Source: Limosilactobacillus reuteri
GTDB taxonomy: Bacteria; Bacillota; Bacilli; Lactobacillales; Lactobacillaceae
DNA length: 64,000 bases
Assembly: GCF_003072625.1 (NCBI RefSeq)
Contig: NZ_CP027805.1
Span: 1,945,501-2,009,500, forward strand
Direction: 5' to 3'
Shown: piece by piece, positions 1 to 64,000 of the stretch
Layout: each line of letters begins with the position of its first letter
Position numbering within the stretch: the first letter of the stretch is position 1
Translations under genes and position numbers: made by a program
Notes under the pieces: generated by a model
The model's input: only the letters and a program-made list of their open reading frames with translations
Databases searched by the model: none
What the model was told of the DNA's origin: nothing

Positions 1-178
1 AATGCATATTCGAACTGGAGAGTTTCTAAGAAAGGCACCGACAAAGCCGTCAATTGGAGCAGTACAAGGAATAATTCCGATTAACACGGTCACAAGTAGA
101 CCAATGGGACAACTTTTTAAGGCACTAACCCACTAAAACTGTATATTTAAAGGCTACCTATGAAAACTTGACAGATAC
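1..178 (+). mobile_element. ISLre2-type element, right end only
   Basis: These bases match 46997-47174 of the complete element further on, so this is the last 178 bp of a second copy in the same orientation; the rest lies outside the window. It holds the last 45 transposase codons (2-136, stop TAA) and the terminal inverted repeat. The element ends inside an IS30 transposase gene that continues from 179, so ISLre2 jumped into a pre-existing IS30. The outer target duplication cannot be checked because the left end is missing. Confidence 0.9.
2..136 (+). CDS. ISLre2-type transposase, C-terminal 44 residues (partial)
   Basis: The last 44 codons plus stop of the UPF0236/ISLre2-type transposase, with the same sequence as the C-terminus of the gene ending at 47132. 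The coding region runs off the left edge. Whether this copy also carries the nonsense codon seen near the start of the other copy cannot be seen. Confidence 0.85.
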   Translation: MHIRTGEFLRKAPTKPSIGAVQGIIPINTVTSRPMGQLFKALTH

Positions 179-335
179 CACGAAAGAATGGGCGATGATT
201 GTCAGCTCGTTTGTGGTAAGATGGGTGTAAGTCATTTGTGGTTTCCTTTCTTTTGTTTAGGGGTATTCAAAAGTCTACCACAAATGGCTTTTCTATTTTT
301 CTAACTTATTTTCTAACTTAATTTTACAAACGGCG
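179..335 (-). mobile_element. IS30 element, tnp-start end only (interrupted by ISLre2)
   Basis: It matches the transposase-start end of the IS30 copies at 23268-24340 and 61709-62770. Terminus ACAAACGGCG is at 326-335 and the first 19 transposase codons lie at 235 down to 179, where the ISLre2 end interrupts them. It carries the same extra 12-bp duplication near the terminus as the 23268 copy; the 61709 copy lacks it. It is an inactive remnant. Confidence 0.88.
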
Positions 336-362
336 TAATAATAAATAATAAAGGAATTCATT

Positions 363-944
363 ATGAATAAAGAACTTAAATCTCTGCTTTTCATTGCAAC
401 TGGCCTATTCCTTATTTTTGTTCTAATTTTTAATCTTTATACATATAATGCTGCTAGATTTATTCCCCAAGCTAGCAAAACAAGCCAAATTCTTAACCAA
501 AATCGACTTCGCGCCCCTAACATCCACCGTTCCTCGGAAAATTGGGCATACCCTAAGATCGATAACGATCCTATTGAATTGGTCGCCGTCAAACAAGCAA
601 AAAGAATTCTAGTTATCAACTCAAATAAGCGACAAGTTATTTACATCATCCACGCACAAATTAATTTACCAGCACAAAAAAATTCTTTTCGCTTACTTCA
701 TGCTCGGGGGCAGCAAATTTATCACATTAATGGTTCCCAGCAAGCCATCGCTAAGAACTGGTTAGGCGTTAATGATGGGAACCACATTGAAACCCCCGTT
801 ACAGATATGAATAATCATCAGGTCCCACGCAATCTACGAAAAGCACCCAAGATCGAAAACACTATCCAAGTGTCAACCCCCGATGCTAAATGGCTTCAAA
901 CTTTGCCTGAAAATACACCCTTAATAGTTAAGGAGGACTATTAA
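363..944 (+). CDS. Membrane-anchored degenerate L,D-transpeptidase (YkuD)-like protein without catalytic Cys
   Basis: A 193-residue protein with one N-terminal membrane anchor (about residues 8-30), the rest predicted outside the cell. Its C-terminus (IQVSTPDAKWLQTLP) aligns with that of the neighbouring L,D-transpeptidase (IRLSVPDAQWMEKNLP), and both share a Tyr-Pro segment after the anchor. Where the neighbour has the active-site SHGC, this protein reads ENT: there is no catalytic Cys or His, and the middle of the domain is shortened. A peptide cross-linking role is therefore unlikely; a regulatory or structural role is a guess. Start is set by AAAGGA upstream of ATG 363. A small membrane protein gene follows one base after the stop, and the active homologue converges just beyond. 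Confidence 0.6.
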   Translation: MNKELKSLLFIATGLFLIFVLIFNLYTYNAARFIPQASKTSQILNQNRLRAPNIHRSSENWAYPKIDNDPIELVAVKQAKRILVINSNKRQVIYIIHAQINLPAQKNSFRLLHARGQQIYHINGSQQAIAKNWLGVNDGNHIETPVTDMNNHQVPRNLRKAPKIENTIQVSTPDAKWLQTLPENTPLIVKEDY

Positions 945-945
945 T

Positions 946-1146
946 ATGATTTCACGCCTAAAACAAGGACGTTTTTTTAATCACTTACTTGGAAGCAATC
1001 TTATTTTATTAATTATAATTTGCTTTTATAATCTTCTTACGTACTTCATCCCATTAATCAAAATTTCAATCACTCAAATAATTTTCTTCTTTCTAATAAT
1101 TGATCTACTCTTGATTATCTTTAAGATTTTAGCGTTACACAGTTAG
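946..1146 (+). CDS. Small two-helix membrane protein of unknown function
   Basis: A 66-residue, very hydrophobic protein with two likely membrane segments (about 16-35 and 40-62) and a basic N-terminus (RLKQGR). A strong ribosome-binding site (AGGAGG, 931-936) lies inside the end of the upstream dead YkuD-like gene, and only one base separates the two genes, so they are very likely one operon. Its 3' end overlaps the convergent L,D-transpeptidase gene by four bases. I do not recognise a family. Confidence 0.6.
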   Translation: MISRLKQGRFFNHLLGSNLILLIIICFYNLLTYFIPLIKISITQIIFFFLIIDLLLIIFKILALHS

Positions 1147-1784
1147 CCGACAATCTCAATCTTAGTACCGACTGGCAAATTCTTTTCCATCCATTGAGCG
1201 TCTGGCACCGAAAGCCGAATACACCCGTGAGAACCCTGTGTTTTTCCAAGTTTAGCAGCTTCTTGTTCATTATATTTTCCTTCTGCTTTAGTCGGAACAC
1301 TATGGAACAAGTATTCTCCATGATTCTTCCAAGAAACGTAGTAATTAGCTCCCTCTTTCAACGATTGATTGAAGAAGCTATCTCCTCGCTCTTGTTGAGC
1401 ATAAAATGTTCCTGTCGGGGTCACACTTTTCAGCTTACCAGTTTTAGGATCTTTTTTATAAATTCCACCTGTGCTATACATTGTATAAATGACTTTTGAA
1501 CCATCATACAAATATGTCCGATTATTCTTTAAGTCAACTTTAATCCAAAAGTCCTTCACCTTATTCAAATCTGGATACGGAACTGTTTCCGAGGACTTAT
1601 GCCAATCAATTGGGATTCTCATGTGACTTTCGCTGTTATCGATTTTCTTTTCTTGTGCTGGCTTTTCAACTACTGCTTTTTTGGGATGTGCATTTGAAGC
1701 AGCATGTAATTCTAGACCAATTGCAATTATTGCTACTAATAAGCAAAATATTCCATAAATCCAATGCTTTACTCGTAAGTTCAA
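1143..1784 (-). CDS. L,D-transpeptidase (YkuD domain), secreted or membrane-anchored
   Basis: A 213-residue protein with an N-terminal membrane segment (about 8-29), then a Lys/Glu-rich linker and a YkuD domain (about 75-213). The signature is complete: an upstream His (LFHSVPTK) and SHGCIRLSVPDAQWM, with the nucleophilic Cys and flanking His and Arg. Enzymes of this family make 3-3 peptidoglycan cross-links or attach proteins to the wall; the exact substrate cannot be told. The start at 1784 follows GAGGAGAAATT on the minus strand. It converges on the two-gene operon holding its inactive relative. Confidence 0.85.
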   Translation of the reverse strand: MNLRVKHWIYGIFCLLVAIIAIGLELHAASNAHPKKAVVEKPAQEKKIDNSESHMRIPIDWHKSSETVPYPDLNKVKDFWIKVDLKNNRTYLYDGSKVIYTMYSTGGIYKKDPKTGKLKSVTPTGTFYAQQERGDSFFNQSLKEGANYYVSWKNHGEYLFHSVPTKAEGKYNEQEAAKLGKTQGSHGCIRLSVPDAQWMEKNLPVGTKIEIVG

Positions 1785-1849
1785 ATTAATTTCTCCTCGT
1801 ATTCTATAAATATATCCTTACGGATTTTGTTACATTACAACTTGTTTTC

Positions 1850-2146
1850 TGGTCACCGCATGATAACCTCTAATTATCATTGGCTTTGGTCAGCTGGTAT
1901 AGGTTATTTTCTCCTGTAGTTTTAACTACTTAAAAAGTCTGCCGCCCAGACAATCAACTGATTTTCGAACTCTCATGCTGTATCGATTAGAAAGTTTGCT
2001 AATTCAGAGTAGGATTAGGTGCAGCTTTGACTCTCTAACCAATGAATACTGATACTTGCGAGGATGTTTTTAGTGATTGTAATTAGGGGCTATCATGCAG
2101 TGATCAGATTAAGACCAGTAAATTTTAATGAAAGGAGGCCATTCCA
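1850..2146 (+). other. Non-coding end of IS110 element; candidate bridge RNA region
   Basis: About 300 non-coding bases lie immediately upstream of the IS110 transposase. In IS110-group elements this end encodes the structured bridge RNA that pairs with donor and target DNA (established for the family). I see no ORF here. I did not derive a secondary structure, and the outer border of the element is not defined because no second copy is present to compare. The role is inferred from position. Confidence 0.35.
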
Positions 2147-3379
2147 ATGAAACTTTTTGTCGGTATTGACGTTAGCTCAAAAGATTTAGTCACTTCAATG
2201 ATTTCTGAAGAAACATGTGATGTTGTTTTTCAAGGTAACTTTGTTAATGATTTGAAAGGCGCAACCGAATTAAAAGCCATTATTATTAACACGGCGAATT
2301 CAAATCATCTCGACCAAGTTGTGATTGGCATGGAAGCTACTTCCATTTACAGTTTTCACCCCGCAATGTTTTTTCAAGAAGACGCTGACCTCAAAAAACT
2401 TAATACGCAATCAGTAGTCATCGATCCCAAGAAAACTAAGCGGTATCATGATGTCTTCGCTGAAGATAAAAATGACCAAATTGATGCTTTTTATATTGCG
2501 GACTTCTTACGTGTTGGACGTTATTCAACAGGGATTGTTCGCCAAGAAAACTATATTGCCCTGCAACGATTAACGCGTTCCCGGTATGAGCTTGTTCAAA
2601 GCTTAGTTCGCGCCAAGCAACACTTTATTGAGAATTTATATTATAAGCTCAATAAACTAGTGATTTCTGATGAACTTAATACCTCAGTCTTTGGTTCGAC
2701 GATGATGAGTCTGTTAACCGAAGATATGACCACTGATGACTTACTTAACATTTCAATTAATGATTTAGCTGATTACCTGAATGAACACGGTCGGGGTCGC
2801 TTCGCGAACCCTGAAGCCTTGGCAAAAACGATTCAAAAAGCAGTTCGCACTTCTTATCGTTTAGACAAGGTAATTGCTAATTCGGTTGATACTGTTCTCT
2901 CAGTTTATGCCGAGGAAATTAAAGCTTTTCAGAAAATGATTAAAGACCTCGACAAGGCAATTGAAGAAGTAACGAAAGTCATCGGTAAGGAGGAAGAAGT
3001 TCTGCGTTCAATTCCCGGAATTGGACCAGTATACGCTGCTGGTATCTTAGCCGAAATTGGTCAAATTGACCGATTTGATAATGAAGCTAAGCTAGCTAAG
3101 TACGCTGGGCTTTCCTGGCGAGAAAAGCAGTCCGGAGGTTACGCTAGTGACAACACTCCACTCAAAAGAACTGGCAATGCTTATCTTAGATACTATCTGG
3201 TTGAAGCTGCCAACCGCGTTAGAATTCAGGATCCAGTTTTGGGCGAGTATTATCAGCGTAAATATAAAGAAGTGAAGCATACACCATCAAAACGCGCCCT
3301 CGTTCTTACCGCACGTAAACTTATCAGGGTGATTTTCTTCCTACTCAAAAATCATCAAATCTATCAGGAGAAGAGGTAA
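2147..3379 (+). CDS. IS110 family transposase (DEDD recombinase)
   Basis: 410 residues. The N-terminal RuvC-like DEDD domain shows GIDVSS, the Glu of GMEATS, and DKNDQIDA with its paired Asp. The C-terminal Tnp_20 domain shows SIPGIGPVYAAGILAEIG and KQSGG with the candidate catalytic Ser. The length is normal and the frame is open throughout, so this copy may be active. The start is preceded by AAAGGAGG. It is unrelated in detail to the other IS110 type at 14267 and 31347. Non-coding flanks lie on both sides (about 1850-2146 and 3380-3550). Confidence 0.93.
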   Translation: MKLFVGIDVSSKDLVTSMISEETCDVVFQGNFVNDLKGATELKAIIINTANSNHLDQVVIGMEATSIYSFHPAMFFQEDADLKKLNTQSVVIDPKKTKRYHDVFAEDKNDQIDAFYIADFLRVGRYSTGIVRQENYIALQRLTRSRYELVQSLVRAKQHFIENLYYKLNKLVISDELNTSVFGSTMMSLLTEDMTTDDLLNISINDLADYLNEHGRGRFANPEALAKTIQKAVRTSYRLDKVIANSVDTVLSVYAEEIKAFQKMIKDLDKAIEEVTKVIGKEEEVLRSIPGIGPVYAAGILAEIGQIDRFDNEAKLAKYAGLSWREKQSGGYASDNTPLKRTGNAYLRYYLVEAANRVRIQDPVLGEYYQRKYKEVKHTPSKRALVLTARKLIRVIFFLLKNHQIYQEKR

Positions 3380-3574
3380 TTGGTATAGGAAGATAACTTG
3401 ATTCTCGACGCTTAATTTTTAAAACACCTTGGTATCAAGGCTTATTTAAGTGCGTCAAAAATCTGGTCAAAACAAGTTCGTCAGTGATAATTTCATCTTG
3501 ACTTATTACCACATGACTTTACAGATAATTCAAAACATCACTATTATAATTATAGGGAATTTTTTATTCAATAT

Positions 3575-4629
3575 GGCAGATTGCAAGAAATAACTTGAAC
3601 GAATTTAGTGACGTAGATTAAGCAAGAAGATCTCGATTGGTGTGTGCCAGTTAAGACATTTAAGTGGTCGGGAATTCAGATACCAATTGATTTGAACCAG
3701 CTGGCGATCGCTCAGCTCTTCAATGGCTTGTCCCTTGGGAATAAACCGTCGCAAAACTCGGTTACGGTTCTCATTACTACCGCGTTCATGTGGTGAATAA
3801 GCATGGGCAAAATAAACCTGAGTACCTGTTAGCTGTTCAATTGCCTGATAGTTAGCGAACTCTTTCCCATGATCCACGGTAAGCGTCTTGAGCTTGTCTT
3901 GAAGTTGACTAGCTAGTTCAAGTACGGCTTGAGTCATGGACTGACTGTCGCGACCATGGAGCCGTTTAACAATTGTCAGGCGACTCTTACGCTCCACAAA
4001 AGTCGCCACAGCTTGACCTTTACGTTTGCCAGAAAGTACGGTATCAGCTTCAAAGTGGCCGAATTCTTGGCGAGTTTCGACTTTATGAGGACGCTCCTCA
4101 ATGGAGCGGCCGTGACTGAACGTACCACGCTTTTCTTTAGCACGATGACGACGAATTCCATGATCAGGCAAATCGGGTAACTGTACATCAAGCCATCCTT
4201 GATCAATCCAGTTATAGACCGTCTTGTAGGCAATCCCAACTACATGGGCAACTTGTTCAGGGGACCACTTCTGGACTTGAATCTTTTCCTCAATCAAGTG
4301 CTTAAGGCTTTTAGTGAGTGAAGACTTCCGCCCCCGTTGACTAACCTTGCGTTCAAAGTCAGTTTGCGCTAGTTCAGCTTGATACTCACCGTTAAGCCGG
4401 TGAAGTTCGTTAAAGACTGTGGTTTTACTAAAGCCTAAGTAATTAGCGATGTATCGTAAGGAACGTCCTTCATTATGAAGCGTTTCAATGACAATGCGGT
4501 TCTGGAATGATAAAATAGTGGTGCCCATTAAGGTCCTTCTTTCTAATGGAATGTTGTGGTAACACCATTAAAGACCTTGATGGGTTTTTCTGTCCACTTA
4601 AATGTTCAACTCAAATTTTACAATCTGCC
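3575..4629 (-). mobile_element. IS30 family element (ISLpl1-like), copy 1
   Basis: 1055 bp with terminal repeats starting GGCAGATTG. It appears identical in its protein to the copy at 24474-25528, in opposite orientation. Flanking bases are ATAT on the left and ATAC on the right, so the target duplication is ATA or a 4-bp repeat with one change. It carries one intact transposase gene. Confidence 0.9.
3605..4528 (-). CDS. IS30 family transposase (ISLpl1-like)
   Basis: 307 residues with an N-terminal helix-turn-helix (YIANYLGFSKTTVFNELHR) and a DDE catalytic core: the Asp of HFEADTV, the Asp of LTVDHGKEF, and the Glu of GSNENRNR. It is intact and has the same sequence as the protein at 24575-25498. 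The name ISLpl1-like rests on recall of the family, not a search. Confidence 0.92.
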   Translation of the reverse strand: MGTTILSFQNRIVIETLHNEGRSLRYIANYLGFSKTTVFNELHRLNGEYQAELAQTDFERKVSQRGRKSSLTKSLKHLIEEKIQVQKWSPEQVAHVVGIAYKTVYNWIDQGWLDVQLPDLPDHGIRRHRAKEKRGTFSHGRSIEERPHKVETRQEFGHFEADTVLSGKRKGQAVATFVERKSRLTIVKRLHGRDSQSMTQAVLELASQLQDKLKTLTVDHGKEFANYQAIEQLTGTQVYFAHAYSPHERGSNENRNRVLRRFIPKGQAIEELSDRQLVQINWYLNSRPLKCLNWHTPIEIFLLNLRH

Positions 4630-4714
4630 ATACGTAAAAAATTCCCCTTTGCACCTCATAATTCTAAAATAGTGGTACAGTAAAAATGTATCTTAACCTT
4701 AGGAGGCTTAGATT

Positions 4715-5353
4715 ATGACTGATAAAATTGTTACTGCAGAAGAAATGCGACATTACGATTCTTACACCATTAATACAATCGGTATCCCTTCCCTTGTGTT
4801 AATGGAACGGGCTACCTTAGCCGTTCGCGATGAAATTTTACATGCTTTTCCGATTGCGCTAAAAGATGTGGTAGTAGTAGCTGGCAGTGGAAACAATGGC
4901 GGGGATGGAATAGCCATTGCACGCTTGCTTCATATTGCTGGTGTCCATGTAACGATCCTCAATATAGGTAATCCTCAGCATGCATCTACTGAACACCAAA
5001 CACAAGAAAAAATCGCGCACTATTATCAAATTCCTGAAACTTCTGATCTCACTGTCCTTAATAAGGCAACACTAATTGTCGATGCCATGTTTGGAATCGG
5101 AATCGATCGCGCGGTAAAAGGAGCTTATGCCGACGCGATTAATGCGATCAATAACACTGATGCGGTTGTCGTTGCAGTAGATATGCCATCAGGAGTTAAT
5201 ACTGATACTGGAGAAGTAATGGGGACTGCTGTCAAAGCTACTACGACCGTAACTTTTGCCTATAATAAGGTCGGCTTAACCAAGAATGACGGAAAAGATT
5301 ACGCAGGAAATGTTGTCGTTGCAGATGATATGGGAACCTATGCAGTAGACTGA
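4715..5353 (+). CDS. nnrE: NAD(P)H-hydrate epimerase (YjeF N-terminal domain)
   Basis: A 212-residue single-domain YjeF_N protein. It converts the R to the S epimer of damaged NAD(P)H hydrate so that the dehydratase can repair it. Motifs seen: VTAEEMRHYD, SLVLMERA, the loop AGSGNNGGDGIAIARLL, and DAMFGIGI followed by VAVDMPSGVN. The length fits the stand-alone epimerase; the dehydratase domain is absent and not encoded nearby. A GGAGG site precedes ATG 4715. The upstream IS30 lies within 90 bp and may have displaced its promoter. Confidence 0.9.
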   Translation: MTDKIVTAEEMRHYDSYTINTIGIPSLVLMERATLAVRDEILHAFPIALKDVVVVAGSGNNGGDGIAIARLLHIAGVHVTILNIGNPQHASTEHQTQEKIAHYYQIPETSDLTVLNKATLIVDAMFGIGIDRAVKGAYADAINAINNTDAVVVAVDMPSGVNTDTGEVMGTAVKATTTVTFAYNKVGLTKNDGKDYAGNVVVADDMGTYAVD

Positions 5354-5456
5354 TTAGAATATTATTTACCGAGCCGTTTTACTATCAATCGCTGAATATT
5401 AATATTATTATAATAAGTGACGAACGTTTCAGTGAACTAATTTGGAGGTAAATAAT

Positions 5457-5951
5457 ATGTCAGAGTTAACAACCAAATTATTTATAGATGTTAAAAATTT
5501 TGAAAAATACCAATCAATGTTAAAGTGCCAAGTACACATTGAAGAAGAACGTCATGGTGATTATTGCTTACCAGGTTTTCCTGATCGTCACAATTTCCAC
5601 CGTCTTCTCCGGATTTTACGTAAACATGATGACGGTTTAACTAGCAAGCAACTAATTTACGACTTCAATTACCGGCCAAGTGACCTCGAAGATGCTACCA
5701 AGGCATTAGTAACAAACAATTTGGCAACTACCACCCCAATTAACGAGGAAGACTACAAAATTCAGCTTAACACTGAAGGTATCGAAGTTGCTGATAATTT
5801 GCTAAAACGTCGTGACAAGATTGCTGAAGCTGCTTACCACACATTGAGTGAAAATGAACAACGAGAATTAGACCGGCTCGTAAATAAGCTAACTGAGGAT
5901 TATGCGAACCGCGACGTAAATTACAACGCCCTTGGCAATATTTGCCTTTAA
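5457..5951 (+). CDS. MarR-like winged-helix protein
   Basis: 164 residues from ATG 5457, chosen because GGAGG at 5444-5448 is well spaced for it; an in-frame TTG at 5442 overlaps that site and is rejected. The middle (FHRLLRILRKHDDGLTSKQLIYDFNYRPSDLEDATKALVTNNLATTTP) has the layout of a winged-helix DNA-binding domain, followed by a helical C-terminus typical of MarR dimerisation. The ligand and targets are unknown. A strong terminator follows. Confidence 0.65.
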   Translation: MSELTTKLFIDVKNFEKYQSMLKCQVHIEEERHGDYCLPGFPDRHNFHRLLRILRKHDDGLTSKQLIYDFNYRPSDLEDATKALVTNNLATTTPINEEDYKIQLNTEGIEVADNLLKRRDKIAEAAYHTLSENEQRELDRLVNKLTEDYANRDVNYNALGNICL

Positions 5952-5970
5952 AATAGTAACCGATCAAAAA

Positions 5971-6016
5971 CAGCGACTAAGAGAATTTGCTATGATCTCT
6001 TAGCCGCTGCTTTTTT
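5971..6016. terminator. Intrinsic terminator between the MarR-like gene and hisS
   Basis: A stem built from AGCG and CTAAGAGA pairing with TCTCTTAG and CGCT, followed by a run of six T on the plus strand. It ends the MarR-like gene and may also slow readthrough from hisS, which converges. Confidence 0.8.
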
Positions 6017-6068
6017 AATGGCGTCAAGCCCTATCAGAAAGATACTTTTCCGCTTACGTTTATTTTAG

Positions 6069-7346
6069 TTATTTCAAATATTCTGCTGGATTTGCTACAA
6101 AATCGCTAACTTTAATAGTTGTTGCATCCTTAGTAGCAGCATTCTTTAGTTGGAAAGTTTCTTCTTCAACTTCACGAGTGCCAAACACTGCAAAGTACTT
6201 TGCGTTACGACGGAAAGCCTCTTTGATTTGCTTACCAACTTTTACCCCGCTGTAATCTTTATCAGCCACGATTCCTTGCTGACGAATTTTACTGAGGACT
6301 TCAAATGCCATTTCATCCCCTTGCTGATCTGCACTCGCAAAGAAGACATCTAATTGATCTTGAGGAGCAAATGCAGGATTTTCTTCTTGGAGTAAGAGCA
6401 TTAACCGTTCAACACCCATTCCGAAGCCAATTCCACCTTCTTCAGGGCCACCGAGCTGGCTAATCAATCCATTATAGCGACCTCCTGCACAAACAGTCGT
6501 GTAGCCGCCACCAAATACTGGTGAGGCTGACATGATTTCAAAGATAGTATGGTTATAGTAATCTAGTCCCCGCACCATATTGGTATCAATTTCAAAATCG
6601 ATTCCTAATTTATGTAATAAGGCCTGCACTTCGTCAAAGTAAGCTTGTGACTCTTCATCAAGGTAATCAAGGATTGATGGAGCTCCTGCAACAATCTTCT
6701 TATCATCCTCATCTTTACTATCAAGCACACGCAATGGATTCTTATATAACCGTTCTTGAGAGTCTTTACTCAATTCATCATAGTGAGGCTTCAAGTAGTT
6801 AATTAATGCTTCACGGTAGTCTTCACGAACCTTCTTATCCCCAAGAGTATTAATAACCAACTTAACATTTGGCACCCCAAATTTCTTAAAGAGAGCCATT
6901 GCCATTGAAATAACTTCCACATCAATTTGTGGTGACTCATTGTTTAATGCTTCAACCCCAATTTGGTGAAATTCACGTTGCCGCCCTGATTGTGGTCGTT
7001 CATACCGGAACATTGGCCCCATGTAATAAACTTTATAAGGTTTAGGATATTCTGGACCATAGAGCTTATTTTCTACGTAAGCCCGTACTACTCCAGCTGT
7101 TCCCTCTGGACGTAATGCAATATGACGATCACCCTTATCATGGAAATCGTACATTTCTTTTTCAACAATATCTGAAGTATCGCCCACATTCCGTGAAAAA
7201 ACATGGTAGTCTTCAAACATCGGTGTTCGAATTCCACGGTATCCAAACTGGTTAAAAACTTCGCGCGCATTTTGTTCTACTTTTTCCCAAATGCTTGTAG
7301 TTCCTGGTAAGATATCTGCAGTTCCCTTTGGCTTTTGATAATCCAT
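6069..7346 (-). CDS. hisS: Histidyl-tRNA synthetase
   Basis: A 425-residue class II synthetase that charges tRNA-His. Seen: an N-terminal KPKGTADILPG, motif 2 (YYMGPMFRYERPQSGRQREFHQIGVE), the histidine-specific motifs RGLDYYNHTIFE and GGGYTTVCAGGRYNGL, motif 3 GFGMGVERLML, and a C-terminal anticodon-binding domain. The length is normal. It is preceded by a T-box leader, so it responds to uncharged tRNA. No aspS follows, although hisS-aspS pairs are common in related bacteria. Confidence 0.97.
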   Translation of the reverse strand: MDYQKPKGTADILPGTTSIWEKVEQNAREVFNQFGYRGIRTPMFEDYHVFSRNVGDTSDIVEKEMYDFHDKGDRHIALRPEGTAGVVRAYVENKLYGPEYPKPYKVYYMGPMFRYERPQSGRQREFHQIGVEALNNESPQIDVEVISMAMALFKKFGVPNVKLVINTLGDKKVREDYREALINYLKPHYDELSKDSQERLYKNPLRVLDSKDEDDKKIVAGAPSILDYLDEESQAYFDEVQALLHKLGIDFEIDTNMVRGLDYYNHTIFEIMSASPVFGGGYTTVCAGGRYNGLISQLGGPEEGGIGFGMGVERLMLLLQEENPAFAPQDQLDVFFASADQQGDEMAFEVLSKIRQQGIVADKDYSGVKVGKQIKEAFRRNAKYFAVFGTREVEEETFQLKNAATKDATTIKVSDFVANPAEYLK

Positions 7347-7371
7347 ATGTTTCCCCTTTCGTTACGTATAA

Positions 7372-7640
7372 AAACAAAAGCCCTCTAAGACTTTAACAGC
7401 CTTAGAGGGCGATATTCATCACTGTTCCACCTCTATTTTACAGTAACCTCACAGTCACTGCCTCATGGAGTTGCGTTAACTCCTGACGATAACGGAATCA
7501 CCGGAACAGACTACTAAAATTCATCCTTTCAGCTAGTAGAGGTGGATCATGTCTGCTCCCAGCTCTCAGCTCAACTGGATCTCTGTCAATTACACAGGCA
7601 CTTTGTTTCTACGTCAATGCTTTTATAATACATTAGTGAT
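7372..7640 (-). promoter_or_regulatory. T-box leader of hisS
   Basis: Reading the minus strand, there is a stem I region, a T-box segment (AGAGGTGGAACAGTG) and then a terminator stem GCCCTCTAAG / CTTAGAGGGC followed by T (7380-7410). This is the layout of a tRNA-sensing T-box. The specifier is probably a His codon (CAU or CAC in the CATGATCCAC stretch); I could not settle which. The segment CCACCTCTA near the specifier is complementary to TAGAGGTGG in the T-box. Confidence 0.88.
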
Positions 7641-7667
7641 TTTACCATAGCTTACAGATTTTGGGTA

Positions 7668-8864
7668 TCATTTATCTAAATTAAGGCGTCGTTGAACTCG
7701 GTGTAAATGCCATAAATAAAGACAGATAATAATCAAAGTACCGGTCATTAGACAAAAGACCGAAATAAACAAAAATTGATAGCTTCCTTTTTCAATGACA
7801 AATCCACCGTACAATGGACCAATCGCCCGTCCAACCGACATCATAATATTAAGCAGTCCTTGGTAATGCCCAGCTTCATCAACATTAGTCAGTTGCGCAA
7901 TCCAAGCAGGCAGGCCAGCAAAACTGGTCATTTCACCAATTGTTAAGATTACAAAATCAATAACAAAAGCTGTCAGGGTCCGAGCAAAAATTAATAAGAG
8001 GAAGGATAGGGCAAAAATAAAGATTCCCACAATAATTTGCGTCGATAACCGAACATAGGGACTTAACTTATTAACAAGTGGTTGGCCGATAATAATTAAC
8101 ACCCCATTTAATGTCCATAACATACTATAGGCATAGAATGGGATCCCCATGTTTGTCATATGGACTGCCATTACACTTTCCCATAAAGAATAACTTAAAT
8201 GAACCGTAATATAGTTTATGAGGATAAACCAAACTAAGATGATCCATCGCGAATGTAATTCGTGGGAACCATGATAGTATTCCTGTATCTCTGAATTCTC
8301 TTTAATTGCATCTACAGCCACATTAAATGTTAAAACTACTACTAGCATTAACAAGGCATAAAAGATTGTTGCTACAGCAAAAACTACCACTACACTAATC
8401 GGTAGAAGAACGCCAACCAGCAACGTTCCAATCACAACCCCAATATTAAAAGCCATATAAATATAATTAAAAACATAGCGTGAAGAATGATCACTAACCA
8501 ACGTTCCATAAGAATTAACAATCGTGGCATTGATTCCATCACCAAAACTATTAATCGTAATTAGGACAGCATACCAAGGCCAGCCATGAACAAAGATCAA
8601 TAAGAATATCGCTAGTGTTGATAGACTAACCCCTAAAATGGCTGTTTGATATTGTTTCCAATGATCAAACAACCATCCTCCTAAATAATTTCCCATCATC
8701 ATAGCAATTGACATTATCAATATTACAAAGCCAGCAGTTGTCAAAGTTTGTCCAAGGTAATTATGAAGATACATAGTTGTAAGCGGCCATAAAAAAGCTG
8801 CCCCAGTGTTGTTTAACAGACTCGCAAGGGCAACCCATTTTAATTTTACTGTTTGCTGTTCCAT
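7668..8864 (-). CDS. MFS transporter (drug-efflux type)
   Basis: 398 residues from ATG 8864, with about 12 membrane segments. An MFS motif A-like loop follows TM2 (GNYLGGWLFDHWKQYQ), and a short charged loop separates the halves. A longer frame from a GTG at 8900 exists, but ATG 8864 lies one base after the stop of the upstream gene, as expected for translational coupling. The substrate is unknown. The two genes form an operon on the minus strand. Confidence 0.82.
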   Translation of the reverse strand: MEQQTVKLKWVALASLLNNTGAAFLWPLTTMYLHNYLGQTLTTAGFVILIMSIAMMMGNYLGGWLFDHWKQYQTAILGVSLSTLAIFLLIFVHGWPWYAVLITINSFGDGINATIVNSYGTLVSDHSSRYVFNYIYMAFNIGVVIGTLLVGVLLPISVVVVFAVATIFYALLMLVVVLTFNVAVDAIKENSEIQEYYHGSHELHSRWIILVWFILINYITVHLSYSLWESVMAVHMTNMGIPFYAYSMLWTLNGVLIIIGQPLVNKLSPYVRLSTQIIVGIFIFALSFLLLIFARTLTAFVIDFVILTIGEMTSFAGLPAWIAQLTNVDEAGHYQGLLNIMMSVGRAIGPLYGGFVIEKGSYQFLFISVFCLMTGTLIIICLYLWHLHRVQRRLNLDK

Positions 8865-8865
8865 T

Positions 8866-9495
8866 TTAACGTTCAGATACCATATCAGAGGAAGGTACAC
8901 GTAAGAGCGTATAGGTTACAGCACTATGATTTGCTTTTAATCCCAAACCATTAATAACCGTATTTTTATACTTTACATCCATTACCGCTGCAAAAGCATG
9001 TCCTGTCTTGGCATCCTCTTTTTCTAATTGCTTTTTATCCCATGGTAAAGCACTCGCATCTAAGGTAACTATCCGTGACCCATCAGCAACTGATCCGTAT
9101 CGCGAATTTGTTGTGTATTTATCATTTCCAGCCCAGTACGTATATGACACAATTGGGTGTTTCCCACTTTTACTCCGGGTCGCTAAAACATAATAGAAAT
9201 CATCGGACTTATTCCCCATTTGAAGTGGACGGTAGGTGATTGAAGTCTGTGTTTGTTGATGATTATTAATATCAACCGGGCGGAAAAATGTAAGATATGA
9301 CATCCCCCCGAGCCAACATAGCGAGACAACTAATAAGATCACATAGCGAATCACTAAATTTAGTTTAAATACTTTTTTTGTCTTAGCAATCAGCATTAAT
9401 TGCTTAACACGGATATAATGGATTACATAACAAAAAAAGGCAATTGCGCATATCCACGATAACCATCCTAGCCAATTCCAACTCATAATTTTCAA
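8866..9495 (-). CDS. Two-helix membrane protein of unknown function (LVIS_2131-like)
   Basis: 209 residues with two N-terminal membrane segments (about 8-27 and 46-68) and a soluble C-terminal domain of about 130 residues, probably extracytoplasmic. I recall similar lactobacillar proteins named the LVIS_2131 family; no function is known to me. It is the first gene of an operon with the MFS transporter (one base apart). Confidence 0.6.
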   Translation of the reverse strand: MKIMSWNWLGWLSWICAIAFFCYVIHYIRVKQLMLIAKTKKVFKLNLVIRYVILLVVSLCWLGGMSYLTFFRPVDINNHQQTQTSITYRPLQMGNKSDDFYYVLATRSKSGKHPIVSYTYWAGNDKYTTNSRYGSVADGSRIVTLDASALPWDKKQLEKEDAKTGHAFAAVMDVKYKNTVINGLGLKANHSAVTYTLLRVPSSDMVSER

Positions 9496-9711
9496 TACTC
9501 CATTCTCTAATATTATTTACTATGATTATCACACAAATTGATTCACTTGTCGTTAAATCTTAATAACAAACGAATAAATTTAATAAAATAACTACAAGGA
9601 TAAGTTCAAACTGTGCTAAACTAATTTTTGGTAACAAACTGTGTCTTGATTTAGAATAAGAGATAAGGTTAGTATTATTTAATAATATACCTACTAAGGA
9701 GGAATGTTTTC

Positions 9712-9897
9712 ATGGACAATTTGAGTGAACTTGCTCAAGAATTGATTAACTTTGAGCGTGAAAATGACTTAAATGATAATGAGGTTGCTTTCGGCAGTCA
9801 TTTATCTGTTGAACGAATTCACGAAATTAAATCATCTAATACCCCAGTAACTTCAGAAGAAGCCGAATTGCTTCAACGGTTCATGCAAAGTAAGTAA
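9712..9897 (+). CDS. Small Glu-rich protein, LBP_cg2779-like, possible HTH fold
   Basis: 61 residues, acidic, with the spacing of a small helix-turn-helix (NDNEVAFGSHLSVERIHEIKSSNTPVTSEEAELLQRFM). Start is fixed by AAGGAGG at 9697-9703. It sits alone between divergent and convergent neighbours, with a terminator at 9980. The family name is from memory; the function is unknown. Confidence 0.6.
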   Translation: MDNLSELAQELINFERENDLNDNEVAFGSHLSVERIHEIKSSNTPVTSEEAELLQRFMQSK

Positions 9898-9979
9898 CAT
9901 TACCATTCATGCCATTGTGGCAAAATTAAAACTGAATACCTTCTAAAGCAGAACTGATAATATTTCTCTGCTCTAATCT

Positions 9980-10024
9980 AAAAAAGACCTTAAAAAAAAC
10001 ATCACTTTCTTCTAGGTCTTTTTT
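9980..10024. terminator. Bidirectional intrinsic terminator
   Basis: AAAAAAGACCT pairs with AGGTCTTTTTT around a loop of about 25 bases. T runs on both strands suit termination of the small acidic gene (plus) and the LacI-type gene (minus). Confidence 0.75.
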
Positions 10025-10028
10025 CTAT

Positions 10029-10973
10029 TTATTTTGGTTGATAAAATTCAACCGGAACAAGTTTAGTTTCTATCTTTTCATGAGGTGTTTCTATTCGCTT
10101 CATTAAGGTTTCAATTAATTCATGTGTCAACAATGGGATTGGTTGGATTACTGTTGGAAGGTAAGGAGCTACTTTCCGAATTAATCGCGAACCATCATAA
10201 CCGGTAATAAAGAAGTCTTTATTTATTTGCTTTCCTGCCTGGTAATAAAGATTGCTAATCGTTAATGCTTGAACATCATTAGAAGCCAGCACGCCATCAT
10301 AATCACCAGGGAAAGTCGCCTCAAGATCCAAATGCTGGATAGCTAACGGTTCAAAATCTTGTTTCTGTTTATTCAATAAATCTAGTGCCCCTTGAATTCG
10401 ATTGATGGTAGGTGAAACAGAAGTATCTTCATCCACAATTACTGCTAAGTGCTTTACATCATGTTCTACTAAATACTTCGCTGATAGTTCACCCCCGTGA
10501 TAACTATCAGCTGCAACAATTGGAATATTGTCAGCAAGGTATCTGTCAAAAGAAACAATGGGAGCAGTAAGTTGATGATATTCCTCTATCCCCAGATTAT
10601 GAGAACCCGAAATAATCCCATCTACTTGATTTGCCATCAACATATTTAAGTATTCATGCTCTATTTCTGGATTTTGTGCCGATGATGCAATAATTGTTTT
10701 ATAACCCTTTTTAAATAATTCATGTTCAAGTTCATTTGCTAATTCTGCAAAAAATGGATTAATTAAATTAGGAAAAATCAAGCCAACAAACTTAGATGGT
10801 TTTCCCTGCATCGCCCGTGCCAAGGCATTTGGTTGATAATTCAACTCTCGCATCGCCGCATGGACCTTGTCAATCGTCTTTTGACTTAAAGAACCATAAT
10901 TATTTATTACTCTTGAAACAGTAGTTACTGAGACCCCCGCTAATTGAGCAACATCTTTTAACTTAGCAACCAT
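10029..10973 (-). CDS. LacI family transcriptional repressor (ScrR/RbsR-like)
   Basis: 314 residues. The N-terminal LacI helix-turn-helix (LKDVAQLAGVSVTTVSRVINN) and hinge helix (LNYQPNALARAMQG) are clear, followed by a periplasmic-binding-protein-like sensor domain (GLIFPNLINPFFAELANELE, FDRYLADNIPIVAAD, GYDGS). Overall it most resembles the sucrose operon repressor group, but no sugar genes are adjacent, so the target is unknown. The gene is monocistronic. Confidence 0.85.
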   Translation of the reverse strand: MVAKLKDVAQLAGVSVTTVSRVINNYGSLSQKTIDKVHAAMRELNYQPNALARAMQGKPSKFVGLIFPNLINPFFAELANELEHELFKKGYKTIIASSAQNPEIEHEYLNMLMANQVDGIISGSHNLGIEEYHQLTAPIVSFDRYLADNIPIVAADSYHGGELSAKYLVEHDVKHLAVIVDEDTSVSPTINRIQGALDLLNKQKQDFEPLAIQHLDLEATFPGDYDGVLASNDVQALTISNLYYQAGKQINKDFFITGYDGSRLIRKVAPYLPTVIQPIPLLTHELIETLMKRIETPHEKIETKLVPVEFYQPK

Positions 10974-11399
10974 TCTAAAACTCCTTGATTAATTTCGTTT
11001 AAGTTATTCCATTATTATAGCTCACCATATTTGAACAATCGACGGTTACTTTAAATATAATTTTAATCACTATTTTTCCACAAATGGGTTCTATTACATA
11101 TGTTTAATTTATCATTTATCCAAAAATATTTTTCATTTGATAAAACATGTTTTGTGAAGATGATAATTATTGATTTTATGATATTTTCTCCCCTGTTTTA
11201 AGGGATTTCACTTGCTTTTTTACCTTCAGATTAAATTGACGCTAAAGAGAATTAATGCTAGCTTATAGGTAGTTGAATCTTTAGAACTTCTTAAACTTTT
11301 TGACCTTTTTGAGATTATTTTAATTTATGAAATGATTAATAAGCCACTTTTAAGAGCAATGTTTAGGAATTTCAAATATAAATTAAGGAGTCACTGCCA
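10974..11399. other. AT-rich intergenic region with divergent promoters
   Basis: 426 bp between the repressor gene and the LysM glucosaminidase gene. No ORF with a ribosome-binding site is seen. It must hold both promoters; a TTGACG at about 11236 is a possible -35 for the rightward gene. No clear operator was found. Confidence 0.5.
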
Positions 11400-13112
11400 A
11401 TGAATCGTCAATCTAATAATGATCCATCAACCCATTTTAAGATGTACAAAAGCGGAAAAAAATGGGTCTTTGCTGGATTAACTGCTGTTACCTTATTAAC
11501 TGCTAGCGGCGCTGTTGCTCATGCCGATAATGCTTCAGTTTCTTCTGCAGAACCTGCCGCTACAACTACTGCCAATACACAAAATAATACAAGTAGTGCT
11601 GCTAGTACTTCTACTGTCGCTCAAAGCACATCAACTAGCGCTTCAGCAGAAAGTACTGCTGCTTCTAATGCTAGTCAAGCTGTCGCTAGCCAAGCCGCTG
11701 CTACTTCAGCCTCAGCACAATCTACTGAAACTAAACAAGCTGCTCCTGCTGCTCCAAAGGTTGCTAGTGCCGCTGCTGCACCGCAAGAGAACTCCACAAC
11801 GGATTTAAACACTCTCCATTTCAGCAATAACGCTTCACAACAAGCATTCATCCAAAGTGTTGCTCCTGGTGCAATCCAAGGATGGAATGAATACAAGGTT
11901 CTCCCTTCAATTACAGTCGCCCAGGCTATCGTTGAAAGTGGTTGGGGCCGTTCAGCCTTATCAACCCAAGCCCATAACCTATTTGGAATTAAGGGTTCCT
12001 ATAATGGAAATTCAGTTGTAATGCATACGCGAGAAGTTTATGGTGGTCGGAGTGTTTACGTTAACGCCAATTTCCGGGCCTACGCTAACAACTCCGAATC
12101 AGTTACTGACCATGGTCGCTTTCTCAATGTAAATAGTCGTTACCGTAACTTACTTGGTGACACTAATTATGCATCTGTTGCAAATAAGCTTCGGCAAGAC
12201 GGCTATGCTACTGATCCAAACTATGCTAGTACCTTAATTCGTTTTGTTCAAACATATAACTTAAACCAGTTAGATGCGGTTGCCCTTTCTGGTAAAGTTG
12301 TTACAAATAAGCAGACCGAAAGTGCTCAAACTCCAGAAACCAATGTAACTGTTTCTAACACCGGTTACTATACTGTTAAGGGTGGAGACACCTTATCACG
12401 CATTGCCGGACAATTTAATACGACTGTAAATAACCTCGCCGCCTTAAATGATATCCACAATGTTAACCGTATTTATATTGGTCAACGGCTCTTGGTTCGT
12501 CAACCTGCTGCTGAACAACAACAGCAACAAACAACCCCTAAGCAAACAGAAACCAATACTACCACTAACAGTAATACATACACCGTTAAAAGTGGCGATA
12601 CCCTTTCAGGAATTGCGGGTAAATTTAACACCACTTATACTCAATTAGCTCAGCTCAATCATATTAGTAACCCTAATATGATTCATGTAGGTCAAGTATT
12701 AACGCTTCATCAAACTACAGCTCAAAATACTACTACTAACCATCAAGAAAGCCAGCAAAATAAACAAGTTACTACTAGTGCTAATGGCACATACACCGTT
12801 AAAAGTGGTGATACCCTTTCACAAATTGCCGCTCGTTTTAACACTACAACATCTGCATTAGCTTCAACTAACCACATTAGTAATCCTAATTTAATCGAGG
12901 TTGGCCAACAATTACGGATTAACAATAGTGCTAGTACACAAAAAACCACTTCACACTATTCCACTACTAATCATGGAAATTACGTAGTTCAAAGTGGTGA
13001 CTCACTATCAAAAATTGCCGCCTACCACGGATTAAACTGGCGGTCAATCGCAGCTAAGAATAACATTCAAAGTCCATACACAATCTTTGTAGGACAACGT
13101 TTGTCACTATAG
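11400..13112 (+). CDS. Secreted N-acetylglucosaminidase (GH73-type) with four LysM domains
   Basis: A 570-residue autolysin-like enzyme. Residues 1-45 form a KxYKxGKxW-type signal peptide ([19 protein letters not shown]) with a cleavage region at AHA/D. Then comes an Ala/Ser/Thr-rich linker to about 130, and a glucosaminidase domain (about 135-300) with the catalytic Glu in [13 protein letters not shown]. Four LysM domains at about 322-366, 395-438, 463-506 and 525-570 each start with YTVKxGDTLS or a close variant and are joined by Gln/Thr/Ser linkers. It cleaves peptidoglycan glycan strands and binds the wall through LysM. AAGGAG sits upstream of ATG 11400, and a terminator follows. Confidence 0.93.
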
Positions 13113-13143
13113 TTGATCCATCCGAAATAATTAAACAATATAT

Positions 13144-13182
13144 AGCAAGAAGTATAATAAATTCTATACCTCTTGCTTTTTT
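13144..13182 (+). terminator. Terminator of the LysM glucosaminidase gene
   Basis: GCAAGAAGTAT pairs with ATACCTCTTGC with one mismatch, followed by six T. Confidence 0.75.
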
Positions 13183-13234
13183 GTTTTAAAAAAATTCTTT
13201 TCTGTTCTAGAATAAAGGTAGGCAGTTTATTATT

Positions 13235-13609
13235 AATATTCACTAAATTACTATTAGGGAGTTTATAGAAAGTAAGTGATATGTATTGTGGTAGACCGTT
13301 GGACAACAGATATTCCAAATGTTAATAAAATCAGTCAATTATTTAAATTACTAGGGAATCCCAAAAGATTACAATTATTATATTTGCTGATTCAACATTC
13401 GATGAGCGTTTCAGAAATTAGTATGAAGTTGAACTGGGAACAATCGGGGGTTTCTCACCAGCTGCAACTATTGAGAAAATATAATTTAGTTCAACAACGG
13501 CGAGAAGGGAAAACCGTTATCTATCATTTAGAGGATCCGCAGGTAATGACCTTGATCGCTGATGTATTAAGTCATGCAGAAAAAATCATCTAATAATTTA
13601 GTGAATATT
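13235..13609. repeat. 16-bp perfect inverted repeat flanking the ArsR-like gene
   Basis: AATATTCACTAAATTA at 13235-13250 and its exact reverse complement at 13594-13609 enclose the ArsR-like gene. The right copy begins directly after the stop codon (13591-13593). Possible roles are paired operators for the encoded repressor, or ends of a small mobile cassette; no target duplication is visible. Confidence 0.7.
13276..13593 (+). CDS. ArsR/SmtB-type winged-helix repressor
   Basis: 105 residues with the ArsR core: KLLGNPKRLQLLYLLIQHSMSVSEISMKLNWEQSGVSHQLQLLRKYNLVQQRREGKTVIYHL. There is no CxC metal-binding pair in the recognition helix region, so the signal is probably not a classic As/Cd site; the only Cys is near the N-terminus. 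The start is uncertain: GTG 13276 after GAAAG, or the in-frame GTG at 13288. It stands alone, with no exporter next to it, between the inverted repeats. Confidence 0.8.
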   Translation: MICIVVDRWTTDIPNVNKISQLFKLLGNPKRLQLLYLLIQHSMSVSEISMKLNWEQSGVSHQLQLLRKYNLVQQRREGKTVIYHLEDPQVMTLIADVLSHAEKII

Positions 13610-13635
13610 CTTTGGGATCCCCCCATTGAAATAAA

Positions 13636-13697
13636 AGAAAGGCGTTTAGAACTCATCCTAAGTCAAACTTAGACGATGACTTCTAAACGTCTTTTCG
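13636..13697. terminator. Large bidirectional terminator hairpin
   Basis: AAAGGCGTTTAGAA and TTCTAAACGTCTTTT form the outer stem, with an inner CTAAGT/ACTTAG stem. T-rich tails on both strands serve the convergent ArsR-like and small unknown genes. Confidence 0.75.
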
Positions 13698-13934
13698 TTA
13701 GTTAACAAATTTAATTTCTAATCGTTCATTTTCTAAAACTCCTTTTACAATCAATGACTTGCCATCATAGAACTGATGCTTATCTAACCAAAAACCAAGA
13801 TGTGCGTGACTATAAAACTTAAAACTATACCACATTGCATTATTCAGTTTACTAACCCGCAACACACCTTGTGAGCCATCGGAACAAGTAATATTTTGTA
13901 ACTGATTATTATCATGAACATAAATTATTGTCAT
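13698..13934 (-). CDS. Small protein of unknown function
   Basis: 78 residues from ATG 13934, chosen because GGAGG lies eight bases upstream; an upstream GTG overlaps that site. It is rich in aromatic and beta-forming residues (MWYSFKFYSHAHLGFWLDKHQFYDGKSLIVKG), suggesting a small all-beta domain. No family is recognised. Confidence 0.55.
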   Translation of the reverse strand: MTIIYVHDNNQLQNITCSDGSQGVLRVSKLNNAMWYSFKFYSHAHLGFWLDKHQFYDGKSLIVKGVLENERLEIKFVN

Positions 13935-14266
13935 TCTTCTCACCTCCGTTTTTATTATATTCTAATTTTGGACTACCCAAAACATTTTTAAACAAAGCGA
14001 AAAAGGCTGTGACATAAATCAGGTTCCTTTCATAAAAGACAAATGGCGCAGTACAACAATGGCCTCCAACGCCTGGCAAAAAAAGCCGAACGTTGGAGGC
14101 CTATTATTGCTTGCGGGGGCTCGAAAACGAAGTCACGAGTGACTTCTGTCTCGCTCCCTTTCCTACGATTAGTCAAGAAAAATATTTAGAAAAGAAGAGT
14201 ATACTAAACCAACCCGGTTCTTCTTCAAAAATCGAGAATTAGTGGTATATTAAAATTGTGAGGTGA

Positions 14267-15487
14267 TCATGCCTTCACAGGGACCATTGAGTCCGTATAC
14301 CGATAGTGGTATTTTTCATGGTGCTTAATCATGGATAAGAGACATTTCAGAGTTTTATTCATACAAGCTACCATGGCGACCTTGTTCAGTTTTGGATGAG
14401 GTCGTTTTTCTTTTAAACGATAGTAATAGTCAACAATATGATTAGAATTAGCGTGTTGTTGGCGGATCATATTACCTACAGTAAAATATAAGAGCTTACG
14501 GGCAATCGGGTTTCCACGCTTATTAATGTGATCTTGACCTAAATAGGTTCCAGATTGGTAACGACGAATATCAATTCCGACAAAGGCATTAAGCTGATTA
14601 GCATTGTCAAAGCGACTAATGTCGCCCAATTCTCCCATTAACTGAGCCGCAGTTTGTTTCCCAATTCCCGGAAAAGAGCAGTATAGGATATACTCTGGCA
14701 AGCGCTGGGCAATAGATTCCATCCGCTTGATAACCTCTTCCTTTTTACGGGTTAGGGCAATTAATTGGCGAGCATAGTAGCGAACTTCATCAACCTGAAT
14801 GGCATCACCAGAAACAGCCGGATATGATTTTTGGGCGAGATCGATTAATCGATCGGCATACTTATAAGCTTTCATCTTAGATATTCGTTTATCTGTAGAT
14901 GCCATTAGAATATTCTTTAATTTAACTCTCGAATAAGGCCTAACTAGTGCTGGATGAGGAAAAAGCTCCACGATATTCAACGCTAATTTAGATGTTCTAT
15001 TTACAAATAATTGCTTAAGTTCTGGAAAAACTTGTTCAAGTGCAGTATGAAGATGATTTAGACGATAGTTCCAATCAGCGTTGAGCTGATTATAGAACCG
15101 ACTAAGCTCATGTAGCTGAAGATAGTCTTTTTTCCAAGGAACTGTTAATCGAAAAGTATTTTCCTGGACAGTGAGCGCAATCCGGTGAGCGTCTTTCTGA
15201 TCGGTCTTAACTCGTCGTAGACTTTCGGACTTTAAATGAAGTTCTAGTGGATTAAGACGGCAAAAGCGGAGACCATTGGTCTCGCAGAAATGTTCAATTA
15301 CTCGCGAATAAATTCCAGTCGCTTCAAAGTAGATAATTGGCTTCTGAGCTTTCTTAATCATATCTCGTAGAGCATTAACCCCCGCTTTCGTGTTTACTAA
15401 AGAAAACTCTTTTAAACAGTGTTTCCCTCGATACCAGACACAGTAGCTTTTCCCCATTGAAACATCCAAGGCAAATATATCAGCCAT
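14267..15487 (-). CDS. IS110 family transposase, intact copy
   Basis: 406 residues. DEDD domain: ALDVSMG, the Glu of YFEATG, and KTDQKDAHRIA. Tnp_20 domain: SFPGIGKQTAAQLMGELG, then RYQSGTYLG with the candidate catalytic Ser, and HINKRGNPIARK. The frame is open; the second copy at 31347-32568 differs by a one-base insertion. It is unrelated at close range to the IS110 protein at 2147. Confidence 0.93.
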   Translation of the reverse strand: MADIFALDVSMGKSYCVWYRGKHCLKEFSLVNTKAGVNALRDMIKKAQKPIIYFEATGIYSRVIEHFCETNGLRFCRLNPLELHLKSESLRRVKTDQKDAHRIALTVQENTFRLTVPWKKDYLQLHELSRFYNQLNADWNYRLNHLHTALEQVFPELKQLFVNRTSKLALNIVELFPHPALVRPYSRVKLKNILMASTDKRISKMKAYKYADRLIDLAQKSYPAVSGDAIQVDEVRYYARQLIALTRKKEEVIKRMESIAQRLPEYILYCSFPGIGKQTAAQLMGELGDISRFDNANQLNAFVGIDIRRYQSGTYLGQDHINKRGNPIARKLLYFTVGNMIRQQHANSNHIVDYYYRLKEKRPHPKLNKVAMVACMNKTLKCLLSMIKHHEKYHYRYTDSMVPVKA

Positions 15488-15683
15488 AAAAAAACTTCCT
15501 TTCTATAAATAGAGCTAGATATAACCGCTATCCTAGATTTGTACTTCATTTCCTAAATACTCGAACTCGTAGTTCCACAGCCTAAAAGCAAAATATCAAA
15601 TCAAAGATAGCGGAGATCATTTTATAATACGGACTCGAAGTCCTTGGGAGCATGATCGATCTTAGCTCTATCTTCAGAATAAC

Positions 15684-15717
15684 AAAAAAGTCCAGGACAA
15701 TAATTATTTTTGTCCTG
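15684..15717 (-). terminator. IS-borne terminator behind the ABC operon
   Basis: On the minus strand CAGGACAA and TTGTCCTG form a stem followed by GGAC and six T. The identical hairpin is present at 32765-32798 in the other copy, so it came with the element. It now lies just past the stop of the ABC gene and can end that operon. Confidence 0.7.
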
Positions 15718-15738
15718 AACTAATCTTAGGTTGTTTAA

Positions 15739-17721
15739 CTAATCTGCAGCTAATGCATCAATTGGATTAAGGTTTGCCGCCCGGCGTGCAGGAAGCAATG
15801 CGGCAATAAACGAAATTACAATCGCAATTACGATTGCGAAGATTACATTTCCAACAGTAATTTGCACAATATTATATTTAATCAAGCCATACAAAGCGTG
15901 GTTAATAATAACCGTTACAACTGCAACAATTAGCAGTGCAAGAAGTGCGGAAAACAGTCCAATAAAGACAGATTCAGACGTAAATAATCGGCGAATATCT
16001 TTCTTTCGTTCACCCAAGGCTCGCAAAATACCGATTTCTTTTGTCCGTTCCGAAACTGACATGTACATTGTCACAATAATCATTAATGCCGACACAAGTA
16101 ATGAAATTCCAGCAATTGAAGCAAGAACCGTGGAAGCAAGACTAACATAAGTATTAACAGTTTTAAGGATCGACCCGACTGTAATCGCTCCTAATATCCG
16201 TTTGTTATTACTACCACGAAGATTGTCGATCTTATTCGCTACTCCTTGAACATTGTCAAGATTTGTCACATTAACGGTTGCAAAATTAGCAGCCGTAGAG
16301 GCATTCGCTTTTTGAAGCAGCGCACGCATAGTGGAATAAGTAATTGAAGTCCCGGCACTCGCACCTTCTGTAATCCCTGCTACCTTGAAGTTTCCAGAAA
16401 CGGGAACTGGATTATTATTGGCATCTATCCATGTAAATGAAAGACGGATAGTTTTACCAACCATTTGCTTATAATTTTTGGCACTTGATAATTGGATTGC
16501 TTGTTGCTTTGTAAGAACGATTTCATTATTCTTGGGTTTGTGCCCCTGCTTGATTGAATTATTAGTAATCGCCTTACTCCAAGTACTTAGTGAAGTTCCA
16601 CTCTGTTTCTTTCCATTATAATCAAGCTGAAAGGCACTCACCATAATTCCCGGTTGAACAGATGACACATTATCAAGCTTTCGTAACCGGTCAATATTAT
16701 GATCACTAATTGTCATCGATTGAGGATTGGCTGCCATTGTTTGTCCTAACGATGATTGGATTTGTTCCTGAGTCATCTTCTTACCAGTTGTATTTTTAAA
16801 TACGGTAATTGCCTGCGGGTTAGCAAGAGAGTTAATCTGATTTTGAATGTAGCCATTTATCCCATTACCTAAACCACTAAATAAGAGTACCGCAAAAATA
16901 CCAATTGCGGTTCCAAGCATAATTAACGAATTACGCCAAAAGTTATAGGTCAAATGCTTAAAAGCCGTTCGGTAGCTCGCCATCGCCGGTAGAACTCGTG
17001 GAGTAATCTCTGTGGGGTCTTCTGGAATCGGATAAGCAGGACGTAATCTTTCATCGCCGTCAATTTTTCCATCGACTAAATGAACAATTCGTGTCCCATT
17101 ATCCGCTACTTCCTGAGAGTGAGTAACGGCGATCACTAGTTTCCCATCGCGAGCAATCTCGTCTAGTAATGCTAATACTTCTTTTGTATTCTGAGCATCT
17201 AAGGCCCCTGTTGGTTCATCAGCAATAATAATTTGCGGGTCACTTGCTAATGCCCGAGCAATCGCTACCCGTTGCTTTTGACCTCCTGACAAATGGTTCG
17301 GATGCTTTTTTACTTGTTCACTTAAACCAACCTTATCTAAGAGTTCCAGTGCACGCTTTCGACGTTCTTCCTTAGTCAAGGTTGTCATATCTAACGCAAC
17401 CAAAACATTATCCAGTACCGTCAAGTGAGAGATTAAGTTATAGGACTGATAGATATAACCCACCGTTGCACGCCGATAGCTATCCAGTTGCTTTTCCTTT
17501 TTATGGTCAAGGAGTTTACCATTTACAAGGACTTCACCTTCAAAGTTACGATCAAGTCCCCCAATGATATTCATTAAAGTGGACTTCCCACCACCTGATT
17601 CACCAAGGATAGACACAAATTCTCCCCGATCAAACTGTAAGCTAATCCCTTTAAGAACTGGGAATTCCTCTTTGTCAAGATAATACGATTTATATATGTT
17701 TTTTAATTCTAAAAAAACCAT
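15739..17721 (-). CDS. ABC transporter, fused ATPase and FtsX/MacB-type permease
   Basis: 660 residues. ATPase domain about 1-230: Walker A GESGGGKST (Gly in place of the usual Ser), Q-loop YIYQSYNL, signature LSGGQKQRVAIARAL, Walker B IIIADEPTGALD. Permease about 250-660: one membrane helix near 262-285, an extracytoplasmic domain, then three helices in an FtsX domain ending at RRAANLNPIDALAAD. MacB-type proteins drive export by mechanotransmission; the cargo is unknown. GGAGG precedes ATG 17721. It is 98 bp downstream of a LolD-like ATPase gene and belongs to the TetR-led cluster. The IS110 unit abuts its stop codon. Confidence 0.88.
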   Translation of the reverse strand: MVFLELKNIYKSYYLDKEEFPVLKGISLQFDRGEFVSILGESGGGKSTLMNIIGGLDRNFEGEVLVNGKLLDHKKEKQLDSYRRATVGYIYQSYNLISHLTVLDNVLVALDMTTLTKEERRKRALELLDKVGLSEQVKKHPNHLSGGQKQRVAIARALASDPQIIIADEPTGALDAQNTKEVLALLDEIARDGKLVIAVTHSQEVADNGTRIVHLVDGKIDGDERLRPAYPIPEDPTEITPRVLPAMASYRTAFKHLTYNFWRNSLIMLGTAIGIFAVLLFSGLGNGINGYIQNQINSLANPQAITVFKNTTGKKMTQEQIQSSLGQTMAANPQSMTISDHNIDRLRKLDNVSSVQPGIMVSAFQLDYNGKKQSGTSLSTWSKAITNNSIKQGHKPKNNEIVLTKQQAIQLSSAKNYKQMVGKTIRLSFTWIDANNNPVPVSGNFKVAGITEGASAGTSITYSTMRALLQKANASTAANFATVNVTNLDNVQGVANKIDNLRGSNNKRILGAITVGSILKTVNTYVSLASTVLASIAGISLLVSALMIIVTMYMSVSERTKEIGILRALGERKKDIRRLFTSESVFIGLFSALLALLIVAVVTVIINHALYGLIKYNIVQITVGNVIFAIVIAIVISFIAALLPARRAANLNPIDALAAD

Positions 17722-17819
17722 TGCCTCCTCCCCTTTACTATTTATTTAGTCCGTTTATTATAGCAAGGTTCGTGATGAAAAAGCCTTTTACTCATAATTC
17801 TTTAACATTATTTATATTA

Positions 17820-18506
17820 TTATTCTGAGTAATTTTCACTTAATATCAGCTTTCCATCAGCTAACTCGTAAACATTATCTGCATATTCACGTAAACGTAA
17901 ATCATGGGTTACAGCAATTACCGCTTTGTTTCTCTTTTTAGCTAGATCATGAAATAATTGCCCAACAATCTTTACTAAATTACTATCTAAGGCCGCTGTT
18001 GGCTCGTCTGCAAGAATTATCTTAGGATCAGTATAAAGTGCACGCGCAATCGCTACCCGCTGGTTTTGACCTCCTGACAACTCAGAAGGATATTGTTTGA
18101 GCAGTTTTTTTATCGCAAGTTTTTCCAATAATTCATTAAAGGCTTCCGATGAAACGTTCCCCCTCTTCTTTATGCGATCAACAAGTTTAAATTGATCCGC
18201 CACATTTAGATAGGGTAATAGGTTATAGGACTGAAGGATAAAGCCAATTTTCTGCAAGCGCAGTTCATCACGCTTTTTAGAAGACAGCTTTTCAATATCA
18301 ATTCCGTCAATCAACACTTTTCCTGAGGTAGGTGTTTGTAAGCCGCCCGCAATTGTTAAAAAAGTACTCTTTCCTGATCCAGAAGGCCCTAAAATCAAAT
18401 TTAATTCTCCCGCTTTAGCAGAAAAATTAACATCTTTAAGAACATGAACACGACTAATTCCTTCGCCGTAATATTTGTTAACATCTACTAACTTTAATTT
18501 TGACAT
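17820..18506 (-). CDS. ABC transporter ATP-binding protein (LolD/MacB type)
   Basis: 228 residues with Walker A GPSGSGKST, Q-loop FILQSYNLLPYL, signature LSGGQNQRVAIARAL, Walker B IILADEPTAALDS and H-loop AVTHD. It pairs with the FtsX-like permease gene 17 bp upstream. GGAGG lies ahead of ATG 18506. Confidence 0.92.
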   Translation of the reverse strand: MSKLKLVDVNKYYGEGISRVHVLKDVNFSAKAGELNLILGPSGSGKSTFLTIAGGLQTPTSGKVLIDGIDIEKLSSKKRDELRLQKIGFILQSYNLLPYLNVADQFKLVDRIKKRGNVSSEAFNELLEKLAIKKLLKQYPSELSGGQNQRVAIARALYTDPKIILADEPTAALDSNLVKIVGQLFHDLAKKRNKAVIAVTHDLRLREYADNVYELADGKLILSENYSE

Positions 18507-18523
18507 AACATTTGCCTCCTATC

Positions 18524-19582
18524 TTAATTCAAGGCCTGTACGGGGTCAATTTTAATAATCATTCGCACTGGTAGTAGTGAACCAATCATCCCAAGAACTA
18601 TTAATCCTACTGCCATTAAACTAATTAGTGGCCAATTCATAATAACTGGTACCGACATTGGAATTGCCACACTCGTAAGAAGGGTTAAAAGGATTCCCCC
18701 TATTACACCACTAATCATTAGGAAAATTGATTGAGTAACTGTTGCAAGAATTAAGTGCCGCGCAGGAATTCCTTGAGCGCGCATAACCGCATAATGACTT
18801 ATTTTTTGCATAGTAAGAATATATAAGAAGACAGCAATTACAATTAATGAAATTACCATTAAAAAGCCAATCATAAAAGTAAACGTATTATTTTGCGCTG
18901 AATATCCAGGCAACTTATTAATATATTCGTTAACGGTGTAATATTGAAGATCAGGGTAAGTACTTTTACTAAGCTGATGATCAGAAAAGAGTCCACTAGC
19001 AACGGCCAAACTATTTAATCCTCTCAAATCTCGCCAAACTGGCAAACTCCCATATACGACGGGCGCAACACTAAATTTAGCATCATCAACAAAGCCAACG
19101 ATCTTATATTTTTCATTTTGAGAGTTGATTGTTACTCGATCTCCTAAATGATATCCCTTTTTGCTTAAACTTTTATCAACAACAATCTCGTTATTTCCCT
19201 TAGCTTGACGGCCATTTGTAATTTTGATCTTTTCCCGGGAAATAAATTGGCCAGGATCTAAACCGATAAATTGGGCACTTTCTTTACTTGCTCCTTTTTC
19301 TTTAAGAACTATTGGTGCCTGCCCAACAAGCGCAACATTCTTTTGGTCCTTACCTGATAGTTGGTCACGAGTAATGATTGATTGTCCTAGATTATCATTG
19401 CTGTTCTTATTTAGAAAAACAGTTTCTGTACCCCACTCTTTAATAGCAGCATCGTTTTCATTTTGGAGTCCCAACATCATCCCCATTAGGAAAAACATTA
19501 AGTAACTAATCAAAACAATCATGGCAACAATTAATCCATAACGCAGCTTTTCATGTTTCATTTCTTTTAGTGCTAAAAACAT
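18524..19582 (-). CDS. ABC transporter permease, FtsX-like
   Basis: 352 residues: one N-terminal helix (about 14-36), a large extracytoplasmic domain (about 40-235), and three C-terminal helices ending in LPVRMIIKIDPVQALN, the usual FtsX-domain ending. With the next gene it makes a two-component exporter. AGGAGG sits before ATG 19582, ten bases after the TetR gene stop, so all are co-transcribed. Confidence 0.9.
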   Translation of the reverse strand: MFLALKEMKHEKLRYGLIVAMIVLISYLMFFLMGMMLGLQNENDAAIKEWGTETVFLNKNSNDNLGQSIITRDQLSGKDQKNVALVGQAPIVLKEKGASKESAQFIGLDPGQFISREKIKITNGRQAKGNNEIVVDKSLSKKGYHLGDRVTINSQNEKYKIVGFVDDAKFSVAPVVYGSLPVWRDLRGLNSLAVASGLFSDHQLSKSTYPDLQYYTVNEYINKLPGYSAQNNTFTFMIGFLMVISLIVIAVFLYILTMQKISHYAVMRAQGIPARHLILATVTQSIFLMISGVIGGILLTLLTSVAIPMSVPVIMNWPLISLMAVGLIVLGMIGSLLPVRMIIKIDPVQALN

Positions 19583-19592
19583 ATTCTACCTC

Positions 19593-20105
19593 CTACTGCA
19601 ATAGTGCAGTTAATACTTTGGATAGTCGTGTAATTGCTTCACCTTGTTTATTGGGCTGAAGAAGGCAATCCTTAATTGTTTCATGACTCAAAACCATTAC
19701 ACTCCATTCTTGAGCACTGTGAATCTTTATTTGCGGTTGCGTACTGTCACGTAATAACCCTTCATTTGTTTGAAAGTGCAACCGCATAAAGTCCCGGTAC
19801 TTACTTCCATTGATCTCATCTACAAAAGCTTTGATCTGATTAACATAATCACTCGCCGCTAAAATGTGGTTAGCATGGGTAATTGGTGTATGAATTTCTA
19901 AAATTGCCACTTGATAAAGATACTGATACGCCTCCGTTAAATCTGTAAAATACTTATAAAATGCTCCTCTGGCGATTCCAGCTTGCTTTACAATCCGTGC
20001 AACTTGGGCACTTGCTAAGCTATGTTGACTAAATTCTGTTAATAGTGCATTAGTAATGAGTTCTTTTTTCTGTTGATTTAAATTTTCAAATGTTGTACTT
20101 GGCAT
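19593..20105 (-). CDS. TetR/AcrR family regulator of the ABC operon
   Basis: 170 residues from ATG 20105, chosen for GGAGG eight bases upstream; the longer frame from GTG 20132 would begin inside the operator. The helix-turn-helix (SLASAQVARIVKQAGIARGAFYKYFTDLTEAYQYLY) is typical of TetR. It is the first gene of the operon and faces two palindromes at 20128-20183, so it probably represses itself and the exporter until a ligand binds. Confidence 0.87.
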   Translation of the reverse strand: MPSTTFENLNQQKKELITNALLTEFSQHSLASAQVARIVKQAGIARGAFYKYFTDLTEAYQYLYQVAILEIHTPITHANHILAASDYVNQIKAFVDEINGSKYRDFMRLHFQTNEGLLRDSTQPQIKIHSAQEWSVMVLSHETIKDCLLQPNKQGEAITRLSKVLTALLQ

Positions 20106-20127
20106 CTTAATTCCTCCGCCACATTGT

Positions 20128-20183
20128 GACACCGTGTCGCCATGAATATATTTTATACATTATCACCAAAGTGACACCATGTC
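20128..20183. promoter_or_regulatory. Two TetR-type operator palindromes
   Basis: GACACCGTGTC at 20128-20138 and GACACCATGTC at 20173-20183 are near-identical 11-bp palindromes, 45 bp centre to centre. The first lies just upstream of the ribosome-binding site of the TetR gene, and the AT-rich stretch between them suits a promoter. Confidence 0.75.
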
Positions 20184-20300
20184 AATCGTTAGATAAAAAT
20201 TATAATACTGCTATTTCTGCAAATTTTGCGATTGTAGCGCTTTGCCTAAGGTTTGATTTAATTGCTAATTACATTCACTTGCATATGAAATAAAGCAATC

Positions 20301-22207
20301 GAGTAGGAGATAATTGATTAGTTCAATTATCGACCTCTCACACCACCGTACGTACGGTTCCGTATACGGCGGTTCGACAACTTAATCACATTGAATTGAC
20401 TGGAGCGTCTTGGACATATTCATAAGTCCGAGTTGTTCCAGTTTTCTATTAGTTAGAGAATAGCTCAAGGTCTTACTATGTGCAGTTCGCCAGTAGCCCT
20501 TTCGGGTACTAGCGAAGACATATGCATCATGCTGGGACAGCCCCAACTTCTGTAAGTTAGTTACCTTAGTTTTAAACTTTTTCCATTGCTTCCAAATATA
20601 CTGCCTTATTCGGACCCTCAACCACTTGTCAAGGCGTTGAATAAAGTTAGTTAGTTTCCCAATTGAGTAGTACTGAAGCCACCCACGCATTTTTCGATGA
20701 ATTTCTTCAAACATTCTTGTCAGAGATATTCCACGATTACGTTTAGTTAATAACTTCAGTGCTTTCTTTACTCGTTGTTGCGATTGTTTAGCTGGACGGG
20801 CGTAGGCCCCAATGTGGTCTATACCCAACGAAAAGCCAAGAAACTTCAACCGTAGCGGGCTACCGACTTTGGTTTTATCTGGGTTCACTTTAACTTTCAA
20901 GCGCTTTTCTAGAAACTGGGTAATGCTTCGCATTACTCGTTCTCCGGCTCGTTGACTTTTAACATAGATGTTACAATCATCCGCATAGCGCACAAAGTGG
21001 TGACCACGTCTAGTCAACTCTTTGTCCAACTCATTTAGATAGATGTTCGCCAGTAGTGGTGACAATGGCCCTCCTTGTGGGGTTCCTTTTTCACTCTTAG
21101 CGAAAAGCCCATGGTCTAAGACTCCGCTAGTTAGAAACTTACGAATGAGTCTTAGTGTCCATGGGTCATCAATATATTGTTGGAGATACTTAATCATCAA
21201 GTCATGATTAACGTTATCAAAATAGGCTTTTAGGTCTAAGTCGACAACTCTTCGATAACCTTGATTATAAAGATCTACTCCTTTTTCAATAGCGTCATGG
21301 GCCCCACGGTGGGGACGGAAGCCAAAGCTATTATCAGAGAAAATACGCTCAAAGATAGGCGTAAGAATTTGGGCTACAGCTTGTTGAACCATTCGGTCCA
21401 CCACCGTTGGTATTCCAAGTCTTCTTACTCCACCATTAGGCTTCGGAATTTCTACCCGTTTGACTGGAGCTGGTTTATACTTGCCCTCACGCAAACTAGC
21501 GATCAGTTCCGTCTTATTTTCTCTGAGATATGGTAGAAGGTCATTGACTGTCATATCATCAACGCCTGCTGCTCCTTTATTTCTCTTAACTCGCAAATAA
21601 GCCTGATTAAGGTTATTGCGATCCAAGACCAGGTCTTGGATAGTGACACTCATACCTTTACCTTCACCATAACCGGTACTACGCGCCCTTGTGTACTTTC
21701 GGTTTTCCAAACCTATCCTCGACAAGCGGTCAGCTTGTTGTTCTGTTTTCTGCGATTGTCGCACCTGATTACACCTCCGATATAAGTTACAAGTTATTGT
21801 CGTTCAGTCCTTCATCCGATTATTCAAACTACTATGACCTCGGCTGACTTCTGGCTTACTCAACACTGCATCACTGCATCGCTTGTTTCTGTGGAAATTA
21901 AACTTATTCCTCTTGTCGGAAACGTGTAGGCCAGATCTCCCCGGGTAAGAATATTAGCTTTCGTACCATGTCATCGTTAGCTTTACTGAAACCAATTTCG
22001 AGTAGTATTGGACTTCAACTTGTCTAGCAGCCTTATCCAGTTAATTTCAGCCTTATAGCTACTTCTTGTTCATCGATGCAGTACTTTGCCTTAGACTTCC
22101 TTCAGATTCCACCTCACGGTGGACACCCTTGTCCTCAGCTCATGGTTCCGACTACTACGGCCCATAGCGGACTTTCACCACCTAGCTAATACCCATGCCG
22201 GGCGCAC
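20301..22207 (-). mobile_element. Group II intron (IIC-like) with maturase
   Basis: On the minus strand the intron starts GTGCG at 22207 and ends near 20301 (about 1.9 kb). Domain V is recognisable at about 20330-20375 (GAACCGCC ... GTGTGAGAGGTC), followed by a domain VI hairpin GATAATTGA/TCAATTATC. The 5' exon is the T tail of the dehydrogenase terminator, the preferred target of group IIC introns. The maturase ORF sits in domain IV. Confidence 0.87.
20382..21764 (-). CDS. ltrA: Group II intron reverse transcriptase/maturase
   Basis: 460 residues. RT blocks: RVEIPKPNGGVRRLGIPTV, GFRPHRGAHDAI, VVDLDLKAYFDNVNHDL, GTPQGGPLSPLLANI, the catalytic HFVRYADDCNIY, and LKFLGFSL; then thumb/domain X (KMRGWLQYYSIGKL). 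No C-terminal HNH endonuclease is seen, as usual for group IIC. Start GTG 21764 is chosen for the GGAGG ten bases upstream. The open frame suggests an active element. Confidence 0.93.
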   Translation of the reverse strand: MRQSQKTEQQADRLSRIGLENRKYTRARSTGYGEGKGMSVTIQDLVLDRNNLNQAYLRVKRNKGAAGVDDMTVNDLLPYLRENKTELIASLREGKYKPAPVKRVEIPKPNGGVRRLGIPTVVDRMVQQAVAQILTPIFERIFSDNSFGFRPHRGAHDAIEKGVDLYNQGYRRVVDLDLKAYFDNVNHDLMIKYLQQYIDDPWTLRLIRKFLTSGVLDHGLFAKSEKGTPQGGPLSPLLANIYLNELDKELTRRGHHFVRYADDCNIYVKSQRAGERVMRSITQFLEKRLKVKVNPDKTKVGSPLRLKFLGFSLGIDHIGAYARPAKQSQQRVKKALKLLTKRNRGISLTRMFEEIHRKMRGWLQYYSIGKLTNFIQRLDKWLRVRIRQYIWKQWKKFKTKVTNLQKLGLSQHDAYVFASTRKGYWRTAHSKTLSYSLTNRKLEQLGLMNMSKTLQSIQCD

Positions 22208-22208
22208 T

Positions 22209-22246
22209 AAAAAAAGCGAGGTGAGAAATTTATCTCACCTCGTTTT
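22209..22246 (-). terminator. Terminator of the alcohol dehydrogenase gene, host site of the intron
   Basis: Minus strand: CGAGGTGAGA and TCTCACCTCG form a stem with an AATT loop region, followed by C and seven T. The intron begins two bases past the T run. Confidence 0.88.
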
Positions 22247-23267
22247 CAATAGATTTAATTTTTATCTCAATCTAGATTAAGCTTCTTCGCCGCTAACCTT
22301 AACAACAGCTTTTGAAACTTTACCTAACTTACCACTAACAAAGTCTTCCACGCCATCAAGATCTAATTCATGTGAGAAGAGTGGTAGTGGGTCAACAACC
22401 CCAGAAGAAAGAAGGGCAATTGAGTCTTCAAAAGTGTAAGGATTAATGAAGGCACCTTGAATTGTAAGTTGCTTTTGGAATACATCGTAAGTGTTTACTG
22501 AGAACTTATCATCAGGGTTACCAACACCAAACATTAATACTTGAGCACCACGAGCAGCCGCTGCAAGTGCTTGTTCTTGAGTAGCTGGTAAGCCAACAGC
22601 TTCAACAACGATGTCATATGCATCAGCAGGAATTTCTTCCTTAGTAGTGTTGATAGTCTTAACGCCGAAGTACTTCCGGTTATTTTCCAACTTTTCGTCT
22701 GAACGACCAGCTAAGGTAACTTCATGAATACCACGTGCCTTTAAGATTTGTGCAAATAATTGACCTTCAAAACCATCACCTAATACTAAAGCCTTTTGGT
22801 ATGGGTGAGTTTCAAGTAAGTCAACACCGTGCATTGCACATGAGATTGGTTCAACCACGGCAGCAGCCTTTAATGAAACATCATCAGGAATTGGGTAAAC
22901 AACTTTTGCGGGAGCAGTAAAGTATTCTTCAAAACCACCGTTACGAGTAACACCAACAGCATCAAGATGTTCACATAATTCTGGGCGTTGAGTCCGGCAG
23001 TACTTACATTGACCACAGTAAATGTTAGGGTCAACAGTTACACGATCACCTGGCTTAACGTTAGTAACTTCTGAACCAACTTTTGTAACTACACCTGAGT
23101 TTTCGTGACCTAAAACAATAGGAGGAACAGCTGATGCGGATCCAGGAAGGCCAGCATAGAGTGCCTTATCAGTACCACAAATACCAGCGTAGGCAGTGTG
23201 AATTAAGACTTCATCAGGCTTAATTTCAGTTTCTTTAATATCTTCAATTTCAAGTTGCTTTTTACCT

Positions 23268-24340
23268 CGCCGTTTGTAAAATTAAGTTAGAAAATAAGTT
23301 AGAAAAATAGAAAAGCCATTTGTGGTAGACTTTTGAATACCCCTAAACAAAAGAAAGGAAACCACAAATGACTTACACCCATCTTACCACAAACGAGCTG
23401 ACAATCATCGCCCATTCTTTCGTGCAAAAGCTTAAAGCGTACCGAGTGGCCCAAATGATCAACCGTTGCGCCGAAACCGTTTATCGCGTTTATCGTTACC
23501 TGGAAACCGGTGCCTCAATTGCTGATTATCAGGATCACTATATGCGCAATAAGCAACGTTGTGGCCGAAAACGTACTCAGTTGTCACTGGCTGAACTCAC
23601 TTATATCAACGACAAAATTGCCCAGGGGTGGACGCCTGATACCATTATTGGGCGCGCTGAGCGCCCAATTAGTTGTAACCGGCGAACTCTTTACCGGATG
23701 TTTGAACGTGGCCAGTTCGGCTTCGATGTCCGTTCCAGGTAAGTGGCACCCGAATGGCTATGTCGAGCGCCGCGGGAAGGCTGGCCATTGGGGCGAAGTA
23801 TTCACGAGCGTGCCAAGGACTTTCCACACTATGCCACTGAATTTGGGCACCTTGAAGCTGATACCGTCCAAGGCAAAAAGCACCAAGGGGCGGTAATGAC
23901 CCTGACCGAACGCCAATCGAAGGTCGAAATTGTACTCAATGTGCACGAAAAGACGGCTGATGCGATTAACCAACACTTAAGTCAGTGGCTTCGGAAATTC
24001 CCGCGGTACTTCTTCAAATCGATTACCTTTGACAACGGAAAAGAATTCGCCGGCTGGCGCGAGATTGCCAATCAATTTGACCTTCACACTTACTTTGCCG
24101 AGGTTGGTGCTCCCAATCAACGAGGGCTGAACGAAAACAACAACGGTCTTTTACGCCGGGATGGCTTAACGAAACAGCTAGATTTCCGCAATCTTCCTGA
24201 TGAATTGGTAACCCAACTGATGAGTAAGCGAAATAACCTGCCCCGTAAATCACTAGGCTATCGAACTCCATATGAAGTATTCATGTCTTACGTCACTGAT
24301 GAGCAACTATTTTCTTTCTAACTTAAATTGACATTTCGGG
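23268..24340 (+). mobile_element. IS30 element (frameshifted type), copy in adh
   Basis: 1073 bp, ends CGCCGTTTGT and ACATTTCGGG (imperfect inverted repeats running into AAGTTAG), flanked by CCT direct repeats (23265-23267, 24341-24343). It has a 12-bp tandem duplication near the left end, as does the fragment at 179-335. Confidence 0.93.
23368..24321 (+). pseudogene. IS30 transposase with two frameshifts
   Basis: The full protein needs frame 1 (from MTYTHLTTNELTIIAH to GFD), then frame 2 for about 22 codons (GKWHPNGYVERRGKAGHWG), then frame 1 again (GRSIHERAKDFPHY to the end). A TAA at 23740 stops the unshifted frame. The catalytic segments HLEADTV, ITFDNGKEF and LNENNNG are otherwise preserved. 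The copy at 61728-62681 has the same two shifts. Confidence 0.88.
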
Positions 24341-24407
24341 CCTGTTAAAACAAGTGCCTTCATAATCAAAATACCTCTCTTGTGAATTTAATCATTTGCC
24401 AAGTGCT

Positions 24408-24437
24408 AGTATAGTGTGAAAACGCCTTAATTGTCAA
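24408..24437 (-). promoter_or_regulatory. Promoter of the alcohol dehydrogenase gene
   Basis: Minus strand: TTGACA (24432-24437), an 18-bp spacer, and TATACT (24408-24413), 45 bp ahead of the ATG. It is strong by consensus but now reads into the IS30-split gene. Confidence 0.72.
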
Positions 24438-24473
24438 ACGTCCAACAATTACCTCACATTCTTTTTATCATCA

Positions 24474-25528
24474 GGCAGATTGTAAAATTTGAGTTGAACA
24501 TTTAAGTGGACAGAAAAACCCATCAAGGTCTTTAATGGTGTTACCACAACATTCCATTAGAAAGAAGGACCTTAATGGGCACCACTATTTTATCATTCCA
24601 GAACCGCATTGTCATTGAAACGCTTCATAATGAAGGACGTTCCTTACGATACATCGCTAATTACTTAGGCTTTAGTAAAACCACAGTCTTTAACGAACTT
24701 CACCGGCTCAACGGTGAGTATCAAGCTGAACTAGCGCAAACTGACTTTGAACGCAAGGTTAGTCAACGGGGGCGGAAGTCTTCACTCACTAAAAGCCTTA
24801 AGCACTTGATTGAGGAAAAAATTCAAGTCCAGAAGTGGTCCCCTGAACAAGTTGCCCATGTAGTTGGGATTGCCTACAAGACGGTCTATAACTGGATTGA
24901 TCAAGGATGGCTTGATGTACAGTTACCCGATTTGCCTGATCATGGAATTCGTCGTCATCGTGCTAAAGAAAAGCGTGGTACGTTCAGTCACGGCCGCTCC
25001 ATTGAGGAGCGTCCTCATAAAGTCGAAACTCGCCAAGAATTCGGCCACTTTGAAGCTGATACCGTACTTTCTGGCAAACGTAAAGGTCAAGCTGTGGCGA
25101 CTTTTGTGGAGCGTAAGAGTCGCCTGACAATTGTTAAACGGCTCCATGGTCGCGACAGTCAGTCCATGACTCAAGCCGTACTTGAACTAGCTAGTCAACT
25201 TCAAGACAAGCTCAAGACGCTTACCGTGGATCATGGGAAAGAGTTCGCTAACTATCAGGCAATTGAACAGCTAACAGGTACTCAGGTTTATTTTGCCCAT
25301 GCTTATTCACCACATGAACGCGGTAGTAATGAGAACCGTAACCGAGTTTTGCGACGGTTTATTCCCAAGGGACAAGCCATTGAAGAGCTGAGCGATCGCC
25401 AGCTGGTTCAAATCAATTGGTATCTGAATTCCCGACCACTTAAATGTCTTAACTGGCACACACCAATCGAGATCTTCTTGCTTAATCTACGTCACTAAAT
25501 TCGTTCAAGTTATTTCTTGCAATCTGCC
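24474..25528 (+). mobile_element. IS30 family element (ISLpl1-like), copy 2
   Basis: 1055 bp, ends GGCAGATTG and CAATCTGCC, flanked by ATCA direct repeats (24470-24473, 25529-25532). It is in inverted orientation relative to copy 1 at 3575-4629. It lies 36 bp upstream of the -35 box of the dehydrogenase promoter. Confidence 0.93.
24575..25498 (+). CDS. IS30 family transposase (ISLpl1-like)
   Basis: 307 residues, the same protein sequence as 3605-4528. The helix-turn-helix and DDE motifs are intact (HFEADTV, LTVDHGKEF, GSNENRNR). Confidence 0.92.
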   Translation: MGTTILSFQNRIVIETLHNEGRSLRYIANYLGFSKTTVFNELHRLNGEYQAELAQTDFERKVSQRGRKSSLTKSLKHLIEEKIQVQKWSPEQVAHVVGIAYKTVYNWIDQGWLDVQLPDLPDHGIRRHRAKEKRGTFSHGRSIEERPHKVETRQEFGHFEADTVLSGKRKGQAVATFVERKSRLTIVKRLHGRDSQSMTQAVLELASQLQDKLKTLTVDHGKEFANYQAIEQLTGTQVYFAHAYSPHERGSNENRNRVLRRFIPKGQAIEELSDRQLVQINWYLNSRPLKCLNWHTPIEIFLLNLRH

Positions 25529-25992
25529 ATCATAAAACGTTAAACTCACTAAATATAAACTCAAACAAAAGCCGATATAAAAGGCTTTTGAAAAAAAGTA
25601 ATATTTTTAAATATTTTTTTCTTCACTAAGTTTAAGCTTTTTTTACTATTACATAAATGGTTTTACCATCATTTTTTCAATTACATAATTTCACAAAGCT
25701 TCTTTTAGCCAATTTAAGTTTTATATTCAATAAATACAATGTTTCTACACATAAAGAAGAAAATTCTAAATTTATATAGAAAATTTCTCTACGTCTTTGC
25801 AAGCGCTTAACCTCCATTAGGTACGCCAAAACTTATCTCCAACCGGTCCTTAACGTTGCTTAAACTGCCGTTATAACGGCAATTTTCCATTGCAGTATAT
25901 ATTTTTTTATGTTACCCTAACAAAGTATTCGAACTTAGTTAATTATGATTTCCAATCTAATTAACAAAACTCAAATGAAAGGTGGATTTGGC
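25529..25992. other. Regulatory region upstream of mntH
   Basis: AT-rich, with no gene. It contains a CAAAAGCC/GGCTTTTG hairpin (25566-25590), a cre-like TTGCAAGCGCTTAAC at about 25797-25811 (two mismatches to the CcpA consensus), and a perfect 16-bp palindrome TGCCGTTATAACGGCA at 25866-25881. A classical MntR box was not seen. Confidence 0.5.
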
Positions 25993-27585
25993 GTGGACGA
26001 CACAAAGAATCAACACCGTAAGCATAAATTAATTGAATATGCTAACGGTAAATCACTAGAGGAAATCAACGGAACAGTTGAAGTTCCTCGTGGAAAAGGC
26101 TTCTGGCGAACATTATTTGCTTACTCTGGTCCCGGTGCATTAGTTGCCGTGGGTTACATGGATCCCGGTAACTGGTCAACTTCAATTACTGGTGGACAGA
26201 GTTTCCAATATACCTTAATGACTACTATCTTGATTTCAAGTTTGATTGCGATGTTACTTCAATACATGGCGGCTAAACTCGGAATCGTGAGCCAAATGGA
26301 CCTTGCTCAGGCAACACGGGCACGTACCGGTAAAGCATTAGGTATTATTTTGTGGATTATGACTGAGTTAGCGATTATGGCAACTGATATCGCTGAAGTT
26401 ATCGGAGCTGCTATCGCGTTAAACTTACTGTTCCATATTCCGTTAATCCCATCTGTATTTATTACTGTTCTTGATGTTTTAGTACTGCTATTATTAACCA
26501 AGATCGGATTCCGGAAAATCGAAGCAATTGTTGCATGTTTGATTTTGGTAATCTTGTTTGTTTTTGCTTACCAAGTTGCTTTATCTAACCCTAACTGGGG
26601 TGGCGTATTTATGGGTCTTCTTCCATCAGCCAAAGCAATTGCTCAACATCCTGAAATCGGTGGCATTACTCCATTAACTGGTACACTAGGTATTATCGGT
26701 GCAACAGTTATGCCTCACAACCTATACCTTCACTCAGCTATTTCTCAGACTCGGAAGATCGATCATAATGATCTTGATAGTATTCGTCAAACAGTTCGCT
26801 TTACTACTTGGGATTCAAATATCCAATTATCTCTTGCGTTTATCGTTAATTCCCTCCTTTTGATCATGGGGGTTGCTGTTTTCAAGAATGGTGCTGTTCA
26901 AGATAGCTCTTTTTTCGGTCTGTATGATGCCCTAAACAATACCTCAATGCTTAGTAATCCAGTGTTAATTGCTGTTGCTAAGTCAGGTGTATTATCTACT
27001 TTATTTGCCGTTGCTTTACTTGCTTCTGGGCAAAATTCAACAATTACTGGAACATTAACCGGTCAAGTTATTATGGAAGGTTTCATTCATATGCGAATGC
27101 CTTTATGGGCACGACGGTTAGTTACTCGGATTATTTCCGTTATTCCGGTTATTGCTTGTGTTGCAATGACGAGCGGTGAAAATACTATTCAACAACACAC
27201 CGCCTTGAACCTTTTAATGGAAAATTCACAGGTATTCTTAGCTTTTGCCCTTCCATTCTCAATGTTGCCATTATTAATGATGACTAACAGTGAAGTTGAA
27301 ATGGGTGAATTTAAGAATAGTGGCTGGGTTAAGGTTTGCGGTTGGATTTCTGTAATTGCCCTTACTTTCTTAAACCTTTACAATCTTCCTGCAACTTACG
27401 AAGGCTTTGGTATCTGGTCTAAAGGAACATCTGACGTTCTTGCTTATACCACAATTATTATCATCCTTGCCCTTCTTATCTGGACTTGTGTTGAACTATA
27501 TAAAGGTAACAAACGCTTTGCTGCTGAAGGCAAAGGATTTGGTCAACGCGAAGCTCAAATGAAAGATACAGCTGTAGAAGATTAA
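25993..27585 (+). CDS. mntH: Nramp-type divalent metal transporter (Mn2+ uptake)
   Basis: 530 residues from GTG 25993, chosen for AAAGGTGG eight bases upstream; in-frame ATGs at 25945 and 25975 lack a spaced site. About 11 membrane segments. The Nramp signatures are complete: the DPGN metal-binding motif in helix 1 (GYMDPGNWSTS) and the MPHNLYLHSA motif in helix 6. It imports Mn2+ with protons; lactobacilli rely on Mn for oxygen defence. It is monocistronic with a terminator after it. Confidence 0.93.
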   Translation: MDDTKNQHRKHKLIEYANGKSLEEINGTVEVPRGKGFWRTLFAYSGPGALVAVGYMDPGNWSTSITGGQSFQYTLMTTILISSLIAMLLQYMAAKLGIVSQMDLAQATRARTGKALGIILWIMTELAIMATDIAEVIGAAIALNLLFHIPLIPSVFITVLDVLVLLLLTKIGFRKIEAIVACLILVILFVFAYQVALSNPNWGGVFMGLLPSAKAIAQHPEIGGITPLTGTLGIIGATVMPHNLYLHSAISQTRKIDHNDLDSIRQTVRFTTWDSNIQLSLAFIVNSLLLIMGVAVFKNGAVQDSSFFGLYDALNNTSMLSNPVLIAVAKSGVLSTLFAVALLASGQNSTITGTLTGQVIMEGFIHMRMPLWARRLVTRIISVIPVIACVAMTSGENTIQQHTALNLLMENSQVFLAFALPFSMLPLLMMTNSEVEMGEFKNSGWVKVCGWISVIALTFLNLYNLPATYEGFGIWSKGTSDVLAYTTIIIILALLIWTCVELYKGNKRFAAEGKGFGQREAQMKDTAVED

Positions 27586-27588
27586 AAT

Positions 27589-27617
27589 AAAAAACTGGAA
27601 CTAACTTCCAGTTTTTT
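27589..27617 (+). terminator. Terminator of mntH
   Basis: AAAAAACTGGAA and TTCCAGTTTTTT form a perfect stem with a five-base loop. Confidence 0.85.
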
Positions 27618-27747
27618 ATTTTTGTAATGATTATTTCACAAAATGTTCATACTTGAACGGTATAGTATAGACAATCCCTAATATAAATAAACCCCTATTT
27701 TTCTTCTATACTATCCCCCTCAAATAGCTATGAAGAAATACGAAAAG

Positions 27748-27779
27748 TGGTCGGCCCATAATGAGTCGGCCATTTTTTA
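27748..27779 (+). terminator. Hairpin with T tail before the Ser/Gln-rich protein gene
   Basis: TGGTCGGC pairs with GTCGGCCA using two G-U pairs, followed by TTTTTT. It is a second terminator-like stem in this gap, possibly ending an unseen transcript. Confidence 0.5.
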
Positions 27780-27848
27780 ATATATCTAGGCTCTCCATGG
27801 TATAATAGGGAACTAGATATATTACTCATTAAGTATGAGGTGAAATCA

Positions 27849-28523
27849 TTGAATAATAAAGATAATAATCAAAATAATAAGCGTCGCCCTACTCGGGTTG
27901 AGCTCTATGACACTCCTAAGCCAGGAGAAGAAAAGAAAAAACGTTCTTTCTTTAATCGTAAGCCTAAACAGACTATCCCTAACCATAAACATAAGACTGC
28001 ATCTCCTAACAAGAAAAAGAATCCATATGGAATTTCTCGCCGGATGTTTAAGGTCATTTTAGGCTGTCTATTAGTTGTCTTAATTGCAACCATTGTTATT
28101 TTCCTAGTTAAACAACAGGACCCTGTCAATGTTGATAGTAATGACACTACTGTCTCCACCAGTACTTCATCACGCAAAAAACATAAAAAGAGTAGCAGTA
28201 ACAGTCATAAACATCGTTCGAGTTCCAATGACAGTGATGACAATGATACTCAGGATACTTATAGTATTTCAACGCCCAGTCGTTCAAATAGTACGCCTCA
28301 GACAAATCATTCAACTAATCAACAACCAACTACTACCTCTTCCTCAACTCAACAACAAAACCAACCATCGCAGGAAGAACACCATGAGCAGGGCAATAGC
28401 CAACAACAATCTACTTCACAACCAGCAAGCAGCAATTCTGGGTCACAATCTACTCAAAGTTCGCAAAGTACTAGTTCACAATCAAATCCACAACCAGTTC
28501 AACCTCATTCTCAAAATAATTAA
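27849..28523 (+). CDS. Membrane-anchored Ser/Thr/Gln-rich low-complexity protein
   Basis: 224 residues from TTG 27849, set by GAGGTG eight bases upstream. Residues 1-75 are very basic and cytoplasmic; one membrane helix lies at about 77-98 (VILGCLLVVLIATIVIFLV); then about 125 residues are nearly all Ser, Thr, Asn, Gln and His, presumably outside the cell in or through the wall. No domain is recognised and there is no LPxTG. The topology resembles small cell-division or wall-associated anchors, but that is a guess. Confidence 0.65.
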   Translation: MNNKDNNQNNKRRPTRVELYDTPKPGEEKKKRSFFNRKPKQTIPNHKHKTASPNKKKNPYGISRRMFKVILGCLLVVLIATIVIFLVKQQDPVNVDSNDTTVSTSTSSRKKHKKSSSNSHKHRSSSNDSDDNDTQDTYSISTPSRSNSTPQTNHSTNQQPTTTSSSTQQQNQPSQEEHHEQGNSQQQSTSQPASSNSGSQSTQSSQSTSSQSNPQPVQPHSQNN

Positions 28524-28544
28524 TTATTAATTTAGAATATAGGG

Positions 28545-28836
28545 GTTGTCAATTAAGGTAAGCGTGCTATAATCAAGACAATCGATTGAAGGATACGCAC
28601 TTTCAAAACCCTCTACAGAGAGCAGGTGCCTTGAGTGGAAGCACTTGTGGGTGGCGATGATTGTTGTACCACCTTCCCTTATTATTAGCCGAGATAAGGC
28701 TAGTCGGATCGTGTTCGTTACCGCACCTTAGAGAGGACATTACTAGTATGTCCTAAAGATGGGTGGAACCACGCTAATTTTTGTTAATTAACGTCCCTGA
28801 TACTTTCAACGTCGAAAGTATCAGGGACGTTTTTAT
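28545..28836 (+). promoter_or_regulatory. T-box leader of thrS
   Basis: A stem I region, then the T-box GGGTGGAACCACGC, then the terminator stem GTCCCTGATACTTTC / GAAAGTATCAGGGAC with five T. The codon ACC in GTTGTACCACC is a fitting Thr specifier. Confidence 0.92.
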
Positions 28837-28858
28837 TTATATTAAAGGAGAGATTTCT

Positions 28859-30664
28859 ATGGCTCAGGTTGCTGTTATGTCCCCAGATGGATCAGTTAAG
28901 AAGATCGATCGGGATTCACAAGAAGGTTTAGAAGCATTACGTAAACTTTCTGCATTAATGTTAAAGGCTGCATTAAAACAAGAATTTAAGGGTATTCGAC
29001 TTGGTGAAGCTGTCGCTGACAAAGATGGTTTCCACATTGATTCTGATAAAGATAATCAACAAGTTTCTGCTGACGAATTACCAGCTCTTGAAGACGTAAT
29101 CAAGGGAATGGCAAAGAACGATGTTAAGGTAGAATTTGTTGAAGTACCTGTAGAAGAAGCACTTGCCGAAGTAAAAGATGATCGTTTCTCAACTGAATTG
29201 ATCAATGAGAATGCTAAAGACGGCAAAGTAGCAATGTACCAACTTGGTGATGTTAAAGCTGTTGCAGATGATGACATTCTTTTATATGGTAACGTTGTTA
29301 AAAACTTACGCCTTCTTTCTGTTGCTGGTGCTTACTGGAAAGGTATGTCTTCAAATCCAATGCTTCAACGGATTTACGGAACTGTCTTCTACAAGAAGGA
29401 TGCATTAGAAGAAGACTTAAAGAAACGTCAAGAAGCTAAGGAACGTGACCACCGTGTTATCGGTAATCAACTTGACCTCTTCTTTGTTGATCCTAAAGTT
29501 GGTGCCGGTTTACCATACTGGTTACCAAAAGGTGCTACTATTCGCCGGACAATCGAACGTTACATCATTGACAGGGAAGTTGCCGATGGTTACCAACACG
29601 TTTATACTCCAGTCCTAATGAATCTTGATGCATACAAGACTTCTGGCCACTGGGAACACTACCGCGACGACATGTTCCCACCAATGGACATGGGTGATGG
29701 TGAAATGCTTGAATTACGGCCAATGAACTGCCCAAGTCATATTCAAGTTTACAAGCACCATATTCGTTCATACCGTGATCTTCCATTACGGATTGCTGAA
29801 CTTGGTATGATGCACCGTTATGAAAAATCAGGTGCTCTTTCTGGTCTTCAACGGGTTCGTGAAATGACTTTGAACGATGGTCACACCTTTGTTACCCTTG
29901 ACCAAATTCGTTCTGAATTCGCTAAGATTTTGAAGTTGATCATGAGCGTTTACGAAGACTTTGATATTAATGATTACAGCTTCCGTCTTTCTCTTCGTGA
30001 CCCTAAGAACGTTAAGAAGTACTACGCTAATGACGAAATGTGGGAAAAATCTCAATCAATGTTGAAGTCAGCAATGGACGACCTTAACCTTGATTATTAT
30101 GAAGCTGAAGGTGAAGCTGCCTTCTATGGTCCAAAACTTGATATTCAAACCAAGACTGCTCTTGGAAATGACGAAACAATGTCAACTATTCAACTTGACT
30201 TCATGCTTCCAGAACGATTCGGTCTTTCCTATGTTGGTCAAGACGGTAAAGAACATCAACCAGTTATGATTCACCGTGGTGTTGTTGGAACAATGGAACG
30301 GTTCATGGCTTACTTAACAGAAATTTACAAGGGTGCATTCCCAACTTGGTTAGCTCCAGAACAAGTTCACATCATCCCTGTTAACGAAGAAGCCCATGGT
30401 GAATACGCCGATGACCTCGCTAAGAAGATGAAGGCTGCTAACATCCGGGTTAATGTCGACCACCGAAACGAAAAGATGGGCTACAAGATTCGTGAAGCTC
30501 AAACACAAAAGGTTCCATACACTCTTGTTGTTGGAGACGATGAAAAGAATAACAATGGTGTATCTGTTCGTAAGTACGGTGAAAAGGAACAAAATGAAAT
30601 GAGTCAAGAAGCATTTATGAATGAAATTCTTGAAGATATTGCTTCTTACTCCCGTGAAAAGTAA
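28859..30664 (+). CDS. thrS: Threonyl-tRNA synthetase lacking TGS and with a degenerate editing domain
   Basis: 601 residues, about 40 shorter than usual. The start ATG 28859 has AAAGGAG nearby. The TGS domain is missing: only about 20 residues precede the segment [18 protein letters not shown], where normal ThrRS has the HxxxH editing motif (HSTAHLLA). The second editing motif (CxxxH in DLCRGPHVP) is replaced by DDDILLYG. The fold otherwise continues ([23 protein letters not shown]). The catalytic core is intact with Zn ligands in [14 protein letters not shown] and VMIHRG, plus the anticodon domain. It should charge tRNA-Thr but not clear Ser-tRNA-Thr in cis. The upstream T-box governs it. 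Confidence 0.93.
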
Positions 30665-30672
30665 TTAAGACT

Positions 30673-30711
30673 AAAAATGGCTTCATCACAACTTTGTGAA
30701 AGCCATTTTTT
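30673..30711 (+). terminator. Terminator of thrS
   Basis: AAAAATGGCTT and AAGCCATTTTTT form the stem around a short loop. Confidence 0.83.
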
Positions 30712-30814
30712 GTTTTAAATTTTATGAAAGTGAAATTTTTAGCATAACTTTAACCACCAAAAATAAACCGTTTTCGAAGCATTCGTGAAGTTTTGGACAA
30801 CCTAAAATCAGTGA

Positions 30815-30843
30815 TTGACACTATTAATCAAAGGTTTTATAGT
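30815..30843 (+). promoter_or_regulatory. Near-consensus promoter of a 44-residue protein gene
   Basis: TTGACA (30815-30820), 17 bp, TATAGT (30838-30843). It lies 80 bp ahead of the small gene, leaving a leader of about 70 bases. Confidence 0.75.
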
Positions 30844-30923
30844 AATAAACGCTCGCTTTTGAGCCACTAAATATAATAATTAATCATAAAAAACAAAAAC
30901 TATTTATTTTGGAGGTATAAGAT

Positions 30924-31058
30924 ATGTCTACTATGAACGATTTATTTAAAGCAATGGGTAAAGCTACTGAAGAACATCACGCTAGCGGCCTTTTATTTGA
31001 AGCTAAGACTGATACACCTGCTGGTATTGGTCAAGGTATCCTTAACGTTCGCAAGTAA
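30924..31058 (+). CDS. 44-residue small protein of unknown function
   Basis: Starts MSTMNDLFKAMGKATEEHH and ends with GILNVRK and TAA. It has a textbook ribosome-binding site (GGAGG, 30911-30915) and a near-consensus promoter at 30815, which argues for a real, well-expressed gene. The N-terminal half is an amphipathic helix; the rest looks extended. There is no signal peptide, no double-Gly leader and no Cys. The IS110 unit starts just after its stop codon, so any terminator may have been displaced. Confidence 0.6.
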   Translation: MSTMNDLFKAMGKATEEHHASGLLFEAKTDTPAGIGQGILNVRK

Positions 31059-31062
31059 TTTT

Positions 31063-32819
31063 AAAAGGACTGTGACATAAGTTAAGTTACTTTCATAAAA
31101 AGCAAATACGCAGTACAACAATGGCCTCTAACGTCCGGCAAAACCGAACGTTAGAGGCCTATTGTTGCTTGCAGAGGCTCCCAGAGGCTAGCTTCGCGTC
31201 GAAAAACGAAGTCACAAGTGACTTCTGTCTCGCTCCCTTTTCCTACGATTAGTCAAGAAAAATATTTAGAAAAGAAGAGTATACTAAACCAACCCTGTTC
31301 TTCTTCAAAAATCGAGAATTAGTGGTATATTAAAATTGTGAGGTGATTATACCTTCACAGGGACCATTGAGTCCGTATACCGATAGTGGTATTTTTCATG
31401 GTGCTTAATCATGGATAAGAGACATTTCAGAGTTTTATTCATACAAGCTACCATGGCGACCTTGTTCAGTTTTGGATGAGGTCGTTTTTCTTTTAAACGA
31501 TAGTAATAGTCAACAATATGATTAGAATTAGCGTGTTGTTGGCGGATCATATTACCTACAGTAAAATATAAGAGCTTACGGGCAATCGGGTTTCCACGCT
31601 TATTAATGTGATCTTGACCTAAATAGGTTCCAGATTGGTAACGACGAACATCAATTCCGACAAAGGCATTAAGCTGATTAGCATTGTCAAAGCGACTAAT
31701 GTCGCCCAATTCTCCCATTAACTGAGCCGCAGTTTGTTTCCCAATTCCCGGAAAAGAGCAGTATAGGATATACTCTGGCAAGCGCTGGGCAATAGATTCC
31801 ATCCGCTTGATAACCTCTTCCTTTTTACGGGTTAGGGCAAATTAATTGGCGAGCATAGTAGCGAACTTCATCAACCTGAATGGCATCACCAGAAACAGCC
31901 GGATATGATTTTTGGGCGAGATCGATTAATCGATCGGCATACTTATAAGCTTTCATCTTAGATATTCGTTTATCTGTAGATGCCATTAGAATATTCTTTA
32001 ATTTAACTCTCGAATAAGGCCTAACTAGTGCTGGATGAGGAAAAAGCTCCACGATATTCAACGCTAATTTAGATGTTCTATTTACAAATAATTGCTTAAG
32101 TTCTGGAAAAACTTGTTTAAGTGCAGTATGAAGATGATTTAGACGATAGTTCCAATCAGCGTTGAGCTGATTATAGAACCGACTAAGCTCATGTAGCTGA
32201 AGATAATCTTTTTTCCAAGGAACTGTTAATCGAAAAGTATTTTCCTGGACAGTGAGCGCAATCCGGTGAGCGTCTTTCTGATCGGTCTTAACTCGTCGTA
32301 GACTTTCGGACTTTAAATGAAGTTCTAGTGGATTAAGACGGCAAAAGCGGAGAACATTGGTCTCACAGAAATGTTCAATTACTCGCGAATAAATTCCAGT
32401 CGCTTCAAAGTAGATAATTGGCTTCTGAGCTTTCTTAATCATATCTCGGAGAGCATTAACCCCCGCTTTCGTGTTTACTAAAGAAAACTCTTTTAAACAG
32501 TGTTTCCCTCGATACCAGACACAGTAGCTTTTCCCCATTGAAACATCCAAGGCAAATATATCAGCCATAAAAAAACTTCCTTTCTATAAATAGAGCTAGA
32601 TATAACCGCTATCCTAGATTTGTACTTCATTTCCTAAATACTCGAACTCGTAGTTCCACAGCCTAAAAGCAAAATATCAAATCAAAGATAGCGGAGATCA
32701 TTTTATAATGCGGACTCGAAGTCCTTGGGAGCATGATCGATCTTAGCTCTATCTTCAGAATAACAAAAAAGTCCAGGACAATAATTATTTTTGTCCTGAA
32801 CTAATCTTAGGTTGTTTAA
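31063..32819 (-). mobile_element. IS110-type unit, copy B (broken transposase)
   Basis: Homologous to 14001-15738. The left part has the stem GGCCTCTAACG / CGTTAGAGGCC (31123-31133, 31149-31159), which differs from copy A by a paired C-to-T and G-to-A change that keeps pairing. The right end again lies beside a stop codon, that of the panE-like gene at 32822. The non-coding 251 bp upstream of the transposase differ from copy A by about one base. Confidence 0.75.
31347..32568 (-). pseudogene. IS110 transposase with one-base insertion
   Basis: Nearly identical to 14267-15487 but with an extra A at about 31839-31841 (GGCAAATTAATT instead of GGCAATTAATT), which splits it into a DEDD-domain part (31825-32568) and a Tnp_20 part (31347-31802). 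It is inactive alone; the intact copy could act in trans. Confidence 0.93.
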
Positions 32820-32821
32820 TA

Positions 32822-33778
32822 CTATTTAACACTTCGATTTTGTCGAGTTGTTTCCGCTAAGTGGACTAAATTAGTAACAAAATTATGAGTTTTGGCTTCA
32901 TAATTATATTGGCGACCCAGCTTAACAAAGTAATCATTGATATAATCAACTTCCACTGGACGATTATGACTCATATCTTGGTACATTGATGGATAATGAT
33001 GCGGACAGCCAACTTTAGAGACATAATTTACACTTTCTAGTTCTTCTGCTCGCGTATTAACTAATTGTACCCCTGCACGTTCACAGACATCATATGCTTC
33101 ATCGATTAATTGCCGAGATAGTTCATCAGCCTTATCAAACGCCGCATACTCACCCATTGTAATTTCAAACATAGTACAAAGGGTATTAACAACTGAATTA
33201 AAGACCACCTTTGCCATCAACGTTCCCATAAAATCATCTTTAAGAGATGGATTAAAGTTTGCTTTTTTGAGTTCTGCCATTAACGCTTGTGTCTTCTCAT
33301 CAGGCTTTTCAGTATAATTAGCCCAATTAGTCGTTCCCATTCCTCGTTCTCCAACAAATTCAACTTCGCCAGGTTTGGTTAAGATAGTTGCTACTAAGGC
33401 TGTTCCAGCAACTACTTTTTCTTTTGGGAAATACTTCAATAACTTTTCAACATGTCCCATTCCATTCATCGCTGTCATCGCATATTGATCCTTCAAGAAA
33501 TGTTCACAACGTTTTAACATATCGTCTAACTGCATTTGTTTTAATTCAAAGAAAACAAAATCAGCATCTGTAGCCTCGTATTTTTCGGGTGTATAAACGT
33601 TAACCGGAACAAGATGTCTATTTTTATGCTCGCGAGTTACATAAACTCCTCCTTGTTCTTTCATCTTGTTGTAATGTGGTAACCACCCTTCAACAAAATC
33701 AACTTCATTACCCGCTTCTTGTAATAGAACACCAAACCGTAATCCCATTGCACCCGCACCAACGACTGTAAACTTCAT
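32822..33778 (-). CDS. panE: 2-dehydropantoate 2-reductase-like enzyme (PanE/ApbA family)
   Basis: 318 residues with an N-terminal Rossmann motif (VVGAGAMGLRFGVLL), the family Lys/Asn/Ser/Asp pattern in the C-terminal helical domain (MAKVVFNSVVNTLCTMF, YPSMYQDMSHNRPVEVDYINDY). Family members reduce ketopantoate for CoA synthesis, but several in lactic acid bacteria instead reduce branched-chain 2-keto acids. The T-box ahead, with a probable Ile specifier, favours a branched-chain role (inference). No other pantothenate genes are near. Confidence 0.88.
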   Translation of the reverse strand: MKFTVVGAGAMGLRFGVLLQEAGNEVDFVEGWLPHYNKMKEQGGVYVTREHKNRHLVPVNVYTPEKYEATDADFVFFELKQMQLDDMLKRCEHFLKDQYAMTAMNGMGHVEKLLKYFPKEKVVAGTALVATILTKPGEVEFVGERGMGTTNWANYTEKPDEKTQALMAELKKANFNPSLKDDFMGTLMAKVVFNSVVNTLCTMFEITMGEYAAFDKADELSRQLIDEAYDVCERAGVQLVNTRAEELESVNYVSKVGCPHHYPSMYQDMSHNRPVEVDYINDYFVKLGRQYNYEAKTHNFVTNLVHLAETTRQNRSVK

Positions 33779-33802
33779 AATTATCTCTCCTTTTTATGAC
33801 TA

Positions 33803-34075
33803 TAAAAAAGCGTCCTTAGATTAAATAACTTAACCTAAGGACGCTTTTTGCGTGGTACCACCTTAATTTGCCAATAATTCACATTATTAGCCTCAAATGT
33901 TCAATGTTTCCATTAAACACGTCAGCTATAATGGGCTGATCCCACCATTAATTACTAATTTCATCATGGCACTCAAAGTGATTTTCATTATAAGCAGGTT
34001 ATCCTTTTCCATCAACCAAGGACTCTCTGCTAATCCACTCATAATTACTCTTCTTTTCAACGTGTTTTTATAATC
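33803..34075 (-). promoter_or_regulatory. T-box leader of the panE-like gene
   Basis: Minus strand: stem I with AGAGAG, the T-box GGTGGTACCACGC, then the terminator stem AAGCGTCCTTAG / CTAAGGACGCTT with a T run. By alignment with the other leaders here (GAA, one base, codon, purine) the specifier reads ATC, that is Ile; this reading is moderate in confidence. Confidence 0.88.
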
Positions 34076-34138
34076 ATATTTTAATTTTTATCTAATTTAA
34101 TACTTTAGGTTATAAATGTCAAGATTTATTTTTTGTTA

Positions 34139-35214
34139 CGTCGTTTGTAAAATTAAGTTAGAAAAAATAAAAAGCCATTTGTGATAGACTTTTGAATATC
34201 CCTAATCAAAAGAAAGGCAATCACAAATGACCTATAAACATCTTACCACACGTGAATTAACTCTCATAGCTGATTTTTGGTATCAAGGTACTAAAGCTTA
34301 TCGGGCTGCTAAATTACTTCAGCGTAGTCAAGAAACCATCTATCGTGTTTATCGTTTCCTCAATGACGGTAAAACCATCGACCAATATCTTCAGACTTAT
34401 CAGCGTCATAAGCGTCGTTGTGGTCGGAAGCAGACCCAACTGCCAACTATCGAAGTTAACTATATCCATGCGCAAATCAAGGCGGGTTGGACTCCTGATA
34501 CTATTATTGGTCGTCATGAACACCCAATTAGCTGCAGTATGCGCACCCTTTATCGCATGTTTGCCCGCAATCAGTATGGCTTTTCCGTTAAACAGCTACC
34601 GATGAAAGGAAAACGCCATCCCAATGGCTATGTGGAACGTCGTGGTAAAGCTGGCCAATTAGGACGCAGTATCTATCAACGATATCGTGATTTTCCGCAT
34701 TACCAACATGAATTTGGGCACTTTGAAGCTGATACAGTTCAAGGTAAAGCTCACCGCGGAGCGGTAACGACGCTAGTAGAGCGACAATCCAAAGTAATGA
34801 TTGTCCTTAATATTCATCATAAAACAGACGAAGCAGTGAATTGCCAGCTTGATCAATGGCTCGCTAAACTGCCACGTCACTTTGTTAAATCAATTACTTT
34901 TGATAACGGGAAAGAATTTGCTGGATGGTGAGAAATAGCCAATAAGTATGATCTTCACACCTATTTTGCGGAAGTCGGTGCTCCCAATCAACGAGGGCTA
35001 AACGAAAATAATAACGGCCTCTTGCGTCGTGATAGTCTTAGTAAAAAGCTAGATTTTCGCGATTTACCAGACGAACTAGTCACTCAGCTAATGCATCGTC
35101 GCAACAATATCCCACGAAAATCTCTTAATTATCGTACACCATTAGAAGTATTCTTGAGTCATGTCACAGAAGAACAACTTTCACCTTTTTTCTAATTTAA
35201 ATTGACATTTCAGG
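34139..35214 (+). mobile_element. IS30 element, diverged relative of the frameshifted type
   Basis: 1076 bp, ends CGTCGTTTGT and ACATTTCAGG, with TTA direct repeats (34136-34138, 35215-35217). It sits between two T-box leaders, one on each strand. It is a cousin of the 23268 and 61709 copies, not a close copy. Confidence 0.9.
34227..35195 (+). pseudogene. IS30 transposase with a nonsense codon
   Basis: 322 codons would be open but for TGA at 34929-34931 (GKEFAGW then stop), where the relatives have an Arg codon (GWREIA). This fits a single CGA-to-TGA change. No frameshifts are present, so it shows the undamaged reading of the segment that is shifted in the relatives (HPNGYVERRGKAGQLGRSI). 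Confidence 0.92.
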
Positions 35215-35261
35215 TTATAAATTATCTTGACATTCATATTTCATCCGCGTATTATAATGAC

Positions 35262-35573
35262 AAGTAAATGAGAAATGGCTTAGAAAAGATGAGTAATCTT
35301 AGAATCTTATTACAGAGAATCACGGTTGATGAGAGGTGACATAAGAGGCTGAGGTGAAGATGGTCTTGGAGCTTCACGAATTACGAGTATTCTATATAAG
35401 TAGTTCACGATTGACGACCGATAAAACGTCTGGGTATAGCTTCCATTAGTGTACCTATTGAGGATAGTATTGTGAGATACTATCAAATTAGGGTGGTAAC
35501 ACGTTAATTAACTATTGATTAATCAACGTCCCTAGGAAAAGTAGAAATATTTTTCCTAGGGGCTTTTTTATTG
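35262..35573 (+). promoter_or_regulatory. T-box leader of the metE-like gene (Met specifier)
   Basis: A stem I region, a specifier ATG in GGTGAAGATGG, the T-box AGGGTGGTAACACG, and the terminator stem CCTAGGAAAA / TTTTCCTAGG with a T run. A -10 TATAAT lies at 35253-35258. The IS30 ends about 40 bp upstream of that -10. Confidence 0.88.
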
Positions 35574-35617
35574 CTTCAATTCTTGAACCCATCACGAATA
35601 GAAAGGATCGATTTACT

Positions 35618-36754
35618 ATGACTGAATTCACTACACGTACTACATCACCATTTCGTTATGACATCGTTGGAAGTTTCCTTCGTCCTCAAGAGCTAAAAGA
35701 AGCTCGCGCAAAATTTGCTAATGGTGAAATAACACAAGCAGACTTAACAGCTGTTGAAGATAAAGCAATTATTAATTTGATTAAACAAGAAGAAGCTGCT
35801 GGCCTAAAAGCAGTTACTGACGGTGAATTCCGGCGTAGTTGGTGGCACCTTGACTTCTTCTGGGGATTAAATGGCGTTAAAAAAGCTACTCTAAAGGAAG
35901 GCTATAAGTTTGCAGATGAAGAGACTCGTCCTGAAACTGCTCAAATTACGGGAAAAATCTCTGGCGAAAATCACCCCTTTGTCGAACATTTCAAATTTAC
36001 CCAAGCTCATACCTCTGATGGCGTTCAAGTTAAACAAACTATTCCTGCGCCAGCACAATTTTTAGAAGAATTTCTTCGTCCTGAAAATCAAGCTAATGCT
36101 AAAGAATTTTATCCCAACCAAGAAGATTTGGATCATGACGTTGCAGCTGCTTACCATCAAGTGATTGAAGATCTTTATGCTGCTGGTTGTCGTACTCTTC
36201 AACTAGATGACTGTACATGGGGAATTTCTGTTAACGCCTTTGCTAACCTAAAGAAAAAAGACCCCCATGCTGATGTATCTCAGCTTGAAGTCCTTCAAAA
36301 GCGATTCTTAAAAGTAAATAATGAGGCAATTGCTAATTTACCTGCCGACTTAACAATTAATACCCACGTTTGTCGCGGAAACTACCACTCAACCTGGGCT
36401 GCTGCCGGTGGTTATGGACCAGTCGCTGACACGCTATTTTCTAAGGAAAACGTCACTGCCTTCTATCTCGAATACGATAGTGAACGTGCTGGCAGATTTG
36501 AACCACTTAGCAAAGTTCCTGATGATAAATATGTTGTTCTTGGTTTAATTACTTCAAAATCAGGTGAACTTGAAGATAAAGCAGCAATTATCAAACGAAT
36601 TCATGAAGCTGCGCAATTCCATCCATTAGATAAGCTCTGTCTTAGTCCTCAATGTGGTTTTGCATCAACTGAAGAAGGAAATATTTTAACAGAAGAACAA
36701 CAATGGAAAAAGATTGCACTTGTTAAAGAGATTGCTACAGAAGTTTGGGGATAA
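35618..36754 (+). CDS. MetE-like methyltransferase (YxjG/YxjH type)
   Basis: 378 residues resembling the C-terminal half of cobalamin-independent methionine synthase: DIVGSFLRPQELKEAR, TDGEFRR, LDDCTWG, NTHVCRGN (His and Cys Zn ligands), and LSPQCGFAST (second Cys). Stand-alone half-size proteins methylate homocysteine from a small methyl donor; the donor is not known. Control by the Met T-box supports a methionine role. It is monocistronic, with a terminator at 36763. Confidence 0.88.
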   Translation: MTEFTTRTTSPFRYDIVGSFLRPQELKEARAKFANGEITQADLTAVEDKAIINLIKQEEAAGLKAVTDGEFRRSWWHLDFFWGLNGVKKATLKEGYKFADEETRPETAQITGKISGENHPFVEHFKFTQAHTSDGVQVKQTIPAPAQFLEEFLRPENQANAKEFYPNQEDLDHDVAAAYHQVIEDLYAAGCRTLQLDDCTWGISVNAFANLKKKDPHADVSQLEVLQKRFLKVNNEAIANLPADLTINTHVCRGNYHSTWAAAGGYGPVADTLFSKENVTAFYLEYDSERAGRFEPLSKVPDDKYVVLGLITSKSGELEDKAAIIKRIHEAAQFHPLDKLCLSPQCGFASTEEGNILTEEQQWKKIALVKEIATEVWG

Positions 36755-36762
36755 TTTAAAAT

Positions 36763-36812
36763 GAATAAATAGCAGGGACTCAAGATACTTTTGAGAGTTC
36801 CTGCTATTTATT
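36763..36812. terminator. Bidirectional terminator
   Basis: AATAAATAGCAGG and CCTGCTATTTATT with an inner ACTC/GAGT pair. It overlaps the stop of the convergent cytochrome-b5-like gene. Confidence 0.78.
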
Positions 36813-37053
36813 CTTCTCCCACTAAAGTTCCCACCTTGGGTAGATTTGCCAATACGCGGTCTTTATGGGGCGAAACCTTATACAGTGCATCCGTTAAATC
36901 ATAACTGGCTTGATATCCATGATGAATCCCATTTTCCCAAGCAGGACTATGAGTCACATCGTAAACAATTCCATCGATTGCAATATATGCAGCTGCTCCA
37001 TTCTGTCCATTATATTTACGCAACGCATCTCTGGTAAATGTTTGATTTGCCAT
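36808..37053 (-). CDS. Cytochrome b5-like domain protein
   Basis: 81 residues: FTRDALRKYNGQNGAAAYIAIDGIVYDVTHSPAW, then a His pair (IHHGYQAS) and SPHKDRVLANLPKVG. This is the compact Gram-positive cytochrome-b5-like fold with His residues in place of the eukaryotic HPGG motif; haem or steroid binding is possible but unproven. No signal peptide is present, so it is cytoplasmic. It is one of three tandem paralogues. Confidence 0.8.
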   Translation of the reverse strand: MANQTFTRDALRKYNGQNGAAAYIAIDGIVYDVTHSPAWENGIHHGYQASYDLTDALYKVSPHKDRVLANLPKVGTLVGEE

Positions 37054-37065
37054 CCAACCTACTCC

Positions 37066-37283
37066 TTAATCAGCTAATTTTCCGACAACTGTTAACTTTT
37101 TTAGAATTTCATCTTTTTCTTTTGAACGACCAAAAACGACTTCCATCAACTTTTTATGCTGATTCCTTTTTTAGGAGCATCTGTAATGTCATAAACTAGC
37201 CCATCGATTGCCATGTAATGTGGCTTTTCACCATCACCATTATATTTAGCTAGTTCATCTCGTGTAAATTTTTTCTCAGCCAT
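37066..37283 (-). pseudogene. Frameshifted cytochrome b5-like gene
   Basis: Begins MAEKKFTRDELAKYNGDGE and continues to YDITDAPKK, then shifts frame at a run of six A. The other frame continues HKKLMEVVFGRSKEKDEILK and VVGKLAD to a stop at 37066, matching the paralogue endings only loosely. GGAGG sits ahead of the ATG at 37283. The unshifted product would be about 45 residues. Confidence 0.7.
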
Positions 37284-37418
37284 GAGTTGTTCCTCCTAAG
37301 GTCCATTATTATTTTAAATATAACACTATTATTTAATAAATAAACTAAAAGCACTCCAATGACTAGAAATACAATAATTTAATTTTATAAAAAAAGGCTA
37401 AGATAAACCCAGTCTTTC

Positions 37419-37652
37419 TTACACTAATTGTCCTACTAACGGTAATTTGGCCAACACCCGGTCTTTATGCGGAGAGTAATTAAACAGAATATCTGTCAAA
37501 TCCAATCCTGCCTTGTTTCCATGGTGAGTGCCATCTTGCCACGCTGGGATATGCGTTACATCATAGACACGATTATTAATTGCTACATAAGCTGGATTCC
37601 CGTTTTGCCCATCATATTTTTTCAATTCTTCTCTTGTAAATGTCTTTGCCAT
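37419..37652 (-). CDS. Cytochrome b5-like domain protein
   Basis: 77 residues, closely related to 36808-37053: FTREELKKYDGQNGNPAYVAINNRVYDVTHIPAW, HHGNKAGLDLTDI and SPHKDRVLAKLPLVGQLV. It has its own GGAGG site, and about 130 bp separate it from the broken paralogue, so separate promoters are likely. Confidence 0.8.
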   Translation of the reverse strand: MAKTFTREELKKYDGQNGNPAYVAINNRVYDVTHIPAWQDGTHHGNKAGLDLTDILFNYSPHKDRVLAKLPLVGQLV

Positions 37653-37780
37653 AATATTCTGCCTCCTTATTTGATAGTGTCAATTCAATATCCTCACTAT
37701 ATTATGGAAGCGCACACAACAAATTAATAATTACCTTACTTTAATGCAAAATTACTACTCTATTAGTATTTTCTTCACAA

Positions 37781-38218
37781 TTAATCTAATACCATATCTA
37801 AGTGCGAAATATTATCTTCAAGGTAAACATCTGAAATCGGCTTAAATCCAAACGATGCGTAAAATTCTTTAAGATATGCTTGAGCTTGAATCTGAATTGT
37901 CTTATTTGGGAAAAGACGCTTAGTTTCATCGATCGTTGCCTGAACTAGCTGACGGCCGTATTCATGTCCACGAAATTGTTTTAAAACTAATACGCGGCCA
38001 AAAGTCGCATGAGAGCTATCCTTAGCCATAATTCGCGTATAACCCACTAATTCTCCTTGCTCGTCCTTTAACATTAAATGGTGAGCGTGATAATCCTGTT
38101 CATCGATTTCTTGGTAAGGACATTCTTGCTCAACAACAAAAACCCTTACCCGTTCTTCTGCTAATCTACACCATTCTTGAGCGGTCATTTCGTTTAATGT
38201 TTTTACTTCAACATTCAT
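37781..38218 (-). CDS. GNAT family N-acetyltransferase, ElaA type
   Basis: 145 residues: RVRVFVVEQECPYQEID near the N-terminus (ElaA signature), the acetyl-CoA loop VLKQFRGHEYGRQLV, and FYASFGFKPIS at the end. Its substrate is unknown. AGGAGG precedes ATG 38218 and directly follows the T run of a terminator-like hairpin, so its expression is probably set by attenuation. Confidence 0.88.
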   Translation of the reverse strand: MNVEVKTLNEMTAQEWCRLAEERVRVFVVEQECPYQEIDEQDYHAHHLMLKDEQGELVGYTRIMAKDSSHATFGRVLVLKQFRGHEYGRQLVQATIDETKRLFPNKTIQIQAQAYLKEFYASFGFKPISDVYLEDNISHLDMVLD

Positions 38219-38224
38219 ATTAAA

Positions 38225-38335
38225 AACCTCCTAAAAAATAAAAGAGTACTAACCAACTTCTTCATGTCATTGTGACAGGCCCTAGTAGAAGATGGCTAGT
38301 ACTCTTAATGTCTTTAATCCGGGGACTAAAGACGA
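38225..38335 (-). promoter_or_regulatory. Attenuator-like structured leader of the GNAT gene
   Basis: Minus strand: a first hairpin GTCTTTA / TAAAGAC (38310-38333) with a CCCCGG loop, then a stem of about 20 pairs beginning AAGAGTACTA (38297-38306) and closing TAGTACTCTT (38242-38251), with an inner GTCA/TGAC, followed by TTTTATTTTTT and then the ribosome-binding site. I cannot assign it to a known riboswitch or T-box. Confidence 0.6.
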
Positions 38336-38359
38336 GTCGTTATTAAATTATTCGGTATC

Positions 38360-38388
38360 AGTATACAATGGATTAATTTACCTTGCAA
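38360..38388 (-). promoter_or_regulatory. Promoter of the GNAT gene leader
   Basis: Minus strand TTGCAA (38383-38388), 17 bp, TATACT (38360-38365). It places the hairpins above inside the 5' untranslated region. Confidence 0.6.
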
Positions 38389-38396
38389 TTAGCGAT

Positions 38397-39052
38397 TTAA
38401 TACCAGGCAGGTTTATCCCCGTCTGTATTGGGTTTATTCACACCAAAGTTTTTTCGTGCATACGGTGCCGGATCATCAATGATTTTTGCTACAAAATTAC
38501 CAATCGACTTTCGCGAGACCTCAGTACCTTTAAATGGTTCCCCCTTTGCAGTCGTTTCGTAATCTACTTCATCCTTATCTGTTAACCATGCTGGTCGAAT
38601 GATCGTGTAATCAAGGGTTGAATTTTCAATTACATCGGCAGCACTGCGATAAGTTCCTAAATAGCTATCTTTTTGGCCGCCACCTAACATCTCATTATTC
38701 CACTCACCAAATTACCTGGAACTTCATCATAGATTCCAATCGAAGAAATCCAGACTAATGACTTTACAGCATATTTTTCCATTAAGCTGACAATATTTTT
38801 AGCTTGTTGCGTAATTTCGGGATTACGTAGATTAGCATAAACCACATCTGCTCGTTCAATTTCTGGTTCTAAATCGCCAACATTTAGAACATCCCCTTTA
38901 ATAACTGTTTCGCGATTTTCATCGACAACATTCATATTTTGTGGATGCCGAGTAAATAGTAATAATTCATCATTACCATTTGCTAACAATGCATCAATTG
39001 CGTATCCAGCAATTTTTCCCGTTGCACCCAGAATCAGAACTTCTCTTGCCAT
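38397..39052 (-). pseudogene. NAD(P)-binding NmrA/SDR-like protein, frameshifted
   Basis: Starts MAREVLILGATGKIAGYAID at 39052 (GGAGG upstream) with a Rossmann GxTGxxG motif, reads to VWISSIGIYDEVPGN, then loses frame by one base at about 38700; the other frame continues FGEWNNEMLGGGQKDSYLG to TDGDKPAWY and a stop at 38397. A related intact gene lies at 44889. Confidence 0.85.
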
Positions 39053-39179
39053 TATTTTTGCCTCCTCGTAAATTCTACTTTTAGTATACAATCCTCTGTA
39101 CCAATTAAAAGTAAGTACATACAAGTAAGGTAGTTACATTCAGGTAAGATATAATTGATGGACAAGTAATCAGCAAATT

Positions 39180-39491
39180 TTATTTTTTATTATATTTTTT
39201 GCCCCACTGGTTAATTGACCTAATTATTGGTACCAAACTTTTTCCTACTTCCGTCAATGAATACTCAGTCTTAGGCGGCACTGTCGAATAAACACGCTTT
39301 TGAATAATGCTTGCTTCTTCTAAGTCCTTTAGTTGAAGAGCCAACATTCTCTTTGAACAATCTGGAATTAATTTTTGCAACTCCGAAAAACGACAAGGTT
39401 CATATTTACTAATTTGATATATAATTACGCTTTTCCACTTTCCGTTTATTAATTTAAGCGTATTTTCAATTGGACAATCTTTTTCGACCAT
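39180..39491 (-). CDS. HxlR family winged-helix regulator
   Basis: 103 residues from ATG 39491 (AAAGGAG upstream). HxlR core: CPIENTLKLINGKWKSVIIYQIS, FSELQKLIPDCSKRMLALQLKDLEEASIIQKR, and the wing VPPKTEYSLTEVG. The Cys just before the domain (DCPIE) is the usual redox or electrophile sensor of this family. It lies between an NmrA-like gene and a divergent nitroreductase, both plausible targets in quinone or aldehyde stress. Confidence 0.88.
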   Translation of the reverse strand: MVEKDCPIENTLKLINGKWKSVIIYQISKYEPCRFSELQKLIPDCSKRMLALQLKDLEEASIIQKRVYSTVPPKTEYSLTEVGKSLVPIIRSINQWGKKYNKK

Positions 39492-39548
39492 TTTTTCTCC
39501 TTTCTCTGGTGAAATAAAATTCACTTCTTGTATATTTTTATCTTTTAG

Positions 39549-39561
39549 TTACTATTAGTAA
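39549..39561. promoter_or_regulatory. Possible HxlR operator
   Basis: TTACTATTAGTAA is a palindrome TTACT-N3-AGTAA in the gap between the divergent HxlR and nitroreductase genes. Related AAGTAAG repeats occur ahead of the NmrA-like gene (about 39110-39150). Confidence 0.5.
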
Positions 39562-39588
39562 GTATATAAATGTACGGGAGTGATTATT

Positions 39589-40191
39589 ATGAATTCACAA
39601 TTTAATAGTTTAGCTGCAAATCGTCGTTCAATCTATGCGCTTGGTGATAATCTTTCACAAACACCAGAAGAAATTTTTGACTTAGTGAAGCAAACAATCA
39701 AAAACTCACCAACTGCTTTTAATAGTCAAACAGTACGGGCAGTCGTATTATTTGGCAAGTCATCAGATAAAGTATGGGAAATCGTTGAGGATGCTTTACG
39801 CAAAATCGCTAAGAGTCCAGATGCTTTTGAACAAACAAAGGCAAAAATTGATAGTTTCAAAGCAGGTTATGGAACTATCCTCTACTTTACCGACACTACA
39901 ATTGTGCATCAATTAGAGAATGATTATCCATCATATGCAGCTAATTTTGCAAACTGGGCTGAACAAGGCCTCGGTGGTGCTCAACAAGCGGTTTGGACAG
40001 CACTCACAGAGCAAGGAATCGGTGCCAGTCTTCAACATTATAACCCATTGATCGATGATGCTATTCATCAAGCATTTAATCTTCCAGCCGATTGGCAATT
40101 GCGTGCTGAAATGCCATTTGGTTCAATTGAGGCACCAGCTGGAGAAAAGACTCATCTTGATGACGAAGAGATGTTCAAATTAATTAAGTAA
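39589..40191 (+). CDS. Nitroreductase family protein (Frm2-like)
   Basis: 200 residues from ATG 39589 (GGGAG upstream; a GTG at 39580 is too close to the site). Motifs: RRSIYALGDNLSQTPEEI, SPTAFNSQTVRAVVLFG (FMN binding), WAEQGLGGAQQAVWTALTEQGIGASLQHYNPL. Enzymes of this group reduce nitroaromatics or quinones with NAD(P)H. It is divergent from an HxlR gene and followed by another. Confidence 0.88.
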   Translation: MNSQFNSLAANRRSIYALGDNLSQTPEEIFDLVKQTIKNSPTAFNSQTVRAVVLFGKSSDKVWEIVEDALRKIAKSPDAFEQTKAKIDSFKAGYGTILYFTDTTIVHQLENDYPSYAANFANWAEQGLGGAQQAVWTALTEQGIGASLQHYNPLIDDAIHQAFNLPADWQLRAEMPFGSIEAPAGEKTHLDDEEMFKLIK

Positions 40192-40255
40192 ACTTATTTT
40201 TCTTCATCCTCTTGAACGTTATTTAATTATCGTAAACGTTAAAGGAGGAATTTTA

Positions 40256-40708
40256 ATGGAACGGCAACCCAAAATGTATAATACTGGAGCAGACTATGCT
40301 CTAGCAATCATTGGTGGTAAATGGAAGTCTGTCATCCTCTATCTCTTAGCTGGTCATCCTCGACGAACAAGTGAACTAGTTAAGCAACTGGGCACCTCAT
40401 ATAAAGTCTTGAGTGATCAGCTTCGCGAAATGACAGATGCCGGCCTCGTTATCCGTAAAAGTTTCAATACAATTCCTCCGCACGTTGAATATCGCTTAAC
40501 TCCTGAGGGTGAGAATCTTTACGCTGCCCTTCGTTATTTAAATTACTGGGGCGAAAACAGAGCAAAACAAACCGGTGACATCAAAATCATGTGTACTGAC
40601 GAAATGAAGCAGGTCGGCGATGATGGTTTGTGTGTCATCACTAAAAAACATCTTAATCATTGGCGACAAGAAATTGTAAAAAGCAAGGACAAAGATATTT
40701 CTATCTAA
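40256..40708 (+). CDS. HxlR family winged-helix regulator
   Basis: 150 residues: YALAIIGGKWKSVILYLLAGHPRRTSELVKQLGTSYKVLSDQLREMTDAGLVIRK, then IPPHVEYRLTPEGENLY. It has a longer C-terminal tail than the first HxlR and no Cys at the usual N-terminal place (there are Cys in the tail). AAAGGAGG lies ahead of ATG 40256. It overlaps the convergent membrane protein gene by eight bases. Confidence 0.87.
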   Translation: MERQPKMYNTGADYALAIIGGKWKSVILYLLAGHPRRTSELVKQLGTSYKVLSDQLREMTDAGLVIRKSFNTIPPHVEYRLTPEGENLYAALRYLNYWGENRAKQTGDIKIMCTDEMKQVGDDGLCVITKKHLNHWRQEIVKSKDKDISI

Positions 40709-42044
40709 GTTCTTGCTTTTTTGTGTTCTTTAATCTAAACGCCAATGCCATTATAAATATAATCATGTAACCCGCAAGAATAAGATGCGTATTCATAATA
40801 ATTGGAAAGCTTTGAATACTTGTTTTTCCCACCGAAAACGCACCAAAAATTCTATTCATTCCTGTTGTTCCGGCAAAAATAAATAAACTTCCCCACATTA
40901 CTAATTGAGAAATTATCCCCGTAATTGATGCATAGTAATAATTGACGATCGAAGAAATACTATAATTATGGGTTGCTTCCTCGTAGTCGTCAATTGCTGT
41001 TTTACGTTCTGCACTGGCAAAACTGCGGATAATAAATACGCCAATAAAATATGTTGGCAACCAAAATGTTAAGAGAATTCCAATTGTTAGCATCACTAAA
41101 TTAATCTGGTAATCCTTAAAATGGAATAGATGGTAGGTTTGTTTTACCAATAATCCTCCAAAGACGAAAGCAAATAAGTAAGCAACAATTGTCCAAGAAT
41201 ACATTTCTGTGCCATATAAAATGCCAATAAAAACGGTACTATACAAGGTCCAATACTGACCACAAGCACCATAAAGCATTATTCGTTGCCGTAAATGATT
41301 GGGATAATGAAGTAATTGCCGATGATTTAGCAGTAAGGCAAGAATCATCGTGATGAGGAAGATTAATAAAAGAGCGATTCCCCATTCAAGTGGTTTCCCA
41401 AAGCCTAAACTTCTCCCTAATCGCAACAGTAACATCGCACCAAGCAAAATTAATGCTAGTAAGTAATTAGCCCAATGTAGACGAACTGGCAACGGGTGAA
41501 TTGCGTGGGGCGTTTTCCAAATTGATCCCACTGCACCAAAAGTAATGATTAGCATTAAAGCAAAACTAATTACTGGCTTCTTTATCCACACAATTATTCC
41601 AACACCGATCAAAACTATAATAACTTGAAAAAGTGGTTTAAGATGATCCTGTTTAGGCAATAGCCCTTGTTTCATTAATCGCCTTCGCTGACTTATTGCG
41701 GTTGGGAATAATTGAGAAGCAATCCCTGCCCCTACACCTGACAAATCCCAGAAGATTGGTTGAAACCCACCAAACATCCCTAAAAAGTAACCAATAATTC
41801 CGCTATAAAGACCAATCCAGGCTAGCCGTTGATAATCGTATTCTAAATCACGGCAAAATAATAAAATTGTATGCCGGAAAGCATAGAAAATAGCGAAAGG
41901 CAAAGCACCAACAAAGACATCAGACTGCTCCTTAGTAAGAGAAATATACAGCAGAAAAGGCATTAAATTTAATAATAAACTACAGACACCAGTCAATTTT
42001 CTAATTTTTTCATTTTTATTACCTCTAATGCTGGTCAATTGCAC
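40701..42044 (-). CDS. Polytopic membrane protein of unknown function
   Basis: 447 residues with about 11-12 membrane segments and no recognised motif. The start is doubtful. GTG 42044 overlaps the upstream MFS gene by 20 bases; a better-placed ATG lies behind AGAGG within 42008-42020 but is out of frame by one base, separated from the gene frame by a run of six A (seven would restore MKKIRKLTG). It is probably co-transcribed with the MFS gene upstream. Confidence 0.7.
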   Translation of the reverse strand: MQLTSIRGNKNEKIRKLTGVCSLLLNLMPFLLYISLTKEQSDVFVGALPFAIFYAFRHTILLFCRDLEYDYQRLAWIGLYSGIIGYFLGMFGGFQPIFWDLSGVGAGIASQLFPTAISQRRRLMKQGLLPKQDHLKPLFQVIIVLIGVGIIVWIKKPVISFALMLIITFGAVGSIWKTPHAIHPLPVRLHWANYLLALILLGAMLLLRLGRSLGFGKPLEWGIALLLIFLITMILALLLNHRQLLHYPNHLRQRIMLYGACGQYWTLYSTVFIGILYGTEMYSWTIVAYLFAFVFGGLLVKQTYHLFHFKDYQINLVMLTIGILLTFWLPTYFIGVFIIRSFASAERKTAIDDYEEATHNYSISSIVNYYYASITGIISQLVMWGSLFIFAGTTGMNRIFGAFSVGKTSIQSFPIIMNTHLILAGYMIIFIMALAFRLKNTKKQELR

Positions 42045-43200
42045 TATTCAGTTTCTTTCGATTTACTAGAAAAATAATAATAACTAACGGGACAATAAAT
42101 AGCATTACGGGATAAAAATATTTCACGGGTAACGTACTATCAATAATTCCCCCGATGATTGGTCCAAGCGTCATTCCAATATCAAGACCGAGAAAGAATG
42201 TCGAACTTGCTAGCCCTCGTTCATTATCTGGAGCTAGCATCATTGCAGTTGATTGACAAACGGAATAAATAATACCATAGCCAAATGCCATTCCAGCGGC
42301 CGCCAGCGCCATTTCAATATTATTTTTCATAATACTTAACATAATAAGATAAAAGATTGTTGCGACCGTGCTTAAAATTAACCAGGGTTCAAAACGAACA
42401 GTATCAAATTGGGTCCGTAAGAATAACCGGCTAAGTAAAAGAACGACAGCATAAATTAAGAAATAAGCGCCGACAGCAATAGATAAGTGCCGTTGTTCAG
42501 CATATTCAACAATATCTGCCTGCGTTGCAAAATATGGGATAGCAAATAAAGCTGTTAGAAGAGCAACTGGAATAGCATCTCGCTGAATAATTTTAATATG
42601 GAGGCCACTTTGTTTTACAGAGTGTGCTACCGGTTGGGCACGATTACTGACAAACTGTATTGTGACAACAACTAGTAAAGCCGATAATGCAGAAATCACC
42701 ATTGCAGCTCGATAACCAATAACTTTATACAAGTTAATTGATACAGCAGGAGCACATGCCATTGCCAAAGCATTCATTAGTCCATAAAAACTCATTGCTT
42801 CGCCAACATGATTAAAGGGAACCAAATATGATAGCCATGTTGTCATACAAACCGTACATAACACAAATCCTAACCCGTTAATCAAACGACATATTAACAG
42901 GAAAGTGCTATTAGGCGTTAACACATAACCTGCAACCCCAATAAAGCACAATATTCCACCCCAAAAAGCTAATGAATATTTCGAAAAACGGTCAGTCAGA
43001 TTACCAGCAATTGGCCGCAAAAACATTGAAACAATGCTCATCATTCCGACGATTATTCCCGCAAAAGCACTTGATGCGCCTAAATCTTGAGCATAACCGT
43101 TAATCAATGGGTTACAGTACATATTACTAAACATAAAAAAGAATGAGGCTGCCATTACGAGCACAACATCCTTTGTAAAAATCGATTTTTCCTTCGCCAT
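42025..43200 (-). CDS. MFS transporter
   Basis: 391 residues from ATG 43200 (AGGAA upstream). Twelve membrane segments; motif A-like loop RPIAGNLTDRFSKYSLAFWGG after TM2, and MMLAPDNERGLASSTFFLGLDIGMTLGPIIGG in the second half. It is of the efflux type, with unknown substrate. The next gene overlaps its 3' end, so the two are coupled. Confidence 0.85.
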   Translation of the reverse strand: MAKEKSIFTKDVVLVMAASFFFMFSNMYCNPLINGYAQDLGASSAFAGIIVGMMSIVSMFLRPIAGNLTDRFSKYSLAFWGGILCFIGVAGYVLTPNSTFLLICRLINGLGFVLCTVCMTTWLSYLVPFNHVGEAMSFYGLMNALAMACAPAVSINLYKVIGYRAAMVISALSALLVVVTIQFVSNRAQPVAHSVKQSGLHIKIIQRDAIPVALLTALFAIPYFATQADIVEYAEQRHLSIAVGAYFLIYAVVLLLSRLFLRTQFDTVRFEPWLILSTVATIFYLIMLSIMKNNIEMALAAAGMAFGYGIIYSVCQSTAMMLAPDNERGLASSTFFLGLDIGMTLGPIIGGIIDSTLPVKYFYPVMLFIVPLVIIIFLVNRKKLNSAIDQH

Positions 43201-43287
43201 CAATTTTCCTGCTTTCTTTGCATGATTTCAATTAAATTCTAATTACTATCATACAACTATTTGGGGAAGTTAAATGATTTCCCAGGA

Positions 43288-43326
43288 AATAAATAAAGAG
43301 ATTGGGTGTTGTTTCCCAACCTCTTC
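43288..43326 (-). terminator. Terminator of the C1-type aminopeptidase gene
   Basis: Minus strand AAGAGGTTGGG and CCCAATCTCTT form a stem with one bulge, followed by TATTTATTT. Confidence 0.7.
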
Positions 43327-43349
43327 GTGTGTACTTCACTATTTATATT

Positions 43350-44672
43350 TTACTGCAAAGAATCCCAAGCTGGTAGAGTAACGGGTTCACTGTCAGCTAC
43401 TTTCTTTACTCGATCGCTAAGGTACTTCTTATTAATAACAGCCTCATAAGTATACTCTTCAAACCAATCTTGGGTCATTACAAAGTATCCGTTATCGCCA
43501 TTATCTTTACCCCAACTGTTTTCAATCTTCCATCGTGTAGGTTGATCATTTACCATATCAAAGCCTGTTAATGTCATTGCATGAGAAACAACGGCTTGCT
43601 TAGTTTCCAAACGGTGCTTCTTATCCATTACAAAGTCAACATCAAGCAATTCCTCTCGATGATATAGTTTTGCATCCATCAAGCCTCGCTTACGGTCCAT
43701 TTGTTGGAGAACATCATTTCCAACCCAAACCGTTTCACCAGCTTGCAATTGTTTGATGGCGCCTTCCTGTAATTCTTCAAAAGGAACATTAACAAATTTA
43801 ATTGGCAAACCATCAACCACACTATCTTGAGCTGGCATTAAATAACTCCGATCCATTTCATGATCAGGAGCGTTAGTAACTACAACATAGTCACTTAAGT
43901 TTGTGTCAAAGTATTCATAATAGAACTTTAATGGCGTTAAGCCAAGAACCTGGTGGAACTTTTTATCATCATCCCGATATTCAAGATCAAATTTTGCAGG
44001 CGGTTCACCAAATGAGTAGGCTGCAATCTTATAAACGTCACCCATCATTCGTTCTTGTGCTTCCTGTAATTCCGTTGCACTGGCATTAGTTTGCACCATT
44101 GCCCGTAATTCAATTGCATCTTTGCGCATTAAACTATCAAATACTTCGGCCACATCTGAAGTATCCTTCGTATTATGCGTGTCAGGCATTACATATTCTG
44201 GAACAACACCATATTTTTCGATAATAGAAGCAGCATTAGCCCATTGTCCGCCATCATTTAATGCGAAACTAAGGTAGAAATCAACGGTTCGATCATGCAA
44301 AGGCTTATCAGCAGTTGCAATAATCTTTTGGAAAAACATATTTGCTCGTTCAATTCGATCCCAGAAAAACAGATAATTTTGTGACAATTCAAAGTCCTTG
44401 AACTTATATTTTGTCGCAAACTTATGACGAAGTGTATTCAAGGCCGCAAAAGACCAGCAACGTCCGCTATGACGCTGGTTGGTTGGCTTTCCCGTTTTAA
44501 TTTCATAGGAAAATGCTCGATGAAGACGTTCGCTTGCCATTGGATCTTCACTCGCAGCCTTAATTCCATTTTTTTGGATTGCCCGGGCAATAATTTCTGC
44601 ATCTTTACGTGAATGAAATTCTTTCTTTAATTCTTCAACCATTTTTGAGGTTAAATCGTGTTCTTCAGTCAC
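43350..44672 (-). CDS. C1B family cysteine aminopeptidase (PepC/bleomycin hydrolase type)
   Basis: 440 residues, the usual length. Catalytic residues: Cys in SGRCWSFAALNTLRH, His in VVSHAMTLTGFD, Asn in WKIENSWGKDNGDNGYF. These enzymes are cytoplasmic hexamers that trim N-terminal residues or act as endopeptidases on casein-derived peptides. Lactobacilli carry PepC, PepE and PepG paralogues; I cannot say which one this is. There is no signal peptide. Confidence 0.92.
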   Translation of the reverse strand: MTEEHDLTSKMVEELKKEFHSRKDAEIIARAIQKNGIKAASEDPMASERLHRAFSYEIKTGKPTNQRHSGRCWSFAALNTLRHKFATKYKFKDFELSQNYLFFWDRIERANMFFQKIIATADKPLHDRTVDFYLSFALNDGGQWANAASIIEKYGVVPEYVMPDTHNTKDTSDVAEVFDSLMRKDAIELRAMVQTNASATELQEAQERMMGDVYKIAAYSFGEPPAKFDLEYRDDDKKFHQVLGLTPLKFYYEYFDTNLSDYVVVTNAPDHEMDRSYLMPAQDSVVDGLPIKFVNVPFEELQEGAIKQLQAGETVWVGNDVLQQMDRKRGLMDAKLYHREELLDVDFVMDKKHRLETKQAVVSHAMTLTGFDMVNDQPTRWKIENSWGKDNGDNGYFVMTQDWFEEYTYEAVINKKYLSDRVKKVADSEPVTLPAWDSLQ

Positions 44673-44888
44673 AATAAATCCCTTCTTTGCCTAAAATTCT
44701 AAAATGACTTATACACTATTAATGATACCGCATTTTAGACAAAATTATTGAATTAACGCTTTGACATTTTAAATCACCATTATCCTTTACCGCTTATAAA
44801 AAGTTAGCTAAAATCATACTTAGTAAGCCACTTTTAATTATAAATTGTAAAGACTGCGTTAAAATTTCATCTAGGAGGTCGATTAATT

Positions 44889-45530
44889 ATGAAAAGAGCA
44901 TTTGTTGTCGGTGGTTCAGGACGTGTCGCTACTGACTTAATTAAAGATTTAGTTGCTACTGGTAATGAAGTTACTGCCGGTGCTCGTCATCCTGAAAAAG
45001 TTATTAAGTTAAACCACGTTACTGCTGTTAAATTGAACCTACATGATAGCATTGAAAAAATCGCTGAATTAATGAAAGGCGTGAATGCAGTTTACTTTGT
45101 TGCTGGATCTCGCGGGAAAGATCTACTGCAAACTGATGCGATGGGAGCAGTTAAAACAATGCAAGCTGCCGAAAAAGACAGGATTAAACGTTACATCATG
45201 TTAAGTTCTCTCTATGCTTTGCAGCCTGAAATGTGGTCAAAGATTCCATCATTAGCTTCAATTATGGACTACAATATTGCCAAATTCTTTGCTGATAATT
45301 ATCTCATCTCAAATGCAAAACTTGATTACACCATCCTTCAACCTGCTAACTTAACTGAAGAACCTGGTACCGGTAAAATTCAAATTGGTGAAGGTTCTGC
45401 AACCTCTAATCCAATTCCTGACGTTGCCCAGACTTTAGCTGATATCCTACAACACGATAACACAATTGGCCACGTAATCATGATGCGGAGTGGAAATACG
45501 CCGATTGAAGAAGCACTAGATCAAATTTAA
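44889..45530 (+). CDS. NAD(P)-binding NmrA/SDR-like protein
   Basis: 213 residues with a Rossmann start (AFVVGGSGRVATDLIKDLV), AVYFVAGSRGKDLLQTDAMGAV, RYIMLSSLYA and the family ending ALDQI. It is an intact relative of the frameshifted gene at 38397. AGGAGG lies ahead of ATG 44889. The substrate is unknown; quinone or redox sensing is common in this group. Confidence 0.87.
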   Translation: MKRAFVVGGSGRVATDLIKDLVATGNEVTAGARHPEKVIKLNHVTAVKLNLHDSIEKIAELMKGVNAVYFVAGSRGKDLLQTDAMGAVKTMQAAEKDRIKRYIMLSSLYALQPEMWSKIPSLASIMDYNIAKFFADNYLISNAKLDYTILQPANLTEEPGTGKIQIGEGSATSNPIPDVAQTLADILQHDNTIGHVIMMRSGNTPIEEALDQI

Positions 45531-45542
45531 TTTTTTTACAGA

Positions 45543-45589
45543 TTGTAGACCTATCTAAAATAACGTAAGATTGGTCTACAACTATTTTC
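45543..45589 (+). terminator. Terminator of the NmrA-like gene
   Basis: TTGTAGACC and GGTCTACAA form a perfect 9-bp stem, followed by CTATTTTCT. Confidence 0.72.
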
Positions 45590-45604
45590 TATTCTAAAAT
45601 TAGG

Positions 45605-47174
45605 GTTAGTGTAAGATTTTCATAGGTTGGATGAATAATTCATCTGGTCGTGGAAATCTTTTTTGTAGACCAATTTACTTATTTACAAAAAAAGAAAAGA
45701 CCAGTAGCCTTTAGTGTGTCGAATACTAAGCAAAGGCAGGTCTTTCCTCATGGATATTTTAACAGAAATCTAGCAGAATTTGGTGAAATCAGGCAGTTTA
45801 TTTGAAGCTGAACAGATTATTTTAAAAGGTGTATTGGAGTTAGGACAAGTAATCATGCAAAACTTTTTGGAAAGCTTAGATCGAAGCTTAAAGTCCCAAG
45901 CTCCAGCGAACTATCAAGTAATCAATAAACAGCCACGGACGCTTAATTTTATCTTTGGCCCGGTGACTTTTCAACGACGGTATTATCAGGCTGGGACAAA
46001 GAAACGTGAATTTTACTTAGACCAACAATTAAAAATTAAACCACGTCGTCGTTTATCGCCACACTACTTAATGATGATGGCTAAGATTGCCCAAACAACT
46101 ACAATGCGCAATACTGCCGACATTTTGAACCTTGTATTTGACAGCGGAATTACTGCCGATTCGGTAATGCACGCCGTGCATGAGTTAGGAAATCAGGTAG
46201 CTAAACAAACTCAAGCAAAAGAACACCAAGCTACTCCTCGCCATATGCCTAAAAATTTAACTATTGAGGGTGATGCCTTTATGATTAAAGGTAAAAAAGA
46301 AGCAGGTCAGCTGACTCTTGTGCACCATTATCGGGTTTATGAGCGAGTAGCTAATCAAATCATTAATCGGCATGACTTTCTCAGTGTTGGGCACCAAGGA
46401 CGGCTTGAAGCACGACTAAGTGATTATTTAGACCGCCATTATAAGCTTGCCGGTCAAACGATCTTTTTGGCCAGTGACGCTGGCCCAGGTTACGAACCAG
46501 CTAAGCTATTAAGTCTAGTTCCTCAAGGTGCACATGGTGAATACTTTCTCGACCGCTATCATTGTTTACAGAAAATTGAACATACTTTAGGCCGGCACAA
46601 CGAATTAGCCATGCGAGCAATTAAAGCCGTTCGTCATCATGATCAAGCAGAGCTAACAATAATTTTAGATACTTATGAATCACAAAACCTAACGGAAAAA
46701 CAAGCAGACGACCTAATGCGTTTAAGAAAGTATCTACAGCGAAATTGGCGGTATATCCTCTCACCACAAATGCGTGGATTTAAGGATATTCATTTAATTG
46801 GTTCAGTCGAAAGTTCTCACCGGGCTTTTACTTACCGGATGAAGAAACAGGGCAAGTCATGGACTAAGCAGGGGGCTAAAGCCATGATTGGTTTAATTGA
46901 AGCCCGAATGAATGGTGAACTGCAAGCTAGTTTAAATACAATCCTAGAACAATTAACAGTTCTTCCTCGAGTGGCTCAAACCAGCCTATTACAGGAAATG
47001 CATATTCGAACTGGAGAGTTTCTAAGAAAGGCACCGACAAAGCCGTCAATTGGAGCAGTACAAGGAATAATTCCGATTAACACGGTCACAAGTAGACCAA
47101 TGGGACAACTTTTTAAGGCACTAACCCACTAAAACTGTATATTTAAAGGCTACCTATGAAAACTTGACAGATAC
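45605..47174 (+). mobile_element. ISLre2-type insertion sequence, complete ends
   Basis: 1570 bp. The ends share TTTTCATAGG 12 bases in from each terminus, and the perfect 8-bp target duplication AAATTAGG (45597-45604, 47175-47182) fixes both borders. It lies between the NmrA-like gene terminator and pepN. Its right end carries an outward-facing TTGACA. Confidence 0.93.
45750..47132 (+). pseudogene. ISLre2-type transposase with nonsense at codon 8
   Basis: From ATG 45750 the frame reads MDILTEI, then TAG (45771-45773), then QNLVKSGSLFEAE and 450 further open codons. A CAG-to-TAG change is the simplest explanation. Restart at TTG 45780 or GTG 45783 could still give a nearly full-length protein. 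The core is the UPF0236-type transposase with Asp/Glu-rich segments (IEGDAFMIKG, FLASDAGPGYEP, IGSVESSHR). Confidence 0.85.
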
Positions 47175-47219
47175 AAATTAGGTAATAATCTAGCTAATTC
47201 TTCTCATCAGCCGTATAAT
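47164..47219 (+). promoter_or_regulatory. Promoter region of pepN next to the IS end
   Basis: A consensus -10 TATAAT sits at 47214-47219, 37 bp ahead of pepN, with a weak -35 (TAGCTA). The IS end adds TTGACA at 47164-47169, 16 bp ahead of TAATCT, a possible hybrid promoter. Confidence 0.5.
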
Positions 47220-47255
47220 AAACATTAAAAACAAATTAAGAAGGGAACTTTTCAT

Positions 47256-49787
47256 ATGGCAAAACTCGAACGCTTTTATAATACTTTCCAACCTGACCAT
47301 TATAATGTTTTTATCGATATTAATCGTGCAGAAAAAACAATTAATGGAAAAACAACGATCACTGGGAATGCTAATGATCCTCAAATTGCAATTAACCAAA
47401 AAAATTTGCAGGTCACTAGCGTTCAAGCAGACGGTCAAGAATTAGACTTTAATATTGATAACGATGCTGAGGCAGTTCGAATTACCCTTCCGCAAACTGG
47501 TAAAGTAACTTTTACTGTAACTTATAATACTAAGTTAACTGATTCAATGATGGGAATCTATCCATCATACTATGAGGTTGACGGAGAGAAAAAACAAATT
47601 ATCGGGACTCAATTTGAAACAACTTTTGCGCGGCAAGCTTTCCCCTGTGTCGATGAACCAGAGGCCAAAGCTACCTTTAGTCTAGCAATTAAATTTGATG
47701 AGCATCCTGGCGAAACTATTATTGCTAATATGCCAGAAGATCACGTTGAAAATGGTATCCACTACTTTGAACCAACTGTGCGGATGTCCACTTACCTTGT
47801 TGCCTTTGCCTTTGGGGAACTCCAAAGTAAAATTACTGAGACAAAAGGTGGCGTTAAAGTAGGTGTATTCGCAACGAAAGCGCACCAACCAAAAGAACTC
47901 GATTTTGCATTAGATATCGCTAAGCGGGCAATCGAATTTTACGAGGATTTCTATCAAACTCCGTACCCCCTTCCCCATTCATGGCAGTTAGCTTTACCTG
48001 ATTTCTCTGCCGGTGCAATGGAAAATTGGGGATTGGTAACCTACCGAGAAGCTTACTTATTACTCGATCCAGACAACACTTCCCTTGAAATGAAACAATT
48101 AGTTGCAACTGTCATCACACACGAACTAGCTCACCAGTGGTTTGGTGATCTTGTGACAATGAAGTGGTGGGATGACTTATGGCTTAATGAAAGTTTTGCT
48201 AATATGATGGAGTATGTTGCCGTCGATGCTCTCCAGCCGGACTGGCACATTTGGGAACTCTTCCAAACCTCGGAAGCTCCAATGGCATTACAACGGGATG
48301 CAACGGATGGTGTTCAATCTGTTCATGTTGATGTTAACAATCCGGCTGAAATTGATGCCTTATTCGATGGTGCGATTGTTTATGCCAAAGGATCGCGAAT
48401 GTTAGTAATGGTCCGAGCTCTTTTAGGTGACAAAGCGTTACGAGAAGGCCTTAAGAATTATTTTGCTGCTCATAAATATAGTAATGCAACCGGAGCTGAC
48501 TTATGGAAAGCTCTTGGCGACGCATCGGGCTTTAATATTGGAAAGATCATGAACTCATGGCTCGAACAACCAGGTTATCCTGTTGTAACAGCAAAAATTA
48601 ATGATAATGGCGACTTAGTATTGTCACAAAAGCAATTCTTCATTGGTGACGGTAAAGATGTTGATCGGCAATGGCAAATCCCGCTTAATAGTAATTATGA
48701 TGAAGCTCCACAAATTATGGCTGAACAAGAACTCAACCTTGGAAATTATCAAGCATTGCGCGATAAGAATAGTCAACCATTCCGTCTAAACCTCGGTAAT
48801 AATTCACACTTCATCGTAAAATATGACGATACGCTACTAAACGACATTTTAGATCACGCTGATGAATTAGATCCGATTACTCAGCGCCAACTTCTTCAAG
48901 ATCTGCGGTTACTCGCCCAAGGACAGCAAGTATCATATGCATCATTGATTCCATTACTAAAGCAATTTAAAGATAGTACTTCTGCAATTGTTAACGCCGA
49001 ACTATACCAAATTGCTAATAGCCTTAAAATGTTTGCTAAACCTGATTCTCCTGCTGAACAAGAATTACGACAATTCTTTGATTTATTAAGTAGGGACCAG
49101 GTAAAACGGCTTGGTTGGTTGCCAAAAAACGGTGAAAGCAATGATGACCAATTAACGCGCCCTTATATTCTTAGCGCTTCACTATTTGCACGCAATAATG
49201 ATTCAATTACTCAAGCTCATCAAATCTTCACCGAAAATCAAGATAAATTAGAATCCCTTTCGGCGGATATTCGTGGGTTGGTTCTTAAAAATGAAGTTCA
49301 GAACTTCGGGAATGCTGAATTATTCGATAGATTGATTAAAGCTTACCAACAAACGGCGGACGCAAGCTTTAAACAAGACCTGCGAATGGCAATACCAAAT
49401 ACAACTGACACAGCATTAATTGCAAAAGTTGTTAGTTACTTTGAAAATGCCGATATTATCAAACCACAAGATTTACGAGCATGGTATCGTGGACTTCTTG
49501 CCAATCAAGCAGGTCAGCAAGCTGCCTGGAACTGGCTTCGTGATGAATGGCAATGGTTAAATGACACAGTTGGTGGCGATATGGAATTTGCTACCTTTAT
49601 CACTGTCACTGCTGGCGTTTTTCATACTCCGGAACGATTGAACGAATTTAAAGATTTCTTTGAGCCCAAACTTAATACACCAGGTTTAACCCGGGAAATT
49701 AAAATGGACATTAGCGTAATTGAAAGCAAAGTTAACTTAATTAACAAAGAACAAACAGCCGTTAATGATGCAATCGCTCAACAATAA
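47256..49787 (+). CDS. pepN: Aminopeptidase N (M1 metallopeptidase)
   Basis: 843 residues, normal for lactobacillar PepN. The M1 exopeptidase motif GAMENWG, the zinc site HELAHQWFGDLVTMKWW with the third ligand in LNESFA, and a long helical C-terminal domain are all present. It is a cytoplasmic broad-specificity aminopeptidase used in peptide nutrition. AAGAAGGG precedes ATG 47256. ISLre2 is inserted 73 bp upstream. Confidence 0.96.
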   Translation: MAKLERFYNTFQPDHYNVFIDINRAEKTINGKTTITGNANDPQIAINQKNLQVTSVQADGQELDFNIDNDAEAVRITLPQTGKVTFTVTYNTKLTDSMMGIYPSYYEVDGEKKQIIGTQFETTFARQAFPCVDEPEAKATFSLAIKFDEHPGETIIANMPEDHVENGIHYFEPTVRMSTYLVAFAFGELQSKITETKGGVKVGVFATKAHQPKELDFALDIAKRAIEFYEDFYQTPYPLPHSWQLALPDFSAGAMENWGLVTYREAYLLLDPDNTSLEMKQLVATVITHELAHQWFGDLVTMKWWDDLWLNESFANMMEYVAVDALQPDWHIWELFQTSEAPMALQRDATDGVQSVHVDVNNPAEIDALFDGAIVYAKGSRMLVMVRALLGDKALREGLKNYFAAHKYSNATGADLWKALGDASGFNIGKIMNSWLEQPGYPVVTAKINDNGDLVLSQKQFFIGDGKDVDRQWQIPLNSNYDEAPQIMAEQELNLGNYQALRDKNSQPFRLNLGNNSHFIVKYDDTLLNDILDHADELDPITQRQLLQDLRLLAQGQQVSYASLIPLLKQFKDSTSAIVNAELYQIANSLKMFAKPDSPAEQELRQFFDLLSRDQVKRLGWLPKNGESNDDQLTRPYILSASLFARNNDSITQAHQIFTENQDKLESLSADIRGLVLKNEVQNFGNAELFDRLIKAYQQTADASFKQDLRMAIPNTTDTALIAKVVSYFENADIIKPQDLRAWYRGLLANQAGQQAAWNWLRDEWQWLNDTVGGDMEFATFITVTAGVFHTPERLNEFKDFFEPKLNTPGLTREIKMDISVIESKVNLINKEQTAVNDAIAQQ

Positions 49788-49852
49788 CGAAATTAATAGT
49801 AAATTTCACCTGTTTTGTTGATTCGTGTTTAGACTTAGCATATATTACTACT

Positions 49853-49978
49853 GTTGGGGTAGGAATCTCAGAGTTATTGTCTAACGGAACGGAATGTGAA
49901 CGTTAGAAGGAGGCTAATAACTAGCTGCTTTATTATTCCGCATTCACCATGAACGGAAACGTCAATGTGTTCCCTAAC
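49853..49978 (+). promoter_or_regulatory. Structured, pseudoknot-like leader of the folT-GNAT gene
   Basis: Closing stem GTTGGGG (49853-49859) with CCCTAAC (49972-49978); inner stems AGTTATT/AATAACT (49872-49878, 49916-49922) and CTAACG/CGTTAG (49881-49886, 49901-49906). The loop GAATGTG can pair with CGCATTC (about 49939-49945), a possible pseudoknot. An internal AAGGAGG (49907-49913) is sequestered. A folate (THF) riboswitch is the natural guess for folT, but I could not match its conserved core. Confidence 0.5.
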
Positions 49979-50005
49979 AAAATTTTTAAAAGGGAGTGGA
50001 TTGAT

Positions 50006-50959
50006 ATGTCTACGTTATCATTTACTGGACCGCGCTTTATTACAAAGAATTTAACTTTAGCTGCTATGTTGGTCGTACTGCAGGTAATCTTAAATAAACT
50101 TTCAATTGGAGATCCAGCGGTTTTAAAGTTTAGTTTTGGTTTTATTGCCACTGCACTTATTGGCTATTGTCTTGGCCCCTGGATCGGCGGATGGTCAATG
50201 GTCGTATCTGATATCATAAGTAATACTATTTTAAATTCAGGAAGCTTATTCTTTCCTGGCTTTACCCTCTCAGCATTTATTTCTGGTGTAATTGCAGGAA
50301 TGTTCCTATATCAACAACGGATAAGCTGGCAACAAATTTTAATCTATGAGTTTTTTCAACTTCTTCTTACTAATGTTATCGGAACAACTTTATGGCTTTA
50401 CCTTATGAGCTTAAGTTGCAGTAGTAGCAGTCATACTTTCATGGCGCTCCTCTTCATCCGTTTGCCAAAAGAGTTGATCACATGGCCGATTGATGCTTGT
50501 ATTAGTTATACTGCGGCAATTATCACGATTAAATTTAATTTCAAAATAATCATGATTAGAAAAATGAAATCAACTGATATCAATAGAGTGATGGATATTT
50601 GGTTAACTACTAACCTAGAGGCTCATCCTTTCATTAATCCAAATTATTGGTATCAAAATTCGTCAAATGTTCAAAATGCAATTCAACAAGCAGATGTTTA
50701 CTGTTCAGTATCTGCCAATGAGCATATTCAAGGCTTTATTGGGCTTCAAGATAATTATATTGCTGGTTTATTTATCGCAAAAGAGTACCAATCACAACAT
50801 CTTGGTACTAATTTACTGAATGTTGCTAAAGAAAAACATCAACAACTCGTTTTAGATGTATATTTAGAAAACCAGCGTGCTATTAAGTTTTACCACCAAA
50901 ACGGTTTTCAGATTACTAAACATAATAGTTTAGAAGCCGAGATGACATGGTTAAAATAA
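50006..50959 (+). CDS. ECF transporter folate-type S component fused to a GNAT acetyltransferase
   Basis: 317 residues from ATG 50006 (GGGAGTGG upstream). Residues 1-182 are a six-helix ECF S component of FolT type: GDPAVLKFSFGFIATALIGYCLGPWIGG, then FPGFTLSAFISGVIAGMFLY and RLPKELITWPID. Residues 183-317 begin MIRKMKSTDINRVMDIWLTTNLEAHPFI and form a complete GNAT domain with IAKEYQSQHLGTNLL and FYHQNGFQITKH. S components are normally about 170-180 residues, and YjaB-like GNATs stand alone. A frameshift or stop loss joining two adjacent genes is the simplest cause; an ATG remains at the join (50552). Confidence 0.82.
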   Translation: MSTLSFTGPRFITKNLTLAAMLVVLQVILNKLSIGDPAVLKFSFGFIATALIGYCLGPWIGGWSMVVSDIISNTILNSGSLFFPGFTLSAFISGVIAGMFLYQQRISWQQILIYEFFQLLLTNVIGTTLWLYLMSLSCSSSSHTFMALLFIRLPKELITWPIDACISYTAAIITIKFNFKIIMIRKMKSTDINRVMDIWLTTNLEAHPFINPNYWYQNSSNVQNAIQQADVYCSVSANEHIQGFIGLQDNYIAGLFIAKEYQSQHLGTNLLNVAKEKHQQLVLDVYLENQRAIKFYHQNGFQITKHNSLEAEMTWLK

Positions 50960-51019
50960 ATTCATTTAAAAAGTATTGCATTTTAAATGAATTAGGTTAA
51001 AATACAATTAACAAAATAA

Positions 51020-51295
51020 AAAAGCGATGAGAAAGAAGAGTAACTAGTTGTATTCGTTCAGTGAACTGATGATAGTGAGAAATCGGTCGACCCTATGCTA
51101 GTGAATAACACTTTCGCGAGTGCTGCCAACCCAAATAAGTTTACTTAAAGTAGGCTTGGCCGGATCCGGACCGTTACCTCACCGGCAGAGCATGTTGTGC
51201 TCTTGAAGAGGCCTAGTTTTATACTAGACAATTTGGGTGGTACCGCGGAAAAAAGCCTTTCGTCCCTTGATTATAAGGGGAACGAAGGGCTTTTT
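51020..51295 (+). promoter_or_regulatory. T-box leader of asnA-asnS (Asn specifier)
   Basis: A stem I region, a probable specifier AAC in GTGAATAACACTT, the canonical T-box GGGTGGTACCGCGG, and the terminator stem AAGCCTTTCGTCCC / GGGAACGAAGGGCTT with six T. Confidence 0.93.
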
Positions 51296-51335
51296 TAATT
51301 CATTCCTAAATCTATTATTTTAAGGAGTATCTATT

Positions 51336-52346
51336 ATGGACTTAACTATTCCAAAGGATTACGATCCACGTCTTTCAATTAGAGAAACTGAAGCTGCTAT
51401 TCGTTATATTCGTGAAACTTTCCAAGACGAATTTGGTAAAGAGCTAAACCTTCAACGGATGTCTGCACCAATGTTTGTTGAAAAGAGTACTGGATTAAAC
51501 GATAACTTAAACGGTGTCGAACAACCAGTATCGTTTGAAATGAAGGATATGCCAAGCGAAACTGTTGAAGTTGTTCATTCCCTTGCTAAGTGGAAACGTC
51601 TTGCTCTTAAACGGTACGGTTTTGGAATGCATGAAGGTCTCTACACCAACATGAACGCTATTCGTAAGGAAGAAGACCTCGATAATTTCCACTCGATTTA
51701 TGTTGACCAATGGGACTGGGAAAAGGTTATAAGTAAGGATGAACGAACAGAAGAAACCTTAAAGGATACAGTTCGTGATATTTTCAAAGTAATCAAGCAC
51801 ATGGAACATGAAGTTTGGTACAAGTTCCCTCAAGCTGTTTACCATTTGCCAGATGAAATTCACTTTGTTACAACGCAAGAACTTGAAGATCGGTGGCCAG
51901 ATCTTACCCCACTCGAACGGGAAGATAAGATTGCTAAAGAGCTTGGTGCTGTCTTTGTCATGAAAATCGGTGACAAGTTGCAACGCAGTGGTAAGCCTCA
52001 CGATGGTCGAGCACCTGACTACGATGACTGGAGCTTAAACGGTGATATTATTTTCTGGTATGAACCTCTTCAACGCCGGATCGAAATTTCAAGTATGGGG
52101 ATTCGGGTTAGTCCAGAATCAATGAAATACCAACTTGAACAAGCCGATGCAACTGATCGTGAAAAATTACCATTCCATAAAATGTTGCTCAATGGCGAAT
52201 TACCATATACAATTGGTGGAGGAATTGGTCAATCTCGTCTCTGTATGCTCCTTCTTGGCAAAGCTCATATTGGAGAAGTACAGGCAAGTATTTGGCCAGA
52301 AGATATGATTAAGAAGTGTGAAGAAAACCACATTCAAATTCTATAA
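51336..52346 (+). CDS. asnA: Aspartate-ammonia ligase (asparagine synthetase A)
   Basis: 336 residues. It makes Asn from Asp, ammonia and ATP. Seen: [57 protein letters not shown], and [28 protein letters not shown]. It is the first gene of an operon with asnS behind an Asn T-box, so asparagine supply and charging are induced together. Confidence 0.96.
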
Positions 52347-52365
52347 TTTAAGGAAGAGTATAAAA

Positions 52366-53664
52366 GTGGAAACTATTACAATTAGTGAAGCACCTAAACA
52401 TGTTGGGGAAACAGTTAAAATTGGTGTTTGGTTAACTGACAAGCGTTCAAGCGGTAAGATTGCATTCTTGCAACTCCGTGACGGAACTGGATTTTTCCAA
52501 GGAATCATCCGTAAAAATGATGTTTCGGAAGAAAAATTTGATTCTGCTAAGCACGATTTACACCAAGAGACTAGCTTTTGGGTAACCGGTGAAATCGCTG
52601 AAGACAAACGTTCAAAGTTTGGTTATGAAATTCACATCAAAGACTTTGACATTGTTGGCGAAAGTGAAGATTACCCGATTGGTAACAAGGAACATGGAAT
52701 TGACTTCTTGCTTGATAACCGTCATTTATGGTTACGTTCTCGCAAGCCATGGGCATTAATGCGAATCCGAAGTCGTGTTAAGCTTGCGACAATGGAATTT
52801 TTCGAAAAGCATGGATTTACTCAATTTGATGCTCCAGAACTAACTGGAAGTGCTCCTGAAGGGACAACAGAATTATTTAAAACTGACTACTTCGACCGTT
52901 CTGCTTTCCTTTCACAATCTGGTCAATTATATGCAGAAGCTGGTGCCATGGCATTAGGTCGCGTTTACACAATGGGTCCTACTTTCCGTGCAGAAAAATC
53001 AAAGACTCGTCGGCACTTAATGGAATTCTGGATGATCGAACCAGAAATGGCTTGGATGCATCAGGATGAAAGTCTTAAGATTCAAGAACAATACATTGCT
53101 TACTTGGTTCAAGACTTAATTGACCACTGTGCACGCGAACTTGAAATGGTAGGTCGTAGTGTAGAAAGTTTGAAGCCATTTACTGAATTACCATATCCAC
53201 GAATCACTTATAAAGAAGCAATCGAAATGCTTCAAAAGGGTGGCTTTGATGTCGAATACGGTGCTGACTTTGGTTCACCAGAAGAAACCTACTTGGCAGA
53301 TCAATTCCAAAAGCCAGTATTTATCTTGAACTATCCTAAAGAAATCAAGGCTTTCTACATGCCTGAAGACCCTGAAGATTCTCGCCAAGTTATCTGTGCG
53401 GACTTGCTTGCTCCAGAAGGCTATGGTGAAATCATTGGTGGTTCTGAACGTTCTTACGATTACGAATACATCACAAACAAACTTGAAGAAAACGGCCTAA
53501 GTAAAGAAGATTACGGTTGGTACGATGATTTACGGAAGTACGGTTCAATTCCTCACTCTGGATTTGGAATGGGCCTTGAACGATTCTTAGCTTGGATTAC
53601 TCTCCAAGACCACATTCGTGAAACTATTCCATTTCCACGGATGCTTAACCGTTTGAACCCTTAA
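52366..53664 (+). CDS. asnS: Asparaginyl-tRNA synthetase
   Basis: 432 residues from GTG 52366, set by AAGGAAGAG eight bases upstream; a longer in-frame GTG at 52318 lies inside asnA. N-terminal OB anticodon domain ([25 protein letters not shown]), class II core with motif 2 ([25 protein letters not shown]) and motif 3 ([13 protein letters not shown]). The second gene of the Asn T-box operon; terminator at 53669. Confidence 0.96.
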
Positions 53665-53668
53665 TAAC

Positions 53669-53707
53669 AAAAAAGATGAGACTAGATTTTTAGCCTCATC
53701 TTTTTTT
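53669..53707 (+). terminator. Terminator of asnS
   Basis: AAAAAAGATGAG and CTCATCTTTTTTT form the stem; T and A tails suit both strands. Confidence 0.82.
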
Positions 53708-53724
53708 ATATGCTTTTTTAGAAC

Positions 53725-54423
53725 TCAATTTACTTTTTCTTCATAATTAAAATATGCTGTTCCTTTTCCCCAGTAAAATCCTTGTTGTAAGATAACCGGA
53801 TTTCCAGCAAATTTTTTAGCTAATTGTCGATTCGAAATTCCTTCAATAACAAAGGTAAGATGATGCTTTTTCGCCAAAGCTAACCACGCATTAACAAAGC
53901 TCATCATCAGTTCATAATCTTCATCCTTAAAAAGTAAAAGTAATAGTGATAATTTGATTCGACTAACAACCTTTAACTGCCTTTTAATGAATGCATAGCT
54001 ATTACTACCCGCACACACATCATCAATCGCCAATTCAAACCCCATTTTCTTGAGACGTTGGATTTCTCTATCTAAATAATCAAGACTATGAATCGTTTCG
54101 CGGCGTTCCGTAATCTCAATGGCCACGTGATCGTGATATGCTTCGCGAATCTCTTCTAAAAATTGCCAAATACTTTCAAATTTCATTTGACATGGTTCTA
54201 AATTAATATATATTTTGCGATTTTGTTGCTCGTTTAAAGCATTTTTTAATGATTTACGGCTTGCCTTAATCCATGCATCGTTACCCTCTTGTGTTGTGAG
54301 GCTGTGCAAGAAATTAATTCCTGGAAATTCGCCATTATTATTTCGAATAAGCATTTCATAAGTGTCAATTTCAGCATTCATCGCTTGATCAACACTAAGG
54401 ATTGGCTGAAATATATTATACAT
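53725..54423 (-). CDS. EAL domain protein (c-di-GMP phosphodiesterase-like)
   Basis: 232 residues, a minimal EAL domain. Motifs with changes: EML for EAL (DTYEMLIR), INLEP, EITER, DDVCAG for DDFG, the Lys in RIKLS, VIEGIS for VEGVE, and QGFYWGKG. Most metal and catalytic positions seem kept (Glu, Asn, Glu, Asp-Asp, Lys, Glu), so activity is possible but unproven. It lies 15 bp downstream of the truncated GGDEF gene and was probably co-transcribed with it. Confidence 0.83.
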   Translation of the reverse strand: MYNIFQPILSVDQAMNAEIDTYEMLIRNNNGEFPGINFLHSLTTQEGNDAWIKASRKSLKNALNEQQNRKIYINLEPCQMKFESIWQFLEEIREAYHDHVAIEITERRETIHSLDYLDREIQRLKKMGFELAIDDVCAGSNSYAFIKRQLKVVSRIKLSLLLLLFKDEDYELMMSFVNAWLALAKKHHLTFVIEGISNRQLAKKFAGNPVILQQGFYWGKGTAYFNYEEKVN

Positions 54424-54438
54424 TTTTATCCCTAACTT

Positions 54439-55047
54439 TTAATAATTGTTATTTATTTTACGTTCTAAACTAGGCTTTTGGGGACGTTGACGATGCTGAT
54501 CAGTAACAATCCATCCCCGGCCATTGTTCTTTACACCATATAACATTTTATCAGCTCGCTTCAGGGTCGTGTCAAGTAATTCATCATTCAAACGATCAGT
54601 TAAACTGCATGAAAAGCTAATTGTTAATTTTATCCCTTCCTTGGTAACAATCGATTTATTATTAAAGAATTTTTCAATCGACTGGAGTAATTGATAGACT
54701 TCTTCTAGTGAATGGTTAGAAACTACGATCGTGAATTCTTCGCCTCCGAAACGATATACATACCCATGTTTGGGAAATGCGGAATGAATTTGTTCACGAA
54801 AAACCGTTGAGAAATAATTTAACACTTCATTGCCAACAAAGTGCCCGTATGTATCGTTTATCTTCTTAAAATGATCAATATCTAATGCCCCGATTACAAT
54901 ATTATGAATTTCATTATTATTAGCTAATAGATTAATTTCTTGACTAAGAGCTCGGTAATTAAGTAACCCTGTTAAATCATCACGTTCACTTTCTTTTTCA
55001 AGAAGCTTTATTTTTTGCTCATTTTTCTTTTCACTCGTAAAGAAATA
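54439..55047 (-). pseudogene. GGDEF domain gene, 5' end lost
   Basis: The open frame from 55047 has no start codon ahead of the domain: a coiled-coil part (EKKNEQKIKLLEKESERDDLTGLLNYRALSQE), IVIGALDIDHFKKINDTYGHFVGNEVL, and the active-site RFGGEEFTIVV. The first possible ATG (54825) lies inside the domain. All N-terminal sensor sequence is missing, cut at the junction with an EAL gene on the other strand. Confidence 0.83.
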
Positions 55048-55187
55048 TTACATATACTAAGAAAACTTAAGCAACTTCAAATTAAAGTTACTATTGAAAA
55101 TGTTGGTTCTTCTAAAAAGGCCTACAGCTTGTGAAGTGCCCTACAATTGTTAGACAAGAAATCTAATGATTGTGGGGCACTTTTCAT

Positions 55188-55721
55188 ATGGTCAAATATA
55201 AATCAGAATTGAAGGCACAGATTGTCCATGAATACCTGTCAACTTCACAAAGTGCTTATGATTTAAGCAAAAAGTATCAGATTAATAGACGAGAAATAGC
55301 TAAGTGGGTTCAGCGATACCGTTTGAATGGGATTAATGGCCTTAAACGTCGTCGTCAGAAGCGAACCTTTACCACCGACTTCAAGTTAAATGTGATAGAC
55401 TACTATCAAACTCATGAGGATTCAATGGCCGAAGTAGCGGCTCGTTTTGATATCTTAGCGGCACAGGTCTCTGCTTGGCGCACACAATTTAAACGAGACG
55501 GGATTACAGCTTTGAAGCCTCACCCGAAAGGTAGGCCGTCAAAAGTGAAACGTACTAAAAAACAAATCCGCCAGCTCGCCAATAAGAGTGAAGTGGAACA
55601 ATTAAAGGAAGAATTAGCGAAGAAGAACCAAGAACTCTATAACACCAAGTTGGAGCGTGATCTCTTAAAAAAATCGCTGTCCCTGTTCGGACCCTCAAAG
55701 CCCGGAAGAAAACCCAAATAG
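55188..55721 (+). CDS. IS3 family OrfA
   Basis: 177 residues from ATG 55188: two helix-turn-helix units (KAQIVHEYLSTSQSAYDLSKKYQINRREIAKWV and NVIDYYQTHEDSMAEVAARF) and a C-terminal leucine-rich coiled coil (VEQLKEELAKKNQELYNTKLERDLLKKSL). The run A AAA AAA at 55667-55673 is a classic -1 slippery heptamer, giving the OrfAB fusion transposase. Confidence 0.9.
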   Translation: MVKYKSELKAQIVHEYLSTSQSAYDLSKKYQINRREIAKWVQRYRLNGINGLKRRRQKRTFTTDFKLNVIDYYQTHEDSMAEVAARFDILAAQVSAWRTQFKRDGITALKPHPKGRPSKVKRTKKQIRQLANKSEVEQLKEELAKKNQELYNTKLERDLLKKSLSLFGPSKPGRKPK

Positions 55722-56617
55722 TGGATCAGATCAGGGACGATCAATCATCACTACCCAAGAAGCAGCGTTATAAGATTGGTGACCTTCTTAAAGCCATTGA
55801 ACTTCCCAAGGCTACTTATCACGATGAGCGGAAACGAATAGCTAACCACCATGATAAATATACTGAAGTTAAGCAAGTGATTCTTCAAATTGCTCAACAG
55901 TTTCAGATTCGTGGGCGTTGGACTGCGGGCTATCGCCGCATTCAAGCCGCTTTAGATAAACTTAACTTACACTTGTCGGGTGACACGATTCGGAAGTTAA
56001 TGCGTGAATTGGACGTCCAGGTAGGCCTATATAACTGCCATCGGAATGGTAAATATTCATCTTATCATGGCACCGTTGGTAAGGTTTCAGATAATAAATT
56101 AAAGCAAGAATTCAATGAAAAACAACCTTATCGGGTTATTCATACTGACGTAACGCAGGTTCGCTTAGCTAACCATCAATGGGCTTACATCTCAGTGATG
56201 ATTGACGAAGCGAGTCAAGAGATCCTGGCTTTCCAGATTAGTACTAGTCCCAATAAAGACTTAATTATGCGAACTATAAAAGAATTAGTTAACAATTTAC
56301 CTGATGATGCGCAACCAATTATCCATTCAGATCAAGGTTGGCATTACCAGTTAGCTTACTATACCCAAAAACTAGCGGATCTTCAGTTTATTCAAAGCAT
56401 GTCCCGCAAAGGGAATTGCTTAGATAACGCTCCCGTAGAAAGTTTCTTTCACTTATTTAAGACTGAATTACTAGCTGGCTTTCCACCATGCAAGGACATT
56501 ATTGAGTTAACTAAACTTTCATACGATTATGTTCAATACTTTAATCATGTTAGGACAACCTTAAAAACGAAAGGCATGACCCCAATTGAATACCGAAATC
56601 ATGCCTTAGCAGCTTAA
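55673..56617 (+). CDS. IS3 family OrfB (integrase core, made by -1 frameshift)
   Basis: After slippage at 55673 the frame reads through to 56617; 298 residues follow if counted from GTG 55721. DDE core: the Asp in VIHTDVTQV, the Asp in IIHSDQGWHYQ, and the Glu in NAPVESFFHLFKTEL. It is intact, so the element may be active. Confidence 0.9.
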   Translation: MAVPVRTLKARKKTQIVDQIRDDQSSLPKKQRYKIGDLLKAIELPKATYHDERKRIANHHDKYTEVKQVILQIAQQFQIRGRWTAGYRRIQAALDKLNLHLSGDTIRKLMRELDVQVGLYNCHRNGKYSSYHGTVGKVSDNKLKQEFNEKQPYRVIHTDVTQVRLANHQWAYISVMIDEASQEILAFQISTSPNKDLIMRTIKELVNNLPDDAQPIIHSDQGWHYQLAYYTQKLADLQFIQSMSRKGNCLDNAPVESFFHLFKTELLAGFPPCKDIIELTKLSYDYVQYFNHVRTTLKTKGMTPIEYRNHALAA

Positions 56618-56892
56618 TAATTTAATTTTGTCTAACTTTTGTGTTGCACTTTATTGTTACAAAGACATTTGCCATATATCACTTATTTAAAATTCAATAT
56701 TCATTCTTTTAATAAGCCGGCAAATCACTGGATAGATATCACGCTTGCGCAGTGGCAACGGAGAATCGCCATTTTCAACATTGAAATGATTGTCGGCAAA
56801 ATTGAAGATACTAATCAGGTTGCATTAGTAAATCAACTAAATATCCCTTTCCGTCAAGGTTATGCTTACGGTCATCCAGAAACTTTAAAAAA

Positions 56893-56937
56893 TAAATAAG
56901 CGAAGTTGGTTTTTAACCAGCCTCGCTTATTTATTTT
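56893..56937. terminator. Terminator between the EAL remnant and the amidotransferase gene
   Basis: AATAAGCGA and TCGCTTATT with an inner TTGG/CCAG stem, T-rich on both sides. Confidence 0.72.
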
Positions 56938-56971
56938 AGAAATATATTCGTATTAACAATAAGTTTGCGCG

Positions 56972-57625
56972 TTAGCTATTTGCGATAAAATCCAATAACC
57001 GATACATAACTCGCTTATTTTCAGCCGGAACACCTTGCTGAATGATTTCTTTTCCATTTTGGTGAAGATCATTATGGTCTAATGGATATTGATCATCATT
57101 TACAGCAATCTCGCGAACATTATCTGCTGTCGGCTCAAAGTGGAATTGAAGTCCAATAACACTACCATTCATAACAAAACCTTGATTTTTAACTAAGTCA
57201 CTACTAAATAATAAGTCTGCTTGAGCTGGAACTTCAAACATCTCTTCATGCCAATGCAGAGCGGTTAATTTTGGAGGAATATCAGAAATTAGATCGCTTT
57301 TTAAATACACCGGTGCCCAACCAACTTCTTTATGTGGTGCCTTCTTTACGGCATAACCGAGTGTCTTAGCGATCTGTTGGGCTCCATAACACGCACCAAA
57401 AATTGGCTTACGAGCATCCAATAGTTGCCGAATTAAAACTCGCTCTTGCTTAATCCACGTTAAGTCGTCATTAGGGCTCATGGGACCGCCAGTCTCATCA
57501 GCAGTCGGCAAATTACCAAACTGATAGGGATGATAAACGTACATCTCATGTCCGCGGTCCTGTGACCATTCTTGAATTGTTCCTGGTCCTTCATTTGGCG
57601 TGTGTTGCAAAACATTGATTCTCAT
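56972..57625 (-). CDS. Class I glutamine amidotransferase-like protein
   Basis: 217 residues. The nucleophile Cys is in FGACYGAQQIA and the His/Glu of the triad in GLQFHFEPT. These resemble the GMP-synthase glutaminase domain but have no synthetase domain. The partner is unknown; stand-alone members hydrolyse gamma-glutamyl bonds. Confidence 0.86.
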   Translation of the reverse strand: MRINVLQHTPNEGPGTIQEWSQDRGHEMYVYHPYQFGNLPTADETGGPMSPNDDLTWIKQERVLIRQLLDARKPIFGACYGAQQIAKTLGYAVKKAPHKEVGWAPVYLKSDLISDIPPKLTALHWHEEMFEVPAQADLLFSSDLVKNQGFVMNGSVIGLQFHFEPTADNVREIAVNDDQYPLDHNDLHQNGKEIIQQGVPAENKRVMYRLLDFIANS

Positions 57626-57726
57626 CGAATATCCTTTCCGTCGACGGCAATGTTGTGCTAGGTATCGCCTGCATGTACCTAAGATATTATTGTTATAACA
57701 TCAAATCATGAGATTAACAATAATTT

Positions 57727-58089
57727 TTATTCCCAATATTCTTCATATTTTCGTGATGCTCCGGTTGCAGCATCAACGTCTGCTTCACCATTATCTTCAC
57801 GGCGAAAAATAAAAACTGGCTCTTCAGTCTCTTGCTGATAATCAACAGTAACAACTAGTCCTGAGAAGAACCAAGCATCCGCAAAGTTAACATGGTAATT
57901 AATACCATCTTTGGTTATGACGATTGTTGCCCCATCGAGCGTCGATTCAGGTTCATACCCTTGCTTAGGACCATGTTTAACATTGTGTGGTTGAATCGTT
58001 TTACCATAAAGCTTTATCCCGTTTCCACTAACCAGGTTAAATTTTTGTTGGAACCATTTACTAGCAGTATCAGTAATAATTAATTGCAT
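57727..58089 (-). CDS. HesB/IscA-fold protein without cluster Cys
   Basis: 120 residues from ATG 58089 (AAGGAGTG upstream). Starts MQLIITDTASKWFQQKFNLVSGNGIKLYGK, as in the Fe-S biosynthesis (PF01521-like) family, and has the FIFRREDNGEADVDAATGASRKY ending common in lactobacilli. No Cys is present, so it cannot hold an Fe-S cluster as A-type carriers do. The function is unknown. Confidence 0.72.
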   Translation of the reverse strand: MQLIITDTASKWFQQKFNLVSGNGIKLYGKTIQPHNVKHGPKQGYEPESTLDGATIVITKDGINYHVNFADAWFFSGLVVTVDYQQETEEPVFIFRREDNGEADVDAATGASRKYEEYWE

Positions 58090-58161
58090 TTCAATCACTC
58101 CTTGGATGTTAATAATTGTTTTAATTATAAATTGATCCATAAACAAAGACTAGTGAGACCT

Positions 58162-59040
58162 TTATTTTTCGTCATCTTGAACCATCTTTAAACTGGATCC
58201 AAAAATTTGTTCAATCGTAACCGGATCACGGTGGTCAAAGAATTGACTTTCATTCTTGTCAAGACTGGCCATCTTCTTTATATCATCATCAGAAAGTTCA
58301 AAATCAAAGACATTGATATTTTCTTCCATCCGATTCTTATGAACTGACTTAGGAATGACAGTAATGCCACGTTGTAAGAGCCAGCGAAGAATTACTTGAC
58401 CATTGCTCTTACCATATTTAGCAGCAATCTCAGCAATTGTTTCGTTGGTGAAGATATCATGCTTACCTTCCGCAAATGGTGCCCATGCTTCAACACGAAT
58501 ATCTTCACTTTGCGCAAACCTAACTTCTTGGGCTTGTTGATACCAAGGGTTAACTTCGATTTGGTTGACTGCTGGCTTAACAGGCATTGTTAATTCAAGG
58601 TCCTTTAATTGATCAGCGTAGAAGTTCGATACACCGATTGTGCGAATCTTACCTTCCTTTTGTGCTTCTTGTAATGCTCGCCAGGCACCCATTGCATCGC
58701 CATATGGCTGGTGGAGAAGGTAAAGATCCATGTAACCAAGGCCAAGTTTTTGCAGTGAAGCATCAATCCCCGCTTTAGCCCGCTTATAGTTAAAGTCAGA
58801 TACCCATAACTTAGAAGTTACAAAGATATCTTCACGGTTTACGCTACTATTCTTAATTGCCTTTCCAACTGCTTCTTCATTTTGGTAAGCAGCAGCAGTA
58901 TCAATTAAATGGTAACCGACTTCAAGGGCATCGGTAACTGCTTGTTCAGCTTGACTTAAGTCTGGAACTTGGAATACCCCAAATCCAAGGGTTGGCATTT
59001 CTACCCCGTTATTTAGTTTTACTGTTGGTACGTTTGTCAT
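58162..59040 (-). CDS. Aldo/keto reductase (AKR5-like)
   Basis: 292 residues with the tetrad: Asp in HLIDTAAAY, Tyr in the same stretch, Lys in FVTSKLWV, His in DLYLLHQP; NADPH site IPKSVHKNRMEEN. It reduces small aldehydes or ketones such as diketogluconate or methylglyoxal; the substrate is not fixed. It is divergent from the LysR gene at 59161, its likely regulator. Confidence 0.92.
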   Translation of the reverse strand: MTNVPTVKLNNGVEMPTLGFGVFQVPDLSQAEQAVTDALEVGYHLIDTAAAYQNEEAVGKAIKNSSVNREDIFVTSKLWVSDFNYKRAKAGIDASLQKLGLGYMDLYLLHQPYGDAMGAWRALQEAQKEGKIRTIGVSNFYADQLKDLELTMPVKPAVNQIEVNPWYQQAQEVRFAQSEDIRVEAWAPFAEGKHDIFTNETIAEIAAKYGKSNGQVILRWLLQRGITVIPKSVHKNRMEENINVFDFELSDDDIKKMASLDKNESQFFDHRDPVTIEQIFGSSLKMVQDDEK

Positions 59041-59512
59041 AATAATTCTTCCTTTCCGTAATTAATTGTTGTCTATATATTAATTACTAATTTACGAATT
59101 GAAAATTACTACCTTTACATGGTAGTATACAATTAATGCATACTGCTAAGGAGTGGTCTAATGATCGACAATTACCTGCTTGAAGAATTAGTAACCTTCG
59201 CCAACGAAAAAACACTTGCTAAAACTGCTGAAAAACTTAACGTTACCCAGCCAACCGTTACACGCGGAATGCAAAAATTAGAAGACGATCTTGGGATTCA
59301 ATTATTTAACCGCCAACCAAATCGAATTGTCCTCACTGATACCGGAAAACTAGCTGCTGAAAAAGCTACTGAGGTTCTCGCCGTTAACCGCAATTTTGTT
59401 CAGCAGCTTCAAAATTATGCTGCGCGACAATCCGTAATTAAAATTGGCTATAATGCCCTCTGAGTATACAGATGAAATAGAAAATTCATCTTATACTCGG
59501 AGGGCTTTTTCT

Positions 59513-60226
59513 ATGGGAAGAAAATCTAAATACTCAGCAGAGGAAAAACTCTTAATCCTCAATGAAGTTTTACGAAATGGAATCCATAAGGTAATAACTA
59601 AGTACAAGATTAGCCAAAAAACTATCAGGCGGTGGAGTCTTCTATACAAGTATCAGGGAATGCCAGGACTTCAAACAAGTCATCATAATCAAAGCTACTC
59701 TAAAGAATTTAAAAACTCATTGGTTGAACAATATCAACAAACAGATGAGGCATTAGATTTATTTGCGATAAAACACGGTTTACGATCTCAAAGGCAACTA
59801 GAACAATGGATTATCCGGTATAATGAATCTAACTTAAAGGCCTATACGCCAAGAAAGCGAGATTCAAAAATGAGTGGACGAAAGACTGACTTTGAAGAAC
59901 GACTTACTATCATTGAAGAGTTGATTAAGCATGATGTGAACTACAATTGGGCAGTTGAAAAGTACCATATTAGTTACCAACAAGTTTATGGCTGGTATCA
60001 AAAGTATCGCAAAAGCGGTAATGACCCAGAATCACTTCGTGATCGCCGAGGCAAAGCTAAGCCAGAAGAGAAGTGGACGGAAGTTGACCGACTCAAGGCA
60101 GAAAATCGCTTATTAAGGGCTCAGCTAGAAAAGCAAGAGATGGAGATTGCGTTCGCAAAAAAATTAACAGAAATACGCAATCGGGAGGTGGAAAAGGACT
60201 CCGGTACCAAGCCATCAAAGAACTAA
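59513..60226 (+). CDS. IS3 family OrfA
   Basis: 237 residues from ATG 59513 (CGGAGGG upstream). It has helix-turn-helix repeats (SAEEKLLILNEVLRNGIHKVITKYKISQKTIRRW and DFEERLTIIEELIKHDVNYNWAVEKYHISYQQVYGW) and a coiled coil (DRLKAENRLLRAQLEKQEMEIAF). A AAA AAA at 60157-60163 is the expected -1 slippery site for an OrfAB fusion. Confidence 0.9.
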   Translation: MGRKSKYSAEEKLLILNEVLRNGIHKVITKYKISQKTIRRWSLLYKYQGMPGLQTSHHNQSYSKEFKNSLVEQYQQTDEALDLFAIKHGLRSQRQLEQWIIRYNESNLKAYTPRKRDSKMSGRKTDFEERLTIIEELIKHDVNYNWAVEKYHISYQQVYGWYQKYRKSGNDPESLRDRRGKAKPEEKWTEVDRLKAENRLLRAQLEKQEMEIAFAKKLTEIRNREVEKDSGTKPSKN

Positions 60227-61074
60227 ATCAAGAAAATGGATGGTCAATTAGCCAGTTGTGTAAAATAGCTGATTCTTCGCGAGATGGTTATTACAAATGG
60301 CTCAATCGAAAGCCAAGTCGATATCATAATGAGCAAGCAGAGTTACTTGAAGCGATTGTAGAGTTAGAAGAAGAACATAATTGGACGCTGGGATATTTAG
60401 CGATGACTACACAGTTAAGCTTTGAAAACCGTTTAAGCTTTACCGCTGGATTAAAACGAATAACTAATTGCATGCGTAAGCATGGAATTAGAGCAAATAT
60501 TAGGAAGAAGAAGCGCAATCGAATTCAACGCCATGAAGAATACATCAATGACAACTTATTGCAGGGACAATTCGACCGTGAAACTAAAAATGAAGTGTGG
60601 GTTACCGACACAACGGAAGTTGCCTACGGCGAACACACACTTCATAAAGTACGAGTACACGTTATTTTAGATTTATATGGTCGTTACGCTTTAAGCTACA
60701 ATATTTCAGACACAGAAACTTCATCAGCAGTAATTGAAACCTTTAATCGTGCTTTTACGGTTGAACCTGATGCGCAACCAATGGTCCATACTGACCGCGG
60801 ATCAGCTTACTGCTCAAGTATGTTCAACGACTACTTAGCCTCTAAAAATTGTATTCATAGTATGTCACACCCCGGTCATCCTTGGGAAAACTCCCCCATA
60901 AAGCGTTGGTGGAATGACTTCAAGCTAATCTGGATTAACAAACATAATCGTCCTAAGACGCTAGCAGAGCTAGAACAGCTCGTCAAAGGAGCCATTGAAT
61001 ACTTTAATACCAAACGCGCTTACACAAGCAAAAACGGCTTGACCGCGGAACAATTCCGCAATCAAGCCTCCTAA
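60163..61074 (+). CDS. IS3 family OrfB (integrase core, made by -1 frameshift)
   Basis: Open from the slippery site through SGGGKGLRYQAIKELNQENGWSISQLCKIADSS to the stop at 61074; 272 residues if started at 60256. DDE core: Asp in VWVTDTTEV, Asp in MVHTDRGSAYCS, and a Glu-to-Lys-like change at SPIKRWWNDFK, where many IS3 proteins have a Glu in the third position; activity is therefore uncertain. Confidence 0.85.
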   Translation: MNRNTQSGGGKGLRYQAIKELNQENGWSISQLCKIADSSRDGYYKWLNRKPSRYHNEQAELLEAIVELEEEHNWTLGYLAMTTQLSFENRLSFTAGLKRITNCMRKHGIRANIRKKKRNRIQRHEEYINDNLLQGQFDRETKNEVWVTDTTEVAYGEHTLHKVRVHVILDLYGRYALSYNISDTETSSAVIETFNRAFTVEPDAQPMVHTDRGSAYCSSMFNDYLASKNCIHSMSHPGHPWENSPIKRWWNDFKLIWINKHNRPKTLAELEQLVKGAIEYFNTKRAYTSKNGLTAEQFRNQAS

Positions 61075-61708
61075 AATTTTTATCTATTTGATCTGTATAC
61101 TTGACGGGACATAGTGCCATTGCATCAATTGCTCCTGGACCGTTAATTCTTCTTCACACAAAAAATGCATCTTTCTCTACACAAATTTCGATTGATGAGC
61201 AGTTTATTACTCCTGAACAAATTACCACTTCACTTTTAAATAATGAAAATTCAATAATTATCATCGACCAAGAGATTCAAACTGATCAAATTGAATCTCG
61301 TTATTTAGGTACTGAAAACCTCTATGTTAATCTTGATAAATTTATGTATCTTGCTAATTCGCAACAGGTTTCTTTTAAGGATCTAGCCGGATTAAGTTTT
61401 GTTGTTTTGAATGATATCGGACCGTGGAAAGAAATTATCCAAAAACATATTCCAAATGCTAAATTTTTATATCAAGAAGAATGGGCCGCGCTTACTGAAA
61501 TCACAAAATATTCCAGTTTCCCATACTTTAGCACTAATATAACAACAGTTAATCCACGACAACGTACTTCAGACGACAATCGTGTCAGACTTCCCATTAC
61601 TGACGAAGCTGCAACAATGACATTTTATGCTAACTATCTTAAGAAACAAAAAAGTTCCTTAACGCCCCTACTTAATGAGATTAGCCAAAATTGGCCCAAT
61701 TTAAGTTA

Positions 61709-62770
61709 CCCGAAATGTCAATTTAAGTTAGAAAGAAAATAGTTGCTCATCAGTGACGTAAGACATGAATACTTCATATGGAGTTCGATAGCCTAGTGAT
61801 TTACGGGGCAGGTTATTTCGCTTACTCATCAGTTGGGTTACCAATTCATCAGGAAGATTGCGGAAATCTAGCTGTTTCGTTAAGCCATCCCGGCGTAAAA
61901 GACCGTTGTTGTTTTCGTTCAGCCCTCGTTGATTGGGAGCACCAACCTCGGCAAAGTAAGTGTGAAGGTCAAATTGATTGGCAATCTCGCGCCAGCCGGC
62001 GAATTCTTTTCCGTTGTCAAAGGTAATCGATTTGAAGAAGTACCGCGGGAATTTCCGAAGCCACTGACTTAAGTGTTGGTTAATCGCATCAGCCGTCTTT
62101 TCGTGCACATTGAGTACAATTTCGACCTTCGATTGGCGTTCGGTCAGGGTCATTACCGCCCCTTGGTGCTTTTTGCCTTGGACGGTATCAGCTTCAAGGT
62201 GCCCAAATTCAGTGGCATAGTGTGGAAAGTCCTTGGCACGCTCGTGAATACTTCGCCCCAATGGCCAGCCTTCCCGCGGCGCTCGACATAGCCATTCGGG
62301 TGCCGCTTACCTGGAACGGACATCGAAGCCGAACTGGCCACGTTCAAACATCCGGTAAAGAGTTCGCCGGTTACAACTAATTGGGCGCTCAGCGCGCCCA
62401 ATAATGGTATCAGGCGTCCACCCCTGGGCAATTTTGTCGTTGATATAAGTGAGTTCAGCCAGTGACAACTGAGTACGTTTTCGGCCACAACGTTGCTTAT
62501 TGCGCATATAGTGATCCTGATAATCAGCAATTGAGGCACCGGTTTCCAGGTAACGATAAACGCGATAAACGGTTTCGGCGCAACGGTTGATCATTTGGGC
62601 CACTCGGTACGCTTTAAGCTTTTGCACGAAAGAATGGGCGATGATTGTCAGCTCGTTTGTGGTAAGATGGGTGTAAGTCATTTGTGGTTTCCTTTCTTTT
62701 GTTTAGGGGGTATTCAAAAGTCTACCACAAATGGCTTTTCTATTTTTCTAACTTAATTTTACAAACGGCG
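61709..62770 (-). mobile_element. IS30 element (frameshifted type), copy at the LysR stop codon
   Basis: 1062 bp, flanked by TTA direct repeats (61706-61708, 62771-62773). It lacks the 12-bp duplication of the 23268 copy but shares its transposase frameshifts. Confidence 0.93.
61728..62681 (-). pseudogene. IS30 transposase with the same two frameshifts
   Basis: Nearly identical to 23368-24321, including the +1 and -1 shifts about 60 bases apart; one visible difference is CGG for TGG in the shifted segment (GKRHPNG against GKWHPNG). Confidence 0.88.
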
Positions 62771-62849
62771 TTAAATTATAGGCGTTTAACTTGTTTCAAT
62801 GAAAATCCCTATTTAAAATATTAATAAAAATGAATCATGGTGACTAAAA

Positions 62850-63839
62850 ATGACGAAAAAATTATTACTTCTTTCAACCGGTGGAACTATTGCCTCGGTT
62901 GTTTCCGATGAAGGACTAGCTCCAGGCGAATCTGGTGAAGAATTAATTAAAATGCTTGGTCGGCTGGAATACGACATTACTGTTCGTGACATTCTCGAAT
63001 TAGATTCATCTAACATCCAGCCAGAAGAATGGAAAATTATTGCTGAGTCTATCTATGACCATCGTAATGACTATGACGGGATAGTCGTTTCACACGGTAC
63101 AGACACGATGGCTTATACTGCCTCAATGCTAACTTTCATGCTTCAACATATCGACATCCCCGTAGTATTAACCGGTAGTCAAGTGCCAATGAATGTGATC
63201 CTTAGTGATGCTCCTGATAACTTACGACTTGCCTTTGCGGCCGCTGCTAACTGCGAACCAGGAGTCTATATTGCTTTTAATCGTAAAGTAATGCGTGGCT
63301 GTCGAAGTGTTAAAGTGCGGACAACCGCCTTTGATGCCTTCGAAAGCGTAAATGTTCCGCCAGTAGGAGAAGTTACTTCAGATGGCTTTTCCATCAGAGA
63401 TCACCGACATCCCCAACCTGGTAAAAGTCAATTAAATACTAAGATCGACACCCATGTTTCACTCGTAAAGCTTTTCCCTGGATTTGACCCTGCCTTGCTC
63501 CATGCGATGACTAAAAACGGTTGTCATGGAATTGTGATTGAAGCGTATGGTCTCGGAGGAATGACCTCTATTCGCCGGAATATGGTCGCCGCGGTTGGTG
63601 AATTAATTCGGAACGGTATCCCGATTATTACTTCCAGTCAGTGTCTTTATGAACGAAGCGACCTAACAAAATACGAGGTCGGACGACTTGCACTTCTAGA
63701 AGGAGCAATCAGTGCCCGTGACATGACTTCTGAAAGTGCCATCACTAAATTAATGTGGGGTCTTGGTCAAGGGATGGATGTTAAAGAAATTGCAGACTTC
63801 TTCAATACCGATGTTGCTGGTGAAGTAACTTTAGATTAA
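62850..63839 (+). CDS. ansA: L-asparaginase (type I-like)
   Basis: 329 residues. The nucleophilic Thr is in STGGTIASV, the second catalytic Thr-Asp in SHGTDTMAYTA, and a Lys is expected further on. It deaminates Asn to Asp and is cytoplasmic (no signal peptide). It was 76 bp downstream of the LysR gene before the IS30 arrived, so its promoter context may have changed. Terminator at 63843. Confidence 0.92.
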   Translation: MTKKLLLLSTGGTIASVVSDEGLAPGESGEELIKMLGRLEYDITVRDILELDSSNIQPEEWKIIAESIYDHRNDYDGIVVSHGTDTMAYTASMLTFMLQHIDIPVVLTGSQVPMNVILSDAPDNLRLAFAAAANCEPGVYIAFNRKVMRGCRSVKVRTTAFDAFESVNVPPVGEVTSDGFSIRDHRHPQPGKSQLNTKIDTHVSLVKLFPGFDPALLHAMTKNGCHGIVIEAYGLGGMTSIRRNMVAAVGELIRNGIPIITSSQCLYERSDLTKYEVGRLALLEGAISARDMTSESAITKLMWGLGQGMDVKEIADFFNTDVAGEVTLD

Positions 63840-63842
63840 ACG

Positions 63843-63890
63843 AATAAGAGACAGGATGAAAATTTTGTTTTTCACCTGCCTCTTATTTTT
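63843..63890. terminator. Terminator of the asparaginase gene
   Basis: AATAAGAG and CAGG pair with CCTG and CTCTTATT, followed by TTTT; also usable by the convergent partial gene. Confidence 0.75.
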
Positions 63891-63898
63891 TACGTCAA

Positions 63899-64000
63899 TT
63901 AAAACCAACTACGAACCCAGTTAACAAATCGTGTCCACCAAGATTGTGCTTGCTGCTTAACTGCCTGCCCATCTTGAGAATTCAAGAATTTTTTAGCTTT
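63899..64000 (-). CDS. Partial gene, C-terminal 33 residues
   Basis: Minus-strand open frame running off the right edge, ending with the Trp-rich QSWWTRFVNWVRSWF and TAA. The aromatic, basic tail could be membrane-associated. No family assignment is possible. Confidence 0.5.
   Translation of the reverse strand, partial: KAKKFLNSQDGQAVKQQAQSWWTRFVNWVRSWF

Follow-up and report, generated by a model that had tools for sequence, protein, structure and literature searches.

A fused folT and GNAT acetyltransferase frame in one Limosilactobacillus reuteri genome, and its probable origin by a 5-bp deletion

The fused frame and its surroundings

The window analysed here, i.e., the whole stretch of 64,000 nucleotides, comes from a Limosilactobacillus reuteri genome that is a single contig of 2,044,184 bases and estimated to be 99.99% complete. 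Within it, a single open frame on the forward strand runs from an ATG at 50006 to a TAA at 50957-50959 and translates into 317 aa. Profile searches matched PF12822 to residues 14-168 (84.9 bits against a cut-off of 30.7, E 8.3e-24) and the FolT subfamily model TIGR04518 to residues 12-169 (96.7 bits against a cut-off of 60), which identifies the first part as FolT at the level of the family profile; PF00583 (GNAT) matched residues 196-301 (40.5 bits against a cut-off of 20.7, E 3.8e-10), which does the same for the second part. Two recognisable families within one frame is beyond chance.

An earlier note, made from the sequence alone, had described one in-frame union of FolT and GNAT at 50006-50959, and this was borne out, with 317 aa and both profiles matched. 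It had also divided the protein into FolT (residues 1-182) and GNAT (183-317) with an ATG kept at the join. The two domain names and the ATG stand (the methionine is residue 183, at 50552), but the extent given to FolT does not: FolT homology in frame ends at codon 163, where a deletion shifts the frame, so that residues 164-182 are translated from the former folT 3' end out of frame and are not FolT.

The program-made reading frame opens further upstream, at 49949. Since the ATG there sits at the end of a THF riboswitch and the ATG at 50006 is preceded by a Shine-Dalgarno-like sequence, AAAAGGGAGTGG, that is kept in all four aligned relatives, we placed the folT start at 50006. The features of the locus are as follows.

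49853 to 49951, forward strand: aptamer of the THF riboswitch (RF01831) that precedes folT (44.6 bits by cmscan, with a gathering score of 36)
49988 to 49999, forward strand: Shine-Dalgarno-like AAAAGGGAGTGG serving the folT start at 50006 (read from the sequence; 4/4 aligned relatives)
50006 to 50493, forward strand: the part of folT before the deletion (162 whole codons plus the first two bases of codon 163), with A7T, T12I, A24V, R110Q and S138C on the window branch
50493/50494, forward strand: junction at which five bases present in L. balticus are missing (alignment)
50494 to 50551, forward strand: former folT 3' end in a shifted frame (residues 164-182), displacing the conserved end of helix 6, with the folT stop removed
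50552 to 50959, forward strand: GNAT acetyltransferase with TAA at 50957-50959, a separate gene with its ATG here in relatives (block-mean pLDDT 81-94)
51018 to 51270: T-box leader behind the fused gene (same scan as RF01831)

The THF riboswitch was also found in all four relative loci searched, at 46.0-48.0 bits, so that the window copy scores 1.4-3.4 bits lower; its base 49932 is A in the window and G in 4/4 aligned relatives. Further upstream, a 450-aa ORF at 45780-47132 lies just ahead of an aminopeptidase-like gene, and presumably encodes an ISL3- or UPF0236-like transposase. PADLOC returned no match, leaving a defence role for the fused gene without support, and that candidate was rejected.

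Orthologous loci and distribution of the fused form

Alignment with orthologous loci, which the earlier note had proposed as a check, revealed two separate frames in relatives that carry both genes and five additional bases in the folT of the nearest relative compared, Limosilactobacillus balticus (96.9% identity over 6.4 kb; its two entries, G021 and L050, are the same contig). These five bases lie at codon 163. The L. balticus folT has 182 codons and a TAA stop, and the GNAT ATG follows 2 nt downstream. The same spacing of +2 nt is found in G382 and L. viscerum, while an 8-nt overlap of folT and GNAT is seen in L. reuteri WF-AA1-C, L. agrestis, G012, G431, and G432, and the genes are separated by 868 nt in L. 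oris. L. panis and G429 retain only a GNAT remnant, and for many relatives the stretch retrieved contains folT but no GNAT gene. Where folT was read and intact, FolT has its own stop after 177-186 aa, and the FolT end of near relatives resembles WPIETLLVLVILRQLSRLNL; the window sequence ahead of the GNAT methionine is WPIDACISYTAAIITIKFNFKII.

On this alignment, a single 5-bp deletion is sufficient to explain the fusion, as it removes the folT C-terminus and stop and leads into the GNAT frame. A fresh fusion of two neighbours, the second of two possibilities raised in the earlier note, thus agrees with the loci: relatives with both genes close together keep two frames, and the one deletion accounts for the difference. 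Over the 6.4 kb compared with L. balticus there are three gaps, of which the 5-bp gap is the only coding one and the other two are intergenic. Neither a repeat nor a homopolymer surrounds the deletion site. The roughly 50 bases upstream of the ATG at 50552, and the ATG itself, are identical to L. balticus.

Among the genomes searched, the fused form appears to be confined to its own genome. One frame across both parts was found in 1 of 50 genus genomes, namely the window's own (seven of the 50 had no match to the query), and a conserved architecture across lineages was rejected on this and the following searches. No second case was present among the matches listed for 396 family genomes, in a set of 38 genomes (own included), or in the nine loci read out of 12 contig loci, the other three of which match the GNAT part only. 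Among plasmids, none of 97 matching records covered 80% of the query at a single location; the deletion allele was absent from the viral contigs scanned, which says little. When the 99 bases of the junction were used as query, 1 of 18 genomes matched, again the window's own, in a sample that did not include the near relatives with both genes. Literature searches on ECF transporters, FolT, Lactobacillus reuteri folT, and the THF riboswitch retrieved no such fusion among the matches listed.

State of folT and of its GNAT partner

For residue counts in FolT we used 41 distinct relatives, after removing the window itself (L001), a locus with a broken folT (L017), two loci with GNAT only (L018 and L019), and six duplicates. 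Two substitutions in the window strike positions that hardly vary: A24V, at a position that is Ala in 41/41, and R110Q, at a position that is Arg in 40/41, with further loci agreeing at both (10/10). Helix 1 of FolT carries the AxxxA motif for docking to EcfT, and position 24 is its second alanine, so the window has A20xxxV24 and no longer a complete docking motif. Mutating either AxxxA alanine of ThiT is reported to have abolished transport as well as contact with the ECF module (PMC11109136), and two alanines of the FolT motif are located in the EcfT interface (PMC4820897). The C-terminal side is affected too, in that in-frame homology stops at codon 163 and the window FolT has neither a full sixth helix nor its own C-terminus. 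With the end of helix 6 replaced, A24V in the docking motif, and R110 changed to Q, the protein has probably lost folate transport or transports folate poorly. Against this, the first AxxxA alanine is itself variable in relatives (position 20 is Ala in 32/41, Gly in 5, and Ser in 4), and valine is a mild change. Also against it, the positions aligned with the folate-binding residues of Enterococcus faecalis FolT (PMC4525288) precede the deletion and, judged by eye on the alignment, are mostly the same or similar.

To polarise changes in folT codons 1-163, we took three outgroups (L. reuteri WF-AA1-C, L. agrestis, G414); one change, in codon 163 where the deletion lies, was left unpolarised. 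The window branch has 5 N and 4 S changes and the L. balticus branch 1 N and 5 S, a weak contrast (Fisher, two-sided p 0.29); one-sided values of 0.016 (reuteri-agrestis) and 0.017 (reuteri-G414) come from longer paths picked post hoc. Of the five N changes, A7T is the least certain, being polarised by two of the three outgroups only, with Thr also in L. agrestis, G012, and G011. The GNAT part has 1 N and 1 S on the window branch, plus 2 S that are unassigned to a branch. Selection on folT looks relaxed, judging from A24V and R110Q, while the N/S statistics are weak.

In the structure model of the fusion, the GNAT part is predicted confidently and has the GNAT fold, with YjaB (2kcw) as best fold match (E 3.1e-8); it is probably still folded in the fused protein. 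Its best NCBIfam match is NF007853, which, with PRK10562, we take to be YiaC. Since the score of 104.7 bits lies below the equivalog cut-off of 125 bits, the domain is not assigned to YiaC, and its substrate cannot be read from the family. YjaB and YiaC are described as protein lysine acetyltransferases in E. coli (PMC6199490).

The FolT part of the same model remains recognisable, with 7nnt, 9kym, and 4z7f among its fold matches, at block-mean pLDDT values of 27-56; the L. balticus FolT model has a mean of 58.6. Helix 6 spans 142-176 in the L. balticus model but is reduced to 161-167 in that of the fusion. Confidence is low in both models, which were built from shallow and unequal alignments, the FolT rows for the fusion being cut at codon 163. 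The absence of helix 6 from the fusion model thus lends weak support to its loss.

A paralogue of the GNAT domain, 43% identical, forms the C-terminal half of a 324-aa protein elsewhere in the same genome (L043:1520-2494, reverse strand; about 1,491,000-1,492,000 on contig C1 of G000), the N-terminal half of which is a RibD_C (dihydrofolate reductase-like) domain. GNAT matches also lie in open frames of 326 aa (G432, G439), 331 aa (G373), and 344 aa (G415). If these 326-344-aa frames share the RibD_C–GNAT make-up, that would be a stable fusion and a hint of pterin- or flavin-like substrates for this GNAT subfamily.

Profile searches found DHPS/FolP (PF00809) and HPPK/FolK (PF01288) in the genome of the window (G000), together with two CbiQ/EcfT-family matches. 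As this cell appears to make its own folate, loss of folT would be tolerable. We compared 12 hand-picked genus genomes, judging the pathway from DHPS and HPPK only. All four genomes without the two enzymes (G016, G011, G020, G382) have an intact folT. Among the eight that have both, G000 included, folT is intact in four (G021, G414, G012, G014), gives no match in G008 and G009, and is present as two short frames of 88 and 41 aa in G018. The G018 record (L046:39-6947, L065:64-2580) consists of coding sequences placed end to end on one strand with no intergenic DNA and is not a natural chromosome; its folT frames suggest a broken gene, on weaker grounds than a true locus would give since the record is joined coding sequences. 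In this small set, the pattern fits a folT that folate auxotrophs require and that folate makers can do without. The GNAT gene also looks dispensable, since in L. agrestis (L052:4551-4955) folT is kept and the GNAT gene behind it has an in-frame stop at codon 41.

Origin of the fusion and comparison with known systems

We consider it very probable that the frame is a recent fusion of two coupled neighbours, folT and a GNAT gene, brought about by the 5-bp deletion as a by-product of folT decay. The ancestral arrangement would have been a two-gene operon behind the THF riboswitch, with folT followed by the small GNAT gene. The deletion at codon 163 cost folT its own last ~19 codons and its stop and opened the way into the GNAT frame. 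With no ribosome-binding site evident ahead of it, the GNAT gene was presumably translated by coupling to folT, so that the main product would now be the 317-aa protein, with GNAT on its cytoplasmic C-terminus. Impaired or lost folate transport would be tolerated by a folate-making cell, and GNAT may persist as a membrane-tethered or released domain. Several observations count against decay, in addition to the weak N/S contrast with its less certain A7T and to the features of the docking motif and folate site given above: all 317 codons are open, so the decay, if it is decay, is young, and the four other folate makers named above have an intact folT.

Compatible with this origin, free GNAT might also be made from the internal ATG at 50552, beside the fusion. 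The conservation of that ATG and the ~50 bases before it speaks for this, but by eye no Shine-Dalgarno-like sequence precedes 50552 and the folT stop needed for re-initiation is no longer in frame, and we regard a free product as rather unlikely.

We give a low probability to a working new protein in which FolT serves as a folate-binding membrane anchor and selection joins it to an acetyltransferase at the membrane. The FolT C-terminus is cytoplasmic according to PMC4820897 and PMC4525288, so the fused enzyme would face the cytoplasm; the whole frame is open, the GNAT branch counts are even apart from the two undecided S changes, the GNAT domain is predicted with high confidence, and both the THF riboswitch and the ribosome-binding site are kept. 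Set against these are the presence of the fused form in one genome only (1/50 in the genus; 1/396 in the family among the matches listed), the out-of-frame sequence at the end of helix 6, and folT changes at invariant or nearly invariant residues. The vitamin carrier with a working acetyltransferase that the earlier note had offered as its first possibility fares poorly for the same reasons: one genome, a replaced helix 6 end, and a changed docking alanine.

We hold it to be just as improbable that the genome really has two genes and that the fusion is an error of sequencing or assembly. The fusion does come from a single genome, and PMC3711429 regards frame transitions confined to one genome as likely to reflect indels or errors in sequencing. 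Nevertheless, an error is unlikely because five bases are gone outside any homopolymer or repeat, with no other coding indel in 6.4 kb, and because the genome is a single, nearly complete contig; the substitutions at otherwise invariant folT residues also suggest a real relaxation. Still less probable, and drawn by analogy, is a newborn receptor-like enzyme, in which a folate carrier with an altered motif for docking to its ATPase motor acquired a cytoplasmic acetyltransferase by one indel, two features that also distinguish 5TMR receptors from the S components of transporters; since most folate-site residues are kept, acetylation at the membrane could be under the control of folate. Programmed frameshifting and phase variation were rejected, since the fusion needs no shift and no repeat or homopolymer lies at the site.

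If the preferred origin by deletion and folT decay holds, the locus is a clean example of two coupled genes joined by a 5-bp loss, with signs of relaxed selection on the first gene, and a warning that what reads as a two-domain "fusion protein" may, even in a finished genome, be only one indel old. Should the fused product be made and be stable, it would show in nature how a vitamin carrier tolerates a C-terminal enzyme, although nothing here requires that.

Compared with known FolT ECF S components (TIGR04518; PDB 4z7f, 9kym, 4huq, 5d3m, 5d0y), the window protein is alike in its profile, in most of its folate-site residues, and in its THF riboswitch, but differs in having Val in place of the second AxxxA alanine and in ending, from late helix 6 onward, in out-of-frame sequence plus GNAT instead of the FolT C-terminus. 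Its GNAT part is likewise similar to the YiaC/YjaB-type GNATs (NF007853, PF00583; PDB 2kcw) in best NCBIfam and fold match; unlike them, it falls below the NF007853 cut-off and makes up only the C-terminal portion of its frame. With the singleton frame transitions surveyed in PMC3711429, the fusion shares a frame change in one genome from a recent indel, whereas that survey concerns genes split over two frames and here two genes are joined in one. The 5TMR receptors (PMC11109136) have the S-component fold, C-terminal cytoplasmic domains, and no AxxxA motif. The fusion resembles them in its membrane S-component fold, changed AxxxA motif, and C-terminal cytoplasmic domain, and by analogy one could picture a nascent membrane acetyltransferase repeating the route from S component to 5TMR, an idea with little behind it. 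In contrast to the fusion, which is one genome and one indel, the 5TMR proteins form large families of receptors whose domains include kinase, GGDEF, and the like.
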